A DNA stretch of 64,000 bases from Nitrospirota bacterium (GTDB lineage Bacteria; Nitrospirota; Nitrospiria; Nitrospirales; Nitrospiraceae), in assembly GCA_002737345.1 (NCBI GenBank), contig NSIK01000004.1:62001-126000 (forward strand), read 5' to 3'. The notes under the pieces are model-generated. The model was not told the DNA's origin and did not search any database. It saw nothing but the letters and a program-made list of their open reading frames with translations. This document shows, in pieces, positions 1-64,000 of the stretch. How positions within the stretch are numbered: the stretch's first letter is position 1; the number at the start of each line of letters is the position of its first letter. The translations under genes and the position numbers were made by a program.

Positions 1-27
1 CGCACGCTACAGTGGACAGCCACCTAG

Positions 28-144
28 CAGGAGCAGTTGCTGGATCGTCTAGACTTGCTGTGGCGCGAGAATGTCCGGCTGCAGGAGCGCGTGGAAGAAT
101 TAGTGCGCGAGGTCGAAGGGCTCAAGCCGCAGCCCTTGTTCTAG
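28..144 (+). pseudogene. Coiled-coil coding fragment without a clear start
   Basis: After a stop at 25-27 this frame reads about 38 residues to a TAG at 142-144. The peptide is rich in Leu, Arg and Glu with heptad spacing (LLWRENVRLQERVEEL), which is typical of a short coiled coil. There is no ATG. TTG at 37 follows AGGAG by only 3 nt. It could be the tail of a gene broken by a nonsense change just inside the window, or a very small gene with a TTG start. I cannot assign a family, and the upstream sequence lies outside the window. Confidence 0.3.
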
Positions 145-151
145 CCGCTCG

Positions 152-874
152 TTACGCCAGGGCTTCTCCGTTGGCATGTTTTGACAGACGCGTGTCGTTG
201 CTGTGAGCATAGGCGGCGCCGTTTCCATTCTTCACGGTATTGGCATGGGCCTTCCCGTTCTTCTCGTTCACACATTCCACTAAGACCCAGAACCGCAAGG
301 GGTTCACGCTTTGCTTCCGAGCGACGTGCAGCGACGTGCCTTCGAGTACCGTCTGGAGGGAGAGGTCCGTTCGCCATCCCAAATGTTTCGTGACCGGCGA
401 GATGACTCGCTCCATTGCGGCGATGATCTTATTGTCGGTGCTGAAGTGGTTGAGCATGATAATGCGCCCGCCCGGCCGGCAGACACGGACCATTTCATTG
501 ATCAGTTTGCGGTAGTCGGGCACGGCTGTAACGACGTAGGCTGCCACGACGGTATCGAAGCTATCGTCTGTAAAATCCATGGCGCCGGCGTCCATCCGGT
601 GGAGTTGCACATGGTCCATCTGGTGTTTTGCGGCTCGCTGCCGCGCTTTCTCCAACATGCCCTCAGAGAAATCGATGCCGACGATCTGACAGTGGCGCGG
701 GTACATCGGCAGGGCCAGCCCGGTGCCGACTCCCACTTCAAGGATTTTTTCGTCCGGCTGGGCATCCAGATTCTGGATGATCGATTCACGTCCCTCATGG
801 AACACTTTGCCGAAAATCCGATCGTAGATCCCAGCATAGGACGTATAGACTCGTTCAACTTTTGCTAAATCCAT
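152..874 (-). CDS. Class I SAM methyltransferase, PmtA-like (phosphatidylethanolamine N-methyltransferase family)
   Basis: The 240-residue product has the SAM-binding motif LEVGVGTGLALP near residue 41, the acidic GIDFSEGML strand, and a RPGGRII post-motif. The opening YAGIYDRIFGKVFHEGR and the later HLGWRTDLSL resemble the bacterial PmtA type, which methylates phosphatidylethanolamine towards phosphatidylcholine. I chose the ATG at 874 because GGAGGTGAG lies immediately upstream and the SAM domain follows directly; an earlier in-frame start at 976 would add a tail without family character. The last 40 residues are polar (Asn, His, Lys rich) and look disordered. It stands alone, facing away from the next gene. 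The substrate is inferred from family resemblance, and another small-molecule or lipid methyltransferase is possible. Confidence 0.7.
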   Translation of the reverse strand: MDLAKVERVYTSYAGIYDRIFGKVFHEGRESIIQNLDAQPDEKILEVGVGTGLALPMYPRHCQIVGIDFSEGMLEKARQRAAKHQMDHVQLHRMDAGAMDFTDDSFDTVVAAYVVTAVPDYRKLINEMVRVCRPGGRIIMLNHFSTDNKIIAAMERVISPVTKHLGWRTDLSLQTVLEGTSLHVARKQSVNPLRFWVLVECVNEKNGKAHANTVKNGNGAAYAHSNDTRLSKHANGEALA

Positions 875-1106
875 CTCACCTCCGACTCCACAGCTTGTGC
901 AATTTACAGGACTCAGCCAGAGCAGGGATGATGTGAAGATCGCAGCTCCAGTGGGGGAATTTGTACGACAGAGCATTTGACTGGAGCGCGGAGCCCTGCC
1001 CGCACTGCAAACCGCGCTACTGTAGCCAACTCGCCGTGGTGAGTCAACAGATACCCTCGGTTCCGTGTCTTGATTCAGGCCGGGCCTCTATGGGATAGGT
1101 ACGAGT

Positions 1107-1721
1107 ATGATCCTCGCTGGACTCTTCGCCGGTATCTTATGTCTCGGTCTCATTCTTGGAGACTGGCTCTACTTCGTGCGTCTCACGCCGGACGCGAGTC
1201 GGTACGGATGCGGAGTGGCCCGCACGCAGGACCGCTTCACCCAGGTGACGATGGCGCAGCTGGCCGATCGCTTCGATGCGAACGGCCTCTTGACCCTGCC
1301 GCATGGGACCGCGCGGTTCTTTCCTTCTCTCGGCCAGATTGTGATTCGTCAAAAATACCGGCTCGTCGCAATCGGCTTCCGAACCTTGTGGCCGTTAAAA
1401 GGGTTGATCGCCCTTACTCCCGAAGGCGACGGAATCTCGGTGCTCTACCGAAAGCTCATGCCCTGGTCGTCGGCTCTGTTCACCGGTATCTGGTTCGTTC
1501 TGGTGCTGGTCGGTACAGTGGGGGCTTTGATTGCTTTGTTCCTTGAAGGCGAACTGAGCTCAGCCAACGGAGTCGTGTTGGCCCTCGGGATTGTCGGGTT
1601 GGGGTTTGTTTTTGTACTATCCGCGGCGATTACAGTGGTCTTTGCCTACCGGCTGGAGATCGCCAGGCTAACGGTGGTCTATCAGGAGCTGCGTGAGGTT
1701 CTTGAAGGAGTGAAGAGCTAG
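1107..1721 (+). CDS. Hypothetical membrane protein
   Basis: The 204-residue product has one N-terminal hydrophobic segment (residues 2-24), a soluble region of about 90 residues, and two more membrane segments (about 117-143 and 150-178) followed by a charged C-terminal helix. I recognise no domain or catalytic motif. GATAGG lies about 10 nt before the ATG. The gene converges with the minus-strand gene downstream, and their 3' ends overlap by 4 nt (1718-1721). It appears monocistronic. Function unknown. Confidence 0.6.
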   Translation: MILAGLFAGILCLGLILGDWLYFVRLTPDASRYGCGVARTQDRFTQVTMAQLADRFDANGLLTLPHGTARFFPSLGQIVIRQKYRLVAIGFRTLWPLKGLIALTPEGDGISVLYRKLMPWSSALFTGIWFVLVLVGTVGALIALFLEGELSSANGVVLALGIVGLGFVFVLSAAITVVFAYRLEIARLTVVYQELREVLEGVKS

Positions 1722-2074
1722 GAGAGATACAGGCTTAAGAATTGATCGTATTCAGGGCGAAGATTCAGACTGGAGCGGTTACGGGCAAGCCCTGCGATGA
1801 TGCCGCGATGTTTTTTGCTGAGGCCGGACGCTTCAAAGGCCTGACGGAAGTGCCGCCATCTGGCTGTGGTATCGGTCTCCAGACTGGCTCGTTCGGCCGG
1901 CGATAACGAATGGACCGAAGTGGTGAGGGAGCGGATAGCCTTCTCGACGCTCTCATAGGGCGGCGCTAGCTTGAGCTGCGCGTAGAAGGTTTCCAGGTGA
2001 TGACGGAACTCCTCCCGGAGCGTCAGAGTATAATCGGGTGAGGTCGTAGTCGGTTTAGGCATAGTAGGTGGCAC
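1718..2074 (-). CDS. Hypothetical protein, 118 aa
   Basis: A soluble, mostly helical protein with no signal peptide or membrane segment. The N-terminal 14 residues are Pro/Thr rich and probably disordered. The rest is an even mixture of charged and hydrophobic residues (LREEFRHHLETFYAQLKL, AIRSLTTSVHSLSPAERASL) that looks truly coding. An internal ATG four residues in is an alternative start. It converges on the membrane-protein gene at 1107-1721 with a 4-nt overlap of stop regions. No family recognised. Confidence 0.5.
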   Translation of the reverse strand: MPPTMPKPTTTSPDYTLTLREEFRHHLETFYAQLKLAPPYESVEKAIRSLTTSVHSLSPAERASLETDTTARWRHFRQAFEASGLSKKHRGIIAGLARNRSSLNLRPEYDQFLSLYLS

Positions 2075-2112
2075 GATGATACGGGAAGAATAGCTATTGT
2101 GACAACAAGCTT

Positions 2113-2427
2113 GTGGTCGGTGTCTTATATTCAGACTTCAGGGCGGGTCGCAGGAGACGCATTCAGGCTATGTGCTCGGACTCGTGGCCGTGTTCGCCTT
2201 GGCCAGTTGTTCGTCCCGCCCATCACCATGAGATGGGCGGGAAAGGTAAGAGGGAGAGCTATTGGCAGAAGGGGCAACAGGACATGGCTGCCTTGATCGA
2301 TCGCACAGTCAAGGACCAGGCGTGGGATGGGGTGGCTGAGACGATCCCCGTACTCGCGCAACGCGCAGTCTCAGAAGGCCCTCGTTGGACGCGCTCAATT
2401 GGGGTCATCTCAGCCCCTCCTTGGTAG
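2113..2427 (+). pseudogene. Decayed small lipoprotein gene, truncated by a palindromic repeat
   Basis: The open frame encodes GGKGKRESYWQKGQQDM followed by a helical stretch, which looks like the mature part of a small secreted protein. The region just upstream encodes a good lipoprotein signal (LGLVAVFALASCSS, lipobox LASC) in another frame, which stops at the TGA within CACCATGAG near 2227. One frameshift would join signal and mature part. The C-terminal end, from VAETIPVLAQRA onward, is not original: it is read straight through the palindromic element at 2329-2417 and ends just after it. I read this as a lipoprotein gene broken by a frameshift and by repeat insertion. Sequencing error is an alternative for the frameshift. 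Confidence 0.45.
2329..2417. repeat. Palindromic coding-frame element, copy 1
   Basis: An inverted repeat of about 89 bp. The arms GGCTGAGA (2334-2341) and TCTCAGCC (2408-2415) pair, flanked by GGGG and CCCC. The core contains GTACTCGCGCAACGCG and CTCAGAAGGCCCTCGTTGGA, which recur nearly unchanged at 23009-23100 and, reverse-complemented, at 53928-53984. Read on the plus strand in the surrounding frame it encodes VLAQRAVSEGPRWTR, matching VLAHRGRSEGARWTR of copy 2. It forms the 3' end of the broken lipoprotein gene. Confidence 0.75.
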
Positions 2428-2474
2428 GTGATGGCTTGCCGGGGCTTTGATGGATAGCCCTTGGAATGGTGAGG

Positions 2475-3524
2475 CTAACTTTGAGCTGGCGTGGCTGTAA
2501 GAGGGACCGGAGTCCAGGTCGCGCCGGCGTCGGTCGAGCGGTAGAGCCCGCTCCCGTTCGTGCCGACATAGAGGATGTGCTGGTCGCGTGGGCTCATCGC
2601 GAGCGTGCGAATGTTCAATGAGCCTAGTCCGCTGTTAATCGCGGTCCAAGTCTGTCCGCTGTCCTGGCTTTTCCAGACGCCGCTTGGTCCTCCAATATAG
2701 AGAGTCTTGGGCTCGATCGGATCGATGAGGATGCTGCTCACAAATAGATCGGGGAGTGCTTGCCCGATCCGTTCCCATTGTTCGCCGCGCGTATCGGTGC
2801 GGAAGAGGCCCTTCGTGGTGCCGGCATAGACGATGTCCGAGCTCACCACATCGAAGGCGATCGCATTGACCCCCAGTGCCATCCCCGCCATCAGCTCCTG
2901 CTCGGGAATCAGCCCGTTGTTGATTTTTTTCCATCCCATCGCCGCGTTGTCCGACCGATAGATCCCCCCCGTAGTGCCAGCGTAGAGGACGCGGGGATCG
3001 CGGGGGTGAATAGCGATGGAGACCACGATGTGGACTTCTTTCATCCCAGCCATGCGTTCTTCCCATTCGCGCCCGCCATCTTTGGTGTAAAAGGCGCCGA
3101 CGGTCGTGGCTGCGTAGATTTGATCGTGGTCGGTCGGGTGAAAGACGAATTGATTGATGAAAGAAACGTGCTCTTTGAGGCCGACGTTGTGCGGGAGCCA
3201 ATGTTGTCCGCCATCCGGACTCTTATGGACGGCGTCGGCCATCGTGCCGGCATAGATTGTCGCCGGGAACTGGGGGTCGATGGCAAGCGTCGTCACTCGT
3301 CTGGCGCTGAAACTGGGGAACCGCTCCCACAGTTGGCCTTCGTCGCGCGACTTGTAGACCGCATCGTTCGTTGCCACATAGAGGATGTTGACGTTGGTTG
3401 GATGGAGGGCAATGGAAACGATCGCCGCGCTGTCCTTCTGGCAGCCCAGGTTGAAGAGGAGCAGAGCCAGCGAGGCAAATGTGGCGGCAATGCGGATCAG
3501 CATGACAGTCGTGAACCTAATCAT
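2475..3524 (-). CDS. Secreted BNR/sortilin-type beta-propeller lipoprotein
   Basis: The 349-residue product has a signal segment ending in a lipobox (LLLFNLGC, Cys 28), so it is probably a lipid-anchored envelope protein. The mature part is made of repeats of about 45-50 residues, each with an Asp-box-like core (KSRDEGQLWERF, KSPDGGQHWLP, YTKDGGREWEE, RSDNAAMGWKKI, KSQDSGQTWTAI, RSTDAGATWTPV) and a following LYVGT/IYAGT strand. This is the pattern of BNR/VPS10/YCF48-like propellers. I see no active-site residues that would make it a sialidase. YCF48-like relatives assist assembly of membrane complexes, but that role is only a possibility here. Its neighbour on the same strand is the AttH-type lipocalin. 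Confidence 0.75.
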   Translation of the reverse strand: MIRFTTVMLIRIAATFASLALLLFNLGCQKDSAAIVSIALHPTNVNILYVATNDAVYKSRDEGQLWERFPSFSARRVTTLAIDPQFPATIYAGTMADAVHKSPDGGQHWLPHNVGLKEHVSFINQFVFHPTDHDQIYAATTVGAFYTKDGGREWEERMAGMKEVHIVVSIAIHPRDPRVLYAGTTGGIYRSDNAAMGWKKINNGLIPEQELMAGMALGVNAIAFDVVSSDIVYAGTTKGLFRTDTRGEQWERIGQALPDLFVSSILIDPIEPKTLYIGGPSGVWKSQDSGQTWTAINSGLGSLNIRTLAMSPRDQHILYVGTNGSGLYRSTDAGATWTPVPLTATPAQS

Positions 3525-3548
3525 AGGATTCAGCAGCGAGTCAACCGG

Positions 3549-4682
3549 CTAGAGTTTTTTGGTGAAGCGTTCCGCATAGCCCGTCAGCTCCATATAGCCC
3601 TGTCCGTGAATCGGTTTTCCTTGTGCTGTACCGGTCGCTTTGATCGCCCCTTCCCAATAGGTCACCTGCGTGCTGCCGGTGGTGGAGAGTTCCTGCTCTG
3701 CCATGAGAGGAGCGAGTTCCAGCGAGAGTTGCTGTGAGGGAATAGTTAGGCGCCACCGTTGCGGATAGCGGGCCTTGCTCGTGGGACTGGTCCAGTAGCT
3801 TGTTGGCGCCAGGGTGAAGTCCCCGATCGACAGATGTTGTCCTCGTCCTTCCCGATCGATGAGGGTTCCGCTGGAGACAGGATCGGCTGATCCGTCCGCA
3901 CGGCGGAGTCGATAGAGCATCAGTTCCCTTTGGTTATCAAGTTGCAAACTGAACCAGTCCCAGCCGACCAGATTCTTGTCGAGATCGGCCGAGCCAAATT
4001 CATGGTCCATCCAGCTCGTGCCGGTCACGTTGAACGATTCCTTCCCGATCGTGAGAGTGCCGGCCGTGGCCAGTCTGGTGAAAGAGTAGTAATGGGAAGC
4101 CTGTCCAACGGCTGATCCTTTCTGGCTGATCCCGTTTGTGCCATGTACCACGAGGGGCTTTTCTTGCGAGACCGTGAGTTGGAGCGTCAGGTTCTCATCC
4201 GCAGCCTGGAGGGTCTGGGTGCTTGGCTCGGTAGCTGACGATTCGGCGCGCCACTGATCGACCCAGACATGGAGACGATCATGGTCCGCACCGGCCTTGC
4301 CCAGCCCGGCCCGGCTGATTTTTTCCGCATAGTGAAATTGGCCCTGGCTGAGGTCGCTCACGGCAAAATGGGCCAAGTAGAGTTGCGTGACAGCCCATTG
4401 CGACGGGAGGGTCTTCACATGCTCGCGCATCATGCCTCGGCGGAAGAAGGTGAGTTGATAGCCAAAAGGCCGGCCGCCCTTCGCCGTGAGCTGGCCTGTG
4501 TAGTACCACCATTCGGTGCGGAAGGCCTCATGCGCTCCGTGATCGCGCGGAAAGGAATAGCGATAGCCCTCCGTGGCGATGGCAAATTCCTTTGCCATAT
4601 CGTTCGCGAGCCCTGGCAGGACGAGGAGCAGACTGCTTGCCAGGAGCGGAATAGATCGAACGTAATGCCGCAATTTGCGCAT
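3549..4682 (-). CDS. AttH/CrtC-type lipocalin domain protein (predicted secreted hydrolase, COG5621)
   Basis: The 377-residue product begins with a signal peptide (RSIPLLASSLLLVLPGLA). The mature protein starts with FPRDHGAHEAFRTEWWYYTGQL, the hallmark of the AttH/hydroxyneurosporene-synthase (CrtC) lipocalin family. Other family motifs are FGYQLTFFRRG, VTGTSWMDHEFGS near the middle and WDWFSLQLDN. Members of this family include carotenoid 1,2-hydratase, but many homologues lie far from any pigment genes, and none are seen here. The specific reaction is therefore unknown. It precedes the BNR lipoprotein gene on the same strand by about 25 bp, so the two are probably co-transcribed and both act in the envelope. 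Confidence 0.75.
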   Translation of the reverse strand: MRKLRHYVRSIPLLASSLLLVLPGLANDMAKEFAIATEGYRYSFPRDHGAHEAFRTEWWYYTGQLTAKGGRPFGYQLTFFRRGMMREHVKTLPSQWAVTQLYLAHFAVSDLSQGQFHYAEKISRAGLGKAGADHDRLHVWVDQWRAESSATEPSTQTLQAADENLTLQLTVSQEKPLVVHGTNGISQKGSAVGQASHYYSFTRLATAGTLTIGKESFNVTGTSWMDHEFGSADLDKNLVGWDWFSLQLDNQRELMLYRLRRADGSADPVSSGTLIDREGRGQHLSIGDFTLAPTSYWTSPTSKARYPQRWRLTIPSQQLSLELAPLMAEQELSTTGSTQVTYWEGAIKATGTAQGKPIHGQGYMELTGYAERFTKKL

Positions 4683-4847
4683 GGGTGCGAGAGGATCCGT
4701 GAGGTGAGAGAATCGTCGATTGCGCTTATAACATGCTTCGGTAGGTGGCGCAAATCTCCTGTGTTGATGAGGGTTTTCGGCAACTCACCGGGTAGATTAT
4801 ACCGCCCGCTCGCCGTTGACAATTTTAGCAACCATCAGCTATCGTGA

Positions 4848-5537
4848 GTGATGCAGACCGATCACGAGCGAGAGCCGCAGGGCCACCAGGGCGACATTGT
4901 GCCGCCGTTTCCCATCCCCTCACGGATTCCGGTGTTCCCGCTTCCGAACGTCGTGCTATTCCCTAAGACCTATCTCCCGCTGCATATCTTCGAGCCTCGC
5001 TACCGCGACATGGTCTCAGATGCTGCGAGCAGCGGACAATGTATCGGCATGGCTTTGCTCAAAGAGGGCTGGGAACTGGACTACTATGGTCATCCGCCCG
5101 TGTTCCCGATGGGTTGTGTCGGGCGGTTGGTGAGCGTGCAACCGCTGGCCGACGGCCGATCCAACATTTTCCTGCAAGGGCTGGAACGGTTTGAGATCGA
5201 GAGCGAGTGGCACGACAAGCCCTATCGCGAGGCGACGATTGCGGTTAGGCCACGAGGCGCAGTGACGGCGCTCGATCCGGCAGTCCGCCAACGCCTCTGC
5301 ACTCTTTTGGAGTCCTACCTCCGGTCCCACGACGACATGCCGACCTGGCAGGAGTTTTTTCACAAAGAAGTCAGCGATGAGATTTTCGTCAACACCTTGT
5401 CCACCTACTTGGAGTGTACGCCCTTGGAAAAGCAGTTTCTGTTGGAGGCAGACAGTCTCCATCAACAAGCCCGCCGTCTTAGCGACCTTATCGAGTTCAT
5501 GATGCAGGACCAGTCCGGTGCGAAGGGCTGGGGCTGA
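4848..5537 (+). CDS. Lon N-terminal (LON substrate-binding) domain protein
   Basis: The 229-residue product carries only the LON substrate-binding domain. Motifs FPLPNVVLFPKTYLPLHIFEPRYRDMV and GCVGRLVSVQPLADGRSNIFLQGLERFEI are typical of COG2802 proteins. The AAA+ and serine-protease parts of Lon are absent, which is normal for this family. GTG at 4848 is followed at once by ATG at 4851; neither has a strong ribosome binding site. Its TGA overlaps the ATG of the ABC ATPase gene (TGATG), so the two are translationally coupled. The role of stand-alone LON domains is unclear; substrate or adaptor binding is the usual guess. Confidence 0.85.
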   Translation: MMQTDHEREPQGHQGDIVPPFPIPSRIPVFPLPNVVLFPKTYLPLHIFEPRYRDMVSDAASSGQCIGMALLKEGWELDYYGHPPVFPMGCVGRLVSVQPLADGRSNIFLQGLERFEIESEWHDKPYREATIAVRPRGAVTALDPAVRQRLCTLLESYLRSHDDMPTWQEFFHKEVSDEIFVNTLSTYLECTPLEKQFLLEADSLHQQARRLSDLIEFMMQDQSGAKGWG

Positions 5538-6514
5538 TGGATCGCACAATTGCTATTGAGGTTTCCCGCCTTACCAAAACTTATGATGGTGGGCATGTCG
5601 GCGTTGCCGATTTGTCGTTTCAGGTCTATGAAGGCGAGATCTTCGGCCTTCTCGGACCGAACGGGGCGGGGAAAAGCACCACGCTCCGGACGCTCATCAC
5701 GCTGCTGACGCCGACGTCCGGATCCGCTAGCATTTTAGGGTACGATACGGTGCGTGACGCAGACGTCGTCCGGCAACTGATCGGCTATGTGCCGCAGGAG
5801 CGGGCTATCGATCGCTTCCTCACCGGGCGGGAGCATCTCGAACTCCTCGGCGCCCTCTACCATTTGTCGAAGGCGGAAGCCTCGAAGCGCATCGCCGAGC
5901 TGCTGAAACTCGTGGAACTGGAAGAGGCGGCCGACCGTCCGGCGAAAACCTATTCCGGGGGCATGAAGCGGAAGCTCGACATTGCCTGCGGTCTTTTGCC
6001 GAATCCCAAGATTCTGTTCCTCGACGAGCCGACCCTGGGCCTCGATGTGCAGAGCCGCCTCCGCGTCTGGGACTATGTGCGGATGTTGAAGGGGCGCGGC
6101 ATGACGATCGTGATGACGACGAACTATTTGGACGAGGCGGACCAGCTCTGCGATCGCCTGGCTATCATCGATGGCGGCAAGATCAAGACGCTTGGCTCGC
6201 CGGCCGAGCTGAAGGCCCGACTCGGGGGCGACATCGTCTCGCTGACCTTGAAAGACCAGAGCAAGATCCCGCTGTTGGTTTCTGCGCTGACGGGACAGCC
6301 GGCGATGCGCACGGTCAAGACCACGCCGTCCGGCCTGGATATCCGGGTCGATTCGCCGGAGAAGGCCCTGTCCGCGATCCTTGAGTCCGCCAATCGACTG
6401 GATTGCCGCCTGGAGTTTATCGAATACCACCGGCCGCGGCTGGACGACGTGTTCATCGCCCATACGGGGCGGTCCATGACCGAATCGGTTCAAGACATTC
6501 AGACAGGATCATAA
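5537..6514 (+). CDS. ABC-2 type exporter ATP-binding protein (DrrA-like)
   Basis: The 325-residue product is a complete ABC ATPase. It has Walker A GPNGAGKST (about residue 38), Q-loop GYVPQERA, signature YSGGMKRKLD, Walker B ILFLDEPTLGLD and the H-loop region as MTTNYLDEADQLCD. The switch histidine normally seen after Walker B appears replaced by Asn (TTNY), as in a number of DrrA/CcmA-like proteins. The C-terminal 80 residues match the DrrA accessory domain. It powers the permease encoded just downstream. The start overlaps the stop of the LON-domain gene. Substrate unknown; family members export drugs, lipids or polysaccharides. Confidence 0.9.
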   Translation: MDRTIAIEVSRLTKTYDGGHVGVADLSFQVYEGEIFGLLGPNGAGKSTTLRTLITLLTPTSGSASILGYDTVRDADVVRQLIGYVPQERAIDRFLTGREHLELLGALYHLSKAEASKRIAELLKLVELEEAADRPAKTYSGGMKRKLDIACGLLPNPKILFLDEPTLGLDVQSRLRVWDYVRMLKGRGMTIVMTTNYLDEADQLCDRLAIIDGGKIKTLGSPAELKARLGGDIVSLTLKDQSKIPLLVSALTGQPAMRTVKTTPSGLDIRVDSPEKALSAILESANRLDCRLEFIEYHRPRLDDVFIAHTGRSMTESVQDIQTGS

Positions 6515-6523
6515 GGAGATAAG

Positions 6524-7303
6524 GTGGCCCAGTACTGGCAAGAAATTCATGCGTTGACGATGCGGTGGGTCCGGCGGCTCAGCCGCGAGAAATTCAGCAT
6601 GCTATTCACGCTCGTACAGCCGATGCTGTTCTGGCTGATTTTCTTCGGCAACCTGTTTCAAAAGGCTGCGGATGTGCAAGTGACGCAGGCCCCGAACTAC
6701 ATCAGCTTTCTGACGGCCGGGGTGGTCGTCATGACGGTGCTGAACAACGGGCTGGCCGGCGGTGTCGATCTGCTATTCGACAAAGAGAACGGGTTTCTGG
6801 AACGGTTGATGACCACGCCGATTCACCGGAGCTCGGTGATCCTGAGCCGGTTCATCTTCGTGATGTCGATTACTTCGCTCCAAGTGCTCGTGATCCTTGG
6901 AGTAGCCTTTCTGTTCGGCGTGCAGCCGGCAACAGGGCTACTGGGCGTCGCAGCAATTCTCCTGATCGGGATGCTCTTCGGGGTCGGACTCACGGCGATT
7001 TCCATGGCCATGGCCTTTTCCGTGAAGAGCCACGGCGACTTTTTTTCGGTGCTGGGCTTCCTGTCGCTGCCGATGATTTTCTTGAGCTCGGCCCTGGTGC
7101 CTTTGGCGGGAATGCCCCCCTGGATGGGATTTTTAGCGCGGTTCAATCCGATGACCTGGGCGATCGACGCGGTGCGGCCGCTGATCCTCTCCGGCTGGAC
7201 CGAGGCCCTGCCCCACGTCGCGATGGTCGTAGTCGTCATGATAATTTTCGATGCCGTCTGCCTCTATGGAAGCGCCAAAGCGTTCCGTCGGGCGATGGGC
7301 TAA
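6524..7303 (+). CDS. ABC-2 type transporter permease
   Basis: The 259-residue product has about six membrane segments and the ABC-2 permease pattern: a cytoplasmic N-terminus with MRWVRRLSREKFSMLFTLVQPMLFWLIFF, the conserved central FDKENGFLERLMTTPIHRSSVILSR, and a C-terminal FNPMTWAIDAVRPLIL. GTG at 6524 is preceded by AAGGAGATAAG, a strong ribosome binding site. It pairs with the ATPase 10 bp upstream to form a homodimeric exporter. Its TAA overlaps the ATG of the next gene (TAATG). Substrate not evident. Confidence 0.9.
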   Translation: MAQYWQEIHALTMRWVRRLSREKFSMLFTLVQPMLFWLIFFGNLFQKAADVQVTQAPNYISFLTAGVVVMTVLNNGLAGGVDLLFDKENGFLERLMTTPIHRSSVILSRFIFVMSITSLQVLVILGVAFLFGVQPATGLLGVAAILLIGMLFGVGLTAISMAMAFSVKSHGDFFSVLGFLSLPMIFLSSALVPLAGMPPWMGFLARFNPMTWAIDAVRPLILSGWTEALPHVAMVVVVMIIFDAVCLYGSAKAFRRAMG

Positions 7304-8190
7304 TGGGCGGGCTGTCTGGGAGTCCTGCCATGCTGGTGAACGAGACCCAAATCCGGGCCTTGATCCGGCTGCTGTCCGATGAAGACGAGCGGATCGTCCG
7401 GACCATTAGTGGTAAACTCATCGACATCGGCCCCTCTGCCGTACCTCTCCTGCAAGAAGCGGAAATCGAACAGCCGGAAATGGCCGATCGCTTCCTGTCC
7501 GTGCTGGAGGAAATCCGCGGCGGCAATCTCGAAGATGAACTGGCGCAGCTGGCGGCCTTGCCCGACGGGTCGATGGATCTCGAGCAGGGCGCTTTTCTGA
7601 TTGCCCGCTACGCCTACCCCACCCTGACTGTTTCCTCCTATGTTAGACAGCTCGATGAGATGGCCCAGGAAGTACAAGACCGGCTCGGTTCGCGGGCCTC
7701 AGGCGAGGAAACGATCAAGACGTTGAACCGGTACCTCTTTACGGAGCAGGGCTTCAAGGGTAATACGAAGAACTATTACGAGTTGGGAAATAGCTACCTC
7801 AACTGCGTGATCGACCGCCGGACTGGCATTCCCATCAGCCTCTCGACTCTGTACCTCCTCATTGGGAAGCGGATGGCCCTCCCGGTGCACGGGATCGGAA
7901 TGCCGGGCCATTTTTTGGTGAAGTACGAATCGGATCGGTACAAGGTTTTTGTCGATTGTTTCAACGGCGGGGCCTTGCTGACCGAAAAGAACTGCCAGCG
8001 GTTTCTCACGGAAGCCGGTTATGGATTCGACGAGAAGTATCTGCAGCACAGTCCCGTGTGCGCGATTCTTTCCCGCATGGTCAAGAATCTCTTGGCCATC
8101 TATACCAAGCTCGATGAGCCCCTCAAGAAAGCCCGCCTAACGAAATTCATTGAGATTCTGGGTAGCGACAATAAAGAGAGTGAGCTGTAG
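7303..8190 (+). CDS. SirB1-like transglutaminase-fold protein
   Basis: The 295-residue product has the SirB1 N-terminal transglutaminase-like domain. The core is YYELGNSYLNCVIDRRTGIPISLSTLYLLIGKRM, then GIGMPGHFLVKY and VDCFNGG, as in SirB1/YchA. These proteins keep a transglutaminase-like fold but usually lack a proven catalytic function. Here a full Cys-His-Asp triad is not obvious. The first 90 residues are helical and include ERIVRTISGKLIDIGPSAVPLL, reminiscent of a HEAT-like repeat. An internal ATG at 7330 is an alternative start. It is coupled to the permease gene by a TAATG overlap, making a four-gene run with LON-domain, ATPase and permease. Confidence 0.8.
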   Translation: MGGLSGSPAMLVNETQIRALIRLLSDEDERIVRTISGKLIDIGPSAVPLLQEAEIEQPEMADRFLSVLEEIRGGNLEDELAQLAALPDGSMDLEQGAFLIARYAYPTLTVSSYVRQLDEMAQEVQDRLGSRASGEETIKTLNRYLFTEQGFKGNTKNYYELGNSYLNCVIDRRTGIPISLSTLYLLIGKRMALPVHGIGMPGHFLVKYESDRYKVFVDCFNGGALLTEKNCQRFLTEAGYGFDEKYLQHSPVCAILSRMVKNLLAIYTKLDEPLKKARLTKFIEILGSDNKESEL

Positions 8191-8199
8191 GAGTCGTAG

Positions 8200-8271
8200 T
8201 CGTCACGTCGAAAGTCTGCAAGTCATCAAGTTGAAAGTCCTCCGACTTGATGGACCTTCGACTTCTCATCT
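8200..8271. repeat. Intergenic palindromic repeat (GTCGAAAGTC family)
   Basis: The short words GTCGAAAGTC, CATCAAGT and their complements are arranged as an imperfect hairpin: CATCAAGT pairs with ACTTGATG, and GTCGAAAGTC with GACCTTCGAC. Similar words recur at 29826-29895 and 54396-54455. It lies between two convergent genes, where it could act as a bidirectional terminator, although no T-run follows the stem. Confidence 0.6.
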
Positions 8272-9024
8272 TTAGAGCTTGACCGTCATTAAGTCCTTCC
8301 CTGCTACGATCTTCCCCCCGAACGTTTCTCCCGCTTGCTCCTGCACATTGTATCGATCAGCAATCGGATAGAAATGCGAGAGGACCAGGCGCGTGACGCC
8401 CGCTTCTTTCGCCACCAATCCGCATTCCCCTGCGTGAAGATGTCCGAGTCCCGGCTTATTGGCGGGGAATGAACAATCGAGCAGAGCCAGGTCTACGTCG
8501 CTACAGAGGCGGATGAGGCTATCGCAATATTGCGCGTCTCCCGAATAGGCCAGGGCCTTGTTGCCATATTCAATTCGATAACCGACCGAGTGCAGATTGG
8601 GACTATGGACGACCGTCCTGGGAGAAATCTTCGTGCGGCCGATTATAAAGGACCGGTCCGATACCTCTTTGAATCGAACCGCAAAGCGGGCCTTGATGAA
8701 TCCCGGCAGGGTCTGGATCAAGGTGCGGAAGAGTGCCTTGGTGCCACGCGGCCCGATCAGGGTGAGGTCCGGCCTGGTTCCGAGGTGGTTTGAATAGAAG
8801 ACTGCATCGAAGAAAAATGGGATGAAGTCGGCGAAGTGGTCGGCATGGTAATGGGAAAAGAGGATATGGGTAATGCTATGGCGATCCACGCCAGCCTTCA
8901 GCAGATTCATGAGTGTGCGGGGCCCGAAGTCGAGGAGGAGTGGCTGGTCGGTGCGCAGAAAATAGCCCGAGGCGGCGCGGGTCTGGTGGATGTTCGTGCC
9001 AGATCCAAGAATCGTCAGACGCAT
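8272..9024 (-). CDS. MBL-fold metallo-hydrolase (RNase Z-like)
   Basis: The 250-residue product is a compact metallo-beta-lactamase fold enzyme. The first strand MRLTILGSGT, the metal motif HYHADH (HxHxDH) near residue 58, the Asp ligand in YSGDAQYCDSL and a final LSHFYP histidine give a complete di-metal site like that of RNase Z and phosphodiesterases of the ElaC group. It lacks the long exosite arm of true RNase Z, so a general phosphodiesterase or related hydrolase is as likely as tRNA 3' processing. The start follows directly from the conserved first strand. It ends opposite the SirB1-like gene, across a palindromic repeat. Confidence 0.8.
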   Translation of the reverse strand: MRLTILGSGTNIHQTRAASGYFLRTDQPLLLDFGPRTLMNLLKAGVDRHSITHILFSHYHADHFADFIPFFFDAVFYSNHLGTRPDLTLIGPRGTKALFRTLIQTLPGFIKARFAVRFKEVSDRSFIIGRTKISPRTVVHSPNLHSVGYRIEYGNKALAYSGDAQYCDSLIRLCSDVDLALLDCSFPANKPGLGHLHAGECGLVAKEAGVTRLVLSHFYPIADRYNVQEQAGETFGGKIVAGKDLMTVKL

Positions 9025-9375
9025 AGAGCTCCCTAGGATGAAACCAGCCGCACGAATCGATCGATAACGTCGCTATGCGAGAGAGGATAGGCTGCAGGGG
9101 AATAAGCGTCAAGAGGTGGGAGGAGAGCAGCCAGACCATCATTTTTGCTCGCAGAGCGAGTACGATAAAACTGTGCTCGTCCGATGCGTGCAGTAAAGAA
9201 CGGTCTGGCCGCTCCCCTTAGGATAAAGTGTAGAAAAGTGGAAGGCTATCGTTCTCCGTGCGCCATCGAGGACCGACCAGGCCACCCTTGAGAAGTTAAG
9301 GGGGGTGGAGCCGCTATGCGCAGGGGGAGATCAGCAGCCTCCATTCCGTTCCTTGTCTAGATTATACTGTACCCT
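9025..9375. other. Intergenic region, no gene recognised
   Basis: About 350 bp between the divergent MBL-hydrolase gene and the small membrane-protein gene. All six frames are short and show no family character. It presumably holds both promoters. A small hairpin CTCGC-AGA-GCGAG lies near 9150, and a -10-like TATACT at 9363 sits just before the next gene. Nothing else is supported. Confidence 0.5.
9363..9368 (+). promoter_or_regulatory. -10-like element very close to a start codon
   Basis: TATACT ends 7 nt before the ATG at 9376. If used, the transcript would begin at or next to the ATG, that is, leaderless. No convincing -35 is seen at the right distance, so the call is tentative. Confidence 0.35.
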
Positions 9376-9603
9376 ATGCCGCTTCCGCCTAAGCTGTTTT
9401 TTGCCGAGTCGCTCACCAGTGAGCAGCGCCAGATTTTCTATGAGGGCCATCGGTTCCTTGCGATTCTGATGATCCTGATCGTGCTTCTTTTTCCGTTTGC
9501 CGGGCTCTATGTGACTGGGTTGCTCGGGGCGCTGCTTGGCATTGTACTGTCCGTGGCAGGCTATTACTTGATGCCCTATGTCTGGCTCACAGTTTGCCGA
9601 TGA
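9376..9603 (+). CDS. Small two-helix membrane protein, unknown function
   Basis: A 75-residue protein with a charged N-terminal helix (FFAESLTSEQRQIFYEGHRF) followed by two adjacent hydrophobic segments (about 30-47 and 50-66). No ribosome binding site is visible, and a -10-like TATACT lies 7 nt upstream, fitting leaderless expression. No family recognised. The codon pattern and the start with a clean hydrophobic profile support a real gene. Confidence 0.6.
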   Translation: MPLPPKLFFAESLTSEQRQIFYEGHRFLAILMILIVLLFPFAGLYVTGLLGALLGIVLSVAGYYLMPYVWLTVCR

Positions 9604-9867
9604 CGGTATCGCCTGGGACGTTGTCTTAGGACGTCCGGTTCTTGATCGGCATTGAGTTCTGAGTAGTCACGTTGACGACAGAACCAGTTTCATCTAGACA
9701 CACGAATTCTTCTCATACCGAGGAAGGTCCAGTCTTGGGCGGAGTTACTCTTTGTAACGAATGTTCTGTCGGAGGCTGACGCGAACGGAAGTTCTGCGGA
9801 AGAATTTTTCGAGCGGTCGGCTGTGTGTGAGATGAGGGTGGGCTCTGCGAAGTGTCGGGAAGGAGAG

Positions 9868-9903
9868 AATTGAGGAGGCGACGTGGCCGCCGCCTCCTCA
9901 ATT
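9868..9903 (-). terminator. Strong hairpin terminator for the lysine-rich peptide gene
   Basis: The arms AATTGAGGAGGCG (9868-9880) and CGCCTCCTCAATT (9891-9903) are perfectly complementary over 13 bp, with a 10-nt loop. The hairpin begins 7 nt past the stop codon of the minus-strand micro-gene at 9910. On the minus strand the stem is followed by a pyrimidine run (CTCTCC) rather than a pure T-tract, so termination strength is uncertain. Confidence 0.65.
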
Positions 9904-9909
9904 GGACTA

Positions 9910-9960
9910 CTACTTCTTCTTCTTTGCTGTTTTCTTCTTTGCTGCTTTCTTCGTTGCCAA
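9910..9960 (-). CDS. Lysine/alanine-rich 16-residue peptide
   Basis: On the minus strand a TTG start at 9960 is preceded by AAGGGGGTGA, close to the ideal Shine-Dalgarno, with 5 nt from that match to the start. It opens a frame reading MATKKAAKKKTAKKKK and then TAG. The composition matches the C-terminal tails of histone-H1-like and HU-like proteins, so nucleic-acid binding is a reasonable inference. A perfect 13-bp hairpin follows the stop. The frame is open further upstream (FTPKGVRVLATKK) but has no ATG there. Very small genes like this are missed by standard length cut-offs. The alternative is the tail of a decayed longer gene. Confidence 0.5.
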   Translation of the reverse strand: MATKKAAKKKTAKKKK

Positions 9961-10084
9961 GACTCTCACCCCCTTCGGTGTAAAAATGTTGAACAGTGTG
10001 TGATTGGTATATCAGAGTTTGAGCGGCGAGTAAAATTTTTTCTTCAAGTTTTTTTAGGTAGGAGGAAGGGAGGGGAAGGGGTGC

Positions 10085-10867
10085 GTGACGCATCAGAGGA
10101 CAAAGATGCGGAGGAGGATGGTCGGTCTGTCGGTAAGACCTGAGAAACGACGAGAAGAACGAGAGAGACCAGAGCGTCGCGCTCCTGTTCCTCCTCCGTT
10201 GACGGGGCAACGTGCGCCTCCCTATGATGCAGGTCCTATGCGGCGAAACGAATCAGGACGGACCAACCCAACCGCTCTCGTGGTCCTCATTGGACTGATC
10301 ATCACCTGTGTCTGGGTCTGGAAGCGTCTCCCGCTGGAGACGCAGGAATATGTGATCGATCAGGCCATCCCCATGGCATTTGCCGGGCTGGCGATTGTGG
10401 CAGGCTTGTCGCTGCTGGTTCGGGCGATCAAGCGCCGCCTGGCGAAACGACGCAACCGGGCGACGCTCTTAGCCTTGTTCGCGCAGGCGAAGGGGCGGGA
10501 GAAGAAACTGGAGATCGCCTTTGCGCTGATCGAAGTGAATGAGTATCAAGCCAAAAGGTTGGAGTCGGTGATTCCTGCATTGCGCGATCTTTTTGTGACG
10601 ACCTTGCAGCGGGCTTTGGACGATAAGCAGCACAGGATTCGCGGGATGGCCGCCAGCTATCTGGGCGTCTTGAACGATAAGACCGTCGTGCCCATGCTGT
10701 TAAAGGCGCTGGAGGACGATCATGCCTATGTGCGTTCCAGCGCTGCGTTGGGGTTGGGGCGGCTGCGTGCCAGTGAGGCGAAAGAAAAACTGACGAGGAT
10801 TATGAAAGATGATTGGGACCAAACGGTCAGGAGCCGATCGAGAGAGGCGCTGGAGCGGATCAAGTAG
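10085..10867 (+). CDS. HEAT-repeat protein with N-terminal membrane anchor
   Basis: The product has two hydrophobic segments (TALVVLIGLIITCVWVWK and PMAFAGLAIVAGLSLLV), an Arg/Lys-rich stretch, then helical HEAT-like repeats at the C-terminus (IRGMAASYLGVLNDKTVVPMLLKALEDDHAYVRSSAALGLGRL). These repeats usually mediate protein binding at the membrane. The start is ambiguous. GTG at 10085 follows a purine-rich GGGAGGGGAAGGGG and gives 260 residues with a very basic N-terminus. ATG at 10238 begins just before the first membrane segment and gives 209 residues. No enzymatic motif is visible. Confidence 0.65.
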   Translation: MTHQRTKMRRRMVGLSVRPEKRREERERPERRAPVPPPLTGQRAPPYDAGPMRRNESGRTNPTALVVLIGLIITCVWVWKRLPLETQEYVIDQAIPMAFAGLAIVAGLSLLVRAIKRRLAKRRNRATLLALFAQAKGREKKLEIAFALIEVNEYQAKRLESVIPALRDLFVTTLQRALDDKQHRIRGMAASYLGVLNDKTVVPMLLKALEDDHAYVRSSAALGLGRLRASEAKEKLTRIMKDDWDQTVRSRSREALERIK

Positions 10868-10906
10868 GCCGAAGTCTGAAGTGGTTGAACCTGCAGTCTT
10901 TAGCCC

Positions 10907-11092
10907 TCAGTCTTCTGGCGCCGCCTGTTCGTCGACCCATTCGATGGAGGCGATCTCCGATGTGCAATTCCCCCGCAAGGCAAGAAACGCCCAGCCAAGC
11001 CCGCGATTGACATAGAGTCGGCGGCTTGGTTCTCCGTGATATACATCGATTCGCCCGCCGCAGCTTGGGGGAGCCAGATCGTTGGCATGACT
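10907..11092 (-). pseudogene. C-terminal remnant of a metallophosphoesterase
   Basis: This minus-strand frame has no start codon but reads GGRIDVYHGEPSRRLYVNRGLG followed by AFLALRGNCTSEIASIEW, which resembles the conserved C-terminus of YaeI-like metallophosphoesterases (LYVNRGLG then LRxNCPPEI). It lies in the same frame as, and directly after, the stop of the secreted hypothetical gene at 11093-11788. The catalytic metal-binding part is missing. I read it as a gene remnant left by deletion; the upstream gene shares no similarity with that family, so simple stop-codon readthrough would not restore an enzyme. Confidence 0.5.
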
Positions 11093-11788
11093 TCATCTCA
11101 TCACCCGATTCAGTTCGCTGCGGTCGGAAGGGGTGACACGGTAGCCCCGTTCATAGAGATCGCTCATGCCCTGCATCAAGGCATCCATATTGCGGTTGCG
11201 GTACCAGCTGTCGGAGCGTTCTGTCAGTAATGCGATTTGTTTCTGGGCCTGGTCCCTCTCATCGTAAGGGAGGGCGAGGGCCCGGAAGAGGTCTTGGAGT
11301 TCCGTACGACTATAGGTCGCATCGTCATCCCAGTCTGCGACCAGGGCGAATTCGTAGGAGGTCAGACTGACAGAGAGCAAGGATTGGGTTTTGGAAAAGT
11401 CGTCTCGCGCTTCATTAATTCCGCCTGGATAGGCGCGGGGACAATCCGCTTCTGGGTGGGATTCGGCCTGCCAGCTGATTCCTTGCGCCGTGGGCGGCGG
11501 CGCTTTCGCTTTGTGATAAAACCAGGTCATGCAGCTGCTCGCTTGCGCAAAAGCCTGTTTATCTTTATGGATCTGCTGGCCGATGTGGCGGGTAAACTGC
11601 TCAAAGATCCGGTTCTCTTTGCCGAACGAGTCGCCGGGGAAGAGCGTTAGCAGTAAAAGAGTGGCGACGAGCCCTCCCGCCAACAGCCGGGCGGCAGTCC
11701 GTTGGGTCAACCGAGGATGATTGGCTCGAGTGATCGGGCCGGTGGCAGCTGGGCAAACAGACATAGAGAAAGTATACCATCTCCTCAC
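11093..11788 (-). CDS. Secreted or membrane-anchored hypothetical protein
   Basis: The protein has an N-terminal hydrophobic segment (LLAGGLVATLLLLTLFPGDSFG) preceded by Arg residues, indicating export or a single anchor. The rest is soluble and helical, with two Cys (SSCMTWFYHK, EADCPRAY) that could form a disulfide, and a C-terminal region rich in Glu, Arg and Tyr. GTG at 11788 and ATG at 11764 are both possible starts. No domain recognised. It diverges from truD with about 65 bp between them, and its 3' end runs into a metallophosphoesterase remnant in the same frame. Confidence 0.55.
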   Translation of the reverse strand: MRRWYTFSMSVCPAATGPITRANHPRLTQRTAARLLAGGLVATLLLLTLFPGDSFGKENRIFEQFTRHIGQQIHKDKQAFAQASSCMTWFYHKAKAPPPTAQGISWQAESHPEADCPRAYPGGINEARDDFSKTQSLLSVSLTSYEFALVADWDDDATYSRTELQDLFRALALPYDERDQAQKQIALLTERSDSWYRNRNMDALMQGMSDLYERGYRVTPSDRSELNRVMR

Positions 11789-11853
11789 TCCTCACTGCGA
11801 TCAATTGAGGCTGAGGGAGATCTCGCACGAATGTAGAAGGGGCTTGTGACACT

Positions 11854-12906
11854 ATGGCTATGCCATTTTTGACCGCAGAACTGCCGGGCATCGGCGGACA
11901 GATGAGGATGCTACCGGAAGACTTTCAGGTCGAGGAGCGACCGCTGTATCTTCCGTGTGGAGAAGGCGAGCATCTCTATCTCAAAATCAAAAAGCGCCTC
12001 CTCTCGACGCCGGATCTCGTCTTGCGACTCTCATCGACCTTGGGGGTGAAAGCGCAAGCGATTGGTGTGGCCGGCCTTAAGGACGCGAGGGCCGTGACCA
12101 CGCAGATGATTTCGTTACTGGGGATCACGCCGGACCGGTTAGATCGATTGAAAGTCGACGAGCAGCTGTTGGCGGTAGAGGTGCTGGGCCGGCATCGCAA
12201 CCGGTTGCGGACCGGACATCATGCGGGGAATCATTTTCGATTGGTGATCCGGGATGTCGCCCTGCATGCCCGCGAGACTGTGCCTCAGGTCTTGAGCCTC
12301 TTGGTGCGACGGGGCGTGCCAAACTATTTCGGCCCTCAACGGCAGGGACGGGACGGCATGAACTATCAGACGGGCGCCGAGTTATTGGCGGATCCTGCCC
12401 GCCGTAACAAGCTGAGCCGGTCCAAGCGCATGTGGTATCTCAACGCCTATCAGTCGCATTTCTTCAACGATATGTTGGCCAGGCGGTTGGATCGGATCGA
12501 TCGCATCCTGGTGGGGGACTGGGCCATGAAGATGCAGAATGGGGCCTGTTTTCTGGTTGAGGATGCCGCGATTGAACAACCTCGGGCCGACCAGTTTGAG
12601 ATCAGTCCCACCGGTATTTTGTTCGGATCGCGGGTGTCGTGGGCCGGAGGAGAACAGGGAGAGATCGAACGAGCCGTGGTTTCTGAGAGCGGCGCCACGC
12701 CGGAGAGTCTTACGGAAGCGGCGCAGGCTTGCGGGTTTCGCGGTGAACGGCGCTCGCTCCGAACTTCTCTGGCAGATTTGGACTGGAGTTTGGAGGGCGC
12801 CGTGCTCACGCTCTCTTTTTCGCTTCCCCCTGGCGCCTATGCAACGAATGTTTTGCGGGAAATTATGAAGGTGAGCGAGGGGCCGGAGGCGAGGGGGAAT
12901 GGGTAA
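11854..12906 (+). CDS. truD: tRNA pseudouridine(13) synthase TruD
   Basis: The 350-residue product converts U13 of tRNA(Glu) to pseudouridine. The catalytic Asp is in AGLKDARAVTTQ, and the family motif NYFGPQRQGRDGMNYQTGA follows, as does the insertion domain and a C-terminal FSLPPGAYATNVLREI typical of TruD. Length matches the family. AAGGGG lies some 14 nt before the ATG. It is transcribed away from the neighbouring hypothetical gene and appears monocistronic. Assignment is secure from the motifs. Confidence 0.92.
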   Translation: MAMPFLTAELPGIGGQMRMLPEDFQVEERPLYLPCGEGEHLYLKIKKRLLSTPDLVLRLSSTLGVKAQAIGVAGLKDARAVTTQMISLLGITPDRLDRLKVDEQLLAVEVLGRHRNRLRTGHHAGNHFRLVIRDVALHARETVPQVLSLLVRRGVPNYFGPQRQGRDGMNYQTGAELLADPARRNKLSRSKRMWYLNAYQSHFFNDMLARRLDRIDRILVGDWAMKMQNGACFLVEDAAIEQPRADQFEISPTGILFGSRVSWAGGEQGEIERAVVSESGATPESLTEAAQACGFRGERRSLRTSLADLDWSLEGAVLTLSFSLPPGAYATNVLREIMKVSEGPEARGNG

Positions 12907-12936
12907 GGGGCCTGTCACGTGGCGCTGGCCTAGAGG

Positions 12937-13010
12937 GTCATAATGTCGTCACGTCTAAACGACTGACAGTCTTGGGCGTGACGTAACGACTTGTAGCGGT
13001 TCAACTCGAC
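12937..13010. repeat. Intergenic imperfect palindrome (ACGTC-word family)
   Basis: GTCGTCACG (12945-12953) pairs imperfectly with CGTGACGTAACGAC (12977-12990), with GACTGACAGTC between. It lies between two convergent genes and shares words with the repeats at 24497-24527 and 54396-54455. Confidence 0.5.
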
Positions 13011-13011
13011 T

Positions 13012-13377
13012 TTAGGATTTGCTTCGAAAAAAGAACGAGCCATAGAGACCGGCGATGGCTATGGTGACGAGCTCGATCGTGAGTAGCAATTGGCTGACGA
13101 TGGCTTCCGGCGTGGGAGGTGTGAGGACGAAATGCATGCCGAGAAACTCAAGCGGTTGTGGGGGGGGCGCTTCCCAGGGTGGGAAGAGGATGGCGAGGCA
13201 CAGGCCTACCACCATTCCGTAAATACATTGAAGATTTAACTGGTCCGCTTGTGGCTCGGCTGGTGCCGTTGGTGGCGGAGGGGGGTCAACGTGGTCAGCA
13301 TGAAGCCGTTGACCACATTGGGTGCAGTAACGACTCATCTCCGGAAGCTCGCGGCGGCAGGATGGGCAAATCTTCAT
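13012..13377 (-). CDS. Zinc-ribbon membrane protein
   Basis: A protein of about 121 residues from ATG 13377. It opens with a zinc ribbon, CPSC and CTQC (MKICPSCRRELPEMSRYCTQCGQ), then has a Pro-rich linker and two hydrophobic segments (NLQCIYGMVVGLCLAILFPPW and a C-terminal TIELVTIAIAGLYGSFFF). An earlier start at 13401 adds eight residues before the ribbon. This small zinc-ribbon-plus-membrane layout is common, but its function is not known. Confidence 0.65.
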   Translation of the reverse strand: MKICPSCRRELPEMSRYCTQCGQRLHADHVDPPPPPTAPAEPQADQLNLQCIYGMVVGLCLAILFPPWEAPPPQPLEFLGMHFVLTPPTPEAIVSQLLLTIELVTIAIAGLYGSFFFRSKS

Positions 13378-13449
13378 ACGGAGTAGGCTACACGGAACCA
13401 TCGTACTTTGCTAGTAGACTGCAGCGTTTCCTGGTTTGGTGGGCTTTGA

Positions 13450-13479
13450 TTGACAGAGGAAAGAAGGGCTTCTTATAAT
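13450..13479 (+). promoter_or_regulatory. Near-consensus sigma70-type promoter for gpsA
   Basis: TTGACA (13450-13455) and TATAAT (13474-13479), both perfect consensus hexamers, are separated by 18 bp. The predicted start is near 13486, giving a leader of about 43 nt before the gpsA ATG. Confidence 0.75.
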
Positions 13480-13528
13480 CCCGCGCCAGCTGATTGAGAA
13501 GCTCTGGTCGAACTCATTTCTTTTTTAA

Positions 13529-14551
13529 ATGATGAAACCTATCCATCGTATCGGGGTGATCGGCGCCGGCGCCTGGGGCACGGCTCTCGCTAAGCATATG
13601 GCGGGGAAAGAACTGCAGGTCAGGCTCTGGGCCTATGAGCGAGATGTAGTTGATGCGATCAATCAGACGCACGAGAATCGGATCTTTCTTCCTGGTGTGA
13701 CCTTGCCTCCCTCGCTTAGCGCGACCGATTCCCTGGCGCAGGTCGTGAGCGATTGCGATGGCCTCCTCTTTGTCGTGCCGTCGCATGTGGCTCGGCTTGT
13801 CCTTCAACAGCTCGCGCCGCTCTTGCCTCCCTACATGCCCGTGATCAGCGCGACGAAGGGCGTCGAGGAGGAAACGTTTCAATTGATGACGCAAGTGATG
13901 GAGGATGTCCTCCCCGCGGCGTTACATTCGAAGCTGATGGTCTTGTCCGGGCCGAGCTTTGCGGCAGAAGTCAGCCAAGGTCAACCCACGGCTCTTTGCC
14001 TCGCAGGGCTGGAGGCGCCTCTAGTCAGCGCCTTTCAGGCGGCTTTGATGACGCCGGCGCTACGAGTCTATGCGGATAGCGACATGATCGGCGTCCAACT
14101 GGGCGGGGCCTTGAAGAACGTGATGGCCTTGGCTGCCGGGGTCGTCGATGGACTCGGGCTTGGCCACAATGCGCGAGCCGCTTTGCTTACGAGGGGGCTG
14201 GCGGAAATCGTCCGGCTTGGAGATGCGATGGGCGCCGATGCGCGAACGCTCTACGGACTCTCCGGCGTGGGCGATCTTGTCCTCACCTGTACCGGGACCT
14301 TGAGCCGAAATTATACGGTCGGTATGAGGCTGGGGAAAGGCGAAAAGTTGGAGGCCATCCTCGGCAGTATGAAGGCGGTAGCCGAAGGGGTGCGGACTGC
14401 CAAGGCTGCCTCAGGGCTGGCCCAGCGCCATGGAGTCGAGATGCCGATCGTCCGCGCGATCAACGAAGTGTTGTTCGAAGGGAAATCCTGCCGCCAGGCC
14501 GTGACCGATCTGATGGAACGTGATGCAAAGCCGGAGAAGGGGCAGGCATGA
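13529..14551 (+). CDS. gpsA: Glycerol-3-phosphate dehydrogenase [NAD(P)+]
   Basis: The 340-residue cytoplasmic enzyme reduces dihydroxyacetone phosphate to sn-glycerol 3-phosphate for phospholipid synthesis. The NAD-binding motif GAGAWGTALAKH is at residues 11-22. SATKGVEEETF, the family signature SGPSFAAEV, and the catalytic Lys in GGALKNVMALAAG follow. Length is normal. Two ATGs in a row (13529, 13532) are possible starts and neither has a ribosome binding site. A consensus promoter lies 50 bp upstream. The 3' end overlaps larB by 4 nt (ATGA). Confidence 0.95.
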   Translation: MMKPIHRIGVIGAGAWGTALAKHMAGKELQVRLWAYERDVVDAINQTHENRIFLPGVTLPPSLSATDSLAQVVSDCDGLLFVVPSHVARLVLQQLAPLLPPYMPVISATKGVEEETFQLMTQVMEDVLPAALHSKLMVLSGPSFAAEVSQGQPTALCLAGLEAPLVSAFQAALMTPALRVYADSDMIGVQLGGALKNVMALAAGVVDGLGLGHNARAALLTRGLAEIVRLGDAMGADARTLYGLSGVGDLVLTCTGTLSRNYTVGMRLGKGEKLEAILGSMKAVAEGVRTAKAASGLAQRHGVEMPIVRAINEVLFEGKSCRQAVTDLMERDAKPEKGQA

Positions 14552-15363
14552 ACCAGAAGTCGCTTGAACGACTCTTAACCAAGGTGCAAGCCGGCACTCT
14601 GCCAGTGGCCACGGCGCTTGATCAGCTTCGCACCTTGCCCTATGAAGATCTGGGCTTCGCGTCGCTTGATCACCATCGGTCGATACGGCAGGGATTTCCC
14701 GAAGTCATTTTTTGCGAAGGGAAGTCGACGGCTCAGATTCGCGCCATTGCCAAGGCCCTGTTGAGACATCATCGTCCCCTGTTGGCCACGCGCGCGACTC
14801 GCCAGGTGGCGACATTGATCAAACGGCTGGATAAGCGCGCCGTCTATCATGACGAGGCTCGCATCGTATCGATTCGCGATCCCAAGCAGCGGCTTCAGGG
14901 CCATATCCTGGTGATTACAGCCGGCACGTCGGACATTCCCGTCGCCGAAGAAGCGCGAGTGACGGCGGAGGTGATGGGGAGCAAGGTTGAAACGCTCTAT
15001 GACGTGGGGGTGGCGGGAATTCATCGGCTCCTGGAACGTCAGAGCCGGCTGATGAAGGCCCGAGTCGTGGTGGTGGTGGCAGGGATGGATGGAGTCTTAC
15101 CCAGCGTGGTCGGCGGATTGGTGCCCTGCCCGGTCGTCGCGGTGCCGACGAGCCGAGGCTATGGCGCTAGTTTCGGCGGACTTGCGGCTCTATTGACGAT
15201 GTTGAATTCCTGCGCGGCGGGAGTCGGGGTGATGAATATCGATAATGGATTCGGGGCCGGTTGTCTGGCGCATCGAATCAACCTATTGGGGGAGCCTCCA
15301 GCTGTCAGCCCTCAGCGATCAGCAAAGCCCAAGAGCAACAAAAATGTGAGAGCTGAGAGCTGA
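14548..15363 (+). CDS. larB: LarB, nickel-pincer cofactor biosynthesis (AIR carboxylase-like)
   Basis: LarB carboxylates and hydrolyses nicotinic acid adenine dinucleotide to the pyridinium-3,5-biscarboxylate mononucleotide precursor of the nickel-pincer cofactor. The sequence has the LarB opening LRTLPYEDLGFASLDHHRSIRQGFPEVIFCEGKS, and an AIR-carboxylase-like C-domain (ITAGTSDIPVAEEA, VAGMDGVLPSVVGGL, PVVAVPTSRGYGASFGG, NIDNGFGAG). Its ATG overlaps the gpsA stop. The last 20 or so residues (from PAVSPQRSAKP) are encoded by an intergenic CTGTCAGC-type repeat rather than by family sequence, so the natural C-terminus was probably at about NLLGEP. larC follows after one opposing gene. larE and larA are not in the window. 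Confidence 0.9.
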   Translation: MNQKSLERLLTKVQAGTLPVATALDQLRTLPYEDLGFASLDHHRSIRQGFPEVIFCEGKSTAQIRAIAKALLRHHRPLLATRATRQVATLIKRLDKRAVYHDEARIVSIRDPKQRLQGHILVITAGTSDIPVAEEARVTAEVMGSKVETLYDVGVAGIHRLLERQSRLMKARVVVVVAGMDGVLPSVVGGLVPCPVVAVPTSRGYGASFGGLAALLTMLNSCAAGVGVMNIDNGFGAGCLAHRINLLGEPPAVSPQRSAKPKSNKNVRAES

Positions 15364-15374
15364 GAGCTGTCGGC
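15300..15374. repeat. CTGTCAGC-type repeat overlapping the larB 3' end
   Basis: AGCTGTCAGCCCTCAG on one side and CTGAGAGCTGAGAGCT on the other form an imperfect palindrome with an A-rich centre. Related words (CTGTCAGC, CTTCAGC, GATCAG) occur at 33266-33300, 35963-35996 and 45669-45695. The repeat provides the last codons and stop of larB. Confidence 0.65.
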
Positions 15375-15925
15375 TATTTGACTTCGATCGTTCCGTGCTT
15401 CGGCCAGCCAACCATCTGAGTTCTGGGGCCTTTCTCGCCGTTCGCCAGTAACTTGGGCCGCACTTCGAAGTGATAGAGGCCTGCTCCTGCGGTGACTTTC
15501 TTTTGGTCCAGCCCGTCCCAGGTGAGGACGACAGACACTTGCGGAGGCGTGCCGCCGTCGGTTGCGGCTGCGTGCGGCTCCAGCGCTGTGCGAGCCGTGA
15601 GAAACCGGAGAGAGTTTTTCGAAGGCGAGGTAATGAAGGAGGAGACTTCCAGCAGCGTGGCCCCGTTTAGTTCTTTAGGGAGCTGGATCAAAACGGAAAA
15701 CTGCAAGGAGCCGGACGCAGTCGTATAGAGATTGGGAGAGACTTTCAGATCGAGGATCCTGAGTTCCGGCTCATGACGCGGGCCCGCACGGGGGGTTGAT
15801 TTTGCGGAGGCGGCAGCTGGGACCCAGAAGAGTAGCGTCGCGCACAGCAGTAATTGAGAGGCGCGACCGGTCCATGATCCGAGTACTGTCGAACAGGGGC
15901 TGTTGAAGGACGGAAAGATGGTCAT
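15374..15925 (-). CDS. Secreted hypothetical protein
   Basis: The 183-residue product has a signal peptide (ASQLLLCATLLFWVPAAASA, probable cleavage after ASA) and a mature domain of beta-rich character (LRILDLKVSPNLYTTASGSLQFSVLIQLP, VSVVLTWDGLDQKKVTAGAGLYHFEVRPKLL). This resembles an immunoglobulin-like or FlgD-like fold used in extracellular proteins. It sits on the opposite strand between larB and larC, so it is not part of their transcription unit. No specific family recognised. Confidence 0.6.
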   Translation of the reverse strand: MTIFPSFNSPCSTVLGSWTGRASQLLLCATLLFWVPAAASAKSTPRAGPRHEPELRILDLKVSPNLYTTASGSLQFSVLIQLPKELNGATLLEVSSFITSPSKNSLRFLTARTALEPHAAATDGGTPPQVSVVLTWDGLDQKKVTAGAGLYHFEVRPKLLANGEKGPRTQMVGWPKHGTIEVK

Positions 15926-16059
15926 AGGGTTCTGTGCGGCAAGAATCTATTGTTGTGACGCGCCCGGTCGGTGGGCCAATGTAGTGGGGATAACACAGCG
16001 TTGGGAGGCTGTCAACGCGTGGACTAAGTTGATTGCCGTTCGTACGCGCCTTGGGTAAG

Positions 16060-17301
16060 ATGGCGTTGGTTGAATCGGGCAGCGAAAGGACGTACGTGGG
16101 TTCGCACCTCCATTTTGATTGTTATTCCGGTATCAGCGGCGATATGACCCTTGGCGCGCTCGTGGATGTGGGCGTGCCATTTTCTGATTTGGTAAACGGG
16201 CTGAAGCAGCTTCGTCTTTCAGGGGTGACGCTCCGGAAACGGCGAGTGCAGCGAGGGGCAATCCACGCCACGAAAGTGGATGTGGTGATCGCGACAGGAT
16301 TGCGCAAGCCCCTTTCGCTTCGCCGGATCCATGCAATTCTTTCCGCGAGCCGGCTTTCGAACAAGATCAAGCAGCAAAGCCGGTCCGTATTCGATCTCTT
16401 GGCAGAGGCGGAAGGGCATGCCCATCGTGTGGCCAAGGACCATGTGCATTTCCATGAAGTGGGCGTGCTGGATTCGTTTGTTGATATCGTAGGCAGCCTG
16501 GTTGGCTGCGATTTGCTGGGTGTGACTCGCGTGACGGCCTCTCCGGTCAATGTCGGGACCGGGACATTGCAATCAGCGCATGGAATCTTGCCCGCCCCTG
16601 GTCCGGCAGTGGCCATTCTGGCCAAAGGGGTTCCGATCTATAGCGAGGGCCCTGCCAGGGAGCTGACCACGCCGACCGGCATGGCGCTGTTACGTATTCT
16701 GACCTCGGAGTTCGGTCCGATGCCGGTGATGACGCCGACGGCCATCGGCTATGGAGCGGGCGATGCCAATCCCAAAGGCTGGCCGAATGCTTTGCGGGTG
16801 TTTCTGGCGCGACCGTCATCCAAGGGGCTGCGTGAGCAGGATACGGTCCTGCAGGTCGAAACCAATCTTGACGATGTGAACCCGCAGATCTATGAGCATG
16901 TGATGGAACAGTTGTTGTCCCGCGGGGCGCTGGATGTGACCTTTGCGCCGGTCATTATGAAACGGAGTCGTCCCGGCGTCGTGTTGACCTGTCTGGTCGC
17001 GCAGGGCCAGCTGGATCAGGTATTAGACGTGGTGTTTCAGGAAACAACGGCATTGGGAATCCGGGTCTGTGAGGTCATGCGGCAGATCCTCCCTCGGCGA
17101 TTCATGTCAGTGAAGGTCCCTGGCGGAGTCGTACGCATGAAGATTGCCGATGTGGACAATAGAACGAGTAAGGCGGCTCCGGAATATCTCGATTGTAAAC
17201 GGATTGCCGAGCGGACAGGTCGTCCTGTGAAGGCGGTGCTCGACGATGCGGCCTGCGCCTACGCCAAGCGACGGGCGGGCCAAGCGGCGGGTCGGTCATG
17301 A
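16060..17301 (+). CDS. larC: LarC, nickel insertion enzyme of the nickel-pincer cofactor
   Basis: LarC is a CTP-dependent cyclometallase that inserts nickel into the bisthiocarboxylate pincer precursor. The diagnostic start HLHFDCYSGISGDMTLGALVDVG, the HVHFHEVGVLDSFVDIVG metal-binding region, the ELTTPTGMALL segment and the ETNLDDVNPQIYEHVMEQL domain are present. Length (about 413) matches a full LarC1-LarC2 protein with no frameshift; some lactobacilli need a programmed frameshift. The ATG at 16060 is chosen over TTG 16033, although neither has a good ribosome binding site and a GTG closer to the motif is possible. Its stop overlaps the antiporter start (ATGA). Confidence 0.9.
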   Translation: MALVESGSERTYVGSHLHFDCYSGISGDMTLGALVDVGVPFSDLVNGLKQLRLSGVTLRKRRVQRGAIHATKVDVVIATGLRKPLSLRRIHAILSASRLSNKIKQQSRSVFDLLAEAEGHAHRVAKDHVHFHEVGVLDSFVDIVGSLVGCDLLGVTRVTASPVNVGTGTLQSAHGILPAPGPAVAILAKGVPIYSEGPARELTTPTGMALLRILTSEFGPMPVMTPTAIGYGAGDANPKGWPNALRVFLARPSSKGLREQDTVLQVETNLDDVNPQIYEHVMEQLLSRGALDVTFAPVIMKRSRPGVVLTCLVAQGQLDQVLDVVFQETTALGIRVCEVMRQILPRRFMSVKVPGGVVRMKIADVDNRTSKAAPEYLDCKRIAERTGRPVKAVLDDAACAYAKRRAGQAAGRS

Positions 17302-18308
17302 CAGTTCTCCTCTATAGCCTTTTGTTTCTCGTCTCCGTCGCGGTGACCTTGGGCACCTGCGCGCTGTTCACTAATGCCATTGAGTGGCTGGGCAAGCGAT
17401 TCAATCTGTCCGATGGCGCCGTCGGTGGCGTGTTAGCCGCCATCGGCACCACGTTGCCGGAAACGTCGATTCCGATTATCGCCATTTTCTTCGGGGCCAG
17501 CCGGGCGCAAGCGGAGGTGGGGTTGGGGGCAATCCTCGGCGCACCCTTTATGTTGAGCACCCTGGTGGTTCCCATTTTGGCCATCCTGCTGGTGGTCTAT
17601 GCCAGACTGGGGAAGCGAACGGCTGTGTTCCGATTGAACTATCCCGATGTGACGAGCGATCTTTCATTTTTCGTAGTGGCCTACAGCGTCGCATTGGCTT
17701 GCGTATTTGTTCCCTCCAAGCTGGTGCATATTCTGGCCGCGATCGGGTTGTTCAGCCTCTATCTCTATTACGTCAAACTGAAGTTTAGCGAGGTGGCTGA
17801 GGAGGAGGAGGGCGAGGGTAGCGCACTGGAGCCCCTGTTCTTTGCTAGAAAGGCAGCAGTCCCGTCGTTCGGATTGATCGGTCTTCAAGCGGCTCTTGGC
17901 TTGGCCGGCCTCGCGCTTGGTGCGCACCTCTTTGTGCTCGCAGCAGAAACCATTGCCGGGGCCCTGTCGATTTCTCCCCTGATCTTGGCTCTGCTTGTGG
18001 CGCCGTTGGCGACCGAGTTGCCGGAGATGTCGAACAGTTTTCTCTGGCTCTACCGGAAAAAAGATCGTTTAGCGGTGGGGAATGTCACAGGCGCGATGGT
18101 GTTTCAGGGGACGATCCCTGTTTCAATCGGTCTGTTAGGCACGGATTGGGCTCTGGGCCCGACTGCGTTGATCACCATGGTGCTGGCCGTGGTTGCGAGT
18201 ACCTTCCTTTTAGCACAGGCGGCATGGAGCGGTCTTTGGCGGCCCTGGTTGCTGGGCGGGAGTTCTCTTTTGTATATCGGGTATGTGTTGTATCTGTACT
18301 GGGTTTAA
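17298..18308 (+). CDS. Sodium:calcium antiporter-type membrane protein (CaCA superfamily)
   Basis: The 336-residue protein has about ten membrane segments and two inverted alpha-repeats: GAVGGVLAAIGTTLPETSIP in the N-half and LLVAPLATELPEMSNSFLW in the C-half. The acidic residues in TLPE and TELPE are the ion-binding positions in this superfamily. An acidic loop (EVAEEEEGEGS) separates the halves. It is coupled to larC by a 4-nt overlap. That linkage could mean handling of a divalent cation related to the nickel cofactor, but this is inference; Na+/Ca2+ or K+/H+ exchange is the family default. Confidence 0.8.
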   Translation: MTVLLYSLLFLVSVAVTLGTCALFTNAIEWLGKRFNLSDGAVGGVLAAIGTTLPETSIPIIAIFFGASRAQAEVGLGAILGAPFMLSTLVVPILAILLVVYARLGKRTAVFRLNYPDVTSDLSFFVVAYSVALACVFVPSKLVHILAAIGLFSLYLYYVKLKFSEVAEEEEGEGSALEPLFFARKAAVPSFGLIGLQAALGLAGLALGAHLFVLAAETIAGALSISPLILALLVAPLATELPEMSNSFLWLYRKKDRLAVGNVTGAMVFQGTIPVSIGLLGTDWALGPTALITMVLAVVASTFLLAQAAWSGLWRPWLLGGSSLLYIGYVLYLYWV

Positions 18309-18315
18309 GCAGGTG

Positions 18316-19383
18316 ATGAGTGTGAAGACAAGCATGATGAGAAGGAAAGAGAAGCCGCTCCTTGGCATCACGATGGGAGATCCGGCTGGGATCGGCCCTG
18401 AGGTAGTTGCGAAGGCCTTGGCCGGGACGAAAGTGCGGCGGCTATGCCGTCCGCTGGTCATCGGCTCCTTTCCTGTGATGCAGCAGACGGTGCAGAGTCT
18501 GAAGTTGAAGCTGGAAGTGGTGCAAGTGGCGGGGCATGAAGCGGTGTTTCCACGGTCGAATCAGCTCGCAGTGCTGGACCCGCTCGATCGTCCCCTTGGG
18601 CGGTTTACAAGGGGAGTCGCCGCTTCTGTGACCGGGGCTGCCTCCGTATTGTTCATCAAGAAAGCGGTGGAGCTCTCGCAGCTCGGCTGTATAGACGGTA
18701 TGGTCACGGCCCCGATCAATAAAGAAGCGATTAACATGGCTGGCTGCCATTTCCACGGCCATACGGAACTGCTGGCAGATCTGACCAAGACGCAGGACTC
18801 CGGCATGATGATCGTCGGGGGCCCTCTCCGGATTATGTTCGTGACGACCCATGTCGCGATTAAAAAATTGCCAGCACTCCTCACGCAGGCCAAGATTGAA
18901 AAGGCCATCAGACTGGCCCATGTGGCGTTGCGTGACCTGTTCGGGATCAAGAAGCCAAGAGTCGGTGTTGCGGCGTTAAATCCCCATGCAGGAGAGCATG
19001 GCCTATTCGGGGATGAAGAGGGACGGATTATTCTTCCTGCGGTCCGCGCGGCGCAGGCCCAGGGGATTCTGGCCAGTGATCCCTTGCCGGCCGATACTCT
19101 GTTTGGCAAGGCCGCCAGGGGCGATTACGATGGGGTGGTAGCCCTCTATCACGATCAGGGACTGATTCCCTTGAAGCTGGTTGCGTTCGGCACCTGCGTG
19201 AATTTGACAGTGGGATTGCCGATTATTCGCACCTCGGTCGATCACGGGACGGCGTTTGATATCGTAGGGAAAGGCATCGCAGATCCTGGTAGTCTGGTCG
19301 AGGCGATCACGCTGGCCGCCACGCTGGCCAAGGGTCGCTCGGCAGTGAGGTCCGTCTCGTTACGGAAGAAGGGGGCCAGATGA
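18316..19383 (+). CDS. pdxA: 4-hydroxythreonine-4-phosphate dehydrogenase
   Basis: PdxA oxidises 4-phosphohydroxy-L-threonine in pyridoxal phosphate synthesis. The sequence has GITMGDPAGIGPEVVAKAL near the N-terminus, the metal-binding HGHTELLADLT, ALNPHAGEHGLFGDEE, YHDQGLIPLKL and RTSVDHGTAFDIVGKG. The three metal-ligand histidines are all visible. Length of 355 residues is slightly longer than usual because of the N-terminus. ATG at 18316 follows GCAGGTG; a later ATG at MMRRKEKP is also plausible. It ends in a 4-nt overlap with the next gene. Confidence 0.93.
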   Translation: MSVKTSMMRRKEKPLLGITMGDPAGIGPEVVAKALAGTKVRRLCRPLVIGSFPVMQQTVQSLKLKLEVVQVAGHEAVFPRSNQLAVLDPLDRPLGRFTRGVAASVTGAASVLFIKKAVELSQLGCIDGMVTAPINKEAINMAGCHFHGHTELLADLTKTQDSGMMIVGGPLRIMFVTTHVAIKKLPALLTQAKIEKAIRLAHVALRDLFGIKKPRVGVAALNPHAGEHGLFGDEEGRIILPAVRAAQAQGILASDPLPADTLFGKAARGDYDGVVALYHDQGLIPLKLVAFGTCVNLTVGLPIIRTSVDHGTAFDIVGKGIADPGSLVEAITLAATLAKGRSAVRSVSLRKKGAR

Positions 19384-19706
19384 CAGACGATATGAAGCGA
19401 GGGCTTGTGCTGGTGCAGCAACAGTTGAAAGAGTTGGATGCGATTTTCACGGATACGATGGAGACGCTCAATACCGTGGCAGGGGCGGAACGATTGGCAA
19501 AATGGAAAACCAGGACGGTGGCGCTACTCACGGAGTCTCTGGGCCAGAAGGAAGGGCAGAAGTTTGCCTCCCTGCAGCCGGGCCCCTCGTTCACGAACGA
19601 TCTGGTGGAAGAGTTTACCGATCTCATCGACTATTTCAAAACCCCCCTGGTCGATCTGTCGAAGCAACTAGCGCAAGCCGCGCGTTGTCCATCCGGCGGG
19701 AATTAA
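19380..19706 (+). CDS. Hypothetical helical protein between pdxA and rsmA
   Basis: A 108-residue soluble, helix-rich protein (VLVQQQLKELDAIFTDTMETLNTV, FTNDLVEEFTDLIDYFKTPLVDLSKQL). It is translationally coupled to pdxA by ATGA and is followed 3 nt later by rsmA, so it is clearly part of the operon. I recognise no family. Its position between a cofactor gene and an rRNA methyltransferase gives no strong hint to function. Confidence 0.7.
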   Translation: MTDDMKRGLVLVQQQLKELDAIFTDTMETLNTVAGAERLAKWKTRTVALLTESLGQKEGQKFASLQPGPSFTNDLVEEFTDLIDYFKTPLVDLSKQLAQAARCPSGGN

Positions 19707-19709
19707 CTG

Positions 19710-20504
19710 GTGTCGATTCCTGGTCTCCCTCCACCGATCAAGCGGCTCGGCCAAAACTTCCTGATCGATCCCAACATCGTGCGTAAGATCGTCGCGTTGG
19801 CGGAACTGGGCCCCGGCGACCATGTGCTGGAAATCGGCCCTGGCCGAGGTATCCTGGCGGAGGCCCTGAGCCAGGTGGCCGGCCATGTAACGGCGATCGA
19901 ATTGGATCCACGGCTGCATGCCTATCTTAAGACCAGGCAGGCGGAGCTTCCCAATGTGGAATTGGTCTGTGCGGACGCGCTGGCCTATCCGGTCGAACAG
20001 CTCCCGGCAGGGACGATCGTCGTCGCCAATCTGCCGTACTACATTTCGACCCCCCTGCTCTTTCGCTTACTAGACCAGCGAGGCCGGTTTCCCCGGATGG
20101 TGCTCATGCTGCAATCAGAAGTGGCAGACCGATTGGTGGCCAAGCCTGGCGGATCCGATTATGGGGTCCTTTCCGTGATGGCGCAGTATGCAGCCGACAT
20201 AACAAAATCCTTTCGCGTCTCAGCTCAATGTTTCCGCCCCAGGCCGGAGGTCGCCTCGGCAGTGGTCCTGCTGCGCGCGAAAGAGGACGGGAGGCTCAGC
20301 CAGGAGGCGGAAGTTGCGTTTCGCGCCCTCGTGAAGGCGGCCTTTGCGCATCGAAGGAAAACGCTGATCAATTCCTTGCGGGACGAAGGCTATGAGCTGT
20401 CCCGTATCACCGAGGCTCTGCAGCGATTGGAGATTATTCCAACCCGCCGGGCCGAGACCTTGTCGGTTGAAGACTTCCTCCGTCTGGCTTCGGCGTTTGG
20501 GTGA
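19710..20504 (+). CDS. rsmA: 16S rRNA (adenine1518/1519-N6)-dimethyltransferase
   Basis: RsmA (KsgA) dimethylates two adjacent adenines near the 3' end of 16S rRNA during small-subunit maturation. The sequence shows the family opening RLGQNFLIDPNIVRKIV, the SAM motif EIGPGRGILAEAL, the catalytic NLPYYISTPLL, and FRPRPEVASAVVLL. Length of 264 residues is normal. It uses a GTG start and lies 3 nt downstream of the small helical gene, in the pdxA operon. Confidence 0.95.
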   Translation: MSIPGLPPPIKRLGQNFLIDPNIVRKIVALAELGPGDHVLEIGPGRGILAEALSQVAGHVTAIELDPRLHAYLKTRQAELPNVELVCADALAYPVEQLPAGTIVVANLPYYISTPLLFRLLDQRGRFPRMVLMLQSEVADRLVAKPGGSDYGVLSVMAQYAADITKSFRVSAQCFRPRPEVASAVVLLRAKEDGRLSQEAEVAFRALVKAAFAHRRKTLINSLRDEGYELSRITEALQRLEIIPTRRAETLSVEDFLRLASAFG

Positions 20505-20549
20505 GGGGCTTCGGGAGCCTTCTGTGGGCCATTTCTAGCTGGTCTTCGT

Positions 20550-20578
20550 TTGAAATGACTGATTCCCTGTGCTAGAAT
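20550..20578 (+). promoter_or_regulatory. Sigma70-type promoter for ftsK, likely leaderless
   Basis: TTGAAA (20550-20555) and TAGAAT (20573-20578) are separated by exactly 17 bp. The ATG of ftsK begins only 8 nt past the -10 hexamer and no ribosome binding site precedes it, so the mRNA probably starts at or next to the ATG. Confidence 0.65.
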
Positions 20579-20585
20579 CGCGATC

Positions 20586-23000
20586 ATGGCTGTTACTACC
20601 TCGGCCAAGCGGGGCGAAGCCCGCCGCGCCGCCTCTCCCCCCTCACACATCAAGCGAGAAGTGATCGGAGTCGTCCTGATTGCGTTGAGCCTGCTCACGC
20701 TCCTCAGCCTTGTGTCCTTCGTGCCCCGTGAATTGAAATCAGTGGCAGCCGCTTCGGCCTCTGCGAGGAATCTGATCGGATCGGCCGGGGATTTCTTTGC
20801 GTCGACGCTTTTCTTGTTGATTGGTAACGCAGCCTATCTCTTTCCTTTTCTACTCGGCTTAATGGGTGTCCGTTGTTTCACCCAGAGCGACTTGTCGATT
20901 CGGCTGCGGAACGCCGGCTCCTCGCTGGCGGCGCTCCTGTTTCTCAGCGGCTTTCTCCATCTTGAAATCACGGCGGTGCCCACCCTCTCAAGCGGTTTCA
21001 TTTATCGCGGTATGGCAGGAGGCCTCGTTGGACAAGTGCTGGCCGAGGGCCTGCGAGCCTATTTCGCCAGTACCGGCGCCCATATTCTGGTCATGGCGGG
21101 TTTGGTAATCTCGCTGCTCTTCACGACACCGATTTCTTTGTCGGAGATTGTCTTGAAGCTCCCAGTCTGGGGCAGCGCGTTGTTTACGAGGGTGCGCGGG
21201 TGGATTCCGGAACGGTCAGTGGTAGAGCCTGCCCCTGAGTCTCCCAAGAAAGCAAAACAGAAGTCGTCGAAATCCATTCGCGCGGTCATCGAGGAGGCGT
21301 TGCCTGAAGCGGCAGCGAAGCAGGAACTCGATTGGCCGGTCATTCAGCCGCCGCGGCAACCCACGCCTGAGCCAGTGGAGATCAGCGAGGCGGAGTTCGA
21401 CCAACCCGTCTTTGTCTCCCAGGCGAAGGCGGGGGACTATACCCTGCCGGACCCAGTGCTGCTTTTGAGCGATCCTTCCGCTTCGCTGGGTCGTGTCACG
21501 GAGGACGAAATCAAGGCGCAATCCGATGTGTTGACCCGCGCCCTGCTGAGTTTTGGTATTGCGGGGAAAGTGACGGAGGTTCGCCCAGGGCCGGTCGTCA
21601 CAATGTATGAATTCGAGCCAGTCGCTGGCACCAAAGTGGCGCGCATTGTGAATCTGGCCGACGACCTGGCCTTGGCCTTGAAGGCGGTCAGTCTCCGGAT
21701 CGTCGCGCCGGTCCCGGGAAAATCAGTGGTTGGGATCGAGGTGCCGAACCTCTATCGCGAAATGGTGTCGATGAAAGAAGTGGTGACGAGTGAGGCCTTC
21801 TCACGCGCCAAATCGAAGCTCAGTTTGGCTCTGGGGAAGGATATTTTTGGCGCCCCTTTGATTGCCGATTTGAAAACGATGCCGCACTTGTTGGTTGCTG
21901 GGGCGACGGGAGCAGGGAAAAGCGTCGGACTTAATACGATGCTCCTCAGTCTACTGTTTTCCGCTAGGCCCGACGAGGTCAAGCTCCTGCTGATCGATCC
22001 CAAGCGATTGGAGTTCCAAACCTACGACGGCATCCCGCACCTCTTGCGTCCGGTCATCACCGATGCGAAGTCGGCGGCGCGCGGGCTCAGTTGGGTCGTG
22101 ACGGAAATGGAGCGGCGCTATCAGCTGCTGTCTGATGCAGGGGTGCGGAACATCGATGCCTACAATCGAAAAGTCGCAGGGACGCAGGGGGTGTTAGAGA
22201 CGGAGCCGTCGGCCAAGGCTGACCAGCCGGAATTGCCCATTCAGTTTCTGTCCGAGGAAGAGCGGCTTTCTGCCGGAGAGACGGTCCTCCCTGAAAAAAG
22301 TCCTGGATCGTTTATGCCGCCGAAGACTCCACCGGAGCCTTTGCCCTATATCGTGGTGATGATCGATGAGCTGGCGGATTTGATGATGGTGGCGCCGAAG
22401 GAAGTGGAAGACAAGATTGCGCGGTTGGCGCAGATGGCCCGCGCCTCCGGCATCCATCTCGTGCTGGCGACGCAGCGCCCGTCGGTCGATGTGCTAACCG
22501 GTTTGATCAAAGCGAACTTTCCTGCCCGTATTGCTTTCCAGGTCGCGTCAAAGACGGATTCACGCACTATTCTGGATGCCAACGGTGCGGAAGCGCTCCT
22601 GGGCCGAGGCGATATGCTCTATATGGCTTCGGGAACCGGACGTCTTATGAGAGGGCACGGGTCCTTTGTGTCGGACGAGGATGTCCGGCGCGTGGTGGAG
22701 TTTGTGAAGAATCAGGCCAAGCCTGCCTATAATCAAGAGTTGCAGATTGCGCTGAAACAGGAAGATGCAAAAGAGGAAGAGGCGCTGGATGAAGTGTATG
22801 AGCAGGCCAAAGAATTGGTTCTGTCGACCGGTCAGGCCTCCGCGTCGCTGATTCAGCGTCGGCTGCGGGTAGGCTATCCTCGCGCGGCCAGGATGATCGA
22901 GCAAATGGAGACAGACGGTATCGTGGGCGCGGCTGGCCGTGATGGGCGGAGAGAGGTTGTGGGGCGGCGTGGGCCGGTGGGAGCAGAGGAAGAGGCATGA
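20586..23000 (+). CDS. ftsK: DNA translocase FtsK/SpoIIIE
   Basis: The 804-residue protein moves chromosome ends through the closing septum. It has four N-terminal membrane segments (residues about 27-180), a Pro/Glu-rich linker, the alpha-beta motor with Walker A GATGAGKSVGLN and Walker B YIVVMIDELADLMMV, the IHLVLATQRPSVDVLTG motif, and a C-terminal gamma winged helix (IQRRLRVGYPRAARMIEQMETDGIVG) that reads polar DNA motifs. The segment between the conserved IDAYNRK and Walker B is enlarged with a charged, Pro-rich insert of about 65 residues, a region variable in the family. It overlaps lolA by 4 nt. Confidence 0.95.
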   Translation: MAVTTSAKRGEARRAASPPSHIKREVIGVVLIALSLLTLLSLVSFVPRELKSVAAASASARNLIGSAGDFFASTLFLLIGNAAYLFPFLLGLMGVRCFTQSDLSIRLRNAGSSLAALLFLSGFLHLEITAVPTLSSGFIYRGMAGGLVGQVLAEGLRAYFASTGAHILVMAGLVISLLFTTPISLSEIVLKLPVWGSALFTRVRGWIPERSVVEPAPESPKKAKQKSSKSIRAVIEEALPEAAAKQELDWPVIQPPRQPTPEPVEISEAEFDQPVFVSQAKAGDYTLPDPVLLLSDPSASLGRVTEDEIKAQSDVLTRALLSFGIAGKVTEVRPGPVVTMYEFEPVAGTKVARIVNLADDLALALKAVSLRIVAPVPGKSVVGIEVPNLYREMVSMKEVVTSEAFSRAKSKLSLALGKDIFGAPLIADLKTMPHLLVAGATGAGKSVGLNTMLLSLLFSARPDEVKLLLIDPKRLEFQTYDGIPHLLRPVITDAKSAARGLSWVVTEMERRYQLLSDAGVRNIDAYNRKVAGTQGVLETEPSAKADQPELPIQFLSEEERLSAGETVLPEKSPGSFMPPKTPPEPLPYIVVMIDELADLMMVAPKEVEDKIARLAQMARASGIHLVLATQRPSVDVLTGLIKANFPARIAFQVASKTDSRTILDANGAEALLGRGDMLYMASGTGRLMRGHGSFVSDEDVRRVVEFVKNQAKPAYNQELQIALKQEDAKEEEALDEVYEQAKELVLSTGQASASLIQRRLRVGYPRAARMIEQMETDGIVGAAGRDGRREVVGRRGPVGAEEEA

Positions 23001-23818
23001 GGTGGTCTGGGGCCGCTGAGGTGCTCTCCGTGCTCGCGCACCGCGGACGCTCAGAAGGTGCTCGGTGGACGCGCGCAGTAGAGAGCGCCTCAGCGGCCCC
23101 ATCTGGTCTGGGGAAAGTGGGGCTTGCACTCGTTTGTTTGGGGGTACTTTTTTCAGTGCCGTTCGTTGGCGCTGAGGAGAGTGATGTGGTCGCGCTGAAG
23201 GAAGTGCGAGAGGTGGTCCGACAGCTCCAGGCGCGCTATGAAAAGACCAAGGATCTTCAGGCTGATTTTGCGCAGAAGACCAGGATCGAGGGATTCGATC
23301 GGCCCATCACCTCGTCGGGGCAGGTTTTGATTAAAAAACCTGGCCGGTTGCGGTGGAGCTATCTTGATCCGTCGATCGAGCACATTTACGTCAATCATGA
23401 TGATGTGAAAGTGTATGTGCCGGAGCATAAGCAAGTCTTGGTGGGGAAGCTGACGCAGATGGCTGCCTCGAAGGCTCCGTTGGAACTTTTGCTCGGAGCC
23501 GCGAAGTTGGAGCAGTCGTTTCGTATTGAGCCGACGCCGGGGAATGGTCGAGGCGCGGGAGGGCTCAGGCTGCTTACCCTTCTGCCGAAGTCTCAGGAGG
23601 GCGAAGCGGGACGATCGGTGCAACGGATCGTGCTGGAAGTGTTCCCTAAGACCTATTTCATCCGGATGGTTACGTTGTATGAAATGAGCGGGAATGTGGT
23701 GAGCTTTGAGTTTTCGTCGTTGCAGTCCAACGTGGGGCTCGGCGATACGTTTTTCGAGCTGAAGTTGCCGGTCGATGTGGAAGTGGTGAAAGCTCCTGTA
23801 TTTAGCGTCCCCCAGTAA
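22997..23818 (+). CDS. lolA: Outer-membrane lipoprotein carrier protein LolA, with repeat-encoded N-terminal extension
   Basis: LolA carries lipoproteins across the periplasm. The mature part shows QARYEKTKDLQADFAQKT, SSGQVLIKKPGRLRWSY and FELKLPVDVEVV, all typical. A signal peptide is clear (GKVGLALVCLGVLFSVPFVGAEE) but begins only at about residue 38. The ATG at 22997 is coupled to the ftsK stop (ATGA). Between that start and the signal peptide lies a complete palindromic element (23009-23100), read in frame as AAEVLSVLAHRGRSEGARWTR. Either the extended protein is made and the extra residues form a long n-region, or translation begins at an internal GTG near 23116. The first seems possible because the n-region is net positive. 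Confidence 0.85.
   Translation: MRWSGAAEVLSVLAHRGRSEGARWTRAVESASAAPSGLGKVGLALVCLGVLFSVPFVGAEESDVVALKEVREVVRQLQARYEKTKDLQADFAQKTRIEGFDRPITSSGQVLIKKPGRLRWSYLDPSIEHIYVNHDDVKVYVPEHKQVLVGKLTQMAASKAPLELLLGAAKLEQSFRIEPTPGNGRGAGGLRLLTLLPKSQEGEAGRSVQRIVLEVFPKTYFIRMVTLYEMSGNVVSFEFSSLQSNVGLGDTFFELKLPVDVEVVKAPVFSVPQ
23009..23100. repeat. Palindromic coding-frame element, copy 2 (inside lolA)
   Basis: The terminal inverted repeats GGGGCCGCTGAGGTGCTCTC (23009-23028) and GAGAGCGCCTCAGCGGCCCC (23081-23100) match at 19 of 20 positions. The core GTGCTCGCGCACCGCGG and CTCAGAAGGTGCTCGGTGGA aligns with copy 1. The sequence TGGTCTGGGG occurs both at its left edge (23003-23012) and its right edge (23104-23113), which looks like a target-site duplication and supports a mobile origin. 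Confidence 0.8.
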
Positions 23819-23938
23819 GGCCCTGTCAGCATTTCGAGTTGATCGCTCAGCGCTTAACTTAAGCCTCCATTATCTTTCGAGACACCGGCGTAGGGGTCGC
23901 GAACAGTGTATAGGGGAGGCATAGGAATTGGAGCGAGT

Positions 23939-24451
23939 CTATTGGTGGAGATTTTTCATCGCAGCGGCACACAGGAGGATGAAGAAGCCGATCCACAGCG
24001 CGGCTCGTTGGAAGGGGATCACTTCGTAGGATGTTTCGTTGCCTTCTTCTGCTTCATCTGATTTGAAAAGTACGGTGTAGAGGAAGAGGGTCAGCAGGCC
24101 GAGCACGAGAAATAACTTGATGAAGAAGACGGTCAGGTATTTCGCATGGTGCTGGATGCCACTGCCGGTTTGCGAGGTGATGACCTGATTGACGTAGTGG
24201 AAGTTGATGCCGCCGGTGACGAGCAAGACGACGAGCAGAACGCCCGCCACTTTCTTGTAATACTGATAGAAAGCGTCTGTGATCGGCTTGATCTGCTCTT
24301 TGGCGACTGCCTTCTTCAGTCCGGGAGTCACGGCCAGGACGAGAAAGGCGAGCCCGCCGATCCAGATGACTGCCGACAACAAGTGAAACCAATGATTGAT
24401 GATCGGGATCAGCGCATTGAGGTCTGTGAAAATGCTTTGTAGAGCGTCCAT
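23939..24451 (-). CDS. CopD-like four-helix membrane protein
   Basis: The 170-residue protein has four membrane segments. The pattern NHWFHLLSAVIWIGGLAFLVLAVTPGL, FYQYYKKVAGVLLVVLLVTGGINF, AKYLTVFFIKLFLVLGLLTLFLY and a last helix before MKNLHQ resembles CopD-type copper-resistance membrane proteins and related small haem-like integral proteins, including the conserved His in HLLSAVIWIGG. No partner CopC is nearby. It follows the radical SAM gene on the same strand by about 75 bp. Copper or haem handling is possible but not shown. Confidence 0.65.
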   Translation of the reverse strand: MDALQSIFTDLNALIPIINHWFHLLSAVIWIGGLAFLVLAVTPGLKKAVAKEQIKPITDAFYQYYKKVAGVLLVVLLVTGGINFHYVNQVITSQTGSGIQHHAKYLTVFFIKLFLVLGLLTLFLYTVLFKSDEAEEGNETSYEVIPFQRAALWIGFFILLCAAAMKNLHQ

Positions 24452-24527
24452 TTTTACACTCGTGAAACGTGAAAGGTAATGGGGCAGCCACGAACTCGAG
24501 ACTCTGAACGTCTAACGCATCACGTCA
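24452..24527. repeat. Intergenic repeat words (AAACGTG and ACGTC families)
   Basis: CGTGAAACGTGAAAGG near 24461 and GAACGTCTAACGCATCACGTC near 24507 are words shared with the repeats at 50871-50960, 53331-53360 and 54396-54455. It fills the short gap between two minus-strand genes and reaches the stop codon of the radical SAM gene. Confidence 0.5.
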
Positions 24528-25910
24528 AGGCCGGAATATCGGCGCGTCGTTGCCGAATCGTTTTTTGCGGAGCTCTTCCATCAGCTCAATGGTAACCAGG
24601 GGGATATTGTTCTCACGCGCGTGCTTCTCGACGCCTTTTTTCACCATGGCGCGCAAGAAGTAGGGGATCTTGTTCAGCCGTGACTCTGAGTCGGTATCCC
24701 AAGCGATATCGCCTTCTTCAGGCGTATTGAAGGCGACTTTGATCTTCTCCCCGCCCTTTGGCGTGTAGAGACACCATTCATCTTCGTCCAGCCAGTCTCC
24801 GTGATCGACGTAGGGGCGAGCTCGGCAGCCGCCGCAGATGTCAGTATATTCGCAATCGCCGCATTTGCCCTTGAGTTGGGGATAGCGGAAGGAATTGAAG
24901 ACGTCGGACTTTTCCCAGAGATCGGCAAAGCTGGTCTCGCGGATGTTCCCGGCTGACAGGGGCATGTAGGGGCACGGGGTCAATTCGCCGTTCGGGGTGA
25001 CGCGCGCGTAGTTGGTGCCGGCGAGGCAGCCGCCTCCCATATAGCCGGTCGCTTTAGTGATTGGGGAGTTCGGGTCTTTCTCGTAGGCCAGCCGTTTGAA
25101 GTGGGGGGCGCAGCGGGCCCTGACGAGCATGCCTTTGTAGTTATCCTGGCAGTTGACCAGGTAGCCGAGCACTTCTTCGTATTGGGCCGGAGTGATGTCC
25201 GTGAGCTCTTCGCCGCGGCCTGTGCAGACCATGAAGAAGACATTGAGGACCTTGGCCCCGAGCTGGTGCGCCCAATCGATGACGGCTGGCAGCTCCTGGT
25301 AATTCATGGGCTGTGCGCTGAAATGCACTTGGAAGGCCAGCCCGTTCCGCTTGCAGGCTTCGATGCCGGCGAGAGCTGCTTCCCATGCGCCAGGGACGCC
25401 ACGGAACTGATTATGTTTCTGGGGATCGAGCGAATCGATGCTGATGCCCATGCCCATAACACCGATTTCGACTAGGCTCTTCGCCATCTGGTCGTTGATC
25501 AACATGCCGTTGGTCCCGAAGACCACCATGAAGCCCTGTTTCACGGCATGGCGCGCGATGTCGAGAATGTCGGGACGGACGAGCGGTTCGCCGCCCGTGA
25601 TGACGATAAGGCAGCCCTTGTTGACCTCGGCAATCTGATCGATGAGTTTGAAACATTCTTCGGTCGAGAGTTCGTCGTCTCCGCCGGCGGCCTTCGTCGT
25701 CGCGTCGAGATAGCAATGGTCACACTTGAGATTGCAGCGTTTCGTGAGGTTCAGTGCGAGCAGATAGGGCTTGAAGTCATCGACGGTTCTGCCGTCGTGA
25801 GGCGCCGGAGTCGTAGAGGTCGGCGTAAAGAACTGTGTGACTTGCTGTTGGATGGAGCCGAGCGTTCCTGACAGAGCCGGGAAGTTCAGGACCGGGAGAG
25901 ACCGGCCCAT
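24525..25910 (-). CDS. Radical SAM/SPASM protein with C-terminal PCP_red-like domain
   Basis: The 461-residue protein has the radical SAM cluster C59-x3-C63-x2-C66 (KRCNLKCDHC), followed by ITGGEPLVRPD and a TIM-barrel body. A SPASM-type auxiliary cluster is indicated by GGCLAG, TPCPYMPLSAGN and CGDCEYTDICGGCRAR. The layout resembles the NirJ/AhbD haem-modifying and peptide-modifying groups. The last 50 residues (RLNKIPYFLRAMVKKGVEKHARENNIP) look like a PCP_red domain, as found at the end of protochlorophyllide-reductase B subunits. The start overlaps the stop of the stress-protein fusion (TGATG), which itself has three such domains, so the two probably work together. Substrate unknown. Confidence 0.8.
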   Translation of the reverse strand: MGRSLPVLNFPALSGTLGSIQQQVTQFFTPTSTTPAPHDGRTVDDFKPYLLALNLTKRCNLKCDHCYLDATTKAAGGDDELSTEECFKLIDQIAEVNKGCLIVITGGEPLVRPDILDIARHAVKQGFMVVFGTNGMLINDQMAKSLVEIGVMGMGISIDSLDPQKHNQFRGVPGAWEAALAGIEACKRNGLAFQVHFSAQPMNYQELPAVIDWAHQLGAKVLNVFFMVCTGRGEELTDITPAQYEEVLGYLVNCQDNYKGMLVRARCAPHFKRLAYEKDPNSPITKATGYMGGGCLAGTNYARVTPNGELTPCPYMPLSAGNIRETSFADLWEKSDVFNSFRYPQLKGKCGDCEYTDICGGCRARPYVDHGDWLDEDEWCLYTPKGGEKIKVAFNTPEEGDIAWDTDSESRLNKIPYFLRAMVKKGVEKHARENNIPLVTIELMEELRKKRFGNDAPIFRP

Positions 25911-28036
25911 CAGCGGCTGGCCCCTGACTTCGGTGCACCGGTCAGGTTAGCGATCATGTCCTTCAGATTGCCGGTCTTCATCGCGTCCGCCATGTAGTCC
26001 TTGGCTTGCTCGATTCCCTCATTGGCCACTTCGGCGGTGATGGTCGTGGCGCCGATCTTTTCCGCATGTTTTTCGATCAGGGCGCGGGTACATTCGCGCA
26101 TGAACCCTTCCGGCGCCCGCTCGAGTCTGGCCTGCGCATCAGGCGACCAGATATAGGGAGAGGCAGGGGCGGCGGCTTCCGCTGTCTGGCCACTCCCGTT
26201 TTCATGACCGTTTTCGTGGGAGGCAGCTGCGCCGTTGGTTCCGTTCGTAGCAGCAGTCACGGTGGCCCGGGCTTCGGTCGAGGCGCCAGTTCCCTTGTTC
26301 GCGAAAATGGGGGTGTAGTCTTCAGCTGCCGCTTCCTGAATGATGGGGGCTGCATATTCCAGCGTGATCGTGGTCATGCCGAGTTTGCGGGCGGTCTTTT
26401 CGATTTTGGCCTTGGCGCGCCGGCGTTGGAATCCTGCAGGGACCGCACGGATTCCTTCTTTGGCGTCCTTCGTCCATTGCATGGGGACGTCATCGTAAGA
26501 CAGATCCGTTTCAAGGGCACCTTCGGCGTTGGCGGCTGATTCGAAGATGGTCTTGTCGACGAGTTTAAAGCGGTCGCCGCCTGCGGCACAGACGGGGCAC
26601 TTCACGGGCGTCTCGCCCTTGCCGATGTAGCCGCAACCGTCGCAGACGAAGTAGTTCTGGTTCATCCGGTCCAGGTAGGCTTGGGTCGCTTCACTGACTT
26701 TCGGTTTTTCTTCCACGATCTCGGTCATCATGCCGCTGAGGGTCGAGCCCATCAGGTCCTTCGCCACGGACTCGTCCGCCTGCATCTTGTCGCGGTCGAT
26801 GCCGGCTGCTTCGAGACTGCCGCCCAATGCACGCATGGCGTCCATCGCGCCCTTGGGCAGGATGTGGCCGATGGCCGTATCGACGACCGTGTTGCTGATA
26901 ATGGTATGGCCCTTTTCGATGGCATAACGATGGATAGCCGTCTTGGCGACGCCTCTGGCGAAGATCGGGATTTTTTCCATCCGGCGAAGGGCTTCTTCCG
27001 TCCAGGCGATGGTGTATTCCGCCAAGGTATCGATCGGAGGCACGTACTTTCTGTTCGAGACCAGGATATTGCAAGGCGCGGCGCGCAAGAGATTCTCCGT
27101 GTTGCTGCCAATGTCCATATCCTCGTCGCTATGTACGCCGATCCGTCCGACGATGAGCAAGGCAGGAATGTCCTTGCGGACATATTGAATGATCTTTTCG
27201 AAGGCTTTGCCATCTAGAAGAGTGGTCTTGACGTCCGTCTGCTCGGCTTGCGCGATTTCGCGGCAGATATCGAGGTGCGACTGGTAGATCTTCGCGAGAC
27301 CGCTGTCAATGATTTCTTCGTGGAGCTTTTCCTGTTCCTTGAACCGGAACACCTTGCCGGCCTCCTCGTTGAGGACGCCCGAGATGCTATGGAAGGCGGC
27401 ATAGTGGAAATAGGGATCGAAGGCGGAGATGGCTTCGACCGGCATGTTGAAGGCCTTGCCGAGCGCCAGGCCTGTCATGAGTCCACCGAACGAATAGGGG
27501 CTGCCGTCTACTGCGACCACGATTCTGCCGCTGGTCATAGGTTGGGTCTGTTTGACGATCAGCATGTCCGAATTGCGCACGCGACGAAGTACGCGCTCGG
27601 TGTTGCTGCCGATCACGCTGTCCTTCACTGCGCCGACGCCCAAGGCGCCCATGATCACAAGATCGTAGGCGTTTGAATTAATATCTTCTGCCAGGACCTT
27701 CCAGTTCCGGCCTTCGAGCGAACGGCGCTCGATCGGCAGGTTGTTCTCCGCACATTTCTTATCGACATAGTCGAGGTAGGAGTCGGTGATGATCTGGAGG
27801 CCGCGGGTAATCAGCGAATCGTGGATCTGGCGCTGCCGGTCGAGTTCTTTTTCATCGTGATATTCTTCAGGCAAGCCCGCTTCCATCTGTTTGAAGCGCT
27901 TATCATGCATTTTGGCCGCATAGACGTGGCTGCCCACGATCTTTGAGCCGAAGGCCTTGGCGAAGTGCACTCCGATGTCGACAGCGGTGTTGGAATGGTC
28001 GGAGTTATCAACCGGCACGTAGATCGTCTTATACAT
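25910..28036 (-). CDS. Tandem universal stress protein fused to rubredoxin-like and three PCP_red-like domains
   Basis: A 708-residue cytoplasmic protein of unusual layout. Residues 1-165 and 170-328 are two Usp domains; both keep the nucleotide-binding pattern G-x2-G-x9-GS (GALGVGAVKDSVIGSN, GRIGVHSDEDMDIGSN). Residues about 343-390 (WTEEALRRMEKIPIFARGVAKTA), 521-568 (WTKDAKEGIRAVPAGF) and 629-676 (WSPDAQARLERAPEGF) are PCP_red-like repeats. C465, C468, C480 and C483 form a rubredoxin-type iron or zinc site. A Thr/Asn/Gly-rich linker lies at 580-625. It is coupled to the radical SAM gene, suggesting an ATP-sensing or electron-transfer partner for that enzyme; this is inference. Confidence 0.8.
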   Translation of the reverse strand: MYKTIYVPVDNSDHSNTAVDIGVHFAKAFGSKIVGSHVYAAKMHDKRFKQMEAGLPEEYHDEKELDRQRQIHDSLITRGLQIITDSYLDYVDKKCAENNLPIERRSLEGRNWKVLAEDINSNAYDLVIMGALGVGAVKDSVIGSNTERVLRRVRNSDMLIVKQTQPMTSGRIVVAVDGSPYSFGGLMTGLALGKAFNMPVEAISAFDPYFHYAAFHSISGVLNEEAGKVFRFKEQEKLHEEIIDSGLAKIYQSHLDICREIAQAEQTDVKTTLLDGKAFEKIIQYVRKDIPALLIVGRIGVHSDEDMDIGSNTENLLRAAPCNILVSNRKYVPPIDTLAEYTIAWTEEALRRMEKIPIFARGVAKTAIHRYAIEKGHTIISNTVVDTAIGHILPKGAMDAMRALGGSLEAAGIDRDKMQADESVAKDLMGSTLSGMMTEIVEEKPKVSEATQAYLDRMNQNYFVCDGCGYIGKGETPVKCPVCAAGGDRFKLVDKTIFESAANAEGALETDLSYDDVPMQWTKDAKEGIRAVPAGFQRRRAKAKIEKTARKLGMTTITLEYAAPIIQEAAAEDYTPIFANKGTGASTEARATVTAATNGTNGAAASHENGHENGSGQTAEAAAPASPYIWSPDAQARLERAPEGFMRECTRALIEKHAEKIGATTITAEVANEGIEQAKDYMADAMKTGNLKDMIANLTGAPKSGASR

Positions 28037-28193
28037 TCAAAAGTCTCCTCCGGGTGCCCTCTAGGCCAGGGCGAACGAGAGTAATTATGAAAGCTTACAA
28101 ATGGTTGACGTGCCTGCTCAGTCTCAAGGAGCCGGCATGATAACATCGGCTCAAAATGGAATGCAAGGTATCGAATGGGGCAGTGGACGGGAT

Positions 28194-29825
28194 TTAGGCC
28201 CCTCGTATGGCAGCGGATTTGTCGCCGGAATCCTTTGTGGAACGCAGCGATTGCCGAGAGCGGAGGATCTCTTCCAGGGACAGAAGAGCCTCGCGGCCGG
28301 AGTTCCCTTCGATTCCACGGATCAAGCTCTTGTCGGCATAAGATCCTGATTCCTTAGGGGTTTGGGATAGAGATCCAGTCCATTTTCTGGGGTCTCTGCT
28401 GCCTTCTTTCCGTTCCCAGGCCCTGAGGCAGGCCTTGGCAATGAAGGAGTTGAGCGGCGCCGGATTGTAAAGGAGCTTCCTGATACTGGTCGGGGTCAGC
28501 ATTAGGGGGTTATAGCCGGCCGAGAGGTAGCCCTCCTCCAGTAGCCGTTGCTCCAGATCCGTGTTCGGTTGAATACCTAAAAAGAACATGAGGGGGAATA
28601 CCCGCTCTTCACCCAGGATCGCGGCGATATTTTTGTAGGACTCCACGCTTTGGAGCAGCGACTCCTCAGTCTCTTTGGGGCTGTTCAGCGAATAATTGAG
28701 GATGACCTTCCCCTTGAACCCCGCTTCTGCCAGGTAGCGGCAGCCGTCGTAGAGCTTCTCCAGCTTGAACCCCATGTGGAGGTCGTTCAGCACCTCCTGG
28801 GAGCCAGACGTAATAGCGACTTCAAGGTCCCCGACGCCGGACCGGACCATGAGCTTGGCCAATTCCGGGGTGATGAGCGAGGTTCTGATGTAGCCGGACC
28901 ATTCAATCTCCAGCTTCTCTGCGAGAATCCGTTCCAAGATCTCGGTGCATTGGGGGTAGGCTTCTTTCCCCGTAATGAACTGCGCATCCGTGAACCAGAA
29001 ACGTCTGGCGCCCCATTGATGGTAGTGCTGAGAGATATCCTTGACGACCATGGAGGGGGGCCGATAGCGGACCCGCTTGCCTTCAATATACGGGTAGAGG
29101 CAGAAGGCGCAGTCGTAGGGGCAGCCTCGTTTTGACTGGACCCCGATGGACTCACCCAGGTATTCCGTATATTGCGGGAAAATCGAGGTCAGGTAGGGCA
29201 AGTCCACGGTGAGTGCATCGAGGAGAGCCGGCGCTCCCTGCTGGCCTTTCCGAACGGTTTTCCCTTCCCTGACGATGTAGCGCTCCTGCTCCAGCGATTG
29301 GCCTTCGACCACCTTGAGGATGGCATCTTCACCTTCTCCCAGAATCCCGATGGTACCTTCCGGAAGTTTCTGGATGAGCTGATCGGCAAAGGCAGTAAAG
29401 GCCCCTCCGCCGATCATCATCTGCGCCCTCGGGAATTCCTTTGCGATCAACCAGGGATAGGAGAGCGCCGCCCGGATGTGGCTGTAGTAGCGGTAGAGCT
29501 GTTGCAGCCCCGCAAAGGAGGCGGTGATCCGTTTGAGGGGGTTGCTGGCAAAGTAAAAGTTAAACGCATGTTCCAGCGAAGAGTCTCCCTCGTGTGGGGA
29601 GAAGATCTGGATATCGCGCCAGGAAAAACAGACGAGGTCCGGCTTGAATTCGGTGGCCGCGTGGCGGACCGCGCTGATCCGTTGGTCTTCGGGAAAGAGC
29701 GACAGGTCGAGGATGCGCTGTCGCACCTCCGGCTTGCGCCGATGGATAAAATCAGCCAGATAGGTCACCCCGATGGGGTAGACTTTTTTGCATGGCAGAA
29801 AAATATAAAGGATTGATTCCATCAT
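28194..29825 (-). CDS. B12-binding domain radical SAM protein
   Basis: The 543-residue protein begins with a Rossmann-type cobalamin-binding domain (VYPIGVTYLADFIHRRKP, FKPDLVCFSWRD, MMIGGGAFTAFADQL, GILGEGEDAI) and then a radical SAM domain with C235-x3-C239-x2-C242 (SKRGCPYDCAFC). The order and the YIEGKRVRYRPP segment are typical of class B/BchE-like radical SAM enzymes, which act on lipids, bacteriochlorin or other hydrophobic substrates. Two ATGs are adjacent at the start. It lies between the ubiE/menE-type methyltransferase and the stress-protein fusion, all on the minus strand. Substrate unknown; the C-terminal 70 residues are charged and variable. Confidence 0.8.
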   Translation of the reverse strand: MMESILYIFLPCKKVYPIGVTYLADFIHRRKPEVRQRILDLSLFPEDQRISAVRHAATEFKPDLVCFSWRDIQIFSPHEGDSSLEHAFNFYFASNPLKRITASFAGLQQLYRYYSHIRAALSYPWLIAKEFPRAQMMIGGGAFTAFADQLIQKLPEGTIGILGEGEDAILKVVEGQSLEQERYIVREGKTVRKGQQGAPALLDALTVDLPYLTSIFPQYTEYLGESIGVQSKRGCPYDCAFCLYPYIEGKRVRYRPPSMVVKDISQHYHQWGARRFWFTDAQFITGKEAYPQCTEILERILAEKLEIEWSGYIRTSLITPELAKLMVRSGVGDLEVAITSGSQEVLNDLHMGFKLEKLYDGCRYLAEAGFKGKVILNYSLNSPKETEESLLQSVESYKNIAAILGEERVFPLMFFLGIQPNTDLEQRLLEEGYLSAGYNPLMLTPTSIRKLLYNPAPLNSFIAKACLRAWERKEGSRDPRKWTGSLSQTPKESGSYADKSLIRGIEGNSGREALLSLEEILRSRQSLRSTKDSGDKSAAIRGA

Positions 29826-29895
29826 CGTCCAAACGTCGGAACGTCTATCCTGTCGAAAGTCTTCGGACCTGCCGACTTGATGGGCGTTTCGACTA
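29826..29895. repeat. Intergenic palindromic repeat (GTCGAAAGTC family)
   Basis: GTCCAAACGTCGGAACGTC and GTCGAAAGTCTTCGG are followed by GACTTGATGGGCGTTTCGAC, so GTCGAAA pairs with TTTCGAC. It is the same word set as at 8200-8271. Confidence 0.6.
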
Positions 29896-30678
29896 TCATT
29901 TCGTCGCTACATGAATCGCCACGATCCCGCCGGTCAGGTTGCGATAGGTGACCTGGCTGAAGCCTGCATCGAGGAGTATCTGCTTCAGCCGTTCCTGGTC
30001 GGGGAAGTTCCTGATAGAAGCAGGGAGATATGCGTAGACGCCGGTTGTGTCATGCGCCACCTTTGTCCCGATCCAGGGAAGCAGTTGGAACGAGTACCAA
30101 TCATACAGAGCCCGCAGCCATCCTAAGACCGGCCGGGAAAACTCGAGACAGACAAACCGCCCGCCCGGCTGTAAGATCCGGTGAATTTCCGTAACCGCCT
30201 GTTTGAGATCTCCGACGTTCCTTATGCAAAACCCCGTCGTCACGGCATGAAAGGTCCCGTCGGGAAACCCCAGATGTTCGGCATTGGCCTCAAGGCAGGT
30301 GATTCGATGTCCCAGCCCCTTGTTTGTGACTTTTTTCAGTCCCTCGACCAGCATGGCATGGTTCAAGTCTGAGGCAATGACCCGGCCATTGACCCCCATG
30401 CGGGGCTCGATCAAGAGGGCCAGGTCTGCTGTGCCGGCTCCCACGTCGAGGGCCCTGCCTCCCGTCGTGACGGGGACATAGGAGGCGGTCATTTTTTTCC
30501 AGCGGTGGTGGAGCCCGAAACTTAAGAGTGTGTTGTTGAAGTCATAGACGCCAGCGATCGCGGTAAACATCCGCTGGACCGCTTGTTCGCGTGCCTGGCC
30601 AGACCAGGTCGAGACAGCGAGCGGGGCAGCCGGAGCGTCCGTCCCATTCTGGGCTGGCGGTGTATGAGCTTGGGCCAT
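29896..30678 (-). CDS. ubiE: Demethylmenaquinone/ubiquinone methyltransferase (UbiE/MenG family)
   Basis: The 260-residue product performs the last ring methylation of menaquinone (or C-methylation of ubiquinone). Family motifs are [32 protein letters not shown] motif [30 protein letters not shown] and the end motif [17 protein letters not shown] use ATG 30678; an earlier in-frame start at 30714 would run into the divergent uvrA promoter and adds no conserved residues. The adjacent nuo and quinone-linked respiratory genes make the menaquinone role likely. Confidence 0.9.
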
Positions 30679-30733
30679 GAGAGGGTGGTAGCATCGGCCT
30701 TCCAAGTTTGTCAAGGCGAACCAGTCTGCATGT

Positions 30734-30739
30734 TATAAT
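30734..30739 (+). promoter_or_regulatory. Extended -10 element of the uvrA promoter
   Basis: TGTTATAAT contains a perfect TATAAT with the TG extension. The nearest -35-like TTGTCA (30708-30713) is 20 bp away, too far to be ideal. The ATG of uvrA follows 10 nt after the hexamer with no ribosome binding site, so the transcript is leaderless or nearly so. No SOS/LexA box is obvious. Confidence 0.55.
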
Positions 30740-30749
30740 ACCGTCCCTT

Positions 30750-33257
30750 ATGCATAACTCAATCATCATTAAAGGCGCGCGAGAACATAATCTCAAGAAT
30801 ATCGACGTGACGCTCCCGCGCGACCAGTTGGTCGTGATTACGGGGCTGAGCGGGTCCGGCAAGTCGTCGCTGGCGTTCGACACGATCTATGCCGAGGGGC
30901 AACGACGCTATGTCGAGTCGCTGTCGGCCTATGCCAGGCAGTTCCTCGAACAGATGGGCAAGCCGGACGTCGATTCGATTGAAGGGCTTTCGCCTGCCAT
31001 TTCGATCGAGCAAAAGAGCACCAGCCACAATCCCCGCTCCACGGTCGGCACCGTCACGGAAATTTACGACTATCTCCGGCTCCTCTTTGCCAGGGTCGGG
31101 CGCCCCTCCTGCTTTCAGTGCGGCGAGGAAATTACCGCGCAAACGGTGCAGCAGATGGTCGATGCCATCGGCCTGCTCCCGGAGGGGAGCAAGTTTGAGC
31201 TTTTGGCACCCATCGTGCGGGGGAGGAAGGGCGAATATCGCAAAGAGCTCCTCGACATGCGCAAGGCCGGTTACGTCAGGGCCAGGGTCGATGGGCAGTT
31301 GATTGATTTGGATGAGGACCTCACGCTCGATAAGCAGAAGAAACACACGATCGAAATCGTGGTGGACCGGCTGGTGATGAAGCCAGGCGAGGCTCTGACG
31401 AGACGGTTGGCCGATTCGGTGGAGACCTGTCTGAAGCTCGCCGGCGGTCTAGTTGGAGTGTTGATGGAAAGTGGGAAGGTCTCGCTCTATAGCGAGAAAC
31501 TCGCTTGTATCGGCTGTGGAGTTAGTTATCCGGAAATTACCCCCCGCGTCTTTTCGTTCAACAGCCCGCACGGCGCTTGCCCCGCTTGCGACGGCATCGG
31601 CTACGCCATGACGCCAGGCTCTCCAGAGGATGAAGACCTTACGCTGCTGGAGCTTTGCGGCCTCTGCAAGGGCGCGAGGCTGCGGCCTGAAAGTCTGTCC
31701 GTCAAGGTCAACAAACAGTCGATTGCCGAGGTCACGCATCTTTCCGTGCGAGCGGCGGCCGATTTTTTCTGGTCGTTGAAATTCAGCGAGCGTGAACTGG
31801 TGATTGCCCATCGTATTTTGAAAGAGATTCGCGAGAGGCTTGGATTTTTGGTCAATGTCGGGTTGGATTATCTGACGTTAGATCGGGCTGCCGCGACATT
31901 ATCCGGGGGGGAAGGACAGCGGATCAGGCTTGCCACGCAAATCGGGTCAGGCCTCGTTGGCGTTCTCTACATTCTCGACGAGCCTTCGATCGGCCTTCAT
32001 CAGAGAGACAATCGGCGATTGCTCCAGACTCTGCTGCGTCTGCGCGATCTGGGCAATACGGTGGTAGTGGTCGAGCATGATGCGGAAACCATGATGGCAG
32101 CGGACCATCTGCTGGATATGGGGCCTGGTGCTGGGACAGAGGGCGGGCGGGTCATTGCCCAGGGCACGCCCAAAGAAGTCATGAAGAATCCCGACTCGCT
32201 GACTGGCCGCTATCTTCGCGGCACACAGATGGTTAGTCTGCCTCGCCGACAACGGAAGGCCAAGGGGCTGCTGTCCATTGTGGGGGCCGATAAACATAAT
32301 CTTAAGGGGGTGACCGCCAAGATCCCGCTCGGTCTGCTCACCTGTGTGACCGGCGTGTCTGGGTCCGGTAAGAGTACGTTGGTGTTGGAGGTCTTGTTCC
32401 GTTCCCTCTCCCAGTTGCTCTACCACAAGAAACCAAAAATCGATGGTTGCAAGGAGCTGCTGGGCGTCGAGGCGCTAGATAAAGTCATCGACATCGACCA
32501 GTCGCCGATTGGCCGGACTCCTCGTTCGAATCCTGCGACCTATACAGGGCTGTTCGGGTTCATCCGCGACCTCTATTCCAATCTGCCTGACTCTCGTGTC
32601 CGCGGGTACAAGCCGGGCCGCTACAGTTTCAATGTGAAAGGCGGCCGCTGCGAGGCTTGCCAGGGAGACGGGTTGCTCAAGATCGAGATGCATTTTCTGC
32701 CGGACGTCTACGTGACCTGTGAGGTCTGCAAGGGTCAACGGTACAACCGCGAGACTATGGAGATTCATCATAAGGGGGAGAGCATCGCGGACGTGTTGAA
32801 TATGACGGTCGCCGAAGCCCTGCTGTTCTTCGAACATATTCCTTTCATCAGGCGGAAGCTCGATACGCTGAACGATGTTGGATTGCATTACGTGAAGCTC
32901 GGCCAGTCCGCTACAACCCTGTCTGGTGGCGAGGCCCAACGGGTCAAGCTGTCGCGTGAACTGTCGAAACGTCCGACCGGTCGGACCATGTACATTTTGG
33001 ACGAACCGACGACCGGGCTGCATTTTGCCGATGTGCAGAGGCTGCTGGATGTGTTGGATCGCCTGGTCGAGGCGGGCAATACTGTGCTGGTGATCGAGCA
33101 CAATATCGATGTGATCAAGAATGCCGATTGGATTATCGATCTCGGGCCGGAGGGCGGTGATCGAGGCGGTGAAATTGTGGCGGAAGGACCGCCAAAAGAA
33201 ATTGCGAAGTCGAAGCGCTCGTACACGGGGCAGGTGCTCAAGGAAGCTGGGATATAA
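30750..33257 (+). CDS. uvrA: Excinuclease ABC subunit A, short form
   Basis: UvrA scans DNA for lesions in nucleotide excision repair. The first ATPase half has [15 protein letters not shown] and [19 protein letters not shown]; the second has [12 protein letters not shown] and [15 protein letters not shown], with Walker B in both ([22 protein letters not shown]). Zinc motifs CFQC, CIGCG, CPAC, CGLC and [12 protein letters not shown] are visible. At 835 residues it is about 100 shorter than usual. The missing part lies between CPAC (about 31585) and CGLC (about 31655), where only some 25 residues remain. An upstream start at 30708 is rejected because it precedes the -10. uvrC is nearby on the opposite strand. 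Confidence 0.95.
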
Positions 33258-33265
33258 GGGCGTGG

Positions 33266-33535
33266 CCCTTAGCGATCAGTCTTCAGCTGTCAGCACTTGA
33301 AGCGCAATTCAAGATCAAGACAGACGCATTGATCGCATCCACCGATCCACTCACCGAAAAGCTGGAGACGGTTTCTATCAAGCTCACCAAGAGCAATATC
33401 GCCGTGAAGCTCGTTGTGTTGCCCTGGGTGCCTCAGTGGCAGGATGCCGGAGGTCGGAGGCGGGTTGACCTCTGCTTGGGAATAACGTCGTCGCTTATGA
33501 AGGACGAGAGCCGAAGAAGGCCGCGACGTGTTCCG
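33266..33535 (+). pseudogene. Repeat words followed by a coding-like remnant
   Basis: The first 35 bp are CTGTCAGC-family repeat words. They are followed by an open plus-strand stretch reading ALEAQFKIKTDALIASTD and LETVSIKLTKSNIAVKLVVLPWVP, which has the amphipathic, Lys-rich look of real protein but no start codon or ribosome binding site. The frame then runs into sequence antisense to the next gene. I take it as the 3' remnant of a lost gene. No family recognised. Confidence 0.3.
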
Positions 33536-34138
33536 TCAGTGCTTTCGGTCTTTCTGCATGATCTTGTCGGTCCAGGCGAGGAGGATAGCGGAGCCGATGA
33601 AGGTCAGATGGATGAAGATCTTCCACTTAATCTGCTCGTGATCTTCATTGGCGATGTTGACGAAGGATTTCAGCAGATGGATGCTTGAGATGCCGATTAG
33701 CGACGCGGCGAGTTTGATCTTGATGGTGCCTGGGTCGATGTGGGTCAGCCAGTCTGGCCGGTCCGGATGGCCTTCAAGATCCAACTTGCTGACGAAGGTG
33801 GCATAGCCGCCGATGATTACCATTGTGAGCAAGTTCGCCACCATCGTGACGTCGATCAGCCCCAGGATCCCCAGCATGAAGATGGTCTCTTCCTGCTGGT
33901 TGATGTGCCGGACCATCTCCCACAGCTCGACGATAAACTTGTAGGCATAGAGCAGCTCGGCCACGATCAAGCCGCCATAGAGAGGGGCTTGAATCCATCG
34001 GCTGGCGAACACAGCGGTTTCGAACACATGTTCGATCCGGCTGGCGATGGACGAAGGCCCGTGCGTGACGGTTGTGGTGGTTGAATGATCTGGGTAGCTC
34101 ACGGCGGCTATCCTAGTCAACGGCAGGCGCACTGTCAA
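33536..34138 (-). CDS. YqhA-family (UPF0114) membrane protein
   Basis: The 200-residue protein has about four membrane segments. Motifs IEHVFETAVFASRWIQAPLYGGLIVAELLYAYKF, DVTMVANLLTMVIIGGYATFVSKLD and IKIKLAASLIGISSIHLLKSFVNI match the UPF0114/YqhA family (TIGR00645). Their role is not established. The first 25 residues are variable; a later start is possible. It lies 10 bp downstream of uvrC on the same strand and may be co-transcribed with it. Confidence 0.85.
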   Translation of the reverse strand: MTVRLPLTRIAAVSYPDHSTTTTVTHGPSSIASRIEHVFETAVFASRWIQAPLYGGLIVAELLYAYKFIVELWEMVRHINQQEETIFMLGILGLIDVTMVANLLTMVIIGGYATFVSKLDLEGHPDRPDWLTHIDPGTIKIKLAASLIGISSIHLLKSFVNIANEDHEQIKWKIFIHLTFIGSAILLAWTDKIMQKDRKH

Positions 34139-34148
34139 TTCAGAATTG

Positions 34149-35966
34149 CTACGAAGGGGTGGTCGTGAGAACTTTTCTCATGGCCGCGATGGTGCCAACA
34201 TCGAGACCGGATGCCGATAGCTCCTCATCCGTGGCTGCCGCGATGTTGGTCAGGCTGCCATATTCTTTGAGGAGGCGAGTCCTGGTGATCTCGCCGATGC
34301 CGTTTATCTGATCTAGTTGCGAGGCCATGAGCGCTTTGCTTCGCAGCTTGCGATGGAAGGTGATTGCGAATCGATGGGCCTCGTCGCGAATGCGCTGTAC
34401 GAGATGGGTGGCCGGGGAGTTCGCGCGTAGCACGATGGGGTTCTTTCGGCCTGGCAGAAAAATCCGCTCCTCTTTTTCGCCCCGCGCTTTGGCCAATCCG
34501 ATAATGGGCAGGTCTTGCTGCCCAACTTGTTTCAGCCCTTCCATAGCTGCGGCGAGCTGGCCCAATCCTCCGTCGATGAGGATGAGGTCCGGCCGCGCGA
34601 GATTCTCGCTTGCTCCATAGCGGCGCGTGACGACTTCCTGCATGCTGGCAAAATCGTTGGCGCCTGTGACGGTTTTGATAATGAACCGCCGGTAGTCGAC
34701 TTTCTTCATCTGGCCGTCTTCCCAGACAACCATGGAGGCGACGGACTGGTTGCCCATGGTATTCGAAATGTCGAATCCCTCGATACGTTTCGGCACAACG
34801 TCCAGCCTGATGAGCCGCTTTAGTTCTTCGACTGCCTGCCTGCCGACTTCTTCGTCTCGTAGGTGGTTCGCGACGGAGGCTGCGGCATTTTCCTCCGCCA
34901 GGAGAACCAATTGATGTTTCACTCCCCGCTCCGGCGTCACCACGCGGACGGTGTTTCCCCTCTTGCCTGAGAGCCATTCTTCAATCACCTTGGCGTCGTC
35001 CAGATCCGTGGGGATGAGCAGTTCCTTGGGCGGCTGCCCGTCTTTGTTGTAGAATTGCTCGATGGTGGATCGGACCAGCTCCTCGTCGCTGGTGTCGGCT
35101 GACTGGGGCCAGAAGTAATCCTTGCGCCCGATCAATAGACCGCCGCGCACGAAAATGATCTGGAGATCGACCGCCGTGCCTTGCCGCGCGAGGCCGATCA
35201 CGTCCTGATCGGTCGTCGTCGTTTGGGTGATGCGCTGCTTTTCGAGGGTGCGCTCGATGTTGAAGAGACGGTCGCGCAAGCGCGCCGCTTCCTCGAATTC
35301 CTCCCGTTCCGCCGCCTGCTGCATCTGGGCGCGCAAGTTGTCCAGCAATTCATGATCGCGCCCTTCGAGAAACTGGCGGACCTGCGCGACGATGCGGTGG
35401 TAGTCCTCTTTCGATTGGTTGCCGGTGCAGGGAGCCATGCACCGTTTGATTTCGAATTCGATGCAGGCCCGGTCTGCCTTGCCGTCGATCGTGATGGTGC
35501 AGGTGGCCAGCGGAAAAGTTTTTTTGATGACCTTCAACGTCTCCCGCAAGGCGCCGGCCGGCGGGTAGGGACCATAGTAGAGGGCACCGTCTTTTTGTAC
35601 GCGCCGGACGACGGTGAGGCGAGGGAAGTCTTCTTTGATCGGCAGGCGCAGGTAAGGGTACTGCTTGTCGTCTCGCAAGAGGATGTTGAAGCGGGGCCTG
35701 TGCCTCTTGATCAGGTTATTTTCGAGGATGAGGGCTTCGAGCTCTGAGCGGGTGACGATGGTGTCGAGATCCACGATTTTGCCGACCAGGACGATGTTTT
35801 TTGGAGAGTGATCGGTCCCTTTTTGGAAATAGGACCTCACCCGGTTAGATAGGACCAAGGCCTTTCCAACATAGAGGACTTCGCCCTGCCGGTCCTTGAA
35901 GAGATAGACACCAGGCTGGTCCGGCAGGTGGTCGAGTTTGGATTGTAGTTCTTGGGAGGTAGCCAT
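34149..35966 (-). CDS. uvrC: Excinuclease ABC subunit C
   Basis: UvrC makes both incisions around the lesion. The 605-residue product has the GIY-YIG nuclease at the N-terminus (QPGVYLFKDRQGEVLYVGKALVLSNRVRSYF), the UVR helix-hairpin (EREEFEEAARLRDRL), the RNase-H-like endonuclease core (FDISNTMGNQSVASMVVWEDG, LILIDGGLGQL) and a C-terminal helix-hairpin-helix (INGIGEITRTRLLKEYGS). Length and all domains are standard. Its 5' end meets a CTGTCAGC-type repeat at 35963-35996. Confidence 0.95.
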   Translation of the reverse strand: MATSQELQSKLDHLPDQPGVYLFKDRQGEVLYVGKALVLSNRVRSYFQKGTDHSPKNIVLVGKIVDLDTIVTRSELEALILENNLIKRHRPRFNILLRDDKQYPYLRLPIKEDFPRLTVVRRVQKDGALYYGPYPPAGALRETLKVIKKTFPLATCTITIDGKADRACIEFEIKRCMAPCTGNQSKEDYHRIVAQVRQFLEGRDHELLDNLRAQMQQAAEREEFEEAARLRDRLFNIERTLEKQRITQTTTTDQDVIGLARQGTAVDLQIIFVRGGLLIGRKDYFWPQSADTSDEELVRSTIEQFYNKDGQPPKELLIPTDLDDAKVIEEWLSGKRGNTVRVVTPERGVKHQLVLLAEENAAASVANHLRDEEVGRQAVEELKRLIRLDVVPKRIEGFDISNTMGNQSVASMVVWEDGQMKKVDYRRFIIKTVTGANDFASMQEVVTRRYGASENLARPDLILIDGGLGQLAAAMEGLKQVGQQDLPIIGLAKARGEKEERIFLPGRKNPIVLRANSPATHLVQRIRDEAHRFAITFHRKLRSKALMASQLDQINGIGEITRTRLLKEYGSLTNIAAATDEELSASGLDVGTIAAMRKVLTTTPS

Positions 35967-35996
35967 CAGCTGTCAGCCTTCAGCGGTCAGCAAGAG
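35963..35996. repeat. CTGTCAGC-type repeat upstream of uvrC
   Basis: CATCAGCTGTCAGCCTTCAG followed by CGGTCAGCAAGAG belongs to the same word family as 15300-15374 and 33266-33300. It begins at the uvrC start codon. Confidence 0.55.
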
Positions 35997-36075
35997 AAGA
36001 ATGCCTTCATGCGTCATTCTACGGTCCGAGGCGCTCCGGGGCAACTTGGCTGATCGCTGAGAGCGGACGGCTTGT

Positions 36076-36945
36076 TTAGCGTAGCCCGCGCACGAACGAG
36101 GGGCTGAGACTTCCGCGTGCAACTTCCGCGACCGGCCCCTTCATCGTGAGGTTGAAGTCTTCGGTGACCTGGATATTGAGCTGGCCTCCCGGCATTTTCA
36201 CCGTGACGGGGCTCGTGACCAGTCCGAGTTTCACGGCCGCGCTTGCTGCGGCACAGGAGGAGGAACCAGAGGCCTGGGTTTCACCGGCCCCGCGCTCCCA
36301 GATCAGGATGAAGAGTTCCTTCGGGCCGGTCGGCACGGCGAGCTGCACGTTCGTGCGTTTCGGGAAGAGGGCATGGTTCTCCAGGGCAGGTCCCAACTTG
36401 AGGAGATCCTCTCGCGACCAGGACTGGCCTGCCGATTTGAATACGACGCAATGAGGATTACCGACGCTGACTCCGGTGAAAGTAAGAGGCTGGCCGGCCG
36501 CCTCAATGGGCTGTGTGATCAGTTCGTTCACCGCGAGGCTGCAGGGGAGCGATGCAGGCTGGAATGACGCTCGGCCCATTTCAACTGTGACGGAACTCGC
36601 ATCCCCATGCCGGTCAAGATGGAGCTCGATCGTCACCAGTCCGCCTTTGGTCTCGACGGTAAAGTATTTTTTCTTCGTTTTGCCGATGGCGTGGAGATAG
36701 CGGGCGAAGATGCGCAGGCCGTTGCCGGACTTTTCCGCTTCGCTGCCGTCAGGATTGTAGATCCTCAGACCGAAATCCGCTTTTTTCGTCGGCACCAGCG
36801 CTAGGATTCCATCGCTGCCCAATCCCCAGTTCCGATCGCAGATGGCTTTGATCCGCGATGGGCTCAGGGAAAACGACAGTTCCTGGGGGTTCATGACAAT
36901 GTAGTCATTGCCCAGCCCATGTCCGCGAAAAAATCCGTTCTTCAT
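36076..36945 (-). CDS. DapF-fold protein with both catalytic cysteines replaced by serine
   Basis: The 289-residue product is plainly related to diaminopimelate epimerase: GHGLGNDYIVMN, NPDGSEAEKSGNGLRIFARY, VGNPHCVVF, and RGAGETQASGSSSCAAASAAV. True DapF uses two cysteines in a proton relay (CGNG at 73 and ACGSG at about 217-226). Here residue 73 is Ser (codon TCC, 36727-36729) and residue 226 is Ser (TCT, 36268-36270); each is one base from Cys. The rest of the fold is intact, with no frameshift, so the protein is conserved but probably not a normal epimerase. Meso-DAP may be made through DapL or another dapF elsewhere. The ATG at 36945 gives the standard N-terminus. Confidence 0.85.
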   Translation of the reverse strand: MKNGFFRGHGLGNDYIVMNPQELSFSLSPSRIKAICDRNWGLGSDGILALVPTKKADFGLRIYNPDGSEAEKSGNGLRIFARYLHAIGKTKKKYFTVETKGGLVTIELHLDRHGDASSVTVEMGRASFQPASLPCSLAVNELITQPIEAAGQPLTFTGVSVGNPHCVVFKSAGQSWSREDLLKLGPALENHALFPKRTNVQLAVPTGPKELFILIWERGAGETQASGSSSCAAASAAVKLGLVTSPVTVKMPGGQLNIQVTEDFNLTMKGPVAEVARGSLSPSFVRGLR

Positions 36946-36968
36946 GTCTGGCTCCTTTGAAGGGGAAT

Positions 36969-37088
36969 CGTCAACCGCCATTCGTCATGCTCAAACGGGA
37001 GTGAAGGTACTTGGGAAAACAGGGTCCCGTCAACAGGGAGGAGCGCACTCCCGTGGGCTTCCCCACGTATGACGGATGACAATTGACG
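36969..37088. repeat. Large intergenic palindrome upstream of the DapF-like gene
   Basis: An outer pair runs from CGTCAACCGCCATTCGTCATG (36969-36989) to CGTATGACGGATGACAATTG (37066-37085), imperfectly complementary. An inner pair ACGGGAGTG (36995-37003) and CACTCCCGT (37046-37054) is perfect. The whole 120-bp unit would fold into a long hairpin. It fills the gap between two genes on the minus strand and has no coding character. Confidence 0.65.
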
Positions 37089-37099
37089 GGCTCTTGGGG

Positions 37100-37498
37100 C
37101 TATACAATTTTTACACCGGGTGGCCGTTCGATCAGTTCGACTTCATATCCGTCCGGCGCGTTGATGAAAATAAATTTATTGCCGGATGAGGTTGAAGTCG
37201 GCCCATCCGTGATTCTAATTCCTTGCCTTGTGAGAGCTGCGATGGTCTCGTCCAGGCTCTCGACTTGAAAGGCCAGGTGAACCAGGTCCTCCTGGACTTT
37301 CACTGGTCCGCTTGGCGGAAAGCTGCAGAGCTCGATCAGCTCCTCGCTATGGGGCACCTTGAGAAACGCCAGATGAGAGCCGCGTGGCGAGACCTTCCGC
37401 TCCACCACCTCCAGCCCGAGGACGTCTCGGTAGAAGGCGACGGTCTCGTCCATGTCGCTGACCCTCATACGGGTATGGAGAAGCTTTGTCACTCGCAT
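37100..37498 (-). CDS. VOC/glyoxalase I family protein
   Basis: The 132-residue single-domain protein has the glyoxalase I-type metal ligands: His in LLHTRMRVSDMD, Glu in EELIELCSF, His in VHLAFQVES and Glu in GYEVELIERP. That is the arrangement of lactoylglutathione lyase and related dioxygenase-fold enzymes, so methylglyoxal detoxification is plausible, as are related VOC reactions. I use ATG 37498; the open frame upstream (LFYFFIFLW) comes from an AT-rich repeat. The gene overlaps the end of the GNAT frame by 10 nt. Confidence 0.8.
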   Translation of the reverse strand: MRVTKLLHTRMRVSDMDETVAFYRDVLGLEVVERKVSPRGSHLAFLKVPHSEELIELCSFPPSGPVKVQEDLVHLAFQVESLDETIAALTRQGIRITDGPTSTSSGNKFIFINAPDGYEVELIERPPGVKIV

Positions 37499-38052
37499 GA
37501 GCTCGTTCCAAAGAAAAATAAAAAAGTAAAAAAGCAAAAATTGGATAAGGGGAATCCCACATTTTTTACTTTTAGATTTTTATTTGTTCTCGCCGGTTTG
37601 CTGGTTTTGCGTAGGAGGATTTCGGCGCTGTCCTGGATCAGCAGATTCGGGATGGGACCGATTTCCTGATAGCCCTGTTTTTCATAGAAGTGCCGGCCTT
37701 GCTCGTTGAAGTCCGAGACGCAGGCGAACAGATTCTGTGCCCTTGCGAAGACCAGCGTTTCGATGTGGGCCAGCAACTGTCTCCCGAGTCCCTTGCCTCT
37801 GGCCCAGTCCGCCACCCCAAGCAGTTCTAAATAATCGCCGAGCAAAAACTTCTGACGAACAACCGCGATGCCGGCCACTATGCCGTTTTCTTCTACGACG
37901 TAACTATCGCGCCCCTGGGGGAGCGGGAGGAAATAGCTGTTCCAGTCTTTGGCTTGATAGCCCAGCCGTTTCCACGGGTCCGAGCCAGCGAGTAGTTCTA
38001 TCACGGCGACTCGATCCTGTTCCGTCATCAGGCGAACGAGTGGATCGGTCAT
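37489..38052 (-). CDS. GNAT-family N-acetyltransferase with repeat-derived C-terminus
   Basis: The GNAT core is clear: RLMTEQDRVAVIELLAG, VVEENGIVAGIAVV, the acetyl-CoA loop GVADWARGKGLGRQLLAHIE (Q/RxxGxG/A type), and NEQGRHFYEKQGYQEIG. The family domain ends near residue 150 (EILLRKTSKPAR). The final 35 residues, Phe-rich and hydrophobic (NFCFFTFLFFFG), come from an AT-rich intergenic repeat that the frame has run into, so the original stop was probably lost when the repeat inserted. Acceptor substrate is unknown. The start overlaps the stop of the deacetylase gene. Confidence 0.8.
   Translation of the reverse strand: MTDPLVRLMTEQDRVAVIELLAGSDPWKRLGYQAKDWNSYFLPLPQGRDSYVVEENGIVAGIAVVRQKFLLGDYLELLGVADWARGKGLGRQLLAHIETLVFARAQNLFACVSDFNEQGRHFYEKQGYQEIGPIPNLLIQDSAEILLRKTSKPARTNKNLKVKNVGFPLSNFCFFTFLFFFGTSSCE
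37510..37590. repeat. AT-rich intergenic repeat (AAAAGTAAAAA family)
   Basis: AAAAAAGTAAAAAAGCAAAAA on one side and TTTTTTACTTTTAGATTTTT on the other form an imperfect palindrome with a GGGGAATCCC centre. A closely related unit lies at 51487-51576, with matching words such as AAAAGTAAAAAGGCAAAA and a CCCC centre. It encodes the C-terminal tail of the GNAT protein. Confidence 0.65.
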
Positions 38053-38765
38053 GGCGCCACCTTCCCCTTACAGGTTAGAAGATCGCTGATAGTCATGGGC
38101 GTGAGATTGCGTTCTAGCAAGAGCTGTTCATGGAGATCTTGCACGACTTCGCGGGTATGTTTGCCCTTGCCGTTGGCATGCATCACGATGACGCTGCCCT
38201 TGCGGACGGACCGCTTTAGCCGGTCCTCGATCTGGCTTGCGGTAATCGTCAGGTCTGGATCGCCTGACACCACATTCCAGAGAATGAATTGGAGACCGAG
38301 GGTGCGGACCACGTTGACCGTCTCGTCGTTGAACTCTCCATAGGGAGGGCGGAACAGGATCGCCTTGTAGCTGTATTTGGTCTTGAGGAGACGGACCGGG
38401 CCGAGGATTTCTTGTTTTTGCTCTTCCGATGAATGGAGCGGCAGATGGGTATGGACTTCCCCATGGGTGCCGACTTCAAAGAAGGGAACTTGGAGGAGGG
38501 CTTGGACTTGCTGCTCGTGTCGTGCCATCCATTTTCCCGACATGAAAAATGTCGCAGGGATTTTCTGTTCGATCAAATAGTCGATCAAGGCCTGATCGTA
38601 GCCTGTGCCTTTCCGCACCGGGCAGAGGTCGAAGGTTAGCGCCACTCCCGGACAGGAAGGTGAGCCTGACTTGATCACCTGGGCTTGCGTGAGAGGCGGC
38701 AGCGCCATGGCAAGGAGGACCGCGAGGGTCAGGCGAAGAATCCATGACGAGCAGCGCAGGCGCAT
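38049..38765 (-). CDS. Secreted polysaccharide deacetylase-like protein with altered NodB motif
   Basis: The 238-residue product has a signal peptide (LRLTLAVLLAMALPPLTQAQ) and a NodB fold. Motif 1 is ALTFDLCP: the first Asp (46) is kept but the second, normally a metal ligand (TFDDG), is Leu. Motif 2 has GTHGEVHTHL with HxxxH kept, and motif 3 is FRPPYGEFND. The end SVIVMHANGKGKHT matches the LHD region. The TFDLCP variant may bind metal differently or act on another amide. ATG at 38765 is chosen because it begins the signal peptide; the longer frame upstream is antisense to a pseudogene. Its stop overlaps the GNAT start. Confidence 0.75.
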   Translation of the reverse strand: MRLRCSSWILRLTLAVLLAMALPPLTQAQVIKSGSPSCPGVALTFDLCPVRKGTGYDQALIDYLIEQKIPATFFMSGKWMARHEQQVQALLQVPFFEVGTHGEVHTHLPLHSSEEQKQEILGPVRLLKTKYSYKAILFRPPYGEFNDETVNVVRTLGLQFILWNVVSGDPDLTITASQIEDRLKRSVRKGSVIVMHANGKGKHTREVVQDLHEQLLLERNLTPMTISDLLTCKGKVAP

Positions 38766-38837
38766 ACACAAGAGTATACCCGATCTCATCTGTGAAGTTG
38801 AGTTGATGCTCGAAATCCTCACTACTACGGTGGAACC

Positions 38838-39237
38838 ATGTTTGTGTCCAATTGGGAAATTGGTCGTGTGCTCGGCATCTCGATTCATGTCCATGCTTCC
38901 TGGTTCGTGGTATTTTTTTGCGACTTGGTGGCTGGCCACAGGATATTTGTCTGAGACCCTACTGGGTCTATCCGAGCCACGCGCTTGGGGCATGGGCGGA
39001 ATTTCCTCCCTCTTCCTGTTCCTGTCCGTTCTCCTACATCAGCTGGGACATTCCTATGTGGCGCTGCATTATCGAATTCCGATCAGCTAGATTGCCCTGT
39101 TTATTTTCGGTGGCATGGCGCATATGGGGAAGGAGCCCCCCAGTCCGAGGGCTGAATTTTTAATCGCGCTGGCAGGACCGCTCGTGAGTTTATTTCTGGG
39201 GGTCGGTTGTCTTGGCGGCGCCATGGCGGTGAAATGA
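38838..39237 (+). pseudogene. Inactivated site-2 protease (peptidase M50) gene
   Basis: The start FVSNWEIGRVLGISIHVHASW is typical of M50/S2P family proteins with CBS domains. A run of seven T near 38919 shifts the frame, after which the sequence continues as TWWLATGYLSETLLGLSEPRAW. The zinc motif HEXGH is HQLGH here (39037-39051), so the catalytic Glu is lost. An in-frame TAG lies at 39088-39090, and the family sequence resumes (LFIFGGMAHMGKEPPSPRAEFLIALAGPL) until TGA at 39235-39237. The rest of the protein, including the second metal ligand region and CBS domains, is absent. Three independent defects make this a pseudogene rather than a sequencing error. Confidence 0.8.
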
Positions 39238-39343
39238 TGGAGAAGGCTTAGGAGGAAGCGCAAAGCTTGCATAGGTGCGATCCGAACTTGTGCCAGGGCA
39301 GCACGAGTCGTCCGATCCTGCATCTGCTCAGTCGGAAGAAAGA

Positions 39344-40819
39344 CTATTTGAGTGTCAGGACCGATTGAAGGGCGAAGCTGACGAGAGGGTCTGGGAAGAG
39401 ACCGAACAGAATGACGCCGGCAACGGCGAAGGCCAGCACGAAGGAGAGGGCCGGCGACGTTACGAGTCGCGGCGCGACAGACGAGGGATCAGGCTCCCGC
39501 ATGTACATGACCATCACGACCCGCATGTAGTAGTAGGCCGACACGGCGGCAAAGATCAGAGCGATGGCGGCGAGCCAGGCTAAGCCGGATTCGACGGCCG
39601 CCATGAAGACGTAGAATTTTCCGATGAAGCCGGCGGTCGGCGGAATGCCCGCGAGCGAGGCCATAAAAAGCAGCATGAGAAACGCCGCGAGAGGCTGGCG
39701 TTTCGCGAGTCCCGTAAAATCTTCGATCTCTTCTCCCTCGATCCCGCCTTTCCTCAGCATCCCGATGACCGCGAAGGCGCCGAGCGTCATAAACGCATAG
39801 AGCGCCAGGTAGATCATGACGCTGGCGAGGCCTGGCGTGCCACCGGTCGCACGGCCTGCCGCGACAAAGCCGATCAAGGCGTAGCCTGCATGGGCAATGC
39901 TGGAGTAGGCCAGCATTCGTTTGATATTTGTTTGCACGATCGCGACGAGATTGCCGAACACCAGGGTGGCCAGGGCGATGAGCAGGAACAGAAGCGACCA
40001 ATCGGCCTTAAGGCCGCCGAGTCCTTCGACGAAGACCCGCATGAAGGCGGCAAAGCTGGCGGCTTTTGCCGCCACTGCCATGAAGGCTGTGACAGAGGTG
40101 GGGGCCCCCTCATAGACGTCCGGCGTCCACATGTGGAAGGGCACGGCGGCGAGCTTAAAGCTGAAGCCGACTGCCACGAGAATGACCGCGATCAGTAAGA
40201 GCGGATCGTTCGCTCCATGCGAACCAATGGTGGCCGCGATCGACGCCAGCTTGGTGCTGCCAGCCATGCCGTAGAGCAGCGAGATGCCGTAGAGTAGAAT
40301 TCCCGAAGAGAAGGCACCGAGGACAAAGTATTTGGCCGCGGCTTCCCGTGAACAGGGGTTCGACCGGTTCAGTCCTGTCATCACATAGAGCGAGAGGGAC
40401 ATGAGTTCGGTGCCGAGGTAAATCGTGAGCAGGTCGGCGCCTGAGACCATGACCATCATCCCGGAGAGGGACAGGAGGATGAAAGCATAGTATTCGCCCA
40501 GGTGGATGCGTTCCGCCTTCAGATAGGGCAGCGAGAGCATAATGGTCAGGCCGGTCACGCCATAGAGGAGTACTTTCCAGAATCTGGCATAGGCATCGAC
40601 TACCACCAGATCGCTGAAGGCGGAGACCCGGATATTGAGCACGCCGATCTGTCCCATCGTCAGGCCAAGACAGAGGGCGAGGGACCCCAGGCTCAGCCAG
40701 GCCAGAAGATCCCGTCGCGAGGCCGGCGTGATCGGGTCCAGCGCGATGACAAGACAGGCCGTCACGACGATGATGAGTTCCGGAAGCAGAGCTAAGAGGT
40801 CGGTGCCGTACAGACTCAT
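39344..40819 (-). CDS. nuoN: NADH-quinone oxidoreductase subunit N
   Basis: NuoN is one of the three antiporter-like proton-pumping membrane subunits of complex I. The 491-residue protein has about 14 membrane segments, including LGTELMSLSLYVMTGLNR, FKLAAVPFHMWTPDVYEGAPTSVTAFM and IKRMLAYSSIAHAGYALIG, with the conserved Glu and Lys residues of this class. The ATG at 40819 is used since it overlaps the nuoM stop (ATGA); a longer frame to 40993 is antisense-like and rejected. It is the last gene of the nuo operon. Confidence 0.95.
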   Translation of the reverse strand: MSLYGTDLLALLPELIIVVTACLVIALDPITPASRRDLLAWLSLGSLALCLGLTMGQIGVLNIRVSAFSDLVVVDAYARFWKVLLYGVTGLTIMLSLPYLKAERIHLGEYYAFILLSLSGMMVMVSGADLLTIYLGTELMSLSLYVMTGLNRSNPCSREAAAKYFVLGAFSSGILLYGISLLYGMAGSTKLASIAATIGSHGANDPLLLIAVILVAVGFSFKLAAVPFHMWTPDVYEGAPTSVTAFMAVAAKAASFAAFMRVFVEGLGGLKADWSLLFLLIALATLVFGNLVAIVQTNIKRMLAYSSIAHAGYALIGFVAAGRATGGTPGLASVMIYLALYAFMTLGAFAVIGMLRKGGIEGEEIEDFTGLAKRQPLAAFLMLLFMASLAGIPPTAGFIGKFYVFMAAVESGLAWLAAIALIFAAVSAYYYMRVVMVMYMREPDPSSVAPRLVTSPALSFVLAFAVAGVILFGLFPDPLVSFALQSVLTLK

Positions 40820-42378
40820 CGCGAAATTTCCTCGGTCTTCAGTGGCTCGGTACTGCCAGCCAGCAATGGCGCTGCTTCTCTGGCAGATGGCTGGGCCGTC
40901 GGTGCGACCTTCGTGCGGGCCATGGAGGCGATGACGTTGTTCACACTCTGGTGCATTTTGCTCACGAGCGGATTGGGGAAGAGCCCGATCCAAAACACTA
41001 ATAGAGCCAGCGGTGCGAGGGTGGCGAGTTCCCGTTTATTGAGGTCCTTGAGTTTCGAGAGCTGGTGCGGGAGCGGGACCCCGAAGACCACTCGCTGAAC
41101 CATCCAAAGAATATAGACGGCGGCCAGGATGATGCCCAGGGAGGCAAAGGCGGTGGCGACTTTGCTCCAGAGAAATGTGCCGATGAGTACGAGGAATTCG
41201 CCGACGAAACTATTGGTGCCTGGGAGTCCGAGCGAGGACAAGGCGAAAATCATGAGCAGGGTGGCATATTGCGGCATCGGCGAGGCCAGCCCGACATTGT
41301 CGGCGATCAACCGGCTATGAGTCCGCTCATAGATCATGCCGACGCAGAGGAACAGGGCGCCGGTCGTAATGCCATGGTTGACCATTTGAAGAACCGCTCC
41401 CTCGATACCCTGTTGATTCAGGACAAAGATCCCGAGGGTCACGAACCCCATGTGGCTTACGCTCGAATAGGCGATCAGTTTCTTGAGATCGACCTGGGCT
41501 AGCGCCATATAGGCGCCGTAGATGATGGCGACGATGGAGAGGCCGACCATCATGGGCGTGAAGGCATGGCTGGCGTCCGGCAGCATCGGCAAGCTGAATC
41601 GCAGAAAGCCATAGGTGCCCATCTTCAAGAGAATGCTGGCGAGGATGACGCTGCCGGCGGTCGGAGCCTCCACGTGGGCGTCCGGGAGCCAGGTATGAAA
41701 GGGAAACATGGGGATCTTTACGGCGAAGGCGGCGAAGAAGGCCAGGAAGAGCCACATTTGCAGCGATGCCGGGTAGGTGCCCTGGCTCAAGGCGAGGATG
41801 TCGAACGTGTGGCCCCCGTAAAAGTAGAGGGCGAAGATGGCGACGAGTAACAGCACGCTCCCGGCGAGGGTATAGAGAAAGAACTTGATCGCCGCATACA
41901 ACCGATTTGGTCCTCCCCAGACGCCGATGAGGAGGTACATCGGAATCAACATGGCTTCCCAGAACACATAGAACAAGACGAAGTCTAAGGCCACGAACAC
42001 CCCGATCATGGCGGTCTCCATGATCAGCAGCATGGCCATGAAGCTCTGGACTCTCGTGGTGATCGAGGTCCAGGAGGCCAGGACGCAGAGGGGCATGATC
42101 CCGGCGGTCATCAAGACGAGCGGGAGGCTGATTCCGTCGAGGCCCAGACTGTAATAAATTGGCGGGGCCGTGATCCAGGCGACATGTTCGGTGAATTGCA
42201 TCTGGCTGGTTTGCGGATCGAAGAGCCACCAGAGGGGGAGCGCAACGAAGAGGTCCGCCAGGGTCGCGGCCAGCGCAATCCAGCGAGCAGTCGATTCCGT
42301 CACGAAATACATCGCGGCAGCTCCCGCAAGGGGAATCAGGAGGAACAATGTGAGCCAGGGAATTCCACCGCTATGCAT
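40816..42378 (-). CDS. nuoM: NADH-quinone oxidoreductase subunit M
   Basis: This is the second antiporter-like pump subunit. The 520-residue protein shows FYVFWEAMLIPMYLLIGVWGG (conserved Glu), VKIPMFPFHTWLPDAHVEAPTAGSVILASILLKMGTYG and LKKLIAYSSVSHMGFVTLG. These segments place the proton-channel Lys and Glu where expected. The C-terminal 40 residues are soluble and variable. The start lies 6 bp after nuoL; the end overlaps nuoN. Confidence 0.95.
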   Translation of the reverse strand: MHSGGIPWLTLFLLIPLAGAAAMYFVTESTARWIALAATLADLFVALPLWWLFDPQTSQMQFTEHVAWITAPPIYYSLGLDGISLPLVLMTAGIMPLCVLASWTSITTRVQSFMAMLLIMETAMIGVFVALDFVLFYVFWEAMLIPMYLLIGVWGGPNRLYAAIKFFLYTLAGSVLLLVAIFALYFYGGHTFDILALSQGTYPASLQMWLFLAFFAAFAVKIPMFPFHTWLPDAHVEAPTAGSVILASILLKMGTYGFLRFSLPMLPDASHAFTPMMVGLSIVAIIYGAYMALAQVDLKKLIAYSSVSHMGFVTLGIFVLNQQGIEGAVLQMVNHGITTGALFLCVGMIYERTHSRLIADNVGLASPMPQYATLLMIFALSSLGLPGTNSFVGEFLVLIGTFLWSKVATAFASLGIILAAVYILWMVQRVVFGVPLPHQLSKLKDLNKRELATLAPLALLVFWIGLFPNPLVSKMHQSVNNVIASMARTKVAPTAQPSAREAAPLLAGSTEPLKTEEISR

Positions 42379-42384
42379 AGATCC

Positions 42385-44283
42385 TCAGAACATCAAAAAG
42401 ACGGTTAGGATTACGACGACCCCGAGCGCCATACCGAGCGCGTAATGCTGGACCTGTCCGCTTTGCGTAAGTCGCAAGACCCAGCCAACCCAGGCGATCG
42501 CGCGGGCCACACCGTTCACGGCTCCGTCGATCACCGCTACGTCTACATGTTTCCAGAGTTCGGAGGCAGCGGAAAAGGTGGGACGGACGATCGTTCGATC
42601 GTAGGCCTCGTCGACGTACCATTTGTTTAGTGAGCCTTGATATAGAGTTTGCCACTTCTTCGCGAACTGATCCGGGAGGGTTGGGTTGAGCACATAGACG
42701 TAATAGGCTCCGGCGATTCCGATCAAGCCCATGCTTGTGGCCAACACCATGATGACGATTGAGGCGGCTCCTCCGTGAGCAGGGGTTCCTGTGCCTGTTT
42801 CAAACATCGGCCCAAGAAATTCAGGAATACCAAGATAGCCTGTGGCGATGCTCAAGATGGCCAAACCGATGAGCGGCGTCGTCATGGTGTGCGAGGGTTC
42901 ATGGATATGGTCTGCATGGTGGGGATCGACATGCGAAGGCCCCCAAAATATGACGAAGACCAGGCGGAAACTGTAGAAGGCTGTCATCAGCGCCGTCACA
43001 AGGCCGAGCAGGGTCAGGAACTGACCGAGAGGTCCTGATGACCAGGCAGCCACGAGTAATTCGTCTTTACTGAAGAAGCCGGAGGTCAGGGGGAAGCCTG
43101 CTAGCGCAAGCGAGCCAACCAGGAAGGTCCAATAGGTGACCGGCAATTTGTCTTTCAGCCCGCCCATACGTCTCATGTCCTGCTCGTGGTGCAGGGCGAT
43201 GATGACGGACCCGCACCCGAGAAACAGGAGGGCCTTGAAGGCTCCGTGGGTCAGGAGATGGTACATGCCAGCCGCATAGGCACCGAGCCCGCAGGCCATC
43301 ACCATGTAGCCGAGCTGACTGACCGTTGAATAGGCCACGATACGTTTGATATCGGTTTGGGTCATGGCGATGGTGGCCCCGACGACCATGGTCAGTCCGC
43401 CTGTGAGCGCCACCACTGTCATGGCAGGGGGAGAGAGGCTATAGATCGGCGCCAAGCGAGCGACCATGAAGACCCCGGCCGTGACCATCGTCGCCGCATG
43501 GATGAGCGCCGAGATGGGGGTGGGGCCTTCCATTGCGTCAGGCAGCCAGACATGGAGCGGCACTTGGGCCGATTTGCCGATGGCGCCGGTGAAGAGGAGG
43601 AGACAGATCAGCGTCGACACAGACACCGTCCAGGTTCCGCCGAAGGGCCCGAGAATATTTATCATGTCGCCGGCTGACTCATGCGCCTTGGCAAATATTT
43701 CGTGGTAGTCGAGCGAGCCGAAGCTGTACCAGACCAGGAGCAGGCCGAGCATGAAGCCGAAATCGCCGATGCGGTTGACGAGAAAAGCTTTAGTCGCAGC
43801 GGAGCAGGCAGCGGGACGATCGTACCAATGACCGATAAGCAGATAGGAACAGAGACCAACCGCTTCCCAGAAGATGAAAAGTTGTAGCAGGTTGTCCGCC
43901 ATGACCAGCATCAGCATCGAAAAAGTGAAGAGGGCGATGTAGCTGAAGAAGCGGGCATAGCCAGGGTCTTTGTGCATGTACCCGATGGTATAGATGTGGA
44001 CGAGCGAACTGACGGCCGTGACCAGGAGGAGCATGACGGCGGTCAGCCGGTCGATGGCGAAGCCGATGTGAATGTCGAGCGAGCCGGAGGTCAGCCAGGT
44101 ATAGAGGGGGAAGCTTGTCTGGTGACCGTTAGCCACATCGAAGAAGACCAAGAGGGAAAGTAGCCACGACACGACGACCGCCGGCACGGCGACGAGATGG
44201 GCCTGGGCCTTGATCCAACGGCCGAAGAGCCCGAGGATTAGGAACGATGCCAATGGAAGGAGTGGAATGAGTTCGTAGGTCAT
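42385..44283 (-). CDS. nuoL: NADH-quinone oxidoreductase subunit L
   Basis: This distal pump subunit carries the long lateral helix. The 632-residue protein has the family core FIFWEAVGLCSYLLIGHWYDRP, SAQVPLHVWLPDAMEGPTPISALIHAATMVTAGVFMVARL, IKRIVAYSTVSQLGYMVMACG and FKALLFLGCGSVIIALHHEQDMRRMGGL. The C-terminal region (WYVDEAYDRTIVRPTFSAASELWKHVDVAVIDGAVNG) matches the amphipathic coupling helix of NuoL. Order L-M-N follows the usual operon. Confidence 0.95.
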   Translation of the reverse strand: MTYELIPLLPLASFLILGLFGRWIKAQAHLVAVPAVVVSWLLSLLVFFDVANGHQTSFPLYTWLTSGSLDIHIGFAIDRLTAVMLLLVTAVSSLVHIYTIGYMHKDPGYARFFSYIALFTFSMLMLVMADNLLQLFIFWEAVGLCSYLLIGHWYDRPAACSAATKAFLVNRIGDFGFMLGLLLVWYSFGSLDYHEIFAKAHESAGDMINILGPFGGTWTVSVSTLICLLLFTGAIGKSAQVPLHVWLPDAMEGPTPISALIHAATMVTAGVFMVARLAPIYSLSPPAMTVVALTGGLTMVVGATIAMTQTDIKRIVAYSTVSQLGYMVMACGLGAYAAGMYHLLTHGAFKALLFLGCGSVIIALHHEQDMRRMGGLKDKLPVTYWTFLVGSLALAGFPLTSGFFSKDELLVAAWSSGPLGQFLTLLGLVTALMTAFYSFRLVFVIFWGPSHVDPHHADHIHEPSHTMTTPLIGLAILSIATGYLGIPEFLGPMFETGTGTPAHGGAASIVIMVLATSMGLIGIAGAYYVYVLNPTLPDQFAKKWQTLYQGSLNKWYVDEAYDRTIVRPTFSAASELWKHVDVAVIDGAVNGVARAIAWVGWVLRLTQSGQVQHYALGMALGVVVILTVFLMF

Positions 44284-44293
44284 CGAGCCCGTT

Positions 44294-44599
44294 TTACCAT
44301 TTCAGTAACTGAAATTCGTCAACGTTGATTGTGGACTTGGCCCGATAGAGGGCGACGATGATGGCCAATCCGACCGCAACTTCCGCTGCGGCGACCGTCA
44401 GGGCGAAGAAGACGAAGACCTGCCCTGCCACATCGTGGAAGTACTGCGAAAAAGCCACGAAGTTAATGTTCGTCGCATTCAACATCAACTCGACCGACAG
44501 GAGGATGATGATGATGTTCCGGCGCAGCAGGACGCCCATGACGCCGGTCAGGAACACGATGCCGCTGAGCACGAGATAGTAGAACAAGGGGACTGTCAT
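44294..44599 (-). CDS. nuoK: NADH-quinone oxidoreductase subunit K
   Basis: A 101-residue protein with three membrane segments. [17 protein letters not shown] and [18 protein letters not shown] carry the two conserved glutamates of the proton path. Length is typical. The start overlaps the nuoJ stop by 4 nt. Confidence 0.95.
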
Positions 44600-45114
44600 G
44601 ATTCTGTAGGCTCCCCCAGGTCTTTTTTAGCCAGGACGATCGCGCCGATCATCGCGACGAGCAGAATCAAGGACGCCACCTCGAAGGGGAACAGATAGGT
44701 GGAGTAGAGGACGTCGCCAATGGCTTCCGTATTGCCTGCTTCCCCGATGGTGGTTTCTGTGCCGGTGGCCGCGAGGGGGGCCGTCCAGCCCTTCATGACC
44801 GTGAGAATGATGGCCTCGACGAACAACGTGACGCCGACCGCCGCAGCCATGGGCCATTGCCGGTGGTAGCGGTCATCCTGTTTCAGATTGAGCAACATGA
44901 CGACAAAGAGATAGAGAACCAGGATGGCGCCAGCATAGACGATGATCTGCACGGCTGCGAGAAATTCCGCATGCAGCGTGACGTAGAGTCCCGCCACGTG
45001 AAAAAACATGATCAGCAGGGCCAAGGCACTGTAGACGGGGTTGCGCATCGCGACGACCAGCACCGAAGTCGCGGCGATGACGAAGGCAAAATAAAAGAAA
45101 AATATTTGTTCCAT
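44596..45114 (-). CDS. nuoJ: NADH-quinone oxidoreductase subunit J
   Basis: A 172-residue protein with five membrane segments. Conserved parts are [52 protein letters not shown], which includes the TM3 region that undergoes the pi-bulge transition in complex I, and a last helix [20 protein letters not shown]. It lies 12 bp after nuoI and overlaps nuoK. Confidence 0.95.
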
Positions 45115-45126
45115 CAGTCTGGCCTG

Positions 45127-45666
45127 CTACGACGGTTTTTGCGGGAGATGCTTGAAGGCGACGTTGAAGAACGCCACATTCTGGTGTTGAAGCTCCAGCT
45201 GCTTTTCGCGCACCGGGAACGACCGGTCGCCGATGGCGAGCAATTGTTCCTTATTGAGGTGCAGCTGTCGCTTGTCGTACACCGCCCATTCGAACTCGCG
45301 CGTCATGCCGAGGGCGTCTACCGGACAAGCATCGACGCACATCCCGCAAAACAAACAGCGGGTCATGTCCATGTAATATTCTTTGGAGTAGCGCTTCGCC
45401 GGCTGGCCCGGCACTTCCGCGCTGACGACGCGAATCACCCGCGAGGGGCAGGCAGCTTCGCAGAGATCGCAGCCGACACATTTTTCCGTTCCGTCGTCAT
45501 AGCGCAGTAGGGCCAGCATCCCGCGATAATTGTCCGGCAGTGTCCGCTTTTCATGCGGGTACTGCAGGGTGACCGGTCGGTAATGCAGCAGGTGCGACAT
45601 GGTCGCCTTCATCCCGACCAAGAGGTCGTAGAAGGTGATGGTTTTAATCCAGGTCTTGAGATTCAT
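45127..45666 (-). CDS. nuoI: NADH-quinone oxidoreductase subunit I
   Basis: The 179-residue peripheral-arm protein holds clusters N6a and N6b. Two ferredoxin motifs are present: CVGCDLCEAACPSRVI and CLFCGMCVDACPVDAL, each CxxCxxCxxxCP. The N-terminal helix (MNLKTWIKTITFYDLLVGMKATMSHLL) lies along the membrane. About 85 bp separate it from nuoH, the largest gap in the operon's distal half, and that gap holds a perfect hairpin. Confidence 0.95.
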   Translation of the reverse strand: MNLKTWIKTITFYDLLVGMKATMSHLLHYRPVTLQYPHEKRTLPDNYRGMLALLRYDDGTEKCVGCDLCEAACPSRVIRVVSAEVPGQPAKRYSKEYYMDMTRCLFCGMCVDACPVDALGMTREFEWAVYDKRQLHLNKEQLLAIGDRSFPVREKQLELQHQNVAFFNVAFKHLPQKPS

Positions 45667-45668
45667 GC

Positions 45669-45695
45669 TTGCGAGCTCTCAGCCATCAGCAGCGG
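45669..45695. repeat. CTGTCAGC-type repeat words upstream of nuoI
   Basis: GAGCTCTCAGCCATCAGCAG lies just before the nuoI start (minus strand). Its words match those at 15300-15374 and 35963-35996. Confidence 0.4.
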
Positions 45696-45716
45696 GCGTT
45701 ATCGAGATTCAAGTCT

Positions 45717-45745
45717 ACGGCGGACCGCCCTCGGCGGTCCGCCGT
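45717..45745 (-). promoter_or_regulatory. Perfect hairpin between nuoH and nuoI
   Basis: ACGGCGGACCGCC (45717-45729) and GGCGGTCCGCCGT (45733-45745) are perfectly complementary over 13 bp with a 3-nt loop. The hairpin starts 7 nt past the nuoH stop and is not followed by a T-run on the minus strand. An intra-operon stability or processing element is more likely than a full terminator, because the downstream nuo genes must be transcribed. Confidence 0.55.
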
Positions 45746-45751
45746 GGTGCG

Positions 45752-46843
45752 TTACCGCGGGAAAAAATACGCGGTGATCGCTGTGACGACGATGTTGGCC
45801 AACGCGATCGGCAACATGACCTTCCAGCCGAATCGCATCAATTGGTCGTAGCGTAGCCGGGGCAACGTAGCGCGTAACCAGAAGAATAGGAAGAGGAACA
45901 TGTAGACTTTCAACGTAAACCAGGCGACGTTTTCTATCCAGGCTAGCTGTTCGAGGCCGGCATAACCGAGGATCGTGCCGGGATAGGGGGCGTTCCAGCC
46001 GCCCAGGAAGAGCGAGGCGGCGACGCAGGACACAAGCACCATGTTGGCATATTCCGCGATGAAGAAGAACGCGAAGCGCATGCCGCTATATTCCGTAAAG
46101 AATCCGGCCACGAGCTCGCTTTCCGCTTCCGGCAGGTCGAAGGGGACGCGATTAGTTTCGGCGACGGCGGAAATGACGAATACGACGAAGGCGAATATTT
46201 GGGTATGGATCGGGAAGAATCCGTCGGGCCTGGCGCCCCAGATGAACCAATGCCAGAAGCCGCCGGCCTGGGCCTGCGTGATCGTGACGAGGCTCAGAGA
46301 GCCCGATAGCAAGAGGACGCCGACGATGGCCAATCCGACGTTCAGTTCGTAGCTGATGACCTGGGCCGCGGAGCGCAGGCCTCCCAGGAGCGAGTATTTG
46401 CTGTTGGAAGACCAGCCTCCCAGGATGATCCCGTAGGCGCCGATTGAGGCAAAGGCCAGGATGTACAAGACACCGATGTTGATGTCGCTGATGACGAAGG
46501 GTTTGATCGTAATGCCAAAGACGTCCACGGTCACGTTCGGGCCGAAGGGGATGACGGCGAACCCGATCATGGCCGGCACCATGGCCAGGATCGGGGCCAG
46601 GGTGAACATGGCTTTGTTGGCGCCGGCCGGCACGATGTCTTCCTTGAAGAACAGCTTGAGTCCGTCGGCGATCGGCTGAAGGATGCCATAGGGACCGACT
46701 TCCATCGGCCCCATGCGATCCTGCATCCAGCCGAGCACTTTTCGCTCGGCCAGGGTCAGGATCATGACCGTCAACATCACGATGCCCATCACCGCCGCTA
46801 TTTGGGCGAGCGATACCGCAAGTCGCAGGCTTAGTTCAGTCAC
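45752..46843 (-). CDS. nuoH: NADH-quinone oxidoreductase subunit H
   Basis: NuoH forms much of the quinone chamber. The 363-residue protein has eight or nine membrane segments, with [39 protein letters not shown] near the N-terminus and [37 protein letters not shown] in the acidic loop. I use GTG 46843, which is preceded by AGGAG with 7 nt between; the open frame up to 46876 lacks such a site. Confidence 0.95.
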
Positions 46844-46891
46844 GACAGCACTCCTGGATGACAAGTGAAAAAGCAATGCATGTTCGTTGGC

Positions 46892-49558
46892 TCACGTCGT
46901 TTTTCTCACCGAGACGGAGGCCGTCCGATAGGACGGGACCTTTGTCTCCGGATCGATGGCACAGTCGAAGAGGTGCAGGGCCTCCTGCGCGAAGTGATCG
47001 GGAAACCAGGCCAATCCTTCCGGCACGCGATCGAGTACTTTGGCCGTCGTCGTGTATTCACCTCCGCTGTTCGAGAGGCTGACCCGATCCCCCGTCACGA
47101 TGTCGAATCTGGCTGCGTCCAGGGGGTTCATCTGCAAGAGCCCGCTCGGTTCGATCTGCACTAGTCCCTTCGAATGGGTGGACAGCTTCCCCGAATGGAA
47201 CAGGCTCTGGGTGAGGCCTAACTGAATTGTTCCTTCCGGGGGCTTGGTCCGCGTGGGCAGAGTATACCGAGTCGCAAGGTCTCGGCGATATCCCTCTGTC
47301 AGGTATCGCTCGACGGTGGCTCGATCTACGGAGGGCGGGATCGGCGTCGGGCCAAGCGATCCGTATCCGGGAACGACCGATCGGATCTCTTTCAGGATTT
47401 CCTTGGCGTCGCCATATTCTAGTGGCGAGTTGAGGAACACTGAGAAGGCCGAGAGGATTTCCCAGTCCGGGCGGCTGTCTCCCACTGGATTGATCGCAGG
47501 CCTTACGGATTGGACATGGCCTTCCGTGTTGGTGAAGGTGCCGGCTTTCTCCATGGCGGAGGCGGCGGGGAGCACCACATGGGCGAGCAGGGCCGTTTTT
47601 GTGAGGAACAGCTCCTGACAGACGAGGAACTCCAGTTTGCTCAAGGCTTCTGTGACTTTGGTCTGGGGCGGAAGGCTCTCGACGGGATTCTCTCCGACAA
47701 CGAAGAGGGCTTTGATGGTCCCGGCCTGAGCTCGGTCGATCATCTCGAGGAGTGTGGCCCCTGGGGCCAGCGGGACTTCTTCTTTCCAGGCGCGAGCCAT
47801 CTGGGCCCGCGCGTCTTGGTTGGTGAGGTCGAGCGCGCCGGGCAACAGTTCCGCGACCGCTCCCATTTCCACCGCTCCTTGATCGTTATTCTCTTCGGCC
47901 AAAGGGGCGAAGCCGCAGCCGCTGTCGGTCAATTTTCCGGTCAAGAGCAGCAGGTCCAAGAGATTGAGGCAGATGCCATAGCCTCCATGGCTGCGGAGCA
48001 AGGTCTGGCCTGCCAGCACCACGACGCGGCGGCCCTTTGCCACGGAACTTGCCATCTGGGCGAAGGATTCGCGAGAGGCTCCTGTGCTTTGGGCCAGTTC
48101 GTCCCAGGAAATCTGCCGTACTGCTTGGGTGACGGAGGCCACATAGTCTGAGGCCCGCTGTTGGAGCGTGCCCTCGACATGGCTTCCCTCGATCACCGCC
48201 TTGAGCAGGCCAAGGACTGCGGCGCCGAACTGAGCCGGCGCGACAGAAAGATGTTGCTGCGACAGGTTGGTAATGTTGCTGATCGTGCCGACTGCAGGCT
48301 GGAGCGCTTCGATCGTCAGCAAGGTTGCGTCATGTTTCTTGACGGCTTCTTTGACTTGAAGCCCGGTGATCGGATTGGTTTCGGTGATATTGGTGCCGAC
48401 CAGGAGGAGTACATCCGCCTGCACGATGTCTTCGAAGGCCACAGTCCAACGATGGGTGCCTTGCACCCGTTTCATGGCCTGTACTCCGTTGAGATGACCG
48501 TAGCGGGCGCTGCTATCGAGATTGTTAGTCCCGATCGTGAGGCGCATGAATTTCTGGAACAGATAGAGCTCTTCGTTGGTGCAACGGCCGGAAATCAACC
48601 CGCCGAAGGCCTGAGGACCATGGGCTTGCTTGAGCCGGTTGGTCTGTTCCGCTACGAGCAATAAGGCTTCCTCCCAGGTGACTTCGACCAGCGCACCGTT
48701 TCGTCTGATCAAGGGTGCGGTGATTCGGCTGGGATGGCTGGTGGCGTGAAATCCAAAGAACCCGCGGGCGCAGAGGTCACCATTGTTGCGGCCGGCACCC
48801 TGGGCGCTGTTCACTTCGATCAACTGCTGGTCCTTCGTTTGGACCGTGATCTGGCAGCCGTCTCCGCAGAAGTTGCAGACCGTATCGGCCCGCTTGAGCA
48901 TCCAGGGGCGGTATTCGTACATCGAAAGTCGGCTGGTGAAGGCGCCGACTGGGCAGATCTGCACGCAGCCACCGCAGAATTCACAGTCCAAGGGATGGTC
49001 GCCGAACGATTTGATCTCGGTCATCGTGCCCCGTCCGACCGGGGCGAGGGCTTTGACGTCCATCACTTCGTCGCAGTAGCGGACGCACCGCAGACATTGC
49101 ACGCAGCGGTTCATCTCTGTTTCGATGAGGGGGCTGAAATATTCCTTCTGGAAGATGCGCTTGGTCTCCGCAAACCGGCTGGTCGTCGCGGTGTATTGAT
49201 GGGAGAAGTCCTGCAGGTCGCATTTGCCGCCCTGGTCGCAGACCGGACAATCCAGCGGGTGATTGGCCAGGATGAATTCGAGCACCGACTTGTGGGCGTC
49301 GTGGACGACCGTCGTGGCGGTGCGAATGGACATGCCTTCAGTCGCGACTGTGCTGCAGGAGGTTTGGAGCTTCGGCATCTTTTCGATTTCGACCAGGCAC
49401 ATGCGGCAGTTTGCGTCCGGCTTGAGCTTCGGGTGGTAGCAGAAGTGCGGAATCATCACGCCGACCCGGCGAGCGGCTTCGATCACCAGGGTGCCTTTGG
49501 GCACCGAGATGGGAATGCCGTCGATCGTCACGCGGACTGTGTCGGTTGTCGTTGCCAT
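46892..49558 (-). CDS. nuoG: NADH-quinone oxidoreductase subunit G
   Basis: The 888-residue peripheral-arm subunit carries several Fe-S clusters. The N-terminal 2Fe-2S domain shows CYHPKLKPDANCRMCLVE, then the His-Cys3 motif in HPLDCPVCDQGGKCDLQD, and two 4Fe-4S motifs (CVQCLRCVRYC and CEFCGGCVQICPVGAF). The molybdopterin-oxidoreductase-like domain follows, starting with the CNFCGDGCQ cluster motif and including a degenerate MPT fold with LCARGFFG. Length is as expected for the NuoG type with the extra N7-like motif. It lies 2 bp after nuoF. Confidence 0.95.
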   Translation of the reverse strand: MATTTDTVRVTIDGIPISVPKGTLVIEAARRVGVMIPHFCYHPKLKPDANCRMCLVEIEKMPKLQTSCSTVATEGMSIRTATTVVHDAHKSVLEFILANHPLDCPVCDQGGKCDLQDFSHQYTATTSRFAETKRIFQKEYFSPLIETEMNRCVQCLRCVRYCDEVMDVKALAPVGRGTMTEIKSFGDHPLDCEFCGGCVQICPVGAFTSRLSMYEYRPWMLKRADTVCNFCGDGCQITVQTKDQQLIEVNSAQGAGRNNGDLCARGFFGFHATSHPSRITAPLIRRNGALVEVTWEEALLLVAEQTNRLKQAHGPQAFGGLISGRCTNEELYLFQKFMRLTIGTNNLDSSARYGHLNGVQAMKRVQGTHRWTVAFEDIVQADVLLLVGTNITETNPITGLQVKEAVKKHDATLLTIEALQPAVGTISNITNLSQQHLSVAPAQFGAAVLGLLKAVIEGSHVEGTLQQRASDYVASVTQAVRQISWDELAQSTGASRESFAQMASSVAKGRRVVVLAGQTLLRSHGGYGICLNLLDLLLLTGKLTDSGCGFAPLAEENNDQGAVEMGAVAELLPGALDLTNQDARAQMARAWKEEVPLAPGATLLEMIDRAQAGTIKALFVVGENPVESLPPQTKVTEALSKLEFLVCQELFLTKTALLAHVVLPAASAMEKAGTFTNTEGHVQSVRPAINPVGDSRPDWEILSAFSVFLNSPLEYGDAKEILKEIRSVVPGYGSLGPTPIPPSVDRATVERYLTEGYRRDLATRYTLPTRTKPPEGTIQLGLTQSLFHSGKLSTHSKGLVQIEPSGLLQMNPLDAARFDIVTGDRVSLSNSGGEYTTTAKVLDRVPEGLAWFPDHFAQEALHLFDCAIDPETKVPSYRTASVSVRKTT

Positions 49559-49560
49559 CG

Positions 49561-50868
49561 TTACGGTCGTGCCACGGGTCGTTTCAGGGTAATGAGGTTG
49601 GCCGCTTCCGCTTCATGGATCAGCCTGACGTACTCGGGACGCCAATGTTTGAGCGTGCTCATGATCGGCGAGATTTCGGCGTCGCCGAAGGCGCAGACCG
49701 TCCGGCCCGCGATGTTCTTGCATAGATCGACCAAGGTTTCAAGATCTTCCATCTGTCCGCGCTTCGCAACGATCCGGCGCATGGTTTGGACCAGCCAGGA
49801 GCTGCCTTCGCGGCAGGGACTGCACTTGCCGCAGGACTCATGATAGAAAAATTCCATGAGGCGGAGCGCAGCCCAGACCATGTCCGTGCCCTCTTCCATC
49901 ACGGTGACTCCGCCGGAGCCGAGCATGGAGCCGGCGGCGGCGACGGATTCAAAATCTAATTTGACGTCGAGGCTGTCCGGCGTGAGGAATGGGGCCGACG
50001 CGCCGCCCGGGATGAAGGCCTTGATCGGCTTGTCGGAGCGCATGCCTCCGGCTTCTTGGTAGATCAATTCGCGGAAGGTGACTCCCATCGGCACTTCGTA
50101 GTTGCCCGGCCGCTTCACATGGCCGCTCACGCAGAAGATTCTGGTGCCGGTGCTCTTTGGCGGAGAGCCGATGGCCGAGAACCATTCGGGGCCCCGGCTG
50201 ATGATGTGGGGCAGGTTCGCGAGGGTCTCGACGTTGTTCACCACGGTCGGTTTGTTGTAGAGGCCGTGCGTTGCAGGGAAGGGCGGCTTGACGCGCGGTA
50301 GCCCTCGCTTCCCTTCGAGCGACTCCAGTAAGGCAGTTTCTTCCCCGCAGATATAAGCCCCGGCGCCCCGATGGACCCACACATTGGCGGTGATTCCTGA
50401 GTCCAGGATGTTCGCGCCGATGTAGCCGGCAGTCCGCGCTTCGGCGATGGCCGACTCTAGAATTCTGGCCCCGAGGACGAATTCGCCCCGTATATAAATG
50501 TAGGCGGATTCCGCTCCGATAGCGTAGCAGGCGAGCAGGATGCCTTCAAGAATTTGATGGGGGTCTCGCTCGATGAGCTGGCGATCCTTGAAGGTGCCTG
50601 GCTCGCTCTCGTCCGCGTTGCAGCAGAGATAGCGCGGGCCTTGATAGTCTTTGGGGAGGAATCCCCATTTCACGCCGGTCGGAAAGCCTGCGCCGCCGCG
50701 GCCACGGAGCCCGGACTTCATCACCGTAGTGGTGACTTCGGCTGGCGGCACTTTCCCCACGACCTTGCGGAGGGCCTGATAGCCGCCCGCCCGCTCATAG
50801 TCTTGCAGCGAGCCGGTATAACCGGGCTGCATCATATTCTTGAGCAATATCAGTTCGTGTTTTGGCAT
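49561..50868 (-). CDS. nuoF: NADH-quinone oxidoreductase subunit F
   Basis: NuoF oxidises NADH. The 435-residue protein has the NADH/FMN motif GLRGRGGAGFPTGVKWGF, YLCCNADESEPGTFKDR, GAGAYICGEETALLESLEGKRG, and the 4Fe-4S (N3) ligands in ESCGKCSPCREG. Length is standard. A palindromic AAACGTG repeat separates it from nuoE. Confidence 0.95.
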   Translation of the reverse strand: MPKHELILLKNMMQPGYTGSLQDYERAGGYQALRKVVGKVPPAEVTTTVMKSGLRGRGGAGFPTGVKWGFLPKDYQGPRYLCCNADESEPGTFKDRQLIERDPHQILEGILLACYAIGAESAYIYIRGEFVLGARILESAIAEARTAGYIGANILDSGITANVWVHRGAGAYICGEETALLESLEGKRGLPRVKPPFPATHGLYNKPTVVNNVETLANLPHIISRGPEWFSAIGSPPKSTGTRIFCVSGHVKRPGNYEVPMGVTFRELIYQEAGGMRSDKPIKAFIPGGASAPFLTPDSLDVKLDFESVAAAGSMLGSGGVTVMEEGTDMVWAALRLMEFFYHESCGKCSPCREGSSWLVQTMRRIVAKRGQMEDLETLVDLCKNIAGRTVCAFGDAEISPIMSTLKHWRPEYVRLIHEAEAANLITLKRPVARP

Positions 50869-50870
50869 AG

Positions 50871-50960
50871 TCGTTAAACGTGAAACGTGAAACGTAAAAT
50901 GAAATAAGCCTGCTTTATCCGATAACGTTGCACGGTTTACGTCTCACGTTTCACGGTTAT
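50871..50960. repeat. AAACGTGAAACGT palindromic repeat between nuoE and nuoF
   Basis: TTAAACGTGAAACGTGAAAC on the left and ACGTCTCACGTTTCACGGTT on the right pair imperfectly. The repeat reaches into nuoE and supplies its last residues (TVKRET) and stop codon. Relatives lie at 24455-24475 and 53331-53410. Confidence 0.65.
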
Positions 50961-51473
50961 CGGTTCCGGCCACATGAAGGGGCCGGTCTTCAGGGAACAG
51001 ATTCCATCTTTTTTGAGATCGGCCAGGATGCGGTCGAACTTTTCTTCCGTGAGCCGTTCGTAGTAGTCCTCGTTGACCTGCATCATCGGCGCGGTGCCGC
51101 AGGCGGCGAGGCACTCGACGGTGCTGAGGGTGAAAAGTCCGTCGGCCGTCGTCTCGCCAGGCCCGATGCCGAGCTTCGCTTTGACCCAGCCGATGACTAC
51201 GTCAGCCCCGACTAACGCGCACATCAGAGACTTACAGATTTGGAGATGGAACTTCCCCACGGGCTTCAGATTGAGCATGGTATAGAACGTGGCGGCCTCA
51301 TAGACCTGGGGCGGCGTGAGTCTCAGCATCTGGGCGATCTCTTTCATTGCCGCTTCCGACACGTAGCCCTCATCCTGTTGCGCCAGGTACAGCAACGGAA
51401 TCAATGCCGAGCGCCTCACCGGATAGTGGCTCAGGATCTCGGCTATTTCCGACCCGTATTTCTCTTTCAACAT
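50937..51473 (-). CDS. nuoE: NADH-quinone oxidoreductase subunit E
   Basis: The 178-residue thioredoxin-fold protein carries the 2Fe-2S cluster N1a. Ligands are in ICKSLMC and CLAACGTAPMMQVN, and the N-terminal helical domain LIPLLYLAQQDEGYVSEAAMKEIAQML is typical. I use ATG 51473, which gives the family N-terminus MLKEKYGSEIAEIL; the open frame further upstream is repeat sequence. The last six residues come from the repeat at 50871-50960. Confidence 0.95.
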   Translation of the reverse strand: MLKEKYGSEIAEILSHYPVRRSALIPLLYLAQQDEGYVSEAAMKEIAQMLRLTPPQVYEAATFYTMLNLKPVGKFHLQICKSLMCALVGADVVIGWVKAKLGIGPGETTADGLFTLSTVECLAACGTAPMMQVNEDYYERLTEEKFDRILADLKKDGICSLKTGPFMWPEPITVKRET

Positions 51474-51486
51474 GTTCGTGCTCGCG

Positions 51487-51576
51487 CTAAATTGAAAAGT
51501 AAAAAGGCAAAATGAAAAATATTGAGAATGGTTCCCCGCATTACTTTTAACTTTCACATTTTTACTTTTATCTTAT
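51487..51576. repeat. AT-rich repeat between nuoCD and nuoE
   Basis: AATTGAAAAGTAAAAAGGCA and ACTTTTAACTTTCACATTTT pair imperfectly around a TTCCCC centre. It is the second member of the AAAAGTAAAAA family (compare 37510-37590) and stands out from the surrounding high-G+C genes. Confidence 0.65.
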
Positions 51577-53324
51577 CTGTCACATTCTCCCATCACGATG
51601 TCGTACGTGCCGAAGATCGTGATGATGTCGGAAATCAAATAGCCCCGTGCCATATGATCGAAAGCCCCCATGTGTACGAACGACGGCGAGCGAATTTTCA
51701 TCCGGTAGGGACGGGGGCTGCCGTCGCTGACGATGAAGAAGCCCAGTTCGCCCTTCGGGGCTTCGGTCGCGCAGTAGGTCTCGGCCTTTGGCGGCTTGAT
51801 GCCCTGCGTATAAATAATGAAATGATGGATCAAGCTTTCCATGTCCCGCATGACCAACTCCTTGGGTGGCGGAATATATTGCGGCGCCTCGGCCATGATC
51901 GCTCCGGACGGCAGCTGATCGAGACATTGCGCGATGATCCTGGCGCTCTGCCCCATCTCTTCCATGCGGATCCAGTACCGGTCGTAAGTGTCGCCGTTTT
52001 TGCCGATCGGCACTTCCCAATCGACTTTGTCATAGACCCCGTAGGGCTCGGCTTTGCGGATATCATAGGCGACGCCAGACCCGCGCAGGACCGGCCCGGT
52101 GCAGCCGAAGTTGATCGCGTCCTCCGCCGAGAGCACGGCCACGTTCTTCGTGCGGCCAAGCCAGATGCGGTTCGAGGCGATGAGCGAATCGTATTCCTTG
52201 ACCTTCGCGGGGAAGGTGTCGAGGAAGGCTTTCATCTGTTGGACCAGTTCGGGGGTGAAGTCGCTGTCGACGCCGCCGATGCGATAGTAGTTCAGGGTCA
52301 GCCGGGCGCCGCAGAGCTTCTCGAACATGTCCAAGAGGATCTCTCGTTCCCGGAAGGTCCAGAAGAACACGGTCATCGCGCCGATATCGAGGGCCTGTGT
52401 GCCGAGCCAGAAGAGGTGCCCGATGATGCGTTGCATCTCCGCCACGATGGTGCGGATATATTCGGCCCGGACTGGCACGGTGATATCGAGGAGCTTTTCC
52501 ACGGACCGCACATAGGCATAGTTGTTGGCCATGGCGCAGACATAGTCGAGCCGGTCCGTATGGGGGATGATTTGCATGTAGGTTAGGCCCTCGGCCAGTT
52601 TCTCGACGCCCCGATGGAGGTAGCCGAGGTCCGGCGTGGCCTTGACGATCCGTTCGCCGTCCAACTCCAGTACGACCCGCAACACACCGTGGGTGCTGGG
52701 ATGTTGCGGTCCCATATTCAAGAGCAGTTCTTCTTTTCGCCGGGAGCTGGGCAGACCAGGCTCGGCGCGAAAGGCGTTCTTCTGTTCCTCGGGGATTTCG
52801 TTTTCCGGGATGTCGAGCAGGGCATCGTCCATTCTCGGGATGAAGTCGAATTCGCTGCGCCAGCCGCGTCCTTCGGTCGGGAAGTCTTTTCGCAGGGGAT
52901 AGCCTTCGGCATAGTCCTCCGGCATTAAAATGCGCCGGAGATCGGGATGGCCGGAGAAGCGAATGCCCATCATGTCGTAGACTTCGCGCTCCAGAAATTC
53001 GCCCCCCTTCCAGATGCTAGTGACCGACGCAATCGTCGGATCGTCCTCGGTGATGCGGGTCTTAAGCCGTAGACGTTGTCCAAGGGGGAGCGAATGGAGG
53101 TGGTAGACGACCTCGAATCGCAGTTGATCTTCGGGGTAGTCGACCGAGCAAATATCGGTGAGTTGGTCGAAGGCCGCTTCCGGCGCATCGTGCAAATAGC
53201 GCGCAAGGTCCAGTAAACGCGGGGCGGCCACGGAGAGAGAGGTCTCGGCACGTGCCGCGTCGATGTGGACTGCGAGGATCGCGTCCGGGAATTTGGCCTT
53301 GAGGTTGTCGAGTAGAACTTGCAT
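51573..53324 (-). CDS. nuoCD: NADH-quinone oxidoreductase fused subunits C and D
   Basis: A fusion of the 30-kDa (C) and 49-kDa (D) subunits. NuoC part: residues about 1-180 with VYHLHSLPLGQRLRLKTRI and EREVYDMMGIRFSGHPDLRRILMPEDYAEGYPLRKDFP. NuoD part: NMGPQHPSTHGVLRVVLELDGERI, LGYLHRGVEKLAEG, RIGGVDSDFTPE, and CTGPVLRGSGVAYDIRK, ending with GTYDIVMGECDR at the quinone site. CD fusion is also seen in enterobacteria and some other groups. ATG 53324 is used; the frame upstream is repeat sequence. Confidence 0.95.
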   Translation of the reverse strand: MQVLLDNLKAKFPDAILAVHIDAARAETSLSVAAPRLLDLARYLHDAPEAAFDQLTDICSVDYPEDQLRFEVVYHLHSLPLGQRLRLKTRITEDDPTIASVTSIWKGGEFLEREVYDMMGIRFSGHPDLRRILMPEDYAEGYPLRKDFPTEGRGWRSEFDFIPRMDDALLDIPENEIPEEQKNAFRAEPGLPSSRRKEELLLNMGPQHPSTHGVLRVVLELDGERIVKATPDLGYLHRGVEKLAEGLTYMQIIPHTDRLDYVCAMANNYAYVRSVEKLLDITVPVRAEYIRTIVAEMQRIIGHLFWLGTQALDIGAMTVFFWTFREREILLDMFEKLCGARLTLNYYRIGGVDSDFTPELVQQMKAFLDTFPAKVKEYDSLIASNRIWLGRTKNVAVLSAEDAINFGCTGPVLRGSGVAYDIRKAEPYGVYDKVDWEVPIGKNGDTYDRYWIRMEEMGQSARIIAQCLDQLPSGAIMAEAPQYIPPPKELVMRDMESLIHHFIIYTQGIKPPKAETYCATEAPKGELGFFIVSDGSPRPYRMKIRSPSFVHMGAFDHMARGYLISDIITIFGTYDIVMGECDR

Positions 53325-53330
53325 AGCCCC

Positions 53331-53403
53331 CGTTAAACGTGAAACGTGAGATGTGAAACACGCGAGGACTCGAGTTGGTTGTTCTTGCGGCTCACATAAC
53401 ACG
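53331..53403. repeat. AAACGTGAAACGT-type repeat between nuoB and nuoCD
   Basis: TTAAACGTGAAACGTGAGATG followed by GTGAAACACGCG, then GCTCACATAACACGTCACTTC at the nuoB end. It is the same word family as 50871-50960 and fills the whole intergenic gap. Confidence 0.55.
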
Positions 53404-53883
53404 TCACTTCACGAACACCTTTTCCCGCTGAATCTTTTCCTGCAACTTCAAGAGGCCGTCGAGCAAGGCTTCCGGACGGGGTGGGCAGCCCGGCACATAG
53501 ACATCGACGGGAATGATCTGATCGACGCCCTGGACCACGGCGTAACTGTTGTAGTGGTTACCGGAGGTGGCGCAGGAACCCATGGAAATGACGTAACGCG
53601 GTTCCGGCATCTGGTCATAGATGCGGCGAATCACCGGGGCCATCTTGCGCGTCACCGTACCAGCGATGATCATGAGATCCGACTGCCGCGGCGAGGCCCG
53701 GAAGACCCCTGCGCCGAATCGATCCAGGTCGTAGCGCGACGACACGCTCGCAATCATTTCGATGGCGCAGCAGGCCAGGCCGAACGTCATCGGCCACAAG
53801 GCCGACTTCCGCGACCAATTCACGACTGCATCCAGATTGGTCGTCAGAATATTTGCCTCAAACTGCCTTTCCAGAAAACTCAT
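53404..53883 (-). CDS. nuoB: NADH-quinone oxidoreductase subunit B
   Basis: NuoB holds the terminal cluster N2 that reduces quinone. The 159-residue protein has the ligands CC in [11 protein letters not shown] in [12 protein letters not shown] and C in [36 protein letters not shown] is the usual spacer. Its ATG overlaps the stop of the 43-residue gene (ATGA), so nuoB translation is coupled to that gene rather than to nuoA directly. Confidence 0.95.
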
Positions 53884-54011
53884 TTGATCTCCTCTACGCT
53901 CCTCAGTTGGAGGGGATTGTCGGGGTACTCTTCACTGCGCGCGTCGAACGAGGCCTTCTGAGGCGCGCGTTCCGCGAGCACGAAGGGCAACTCGACGGTC
54001 GCTTCACTCAT
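53880..54011 (-). CDS. Small 43-residue protein between nuoA and nuoB
   Basis: An uninterrupted small gene is coupled at both ends: its ATG at 54011 overlaps the nuoA stop (TGATG), and its TGA overlaps the nuoB start (ATGA). The product ([18 protein letters not shown], then [17 protein letters not shown], ending SVEEIK) is acidic and has no membrane segment. No family recognised. Half of it (53928-53984) is a degenerate copy of the palindromic coding-frame element seen in lolA, so it may have arisen by insertion and then been kept in frame to preserve coupling. Whether the peptide binds complex I or is only a translation bridge is unknown. Confidence 0.65.
53928..53984. repeat. Palindromic coding-frame element, degenerate copy 3
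   Basis: Read on the minus strand, GTGCTCGCGGAACGCGC, CTCAGAAGGCCTCGTTCGA and CGCGCGCAGTGAAGAG line up with copies 1 and 2, with two single-base deletions relative to copy 1. The outer CTGAG arms are not clearly kept. It lies inside the small gene between nuoA and nuoB. Confidence 0.6.
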
Positions 54012-54382
54012 CAATCCCACTCCAACGCTCCCTTCTTCCAGGCGTACCAGAATCCGACCAGGAGGATGCCGAGAAACACGAGCATCTCAACGAGTCCCAG
54101 AAGGCCGAGCGACTGATAGCGGACAGCCCAGGGGATCATGAAAATGATCTCGATGTCGAAAATGACGAACAGCATCGCGATGACGTAGTAGCGCATCGGA
54201 AATTGAATGCGCGCGTCCGAGAACAACGGGCTGCCGCTCTCATAGGGGGCCAGCTTGGCTCGATAGGGGCGGCTCGGGCGGACCAGCCAGCTGGCGCCAA
54301 GCCCGACAGCGCCAAAGACAATGGCAATGCCGATGAAGAGGAGGATCGGCAGATAGTTTTCGGGAATGGCGGTGTTGCCCAT
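54011..54382 (-). CDS. nuoA: NADH-quinone oxidoreductase subunit A
   Basis: A 123-residue protein with three membrane segments. Conserved parts are the loop YESGSPLFSDARIQFPMRYYVIAMLFVIFDIEIIFMIPWAV, with the acidic residues lining the quinone entry, and a last helix GLVEMLVFLGILLVGFWYAWKKG. It is the first structural nuo gene. It lies 54 bp downstream of the MidA-type gene on the same strand, with a repeat in between, and overlaps the small gene downstream. Confidence 0.95.
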   Translation of the reverse strand: MGNTAIPENYLPILLFIGIAIVFGAVGLGASWLVRPSRPYRAKLAPYESGSPLFSDARIQFPMRYYVIAMLFVIFDIEIIFMIPWAVRYQSLGLLGLVEMLVFLGILLVGFWYAWKKGALEWD

Positions 54383-54395
54383 GTTTCAATCAGCC

Positions 54396-54455
54396 AAAAC
54401 GTTAAAAAATCCGAACGTCTTCAAGTCGAAAGACGTTATGACGTGAGGACGTGCG
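54396..54455. repeat. ACGTC/GTCGAAAG repeat at the midA-nuoA junction
   Basis: AAAACGTTAAAAAATCCGAA, CGTCTTCAAGTCGAAAGACG and TATGACGTGAGGACGTGCGA form several short complementary words. It is the same family as 8200-8271 and 29826-29895. It encodes the last residues (HVLTS) and stop codon of the MidA-type protein. Confidence 0.6.
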
Positions 54456-55626
54456 ACTCCCTCTGAGTCAGCGCCGCACCGAAAAACGGTTTAAACTTCA
54501 AGCCGTCGAGATCTGGTTTCTCGATTCCTCGATGTTGGATCAGAATTTTGAAGGTCCGTCCCATCCCGTCCGGTTTGAGGAGATGGATGGCCGCGCCAAA
54601 CTCCGAACCTTCCGGATCGAGCTGGCCGATCATCTCTTCCACGCCGAGCCCCATCAGAAAACTCATCTGATTGGTGAAGCCGGTCACGTTCAAGCCAGCT
54701 GCTGCTCCGACTGTGGCCAGGCCGGTGAAGTCCACATGAGCCGTCATGTCCTGCTGTCCGATCCGCTGATAGGGCACGTCGCCGGTCAGTTGCTGGTAGT
54801 AGCAGAGGAACGTGCCGTTCTTCCGTTCCGGTCCGTAGAGATCCTGCGCCGTATGGCCATAGTCGATGGTCATTACGAATCCGCGATCGATCCGCTGCGC
54901 GACTTGTTCCATCCATTCCAGGGCTAGGAGGTTCAGTTCGGTTTTGTATCCCTCCGGCCAGGTCTGATTCAGTCGTTGGAGATAGTGGCCGAGCGCCGGG
55001 GTGGAGAGGGGCTGCAGGCATTCCTCAAAGTGCCCATCCCGATAGTCCACGAAGAGTTCTTGCGCCTGACCGCCGATCATTTGAATGCGATGAACCGGAA
55101 AGGCATCCACGAGTTCATTGCTAAAGAACAGGCCGGTCACGCTCTGGGGGCCGAGGGCGTCCAATCCTTCGACCCAGGTCACAAGCCCTGGCTGATTCAG
55201 CCAAGGAGCCAGGTTCTGTCGCTGGAGTGCCTGCATGGCGGGGCTTCGCTCGATCAGGACATAGCGCACCCGTGAGGAAAAGTCGTCCTGCCTGGCATGG
55301 ATCGCCGCCAGGCAATCTCTGGCGAGCAGGCCCTTGCCCGCGCCCATTTCGATGATCGTGAAGGGAGTGGGGCGGCCTAATAGTTCGTCCATTTGCCTGG
55401 CTTGTTCGGCAATGGTGCGGCCGAGGATCGGATGCACATCGGAGCTGGTGTAGAAATCGCCGGCCCAGCCGATGCGCTCAGCCTGCGCCCCGTCCGGTTG
55501 GCGCATGTAATAGCCATATTGGGGATGGTAGAGGGCCAGTTCCATGAAACGGACGAAGGGAATCGGTCCGTTCTGGGTGATCTCGGACGAAATCGCAGCG
55601 ATGAGTTCAGGATGTCCTAACGACAC
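54436..55626 (-). CDS. MidA/NDUFAF7-family class I SAM methyltransferase (COG1565)
   Basis: The 396-residue protein shows the COG1565 pattern: GPIPFVRFMELALYHPQYGYY, GWAGDFYTSSDVHPILGRTIAEQ, the SAM motif IIEMGAGKGLLARDCL, LFFSNELVDAFPVHRIQ, MTIDYGHTAQDLYG and a C-terminal FKILIQHRG. The mitochondrial homologue NDUFAF7 dimethylates an arginine on the NuoD-equivalent subunit NDUFS2 during complex I assembly. Position directly upstream of nuoA on the same strand makes the same role here likely, though it is inferred. GTG at 55626 is chosen because AAGGAG lies 7 nt before it; a longer frame to 55671 lacks that. The extreme C-terminus is repeat-encoded. Confidence 0.85.
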   Translation of the reverse strand: MSLGHPELIAAISSEITQNGPIPFVRFMELALYHPQYGYYMRQPDGAQAERIGWAGDFYTSSDVHPILGRTIAEQARQMDELLGRPTPFTIIEMGAGKGLLARDCLAAIHARQDDFSSRVRYVLIERSPAMQALQRQNLAPWLNQPGLVTWVEGLDALGPQSVTGLFFSNELVDAFPVHRIQMIGGQAQELFVDYRDGHFEECLQPLSTPALGHYLQRLNQTWPEGYKTELNLLALEWMEQVAQRIDRGFVMTIDYGHTAQDLYGPERKNGTFLCYYQQLTGDVPYQRIGQQDMTAHVDFTGLATVGAAAGLNVTGFTNQMSFLMGLGVEEMIGQLDPEGSEFGAAIHLLKPDGMGRTFKILIQHRGIEKPDLDGLKFKPFFGAALTQRESHVLTS

Positions 55627-55708
55627 AGAGAAACTCCTTCGTCTTCGGCAAGGCTCACGCAGGAACGTCAAAGATTATGGGCTACCGCACCCATCCATTT
55701 GGCGGCCT

Positions 55709-55731
55709 AAAAGAGGCGTAGATTAGCCTCG
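55709..55731 (-). terminator. Short hairpin with T-run, minus strand
   Basis: On the minus strand GAGGC-TAATCTAC-GCCTC is followed by TTTT. The stem is only 5-6 bp, so it would be weak. It lies downstream of secA and could end that transcript before the midA-nuo operon. Confidence 0.35.
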
Positions 55732-56010
55732 TGGTCGCCGCTAAGTCAAGGCGAAGAACATTGGAAACTCAGGCAAATATCGCCGTTTGCGGCCTCGCCA
55801 TAGCCCGATTGTACTTTCCTCCTCCCAGCTCGGCTTGAAGGGATGCGGTGAGGGGTTCGGCATGGCGTCTGCCCTATCGTAATGGGCGTTGCCGGCCACG
55901 CACGACGGCATTGTGCCGCTTCGGCGCAGTTTTAGTCGGCTGAGGAAAACCTCGATGCATGCCCAAAAACGGCCGACATGCTCCGAGTGGCATAGTGGCT
56001 TGACCAACCA

Positions 56011-56132
56011 CAGGATGCTCAAAAATTTCGGCCGGCAAAGCCGCAGCAAGCGAAGAGGCGAGGCGTACAGGTTTGTACGTTGAGCCTCTTCCTGAAGCGA
56101 GAACGCGGCTGGAGGACTTTTGCCGCATCCTG
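56011..56132. repeat. Large palindromic intergenic element with terminal CAGGATGC/GCATCCTG
   Basis: The terminal arms CAGGATGC (56011-56018) and GCATCCTG (56125-56132) are perfect complements. The centre GAAGAGGCGAGGCGTAC (56052-56068) pairs with GTACGTTGAGCCTCTTC (56075-56091) around a 6-nt loop. Between them GCCGCAGC and GCGGCTGG add further pairing. The 122-bp unit folds into one long hairpin. I recall similar REP-like elements being common in Nitrospira genomes, which would need a search to confirm. Confidence 0.7.
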
Positions 56133-56233
56133 CTGGAGTCGTGCGTGTGAGGGGTGATGTGGGTCAGTAGCAGTGGAAGCTCGTCGCATCATGACGACGC
56201 CGAAGGTCCACGCCCTTTGTCAGCCGAGCCTCT

Positions 56234-58951
56234 TCACGTTCCGTGGCATTTCTTGTATTTCTTGCCCGATCCACAATGGCAGGGGTCGTTGCGGCCGACT
56301 TTGTCGTGGTTGTGCTGAACCGTCTGGGGGGCGATTGGTTCTTCTCCACGATTGAGAATGAGCGCCGGTTGGGGGCGAGAGATGACTGGCGGCGGCTGGG
56401 GGCTCGGTTGCCCCTCGTTCCGGACTGCCTGCACATGGAAGAGCCGGTCGAGCGCATCGGCTTTGACCCGTTCCATCATGCCGGCAAAAAGGTCGTAGCC
56501 TTCGCGCTTGTACTCAATGAGCGGATCTTTCTGCCCGTAGCCGCGCAAGCCGATTCCGTCGCGCAGGTGGTCCATCCCGAGGAGATGGTCTTTCCAATGG
56601 TGATCGATGACCTGGAGCATAAAGTTCTTTTCCAGGAAACGCATCAAGTCCGAGCCCAGCTCCTGCTCTCTCTTGTCATAGGTGTCGCGCACCTGCGTCC
56701 GCAGGTCTTCGACTAAGGCATCTCGCCCCATGGTGCGAAGAGATTCGGCCCCGTCGTCTTTGCCCTGAGTGAGGTCGAGCCCGAACTGGCTATGCATGAG
56801 CTCCGCAAGCCCTTTAATGTCCCATTCTTCTGGGTATTGTTCCGCGGGACAATAGATGTTCAGGGCGGAGTCCACCAGGCCGTCCATCATGTCGCGCAAG
56901 TCATCTTTCAGATTCGTCCCGCCCAGGACGGCGCGGCGGTGCCGGTAGATCACCTCGCGCTGTTTGTTCATGACGTCGTCGTATTCCAGCAGCTGTTTCC
57001 GGATTTCGAAGTTGTGGGCCTCGACCTTCTTCTGGGCGTTGGCGATGGCCCTGGTGACCATGCCATGTTCGATCGGGACGCCTTCTTCCATGCCGAGTTT
57101 GAGCATGAGCTGGGAAACCCGCTCGGAGGCGAAGATGCGCATCAGGTCGTCTTCCAACGACAGGTAGAAGCGTGAGGAACCTGGGTCGCCCTGGCGACCG
57201 GCGCGGCCGCGGAGCTGGTTGTCGATCCGGCGGCTTTCGTGGCGCTCGGTCCCGAGAATGTGGAGTCCGCCGGCTTCAATGACCTCTCGTTTGTCCTTCT
57301 CGCAGTCGGACCCGATTTCTTCGAAGAGCTCCTGTCTGCGGGTATCGGGCATGTTCTCTTCCCGGTACAGGATCTGTTTGAACATGAAGTCGGGGTTGCC
57401 GCCGAGGAGAATGTCGGTGCCGCGCCCCGCCATGTTCGTGGCGATGGTGACGGCGCCCTTGCGGCCGGCCTGGGCGATGATTTCGGCTTCCCGCTCATGT
57501 TGCTTGGCGTTGAGGACATTGTGCTTGACGCCGTTCCGGCTCAAAAAGCCGGCAAGTCGTTCCGATTTTTCGATGGAAATTGTGCCGACCAGGACTGGCT
57601 GGCCGCGCTGGTGGCAGTCTTTGATGTCTTCGACGATCGCGGCAAACTTTTCTTTTTCGGTCCGGTAGACGACATCGGCGTAATCCACTCGGACCATGTT
57701 GCGGTTGGTCGGAACCACGTTGACGTCGAGGTTGTAGATCTTGGCGAACTCCGCCGCTTCCGTGTCCGCCGTGCCGGTCATGCCGCCGAGCTTCTTGTAC
57801 ATCCGGAAATAGTTCTGGAAGGTGACCGAGGCCAGTGTTTGATTTTCGTTGGCGATCTTCACGCCTTCTTTGGCTTCGACGGCCTGGTGCAGCCCGTCGC
57901 TCCAGCGGCGGCCTGGCATGAGCCGCCCGGTGAATTCGTCCACGATGATGACTTCGCCGTCTTTTACGACATAGTCTACATCTCGCTTGTAGAGAGCATA
58001 AGCCTGGAGCGCTTTGACGACGTGGTGGACGAGGTCCATATGGTCGGGATCGTAGAGGTTGTCCACGTCGAGCAGTTTCTCGACCCGGACGTTGCCCTCT
58101 TCGGTGAGGGATGCCGTTTTCGTTTTTTCCTCGACCGTGTAGTCGTGCTCCGGCTTCAGCTGCGGGATGATCGCGTTGATGCGGTAATAGAGATCGGTTG
58201 TTTCGTCCGTCGGACCGGAGATGATTAAGGGGGTGCGGGCCTCGTCGATGAGGATGCTGTCCACTTCGTCCACAATGGCGAAGTTCAGCTCGCGCTGCAC
58301 GCATTGGGCCAAATCGGTGACGACCAGGTTGTCGCGGAGGTAATCGAATCCGTACTCGTTGTTAGTGCCGTAGGTGATGTCGGCGCGATAGGCTTCAGGC
58401 CTGGTGCAGGGGCGGAGAGCCTGGAGCCGCTTGTCGGACGCGTCATAGGCCGGATCGAAGAAAAAAGAGGCGTCATGTTGGATGATGCCCACCGAGAGTC
58501 CCAGCGCGTGGTAGAGGATGCTCATCCATTGCGCATCGCGCTTGGCCAGGTAGTCGTTCACCGTGATGAGGTGCACCCCCTTCCCTTCGAGCGCATTCAG
58601 GTAGACTGGCAGCGTGGCCACCAGAGTTTTCCCTTCACCGGTCTTCATTTCGGAGATGCGGCCTCGGTGCAGGATGATGCCGCCGATCAACTGCACATCG
58701 AAATGGCGCATATGCAGTTTACGGCGGGACATTTCGCGACAGACGGCGAAGGCCTCCGGCAGAATGTCGTCCAGCGTTTCGCCGGCTTCAAGGCGCTTCT
58801 TGAACTCCTGGGTCTTGTCGGCGAGTGCCTGGTCGGAGAGAGGCGTCAGGCTTGATTCCAGGCTATTGATCTGCTCCAAAATTGGACGCAGCACCTTGAT
58901 TTCACGATCGTTTTTGCTGCCAAAGAGGAGGTTCAGTAGTTGCGTGACCAT
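56234..58951 (-). CDS. secA: Protein translocase ATPase SecA
   Basis: SecA drives proteins through SecYEG. The 905-residue protein has Walker [15 protein letters not shown], the DEAD-like [39 protein letters not shown], and [26 protein letters not shown]. The C-terminus keeps the zinc-binding SEC-C tail ([14 protein letters not shown]), which binds SecB and lipids. Length is normal. It is monocistronic here, with an ATG at 58951. Confidence 0.95.
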
Positions 58952-59121
58952 AGTGCTCTCGTTCGAAACGGATGCCGATGTCTTAGAAAGGAATCCACCC
59001 AGTATACAGGATCTTTTTCGTGAATCCTATAATAAGCAGCAGGCGCTAGCGCCGGGGCCTTGGCTTGACAGGTCCTGAGACGGTCCATTAGCATTCACTG
59101 AGTCACATGGGTCGTGTATTG

Positions 59122-59427
59122 ATGAACCACAGAGTCCTTAAATTCGTTTCGATCGTGCTGGTCTGTTGCGTCTTCTCCGTCGGCGGATTGGCGCAGGCTC
59201 AGTCGGTCGAGCATGCCGGACACCATGCCCATCACCAGGCTGCGACCCATGGCACCGTGCTCTGCTCCTGGATGTGCGCCGCCGGGACGTTGTTCGACAG
59301 CGCGGTGGTTCCGTTTCACGCCGAACTCAGTCTGATTGCGCTCGGCACACTTCCCGATGTGGCTCAGCCCTCGAGTGAGCTGTGCCAGCCTTCTTCCTGC
59401 CGTGCCCCTCCCTCGTTCTCTCTGTAG
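59122..59427 (+). CDS. His-rich secreted peptide, paralogue 1
   Basis: A protein of about 101 residues with a signal peptide (FVSIVLVCCVFSVGGLAQAQ) and a His-rich mature start (EHAGHHAHHQAATHG) followed by LCSWMCAAG. The C-terminal part has two more Cys (ELCQPSSC). The same HAHH-x-AATHxTxLCSWxCAAG signature recurs in the gene at 60578-60889, so the two are paralogues. His and Cys clusters suggest periplasmic metal binding, copper being the likeliest, but that is inference. ATG 59122 is preferred over 59107, since the signal peptide starts there. It is followed by a dead barrel gene. Confidence 0.65.
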   Translation: MNHRVLKFVSIVLVCCVFSVGGLAQAQSVEHAGHHAHHQAATHGTVLCSWMCAAGTLFDSAVVPFHAELSLIALGTLPDVAQPSSELCQPSSCRAPPSFSL

Positions 59428-59535
59428 TCTTCGTTGCCCATCAGCTTGTAGAGCCCCGTTTTTCACACGATCCATCGAGTGGATTGTCTGACGACGGATT
59501 GGCACGATAGAGAGAGAGAAGGGACCAGCATCATC

Positions 59536-59998
59536 ATGATTGAGGCACGATTTATTCTCGAGTTTGTTGTCGGTTGCGCCACAGTCTTTTTCTCATGGTT
59601 CGGCGCGCCGCCAGCTCAGGCCTCGTCCCGAGCGAGTCGCTCTCGTGGTTGGTGCCCGTCAATCAGTTCAACTATCGCTACATGTCGCATGATTTGTTCA
59701 GCGGGTCGCTTTCGCAATCATTGACTGCAAATGACATGAGGTTTCCCGGTGAGGCAACTGTACTGGATCCGACTATCAAGAACCGCGCCGTTCCAACGGC
59801 CGGCTCAACCTATTTCGCCTATTCGCCAGGATTCCAAATCGGGCTAGGGGAATTGGTTAAGTCGTCGTTGACTGACGGGGCTCCGCCCATTTCTACGCGC
59901 AAATTCCGATAGTGCGCGACTTTAATAGAGGACTGACGCAGGGCACGAGTTTTATCGTCGGGATGACAAAGTCGTTTCAGTTGGTGAAACTGTCGTGA
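59536..59998 (+). pseudogene. Decayed copy of the outer-membrane barrel gene
   Basis: The region begins with a start codon and signal-like sequence (MIEARFILEFVVGCATVFFSW), then shifts frame into VPVNQFNYRYMSHDLF and IKNRAVPTAGSTYFAYSPGFQ, and shifts again into HFYAQIPIVRDFNRGLTQGT and VGMTKSFQLVKLS. These segments align with LNYRYMAHD, VNRAVPNSGSSW, YFYSQVPLMRDANNNLAQGM and FGVTKFFQLSGKS at the end of the intact barrel protein at 61003-62043. Most of the gene between the signal and the last 100 residues is deleted. It indicates an earlier duplication of the His-rich peptide and barrel pair. Confidence 0.75.
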
Positions 59999-60031
59999 CC
60001 GAGACGCTTCAAAAAAAACGGGGAGACGACG

Positions 60032-60571
60032 ATGAGAAGAGCCATTGGTGGGGTTAGTGTTCTGGTTGCCATACTCGGACTCTTTGTATTCGAGGGATGG
60101 GGCATGGGCTCGCGCGTCCCCTCGGTCGGGAGGCAGGCGGACGATTTTCGCTTAGTCGATCTGGACGGCAGCCCCCAGAGCCTCAGCCAGTATCGCGGCA
60201 AGATCGTGTTGCTGAACTTCTGGGCCACCTGGTGCAAGCCCTGCACGACCGAAATGCCGGCCATGCAAGCTAGCCTCGACAAGCTTCGCGACAAAGGGTT
60301 TGTGGTGCTTGCGATCAATGAGCTGGAAGATGAAGCGAAAGTGCGCGAGCACGTCAAGCAGAACGGCCATACGTTTCCAGTCCTCATGGATCGCGAGAAC
60401 AAGGTCGCCAACCAGTTCGGGGTGTTCGGGCTGCCAGTCAGTGTGTTTATCGATCAACAAGGCCGAGTGCAGGAGTACATCAAAGGTGGCTTGCTTACCG
60501 AGAAGCTCATCGAGGATATCGTCGCAAAAATTCAGAAACAGGAGCTGGTGAAAGCCGCGTTGCTCCGGTAA
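60032..60571 (+). CDS. TlpA/ResA-like periplasmic thiol-disulfide oxidoreductase
   Basis: The 179-residue protein has an N-terminal membrane or signal segment (RRAIGGVSVLVAILGLFVFEGWGMG) and a thioredoxin fold with active site WATWCKPC and FGVFGLPVSVFID (cis-Pro). ResA/TlpA proteins keep periplasmic cysteines reduced, for example for cytochrome c or copper-site maturation. GGGGAG lies 9 nt before the ATG. It is followed 6 nt later by the second His-rich peptide gene, whose CSWLCAAG cysteines are a natural candidate substrate. Confidence 0.85.
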   Translation: MRRAIGGVSVLVAILGLFVFEGWGMGSRVPSVGRQADDFRLVDLDGSPQSLSQYRGKIVLLNFWATWCKPCTTEMPAMQASLDKLRDKGFVVLAINELEDEAKVREHVKQNGHTFPVLMDRENKVANQFGVFGLPVSVFIDQQGRVQEYIKGGLLTEKLIEDIVAKIQKQELVKAALLR

Positions 60572-60577
60572 GAATCG

Positions 60578-60889
60578 ATGAAGACTGTGACGCAACGACT
60601 GGCTGTTGGGGTATTGGCAGCATGGCTCGTCCTGTTGAGCGCTGTGGTGTATCCACAGCTGGCCGCCCACGCAGAAAAGCATGCCCATCACGGCGCCGCG
60701 ACCCATGCGACCTCGCTCTGTTCGTGGCTTTGCGCGGCCGGGCAGACGGCTGAAGGCACGGCCTCGCCGGCCCTCGCTCCGGTCGCGAGCGTGTCCCTGG
60801 CGGTCCAGCAGGAATATGCAGCCTGCGACTTCTATCCCGTTTCATCCGATGCGTCCCGCGGCCCTCCTTCCCTCACCCTTCCCCGCTGA
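60578..60889 (+). CDS. His-rich secreted peptide, paralogue 2
   Basis: A 103-residue protein with a signal peptide (AVGVLAAWLVLLSAVVYPQLAAHA) and EKHAHHGAATHATSLCSWLCAAG, the same signature as paralogue 1. The rest is Ala/Val rich with a single further Cys (AACDFYPV). It lies between the TlpA-like gene and the barrel gene in one apparent operon. The order suggests a small exported metal or redox peptide delivered together with its oxidoreductase and an outer-membrane protein. The exact family is not recognised; it is reminiscent of DUF2946-type small His/Cys proteins. Confidence 0.65.
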   Translation: MKTVTQRLAVGVLAAWLVLLSAVVYPQLAAHAEKHAHHGAATHATSLCSWLCAAGQTAEGTASPALAPVASVSLAVQQEYAACDFYPVSSDASRGPPSLTLPR

Positions 60890-61002
60890 CTATTCGAATC
60901 ACAGGCAGCGAATGCCACAGGCTCCGCCGGATGTGGCTGAACGGAGCGATGTGTGTTCGCGCTGCCGCTGTCATAAATGTGTTTTACGTGAGGACGATTT
61001 CT

Positions 61003-62043
61003 ATGTTGAAGTTTTTTAATCAACGTGTGATGAGCCTAGGAGCTGTGGTGCTGGGCCTGGCGCTGGGCTGGCCGGCCCCATCCCTGGCTTCCTGCGGCGC
61101 CGTGAGTTGTTTTGTCACTATTGGGTCACAGCAGCAGGTGCCCCAGCAGGGATTGCTGACCACCAACTTTATCTACAGCTATACGCCGATGACCCTGCCG
61201 AGGGGGAGCAGTGGACACATCGCTGAAGTAAAGCAAGATACCCGCCGGATCGTTCCTAATCATCACCGAGAGCTCTCGACCGTGACAAACAGCTATACGT
61301 TCGACGCGAATTACGGAATCACGGACCGGCTCGGTCTTCAGCTCACGGTTCCCTACCTCACCAGAAACCATGAGCATCATCATTGGCATCACGACGCTGA
61401 TGAGGCCCTCGGTCAATTTAACGACAAGGGGATCGGCGATGTGCGCGTGACAGCGAAGTATAATGTGTTGCCGTCGCTCCGAAGCATGCTCGTGGCCGGC
61501 TTGGGGGTCGAGCTCCCGACTGGGGACAATACTCAAATCGAACGGCAGGGTGGCTTGATGGAGCCGTCCGGGCAGCTCGGCCGCGGGCAAGCCGGGCTGA
61601 TCGGGTCGCTGTACCAAGCCTATGAGTTGATTCCCCACCGGTTGAATCAGTTTACCTATGTCAGCTATCGGCACACGTTTCGGAATAACGACGGCTACCA
61701 GTACGGCGACGAGTATATTCTGAACGCTGGGCTGAACGTGGTGCCTGTTGAAACGCTCCCGTGGCTCACGGTGACGGGGCAGTTGAATTACCGCTACATG
61801 GCGCATGACAGTATGGTGGCAAGCCAAGAGACGGGCTCTCGAATTGTCAATCGTGCCGTTCCCAATTCAGGTTCGTCTTGGCTTGGGGCTGCGCCCGGTG
61901 TGCTCGTGAGCTTTGCCGACACCTGGCAGGCGTATTTCTATTCGCAAGTCCCGCTTATGCGAGACGCTAACAACAATCTCGCGCAGGGCATGAGTTATAC
62001 GTTCGGCGTAACCAAGTTCTTCCAACTTAGCGGGAAGAGCTGA
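61003..62043 (+). CDS. Outer-membrane beta-barrel protein (phenol MetA-like transporter family)
   Basis: The 346-residue protein has a signal peptide (SLGAVVLGLALGWPAPSLAS) and a mature part of alternating amphipathic strands: NSYTFDANYGITDRLGLQLTVPYL, IGDVRVTAKYNVL, VAGLGVELPTGDN, and a last strand YTFGVTKFFQLSGKS. This is the pattern of PF13557-type outer-membrane transporters. A His cluster (NHEHHHWHHDADE) lies in a predicted loop and CGAVSC is near the start, both suggesting metal contact. ATG 61003 is chosen because it begins the signal. A decayed copy lies at 59536-59998. Confidence 0.75.
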   Translation: MLKFFNQRVMSLGAVVLGLALGWPAPSLASCGAVSCFVTIGSQQQVPQQGLLTTNFIYSYTPMTLPRGSSGHIAEVKQDTRRIVPNHHRELSTVTNSYTFDANYGITDRLGLQLTVPYLTRNHEHHHWHHDADEALGQFNDKGIGDVRVTAKYNVLPSLRSMLVAGLGVELPTGDNTQIERQGGLMEPSGQLGRGQAGLIGSLYQAYELIPHRLNQFTYVSYRHTFRNNDGYQYGDEYILNAGLNVVPVETLPWLTVTGQLNYRYMAHDSMVASQETGSRIVNRAVPNSGSSWLGAAPGVLVSFADTWQAYFYSQVPLMRDANNNLAQGMSYTFGVTKFFQLSGKS

Positions 62044-62172
62044 CGTCCCTTCTTATCGCAGTGACGGGCCGGAGGCTCAGGTCAACTGGGCCTCCGTCCT
62101 GCTCGTTGATTTCGTTCCTGGCCCCCCGTATAGTTGCCCCATCCTCTTGTGTTGACCAGGAGCGCGACATTG

Positions 62173-63234
62173 ATGTCTCTTGTCCGGTACCGCCTCCTCA
62201 TTCTCTTTGGAATCTGTTTCTGGGGTTACCTGATAGCCGGGCAGGTTGACGCCGCTCCTCTTAATGATCCCAATAAACGTTCAGTCGAACGGGCTGCGGA
62301 ACTGTTCAAGGCCGGCGATGCCGATGGCGCGATTGCCCTGCTGAATAAGGTCGTAGAGCTCAGTCCTTCCAATGCCGAGACCTACCATCTCCTCGGGCGA
62401 GTGTATTTCCACGGCAAGAAAAACCCGCGCGAAGCCACCGACGCCTTGCTGCATGCGCTCAAGCTGAAGCCTGTCTATCCCGAAGCGTTGAACGATTTGG
62501 CGGAAGTGTATCTGGCGCAGGGGAAGTCTGCGGAGGCGGAGCAGGCGCTTAGGCGGGCCATCGAGGTCGATCCCAGGCACGATGATTCTTATGCGGATTT
62601 GGCGAAGCTCTATGAGGGCCGTCGTGATGTGGCTGCTGCGGCAAAAGTCTATCAGAGCCTGCTGGCCTTTCGTCCCGCCCATCCCGACGCGCTCCTCGGG
62701 CTGGCGATGTTGCAGGCGGGCCAGGGGGAGAACAAGGCGGCTCACGACCTGTTCATGAGACTGACGAAGGCGAATCCCAAACATGCCGATGCTTGGTATC
62801 ACATTGGGCGTTTAGCGGAGCGGGGTAACGATTTACTGGAGGCAGCCTATGCCTATAAGCAAGCTGTCGCGGCCAAGCCGGATCTGGTCGATGCCCACTA
62901 TAATCTAGGATTCATCCTGCGGAGCCAAGGCAAGCCGGTCGATGCGGAGCGGGAATTCCTGGAGGTCCTGCGGTATCGCCCAGAATATGCCGAAGCCCAC
63001 ATGAATTTAGGCGTGATCTACGCAGGCCTGAACAGGCTTGAAGAGGCGGAACAGGCCTACGAACGAGCCGTCGAGTTGAAGCCGGACTATGCGGAGGGCC
63101 ATTACAACCTGGGGGTCTTCTATGAGTTGCACCGGAAAGACTTGGCGAAAGCGCTGGCGCAATATCACAAGTACCGGAACCTCGGCGGGCGCGACGATCG
63201 TGTGGAGCGCATCGTCGGGTTGGGAAGCCGATGA
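62173..63234 (+). CDS. Exported TPR-repeat protein
   Basis: The 353-residue protein has an N-terminal signal or anchor (RYRLLILFGICFWGYLIAGQVDA) and then about nine tetratricopeptide repeats, e.g. AETYHLLGRVYFHGKK, PEALNDLAEVYLAQGKSAEAEQALRRAIEVDP, VDAHYNLGFILRSQGKPVDAE and AEAHMNLGVIYAGLNRLEEAE. TPR superhelices bind partner proteins, so a periplasmic scaffold is likely. ATG 62173 is used; AGGAG lies about 10 nt upstream. No catalytic domain. Confidence 0.85.
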   Translation: MSLVRYRLLILFGICFWGYLIAGQVDAAPLNDPNKRSVERAAELFKAGDADGAIALLNKVVELSPSNAETYHLLGRVYFHGKKNPREATDALLHALKLKPVYPEALNDLAEVYLAQGKSAEAEQALRRAIEVDPRHDDSYADLAKLYEGRRDVAAAAKVYQSLLAFRPAHPDALLGLAMLQAGQGENKAAHDLFMRLTKANPKHADAWYHIGRLAERGNDLLEAAYAYKQAVAAKPDLVDAHYNLGFILRSQGKPVDAEREFLEVLRYRPEYAEAHMNLGVIYAGLNRLEEAEQAYERAVELKPDYAEGHYNLGVFYELHRKDLAKALAQYHKYRNLGGRDDRVERIVGLGSR

Positions 63235-63418
63235 CCCGTTCGATGTTGTGATGGGCCGATGGTCGTAGTGATCATGGACGACTGCGTGATCGCCTCGGAG
63301 CCTGGCCGGTGCCCGAGGCGTTGTTGTTTCTGGCGGGCGCACATCGATGCAGTAGAGAGTATTTTTCGGCACATTGGTTGTCACGAATAGGCCGGTTGAT
63401 TTAGAAAAGGAGTCGCGT

Positions 63419-64000
63419 ATGGTCAAGAGACAGGGTGCACAATGGGCTTCGGTATGGGCGATAATTGGTGCCGTGGTCTTGTGGGGCTCAGCTACCGCAG
63501 CCACATCCCCTGAGTTGAAGGGCAAGTTCGAAATCCTCCAGGGCGAAGTGTCGACCCACACGCCTGGTAAAGTGAAGTTGACCGAGTTCGCCGATTTCTA
63601 CTGCCCCCATTGCCACCGGTTCGACGGGGAAGGTCTGGCCCTGCTGGAGAAAGAGTTTGGGAACAAGCTTGAGTCGACGATGGTGGGCTTCCCGGTAATT
63701 CACGGGAAGTTGCCGACCCCCTTCGACATGTATGAGCAGGCGAAGATGATGGGCAAGGGGAAGGAAATGAAATCGGTCCTCTTTCGCACCATCCACAAAG
63801 ATAAGATCACCGGCGTGCTGGACCGCTCGTTGCGGGAAGTTTTGATCAAGGAAGTCGGGCTCGATCCGAAAGCCTTTGAAGAGGGGATGGCCAGCGGGAA
63901 GCCGGCTAAGTTATTCGAAGACGGCCGCAAGTGGGGCGAACGCATCAAGGTGCAGCAGACCCCGACCGTGCTTCTCGACGGCAATATCAAGACGGAAACG
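63419..64000 (+). CDS. DsbA-like thioredoxin-fold protein, cut by the window end
   Basis: The frame is open to the last base (194 residues visible). It has a signal peptide (ASVWAIIGAVVLWGSATAA), a thioredoxin fold with active site FYCPHCHRF (CPHC, as in DsbA), and a QQTPTVLLDG cis-Pro loop. The middle has the helical insert of DsbA proteins. AAGGAG lies 6 nt before the ATG. It probably oxidises periplasmic cysteines, complementing the TlpA-like reductase upstream. The C-terminus is outside the window. Confidence 0.8.
   Translation, partial: MVKRQGAQWASVWAIIGAVVLWGSATAATSPELKGKFEILQGEVSTHTPGKVKLTEFADFYCPHCHRFDGEGLALLEKEFGNKLESTMVGFPVIHGKLPTPFDMYEQAKMMGKGKEMKSVLFRTIHKDKITGVLDRSLREVLIKEVGLDPKAFEEGMASGKPAKLFEDGRKWGERIKVQQTPTVLLDGNIKTET

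Follow-up and report, generated by a model that had tools for sequence, protein, structure and literature searches.

The closest described systems each share one part with the locus analysed here. Subunit B of DPOR (BchB/ChlB; PDB 3aek, 2xdq, 8vqi) ends in a PCP_red domain. Tandem universal stress proteins such as Rv2623 (3cis), TTHA0350 (3ab8, with ATP) and UspE contain two Usp folds with ATP loops, and the rubredoxin-like domain of rubrerythrin and nigerythrin (PF21349) carries a CxxCGY...CPxC site. NirJ2, AhbD and NirJ (TIGR04055, TIGR04545, TIGR04051) join a Radical_SAM core to a SPASM domain and retain all the cluster cysteines. In the window, a 64,000-nucleotide stretch of a Nitrospirota contig, these parts occur together in two genes (Table 1). 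The first, usp, encodes a tandem-Usp protein with a composite tail, and the second encodes a radical SAM/SPASM protein (rSAM); the usp stop and the rSAM start overlap by 1 nt (TGATG). The open-access literature searched yielded no description of such a pair, or of PCP_red (PF08369) in such a system. The host is probably nitrite-oxidising and most likely a Nitrospira, judging from an nxrA homologue in the 1.67-Mb source genome and the mpqE gene inside the window.

Table 1. Coordinates of the gene pair, its parts and related features. Positions are those of the window unless a locus prefix is given.
Feature	Position	Strand	Remarks
usp gene: tandem-Usp / rubredoxin-like / 3x PCP_red protein, 708 aa	25910..28036	(-)	ORF call and Pfam
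Usp domain 1 (aa 1-161)	27554..28036	(-)	ATP motif GALGVGAVKDSVIGS at aa 130; helical insert with invariant H44, H72
Usp domain 2 (about aa 170-328)	27053..27529	(-)	ATP motif GRIGVHSDEDMDIGS at aa 297; invariant H211, H239, H302
PCP_red copy 1 of Usp protein	26873..27004	(-)	
Rubredoxin-like site of Usp protein (RUBY_RBDX, aa 463-491)	26564..26650	(-)	CDGCGYIGKGETPVKCPVC
PCP_red copy 2 of Usp protein	26357..26476	(-)	
PCP_red copy 3 of Usp protein	26024..26149	(-)	
rSAM gene: radical SAM/SPASM protein with C-terminal PCP_red, 461 aa	24525..25910	(-)	
Radical_SAM core of rSAM	25335..25751	(-)	CxxxCxxC (CNLKCDHC)
SPASM domain of rSAM	24849..25028	(-)	
PCP_red copy of rSAM	24567..24701	(-)	
Small membrane protein, CopD/DUF4149-like, family c2	23939..24451	(-)	Conserved downstream neighbour within Nitrospiria, 13 loci
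mpqE	29896-30714	(-)	Passes NCBIfam cut-off; two genes upstream of the pair
rSAM + PCP_red-repeat fusion, 716 aa	L087:4763-6913	(-)	Also in G008, G049

The preliminary description, made from the letters alone, had assigned two Usp domains, a rubredoxin-like site and three PCP_red repeats to the Usp protein, and Pfam confirms this architecture. Usp (PF00582) matches in two stretches (109 bits against a cut-off of 24, E 2.8e-31), PCP_red (PF08369) in the three proposed segments (111 bits against a cut-off of 32.5, E 2e-32), and RUBY_RBDX (PF21349) marginally (26.8 bits against a cut-off of 26.5), with the four cysteines present. The model of the protein resembles tandem Usps such as Rv2623 and TTHA0350-ATP (Foldseek, E 6e-16). 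A predicted ATP loop, G-2x-G-9x-G-S, is found in both Usp domains, and the pattern G-2x-G-9x-G-S/T is kept in most orthologues throughout the phylum. Unlike the described tandem Usps, this protein has family-specific helical inserts with invariant histidines, unmatched in solved Usp sequences, and it adds a rubredoxin-like and PCP_red tail as well as an rSAM partner. Two long helical inserts are seen in the model; profile matches to solved Usps span the Usp core and leave the inserts uncovered. All of 30 orthologues compared keep H37, H44, H72, H211, H239 and H302 unchanged, and these residues could serve as ligands of a metal, heme or substrate.

The CxxCGY...CPxC site is kept in all full-length Nitrospirales-type orthologues of the Usp protein. 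In contrast to that of rubrerythrin and nigerythrin, it scores marginally, stands without a diiron domain and is missing from the Usp of anaerobic relatives; its metal may be redox-active iron or zinc. Read from its motifs, the conserved ATP loops and the rubredoxin-like Cys4, Usp may be a nucleotide-sensing redox protein. The composition of the tail varies with lineage: 0 PCP_red and no rubredoxin-like site in anaerobic relatives, one PCP_red in L099, two without rubredoxin in L085-L087, three with rubredoxin in Nitrospirales and L088, and five with three CxxC-CxxC sites in L081, L082, L104 and L105.

In a sample of 396 Nitrospirota genomes, usp is present in 198, comprising 162 of the 164 genomes of its own class and 36 of 232 outside it; the best Usp matches within the order are 75-98% identical. 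Among the matches listed, usp and rSAM are adjacent on one strand in 156 of the 161 genomes that have both, and rSAM lies downstream of usp in 155 of 157 pairs. Even where Usp identity has fallen to about 31-36%, as in Thermodesulfovibrionales-type genomes such as Candidatus Magnetobacterium casense and JdFR-88, the linkage holds. A contig scan with the short form of Usp, the one scan reaching beyond Nitrospirota, returned 21 loci, all from Nitrospirota records. The linkage anticipated in the preliminary description is conserved across genomes, so that neither of the refuting conditions set there, a lack of PF08369 matches or a lack of conserved linkage, holds; the case that usp and rSAM form a functional unit is strong. 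Several unspecified UspA proteins of Nitrospira marina are up at low oxygen and adjoin co-induced operons (PMC8115632), which would fit Usp as an ordinary low-oxygen stress regulator with rSAM as an unrelated neighbour. That reading, already disfavoured, is contradicted by the linkage, by the PCP_red domain shared between the two proteins and by the fusions of a repeat protein to either partner described below, and its probability is close to negligible.

The fourth PCP_red copy, which had been placed at the end of rSAM, is confirmed by Pfam (E 3e-14, 53 bits against a cut-off of 32.5). The accompanying statement that PCP_red is otherwise known from the ends of DPOR B subunits does not hold for the source genome, which has 12 copies in 5 ORFs, none of them a DPOR subunit. 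These are Usp (three copies), rSAM (one), a 333-aa repeat protein (four; L014:2846-3847), a protein with two copies encoded behind an Mrp/NBP35-type ATPase, and a protein of 167 aa (two). Among BchB models only the PCP_red tail matches. In contrast to DPOR subunit B, which is recognised by a nitrogenase-like oxidoreductase domain together with BchL/BchN, the present proteins have no such domain and no BchL/BchN, and PCP_red sits on the Usp and rSAM of a non-phototroph.

The PCP_red-repeat protein occurs in several arrangements. In L087 it forms a co-linear fusion with rSAM (E 2e-63), in L085 and L086 a fusion with Usp (E 8e-26 and 2e-23, respectively), and in L081 and L082 it is a free gene adjoining rSAM. 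Outside the class it is found in 13 genomes, 13/13 of them usp-bearing (p 4e-12, a significance overstated by the relatedness of the genomes). Because one module attaches to either partner, there is strong evidence that Usp, rSAM and the PCP_red-repeat protein work together. Using a local PCP_red profile, the domain was detected on 48 of 48 intact linked-type rSAMs and on 0 other rSAMs, including heme-operon paralogs; Pfam confirms it on the linked rSAMs (17/17 in one alignment). The binding surface once proposed to be common to both proteins has to be qualified: PCP_red is constant on rSAM, but Usp is devoid of it in the anaerobic lineages; the pair can thus work without PCP_red on both proteins. 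As a separate observation, at L013:7887-9591 the gene of an Mrp/NBP35 P-loop ATPase immediately precedes that of a cysteine-motif protein which has two PCP_red, an arrangement that recalls BchL/BchB, in which a NifH-like ATPase is paired with a PCP_red protein.

In addition to PCP_red, rSAM contains Radical_SAM and SPASM domains (Pfam), and its CxxxCxxC motif and SPASM cysteines are those of the radical SAM/SPASM superfamily. Its top NCBIfam profiles are NirJ2 (TIGR04055, 334 bits) and AhbD (TIGR04545, 317 bits), and it falls under the equivalog cut-off of 500 bits for both. It differs from NirJ2, AhbD and NirJ by these sub-cut-off scores, by the C-terminal PCP_red, and by being tied to Usp and not to hem or nir genes. 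The rSAM tree, which has long branches and a poor outgroup, does not firmly separate the linked rSAMs from the heme-operon paralogs and speaks for monophyly neither way.

The AhbD match raises the alternative that rSAM is a plain AhbD converting iron-coproporphyrin III to heme b, with Usp as an accessory. HemF was absent from the 16 Nitrospirales tested and HemN exceeded its cut-off only in G311 among 14 genomes tested. The hem operons of Nitrospiraceae have the order hemE-hemH-hemY, which fits a coproporphyrin pathway whose final step is carried out by AhbD or ChdC (PMC7242693); that of the source genome is without the linked rSAM. All this, with the TIGR04545 score itself, would suit an AhbD function, but the score is below the AhbD cut-off and a ChdC-family protein is found in every Nitrospirales genome tested, for which the reading was demoted. 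Furthermore, the anaerobes have, besides the linked rSAM, another AhbD-like rSAM (433-445 bits) that lacks PCP_red and is encoded beside hemE and often hemH and hemY. With ChdC in Nitrospirales and a separate AhbD-like enzyme in anaerobes, both groups have the linked rSAM as an additional enzyme. The linked rSAM is not needed for heme b synthesis, and its identity with AhbD is improbable.

Two further features of heme synthesis were seen. In G081 and G253, which are complete single-contig Nitrospirales genomes, there was no ferrochelatase family match although ChdC is present, leaving iron insertion unexplained. In L112-L118, an AhbD-like rSAM lies beside hemE (often with hemH/hemY) in genomes that tested without over-cut-off HemN, HemF or ChdC, which looks like a hybrid coproporphyrin-plus-AhbD heme pathway.

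In the anaerobic relatives the pair lies in clusters of nitrite-oxidoreductase, bd-like and cytochrome genes or of nos genes. Downstream of the pair in L147, L148, L149 and L162 are genes for a bd-like subunit and for cytochromes c, together with nxrAB, the nxrA of which matches Kuenenia NXR (E 3e-295). At other anaerobic loci the pair is found with EB_dh-type cytochromes, NosL or NosZ-type genes (nos genes in L154). Many of these loci have a third gene after the pair, c5, which encodes about 220 aa and has no Pfam match. Its AlphaFold model (pLDDT 80) matches split-barrel proteins in Foldseek (E 8e-5, TM by query about 0.4), several of the top-ranking PDB entries are heme-, FMN- or F420-binding, and c5 is tentatively predicted to have a split-barrel (flavin/heme) fold. 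It was found in 0 of 17 Nitrospiria tested and is also absent from 4 nxrA-bearing genomes without the pair; as it is missing from all the Nitrospiria tested, the system is not uniform. Outside the class, usp is present in 10 of 16 nxrA-bearing genomes and 26 of 216 others (p 1e-5, likewise overstated since the genomes are related). A role as an NXR-specific maturase was considered and rejected: many pair-bearing genomes are without NXR (26 usp-bearing genomes outside the class gave no hit), so NXR is at most one client. The four loci with nxrAB and the bd-like subunit in one operon belong to Thermodesulfovibrionales-type and magnetotactic Nitrospirota, and their NxrA is only about 42% identical to Nitrospira NxrA.

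The best explanation, which is given about an even chance, is that the two proteins are partners of a Nitrospirota-specific radical-SAM system for tetrapyrrole (or residue) modification that serves respiratory heme enzymes. The enzyme family favours a tetrapyrrole substrate, as do PCP_red and the predicted fold of c5. In such a system rSAM would belong, as a SPASM radical SAM enzyme, to the AhbD/NirJ branch, whose members remove or oxidise side chains of tetrapyrroles, and its C-terminal PCP_red most likely docks the enzyme to its partners or helps hold the tetrapyrrole. Usp would be a specialised tandem Usp with ATP loops and histidine inserts and, in Nitrospira, the rubredoxin-like site and three PCP_red; it may serve, gated by ATP, to carry the substrate or to provide a platform for assembly, its rubredoxin site relaying electrons to or from rSAM, and the two may form a physical complex. 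The product would most likely be a modified tetrapyrrole, or a modified residue, for nitrite oxidoreductase, bd-like or cytochrome c complexes. A narrower version, in which an undescribed cofactor pathway has the ATP-binding Usp carry a tetrapyrrole to the PCP_red-tagged rSAM to yield a modified heme for nitrite-oxidoreductase or bd-like complexes, is tentative. The undescribed modification system suggested in the preliminary description fits these results: its coupling of the two genes is strongly supported by adjacency, shared PCP_red and fusions, and its substrate is suggested by family resemblance.

SPASM proteins commonly modify peptides, and AhbD/NirJ-like SPASM proteins are close to the peptide-modifying SPASM enzymes. 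Protein modification for respiratory enzymes is accordingly the main rival to a tetrapyrrole substrate: rSAM would modify a protein or peptide, PCP_red would be a docking module, and Usp would be the substrate or a presenting chaperone (e.g., for NXR or a bd-like subunit). Docking would suit the PCP_red repeats that occur with Zn-ribbon or Usp domains and beside the Mrp/NBP35 ATPase, and the pair does lie inside operons of large respiratory enzymes. However, the top family profiles of rSAM are tetrapyrrole enzymes, the predicted c5 fold is common to heme and flavin proteins, and a small precursor peptide was not seen; the rival is rather unlikely. Under the favoured reading of tetrapyrrole or residue modification, a universal stress protein would gain a concrete enzymatic partner and PCP_red a wider role. 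Almost every member of Nitrospira and its class, which are the main oxidisers of nitrite in soils, waters and treatment plants, has the pair in highly conserved form, and possibly a new heme-type cofactor or protein modification lies behind nitrite oxidation.

The position of mpqE upstream suggests another assignment, to methyl-plastoquinone metabolism. The gene is on the same strand as the pair and over its NCBIfam cut-off, and the order is common to the related loci L107 and L108. However, the mpqE neighbourhood is confined to one family and the pair occurs elsewhere without mpqE, including in anaerobes, making a role in quinone metabolism very improbable. Between mpqE and usp in this family (f1) lies a gene for a B12-binding radical SAM protein (28194-29825 of the window, (-)), which scores highest with slr0320 (447 bits, under that family's cut-off of 775) and is possibly quinone-related.
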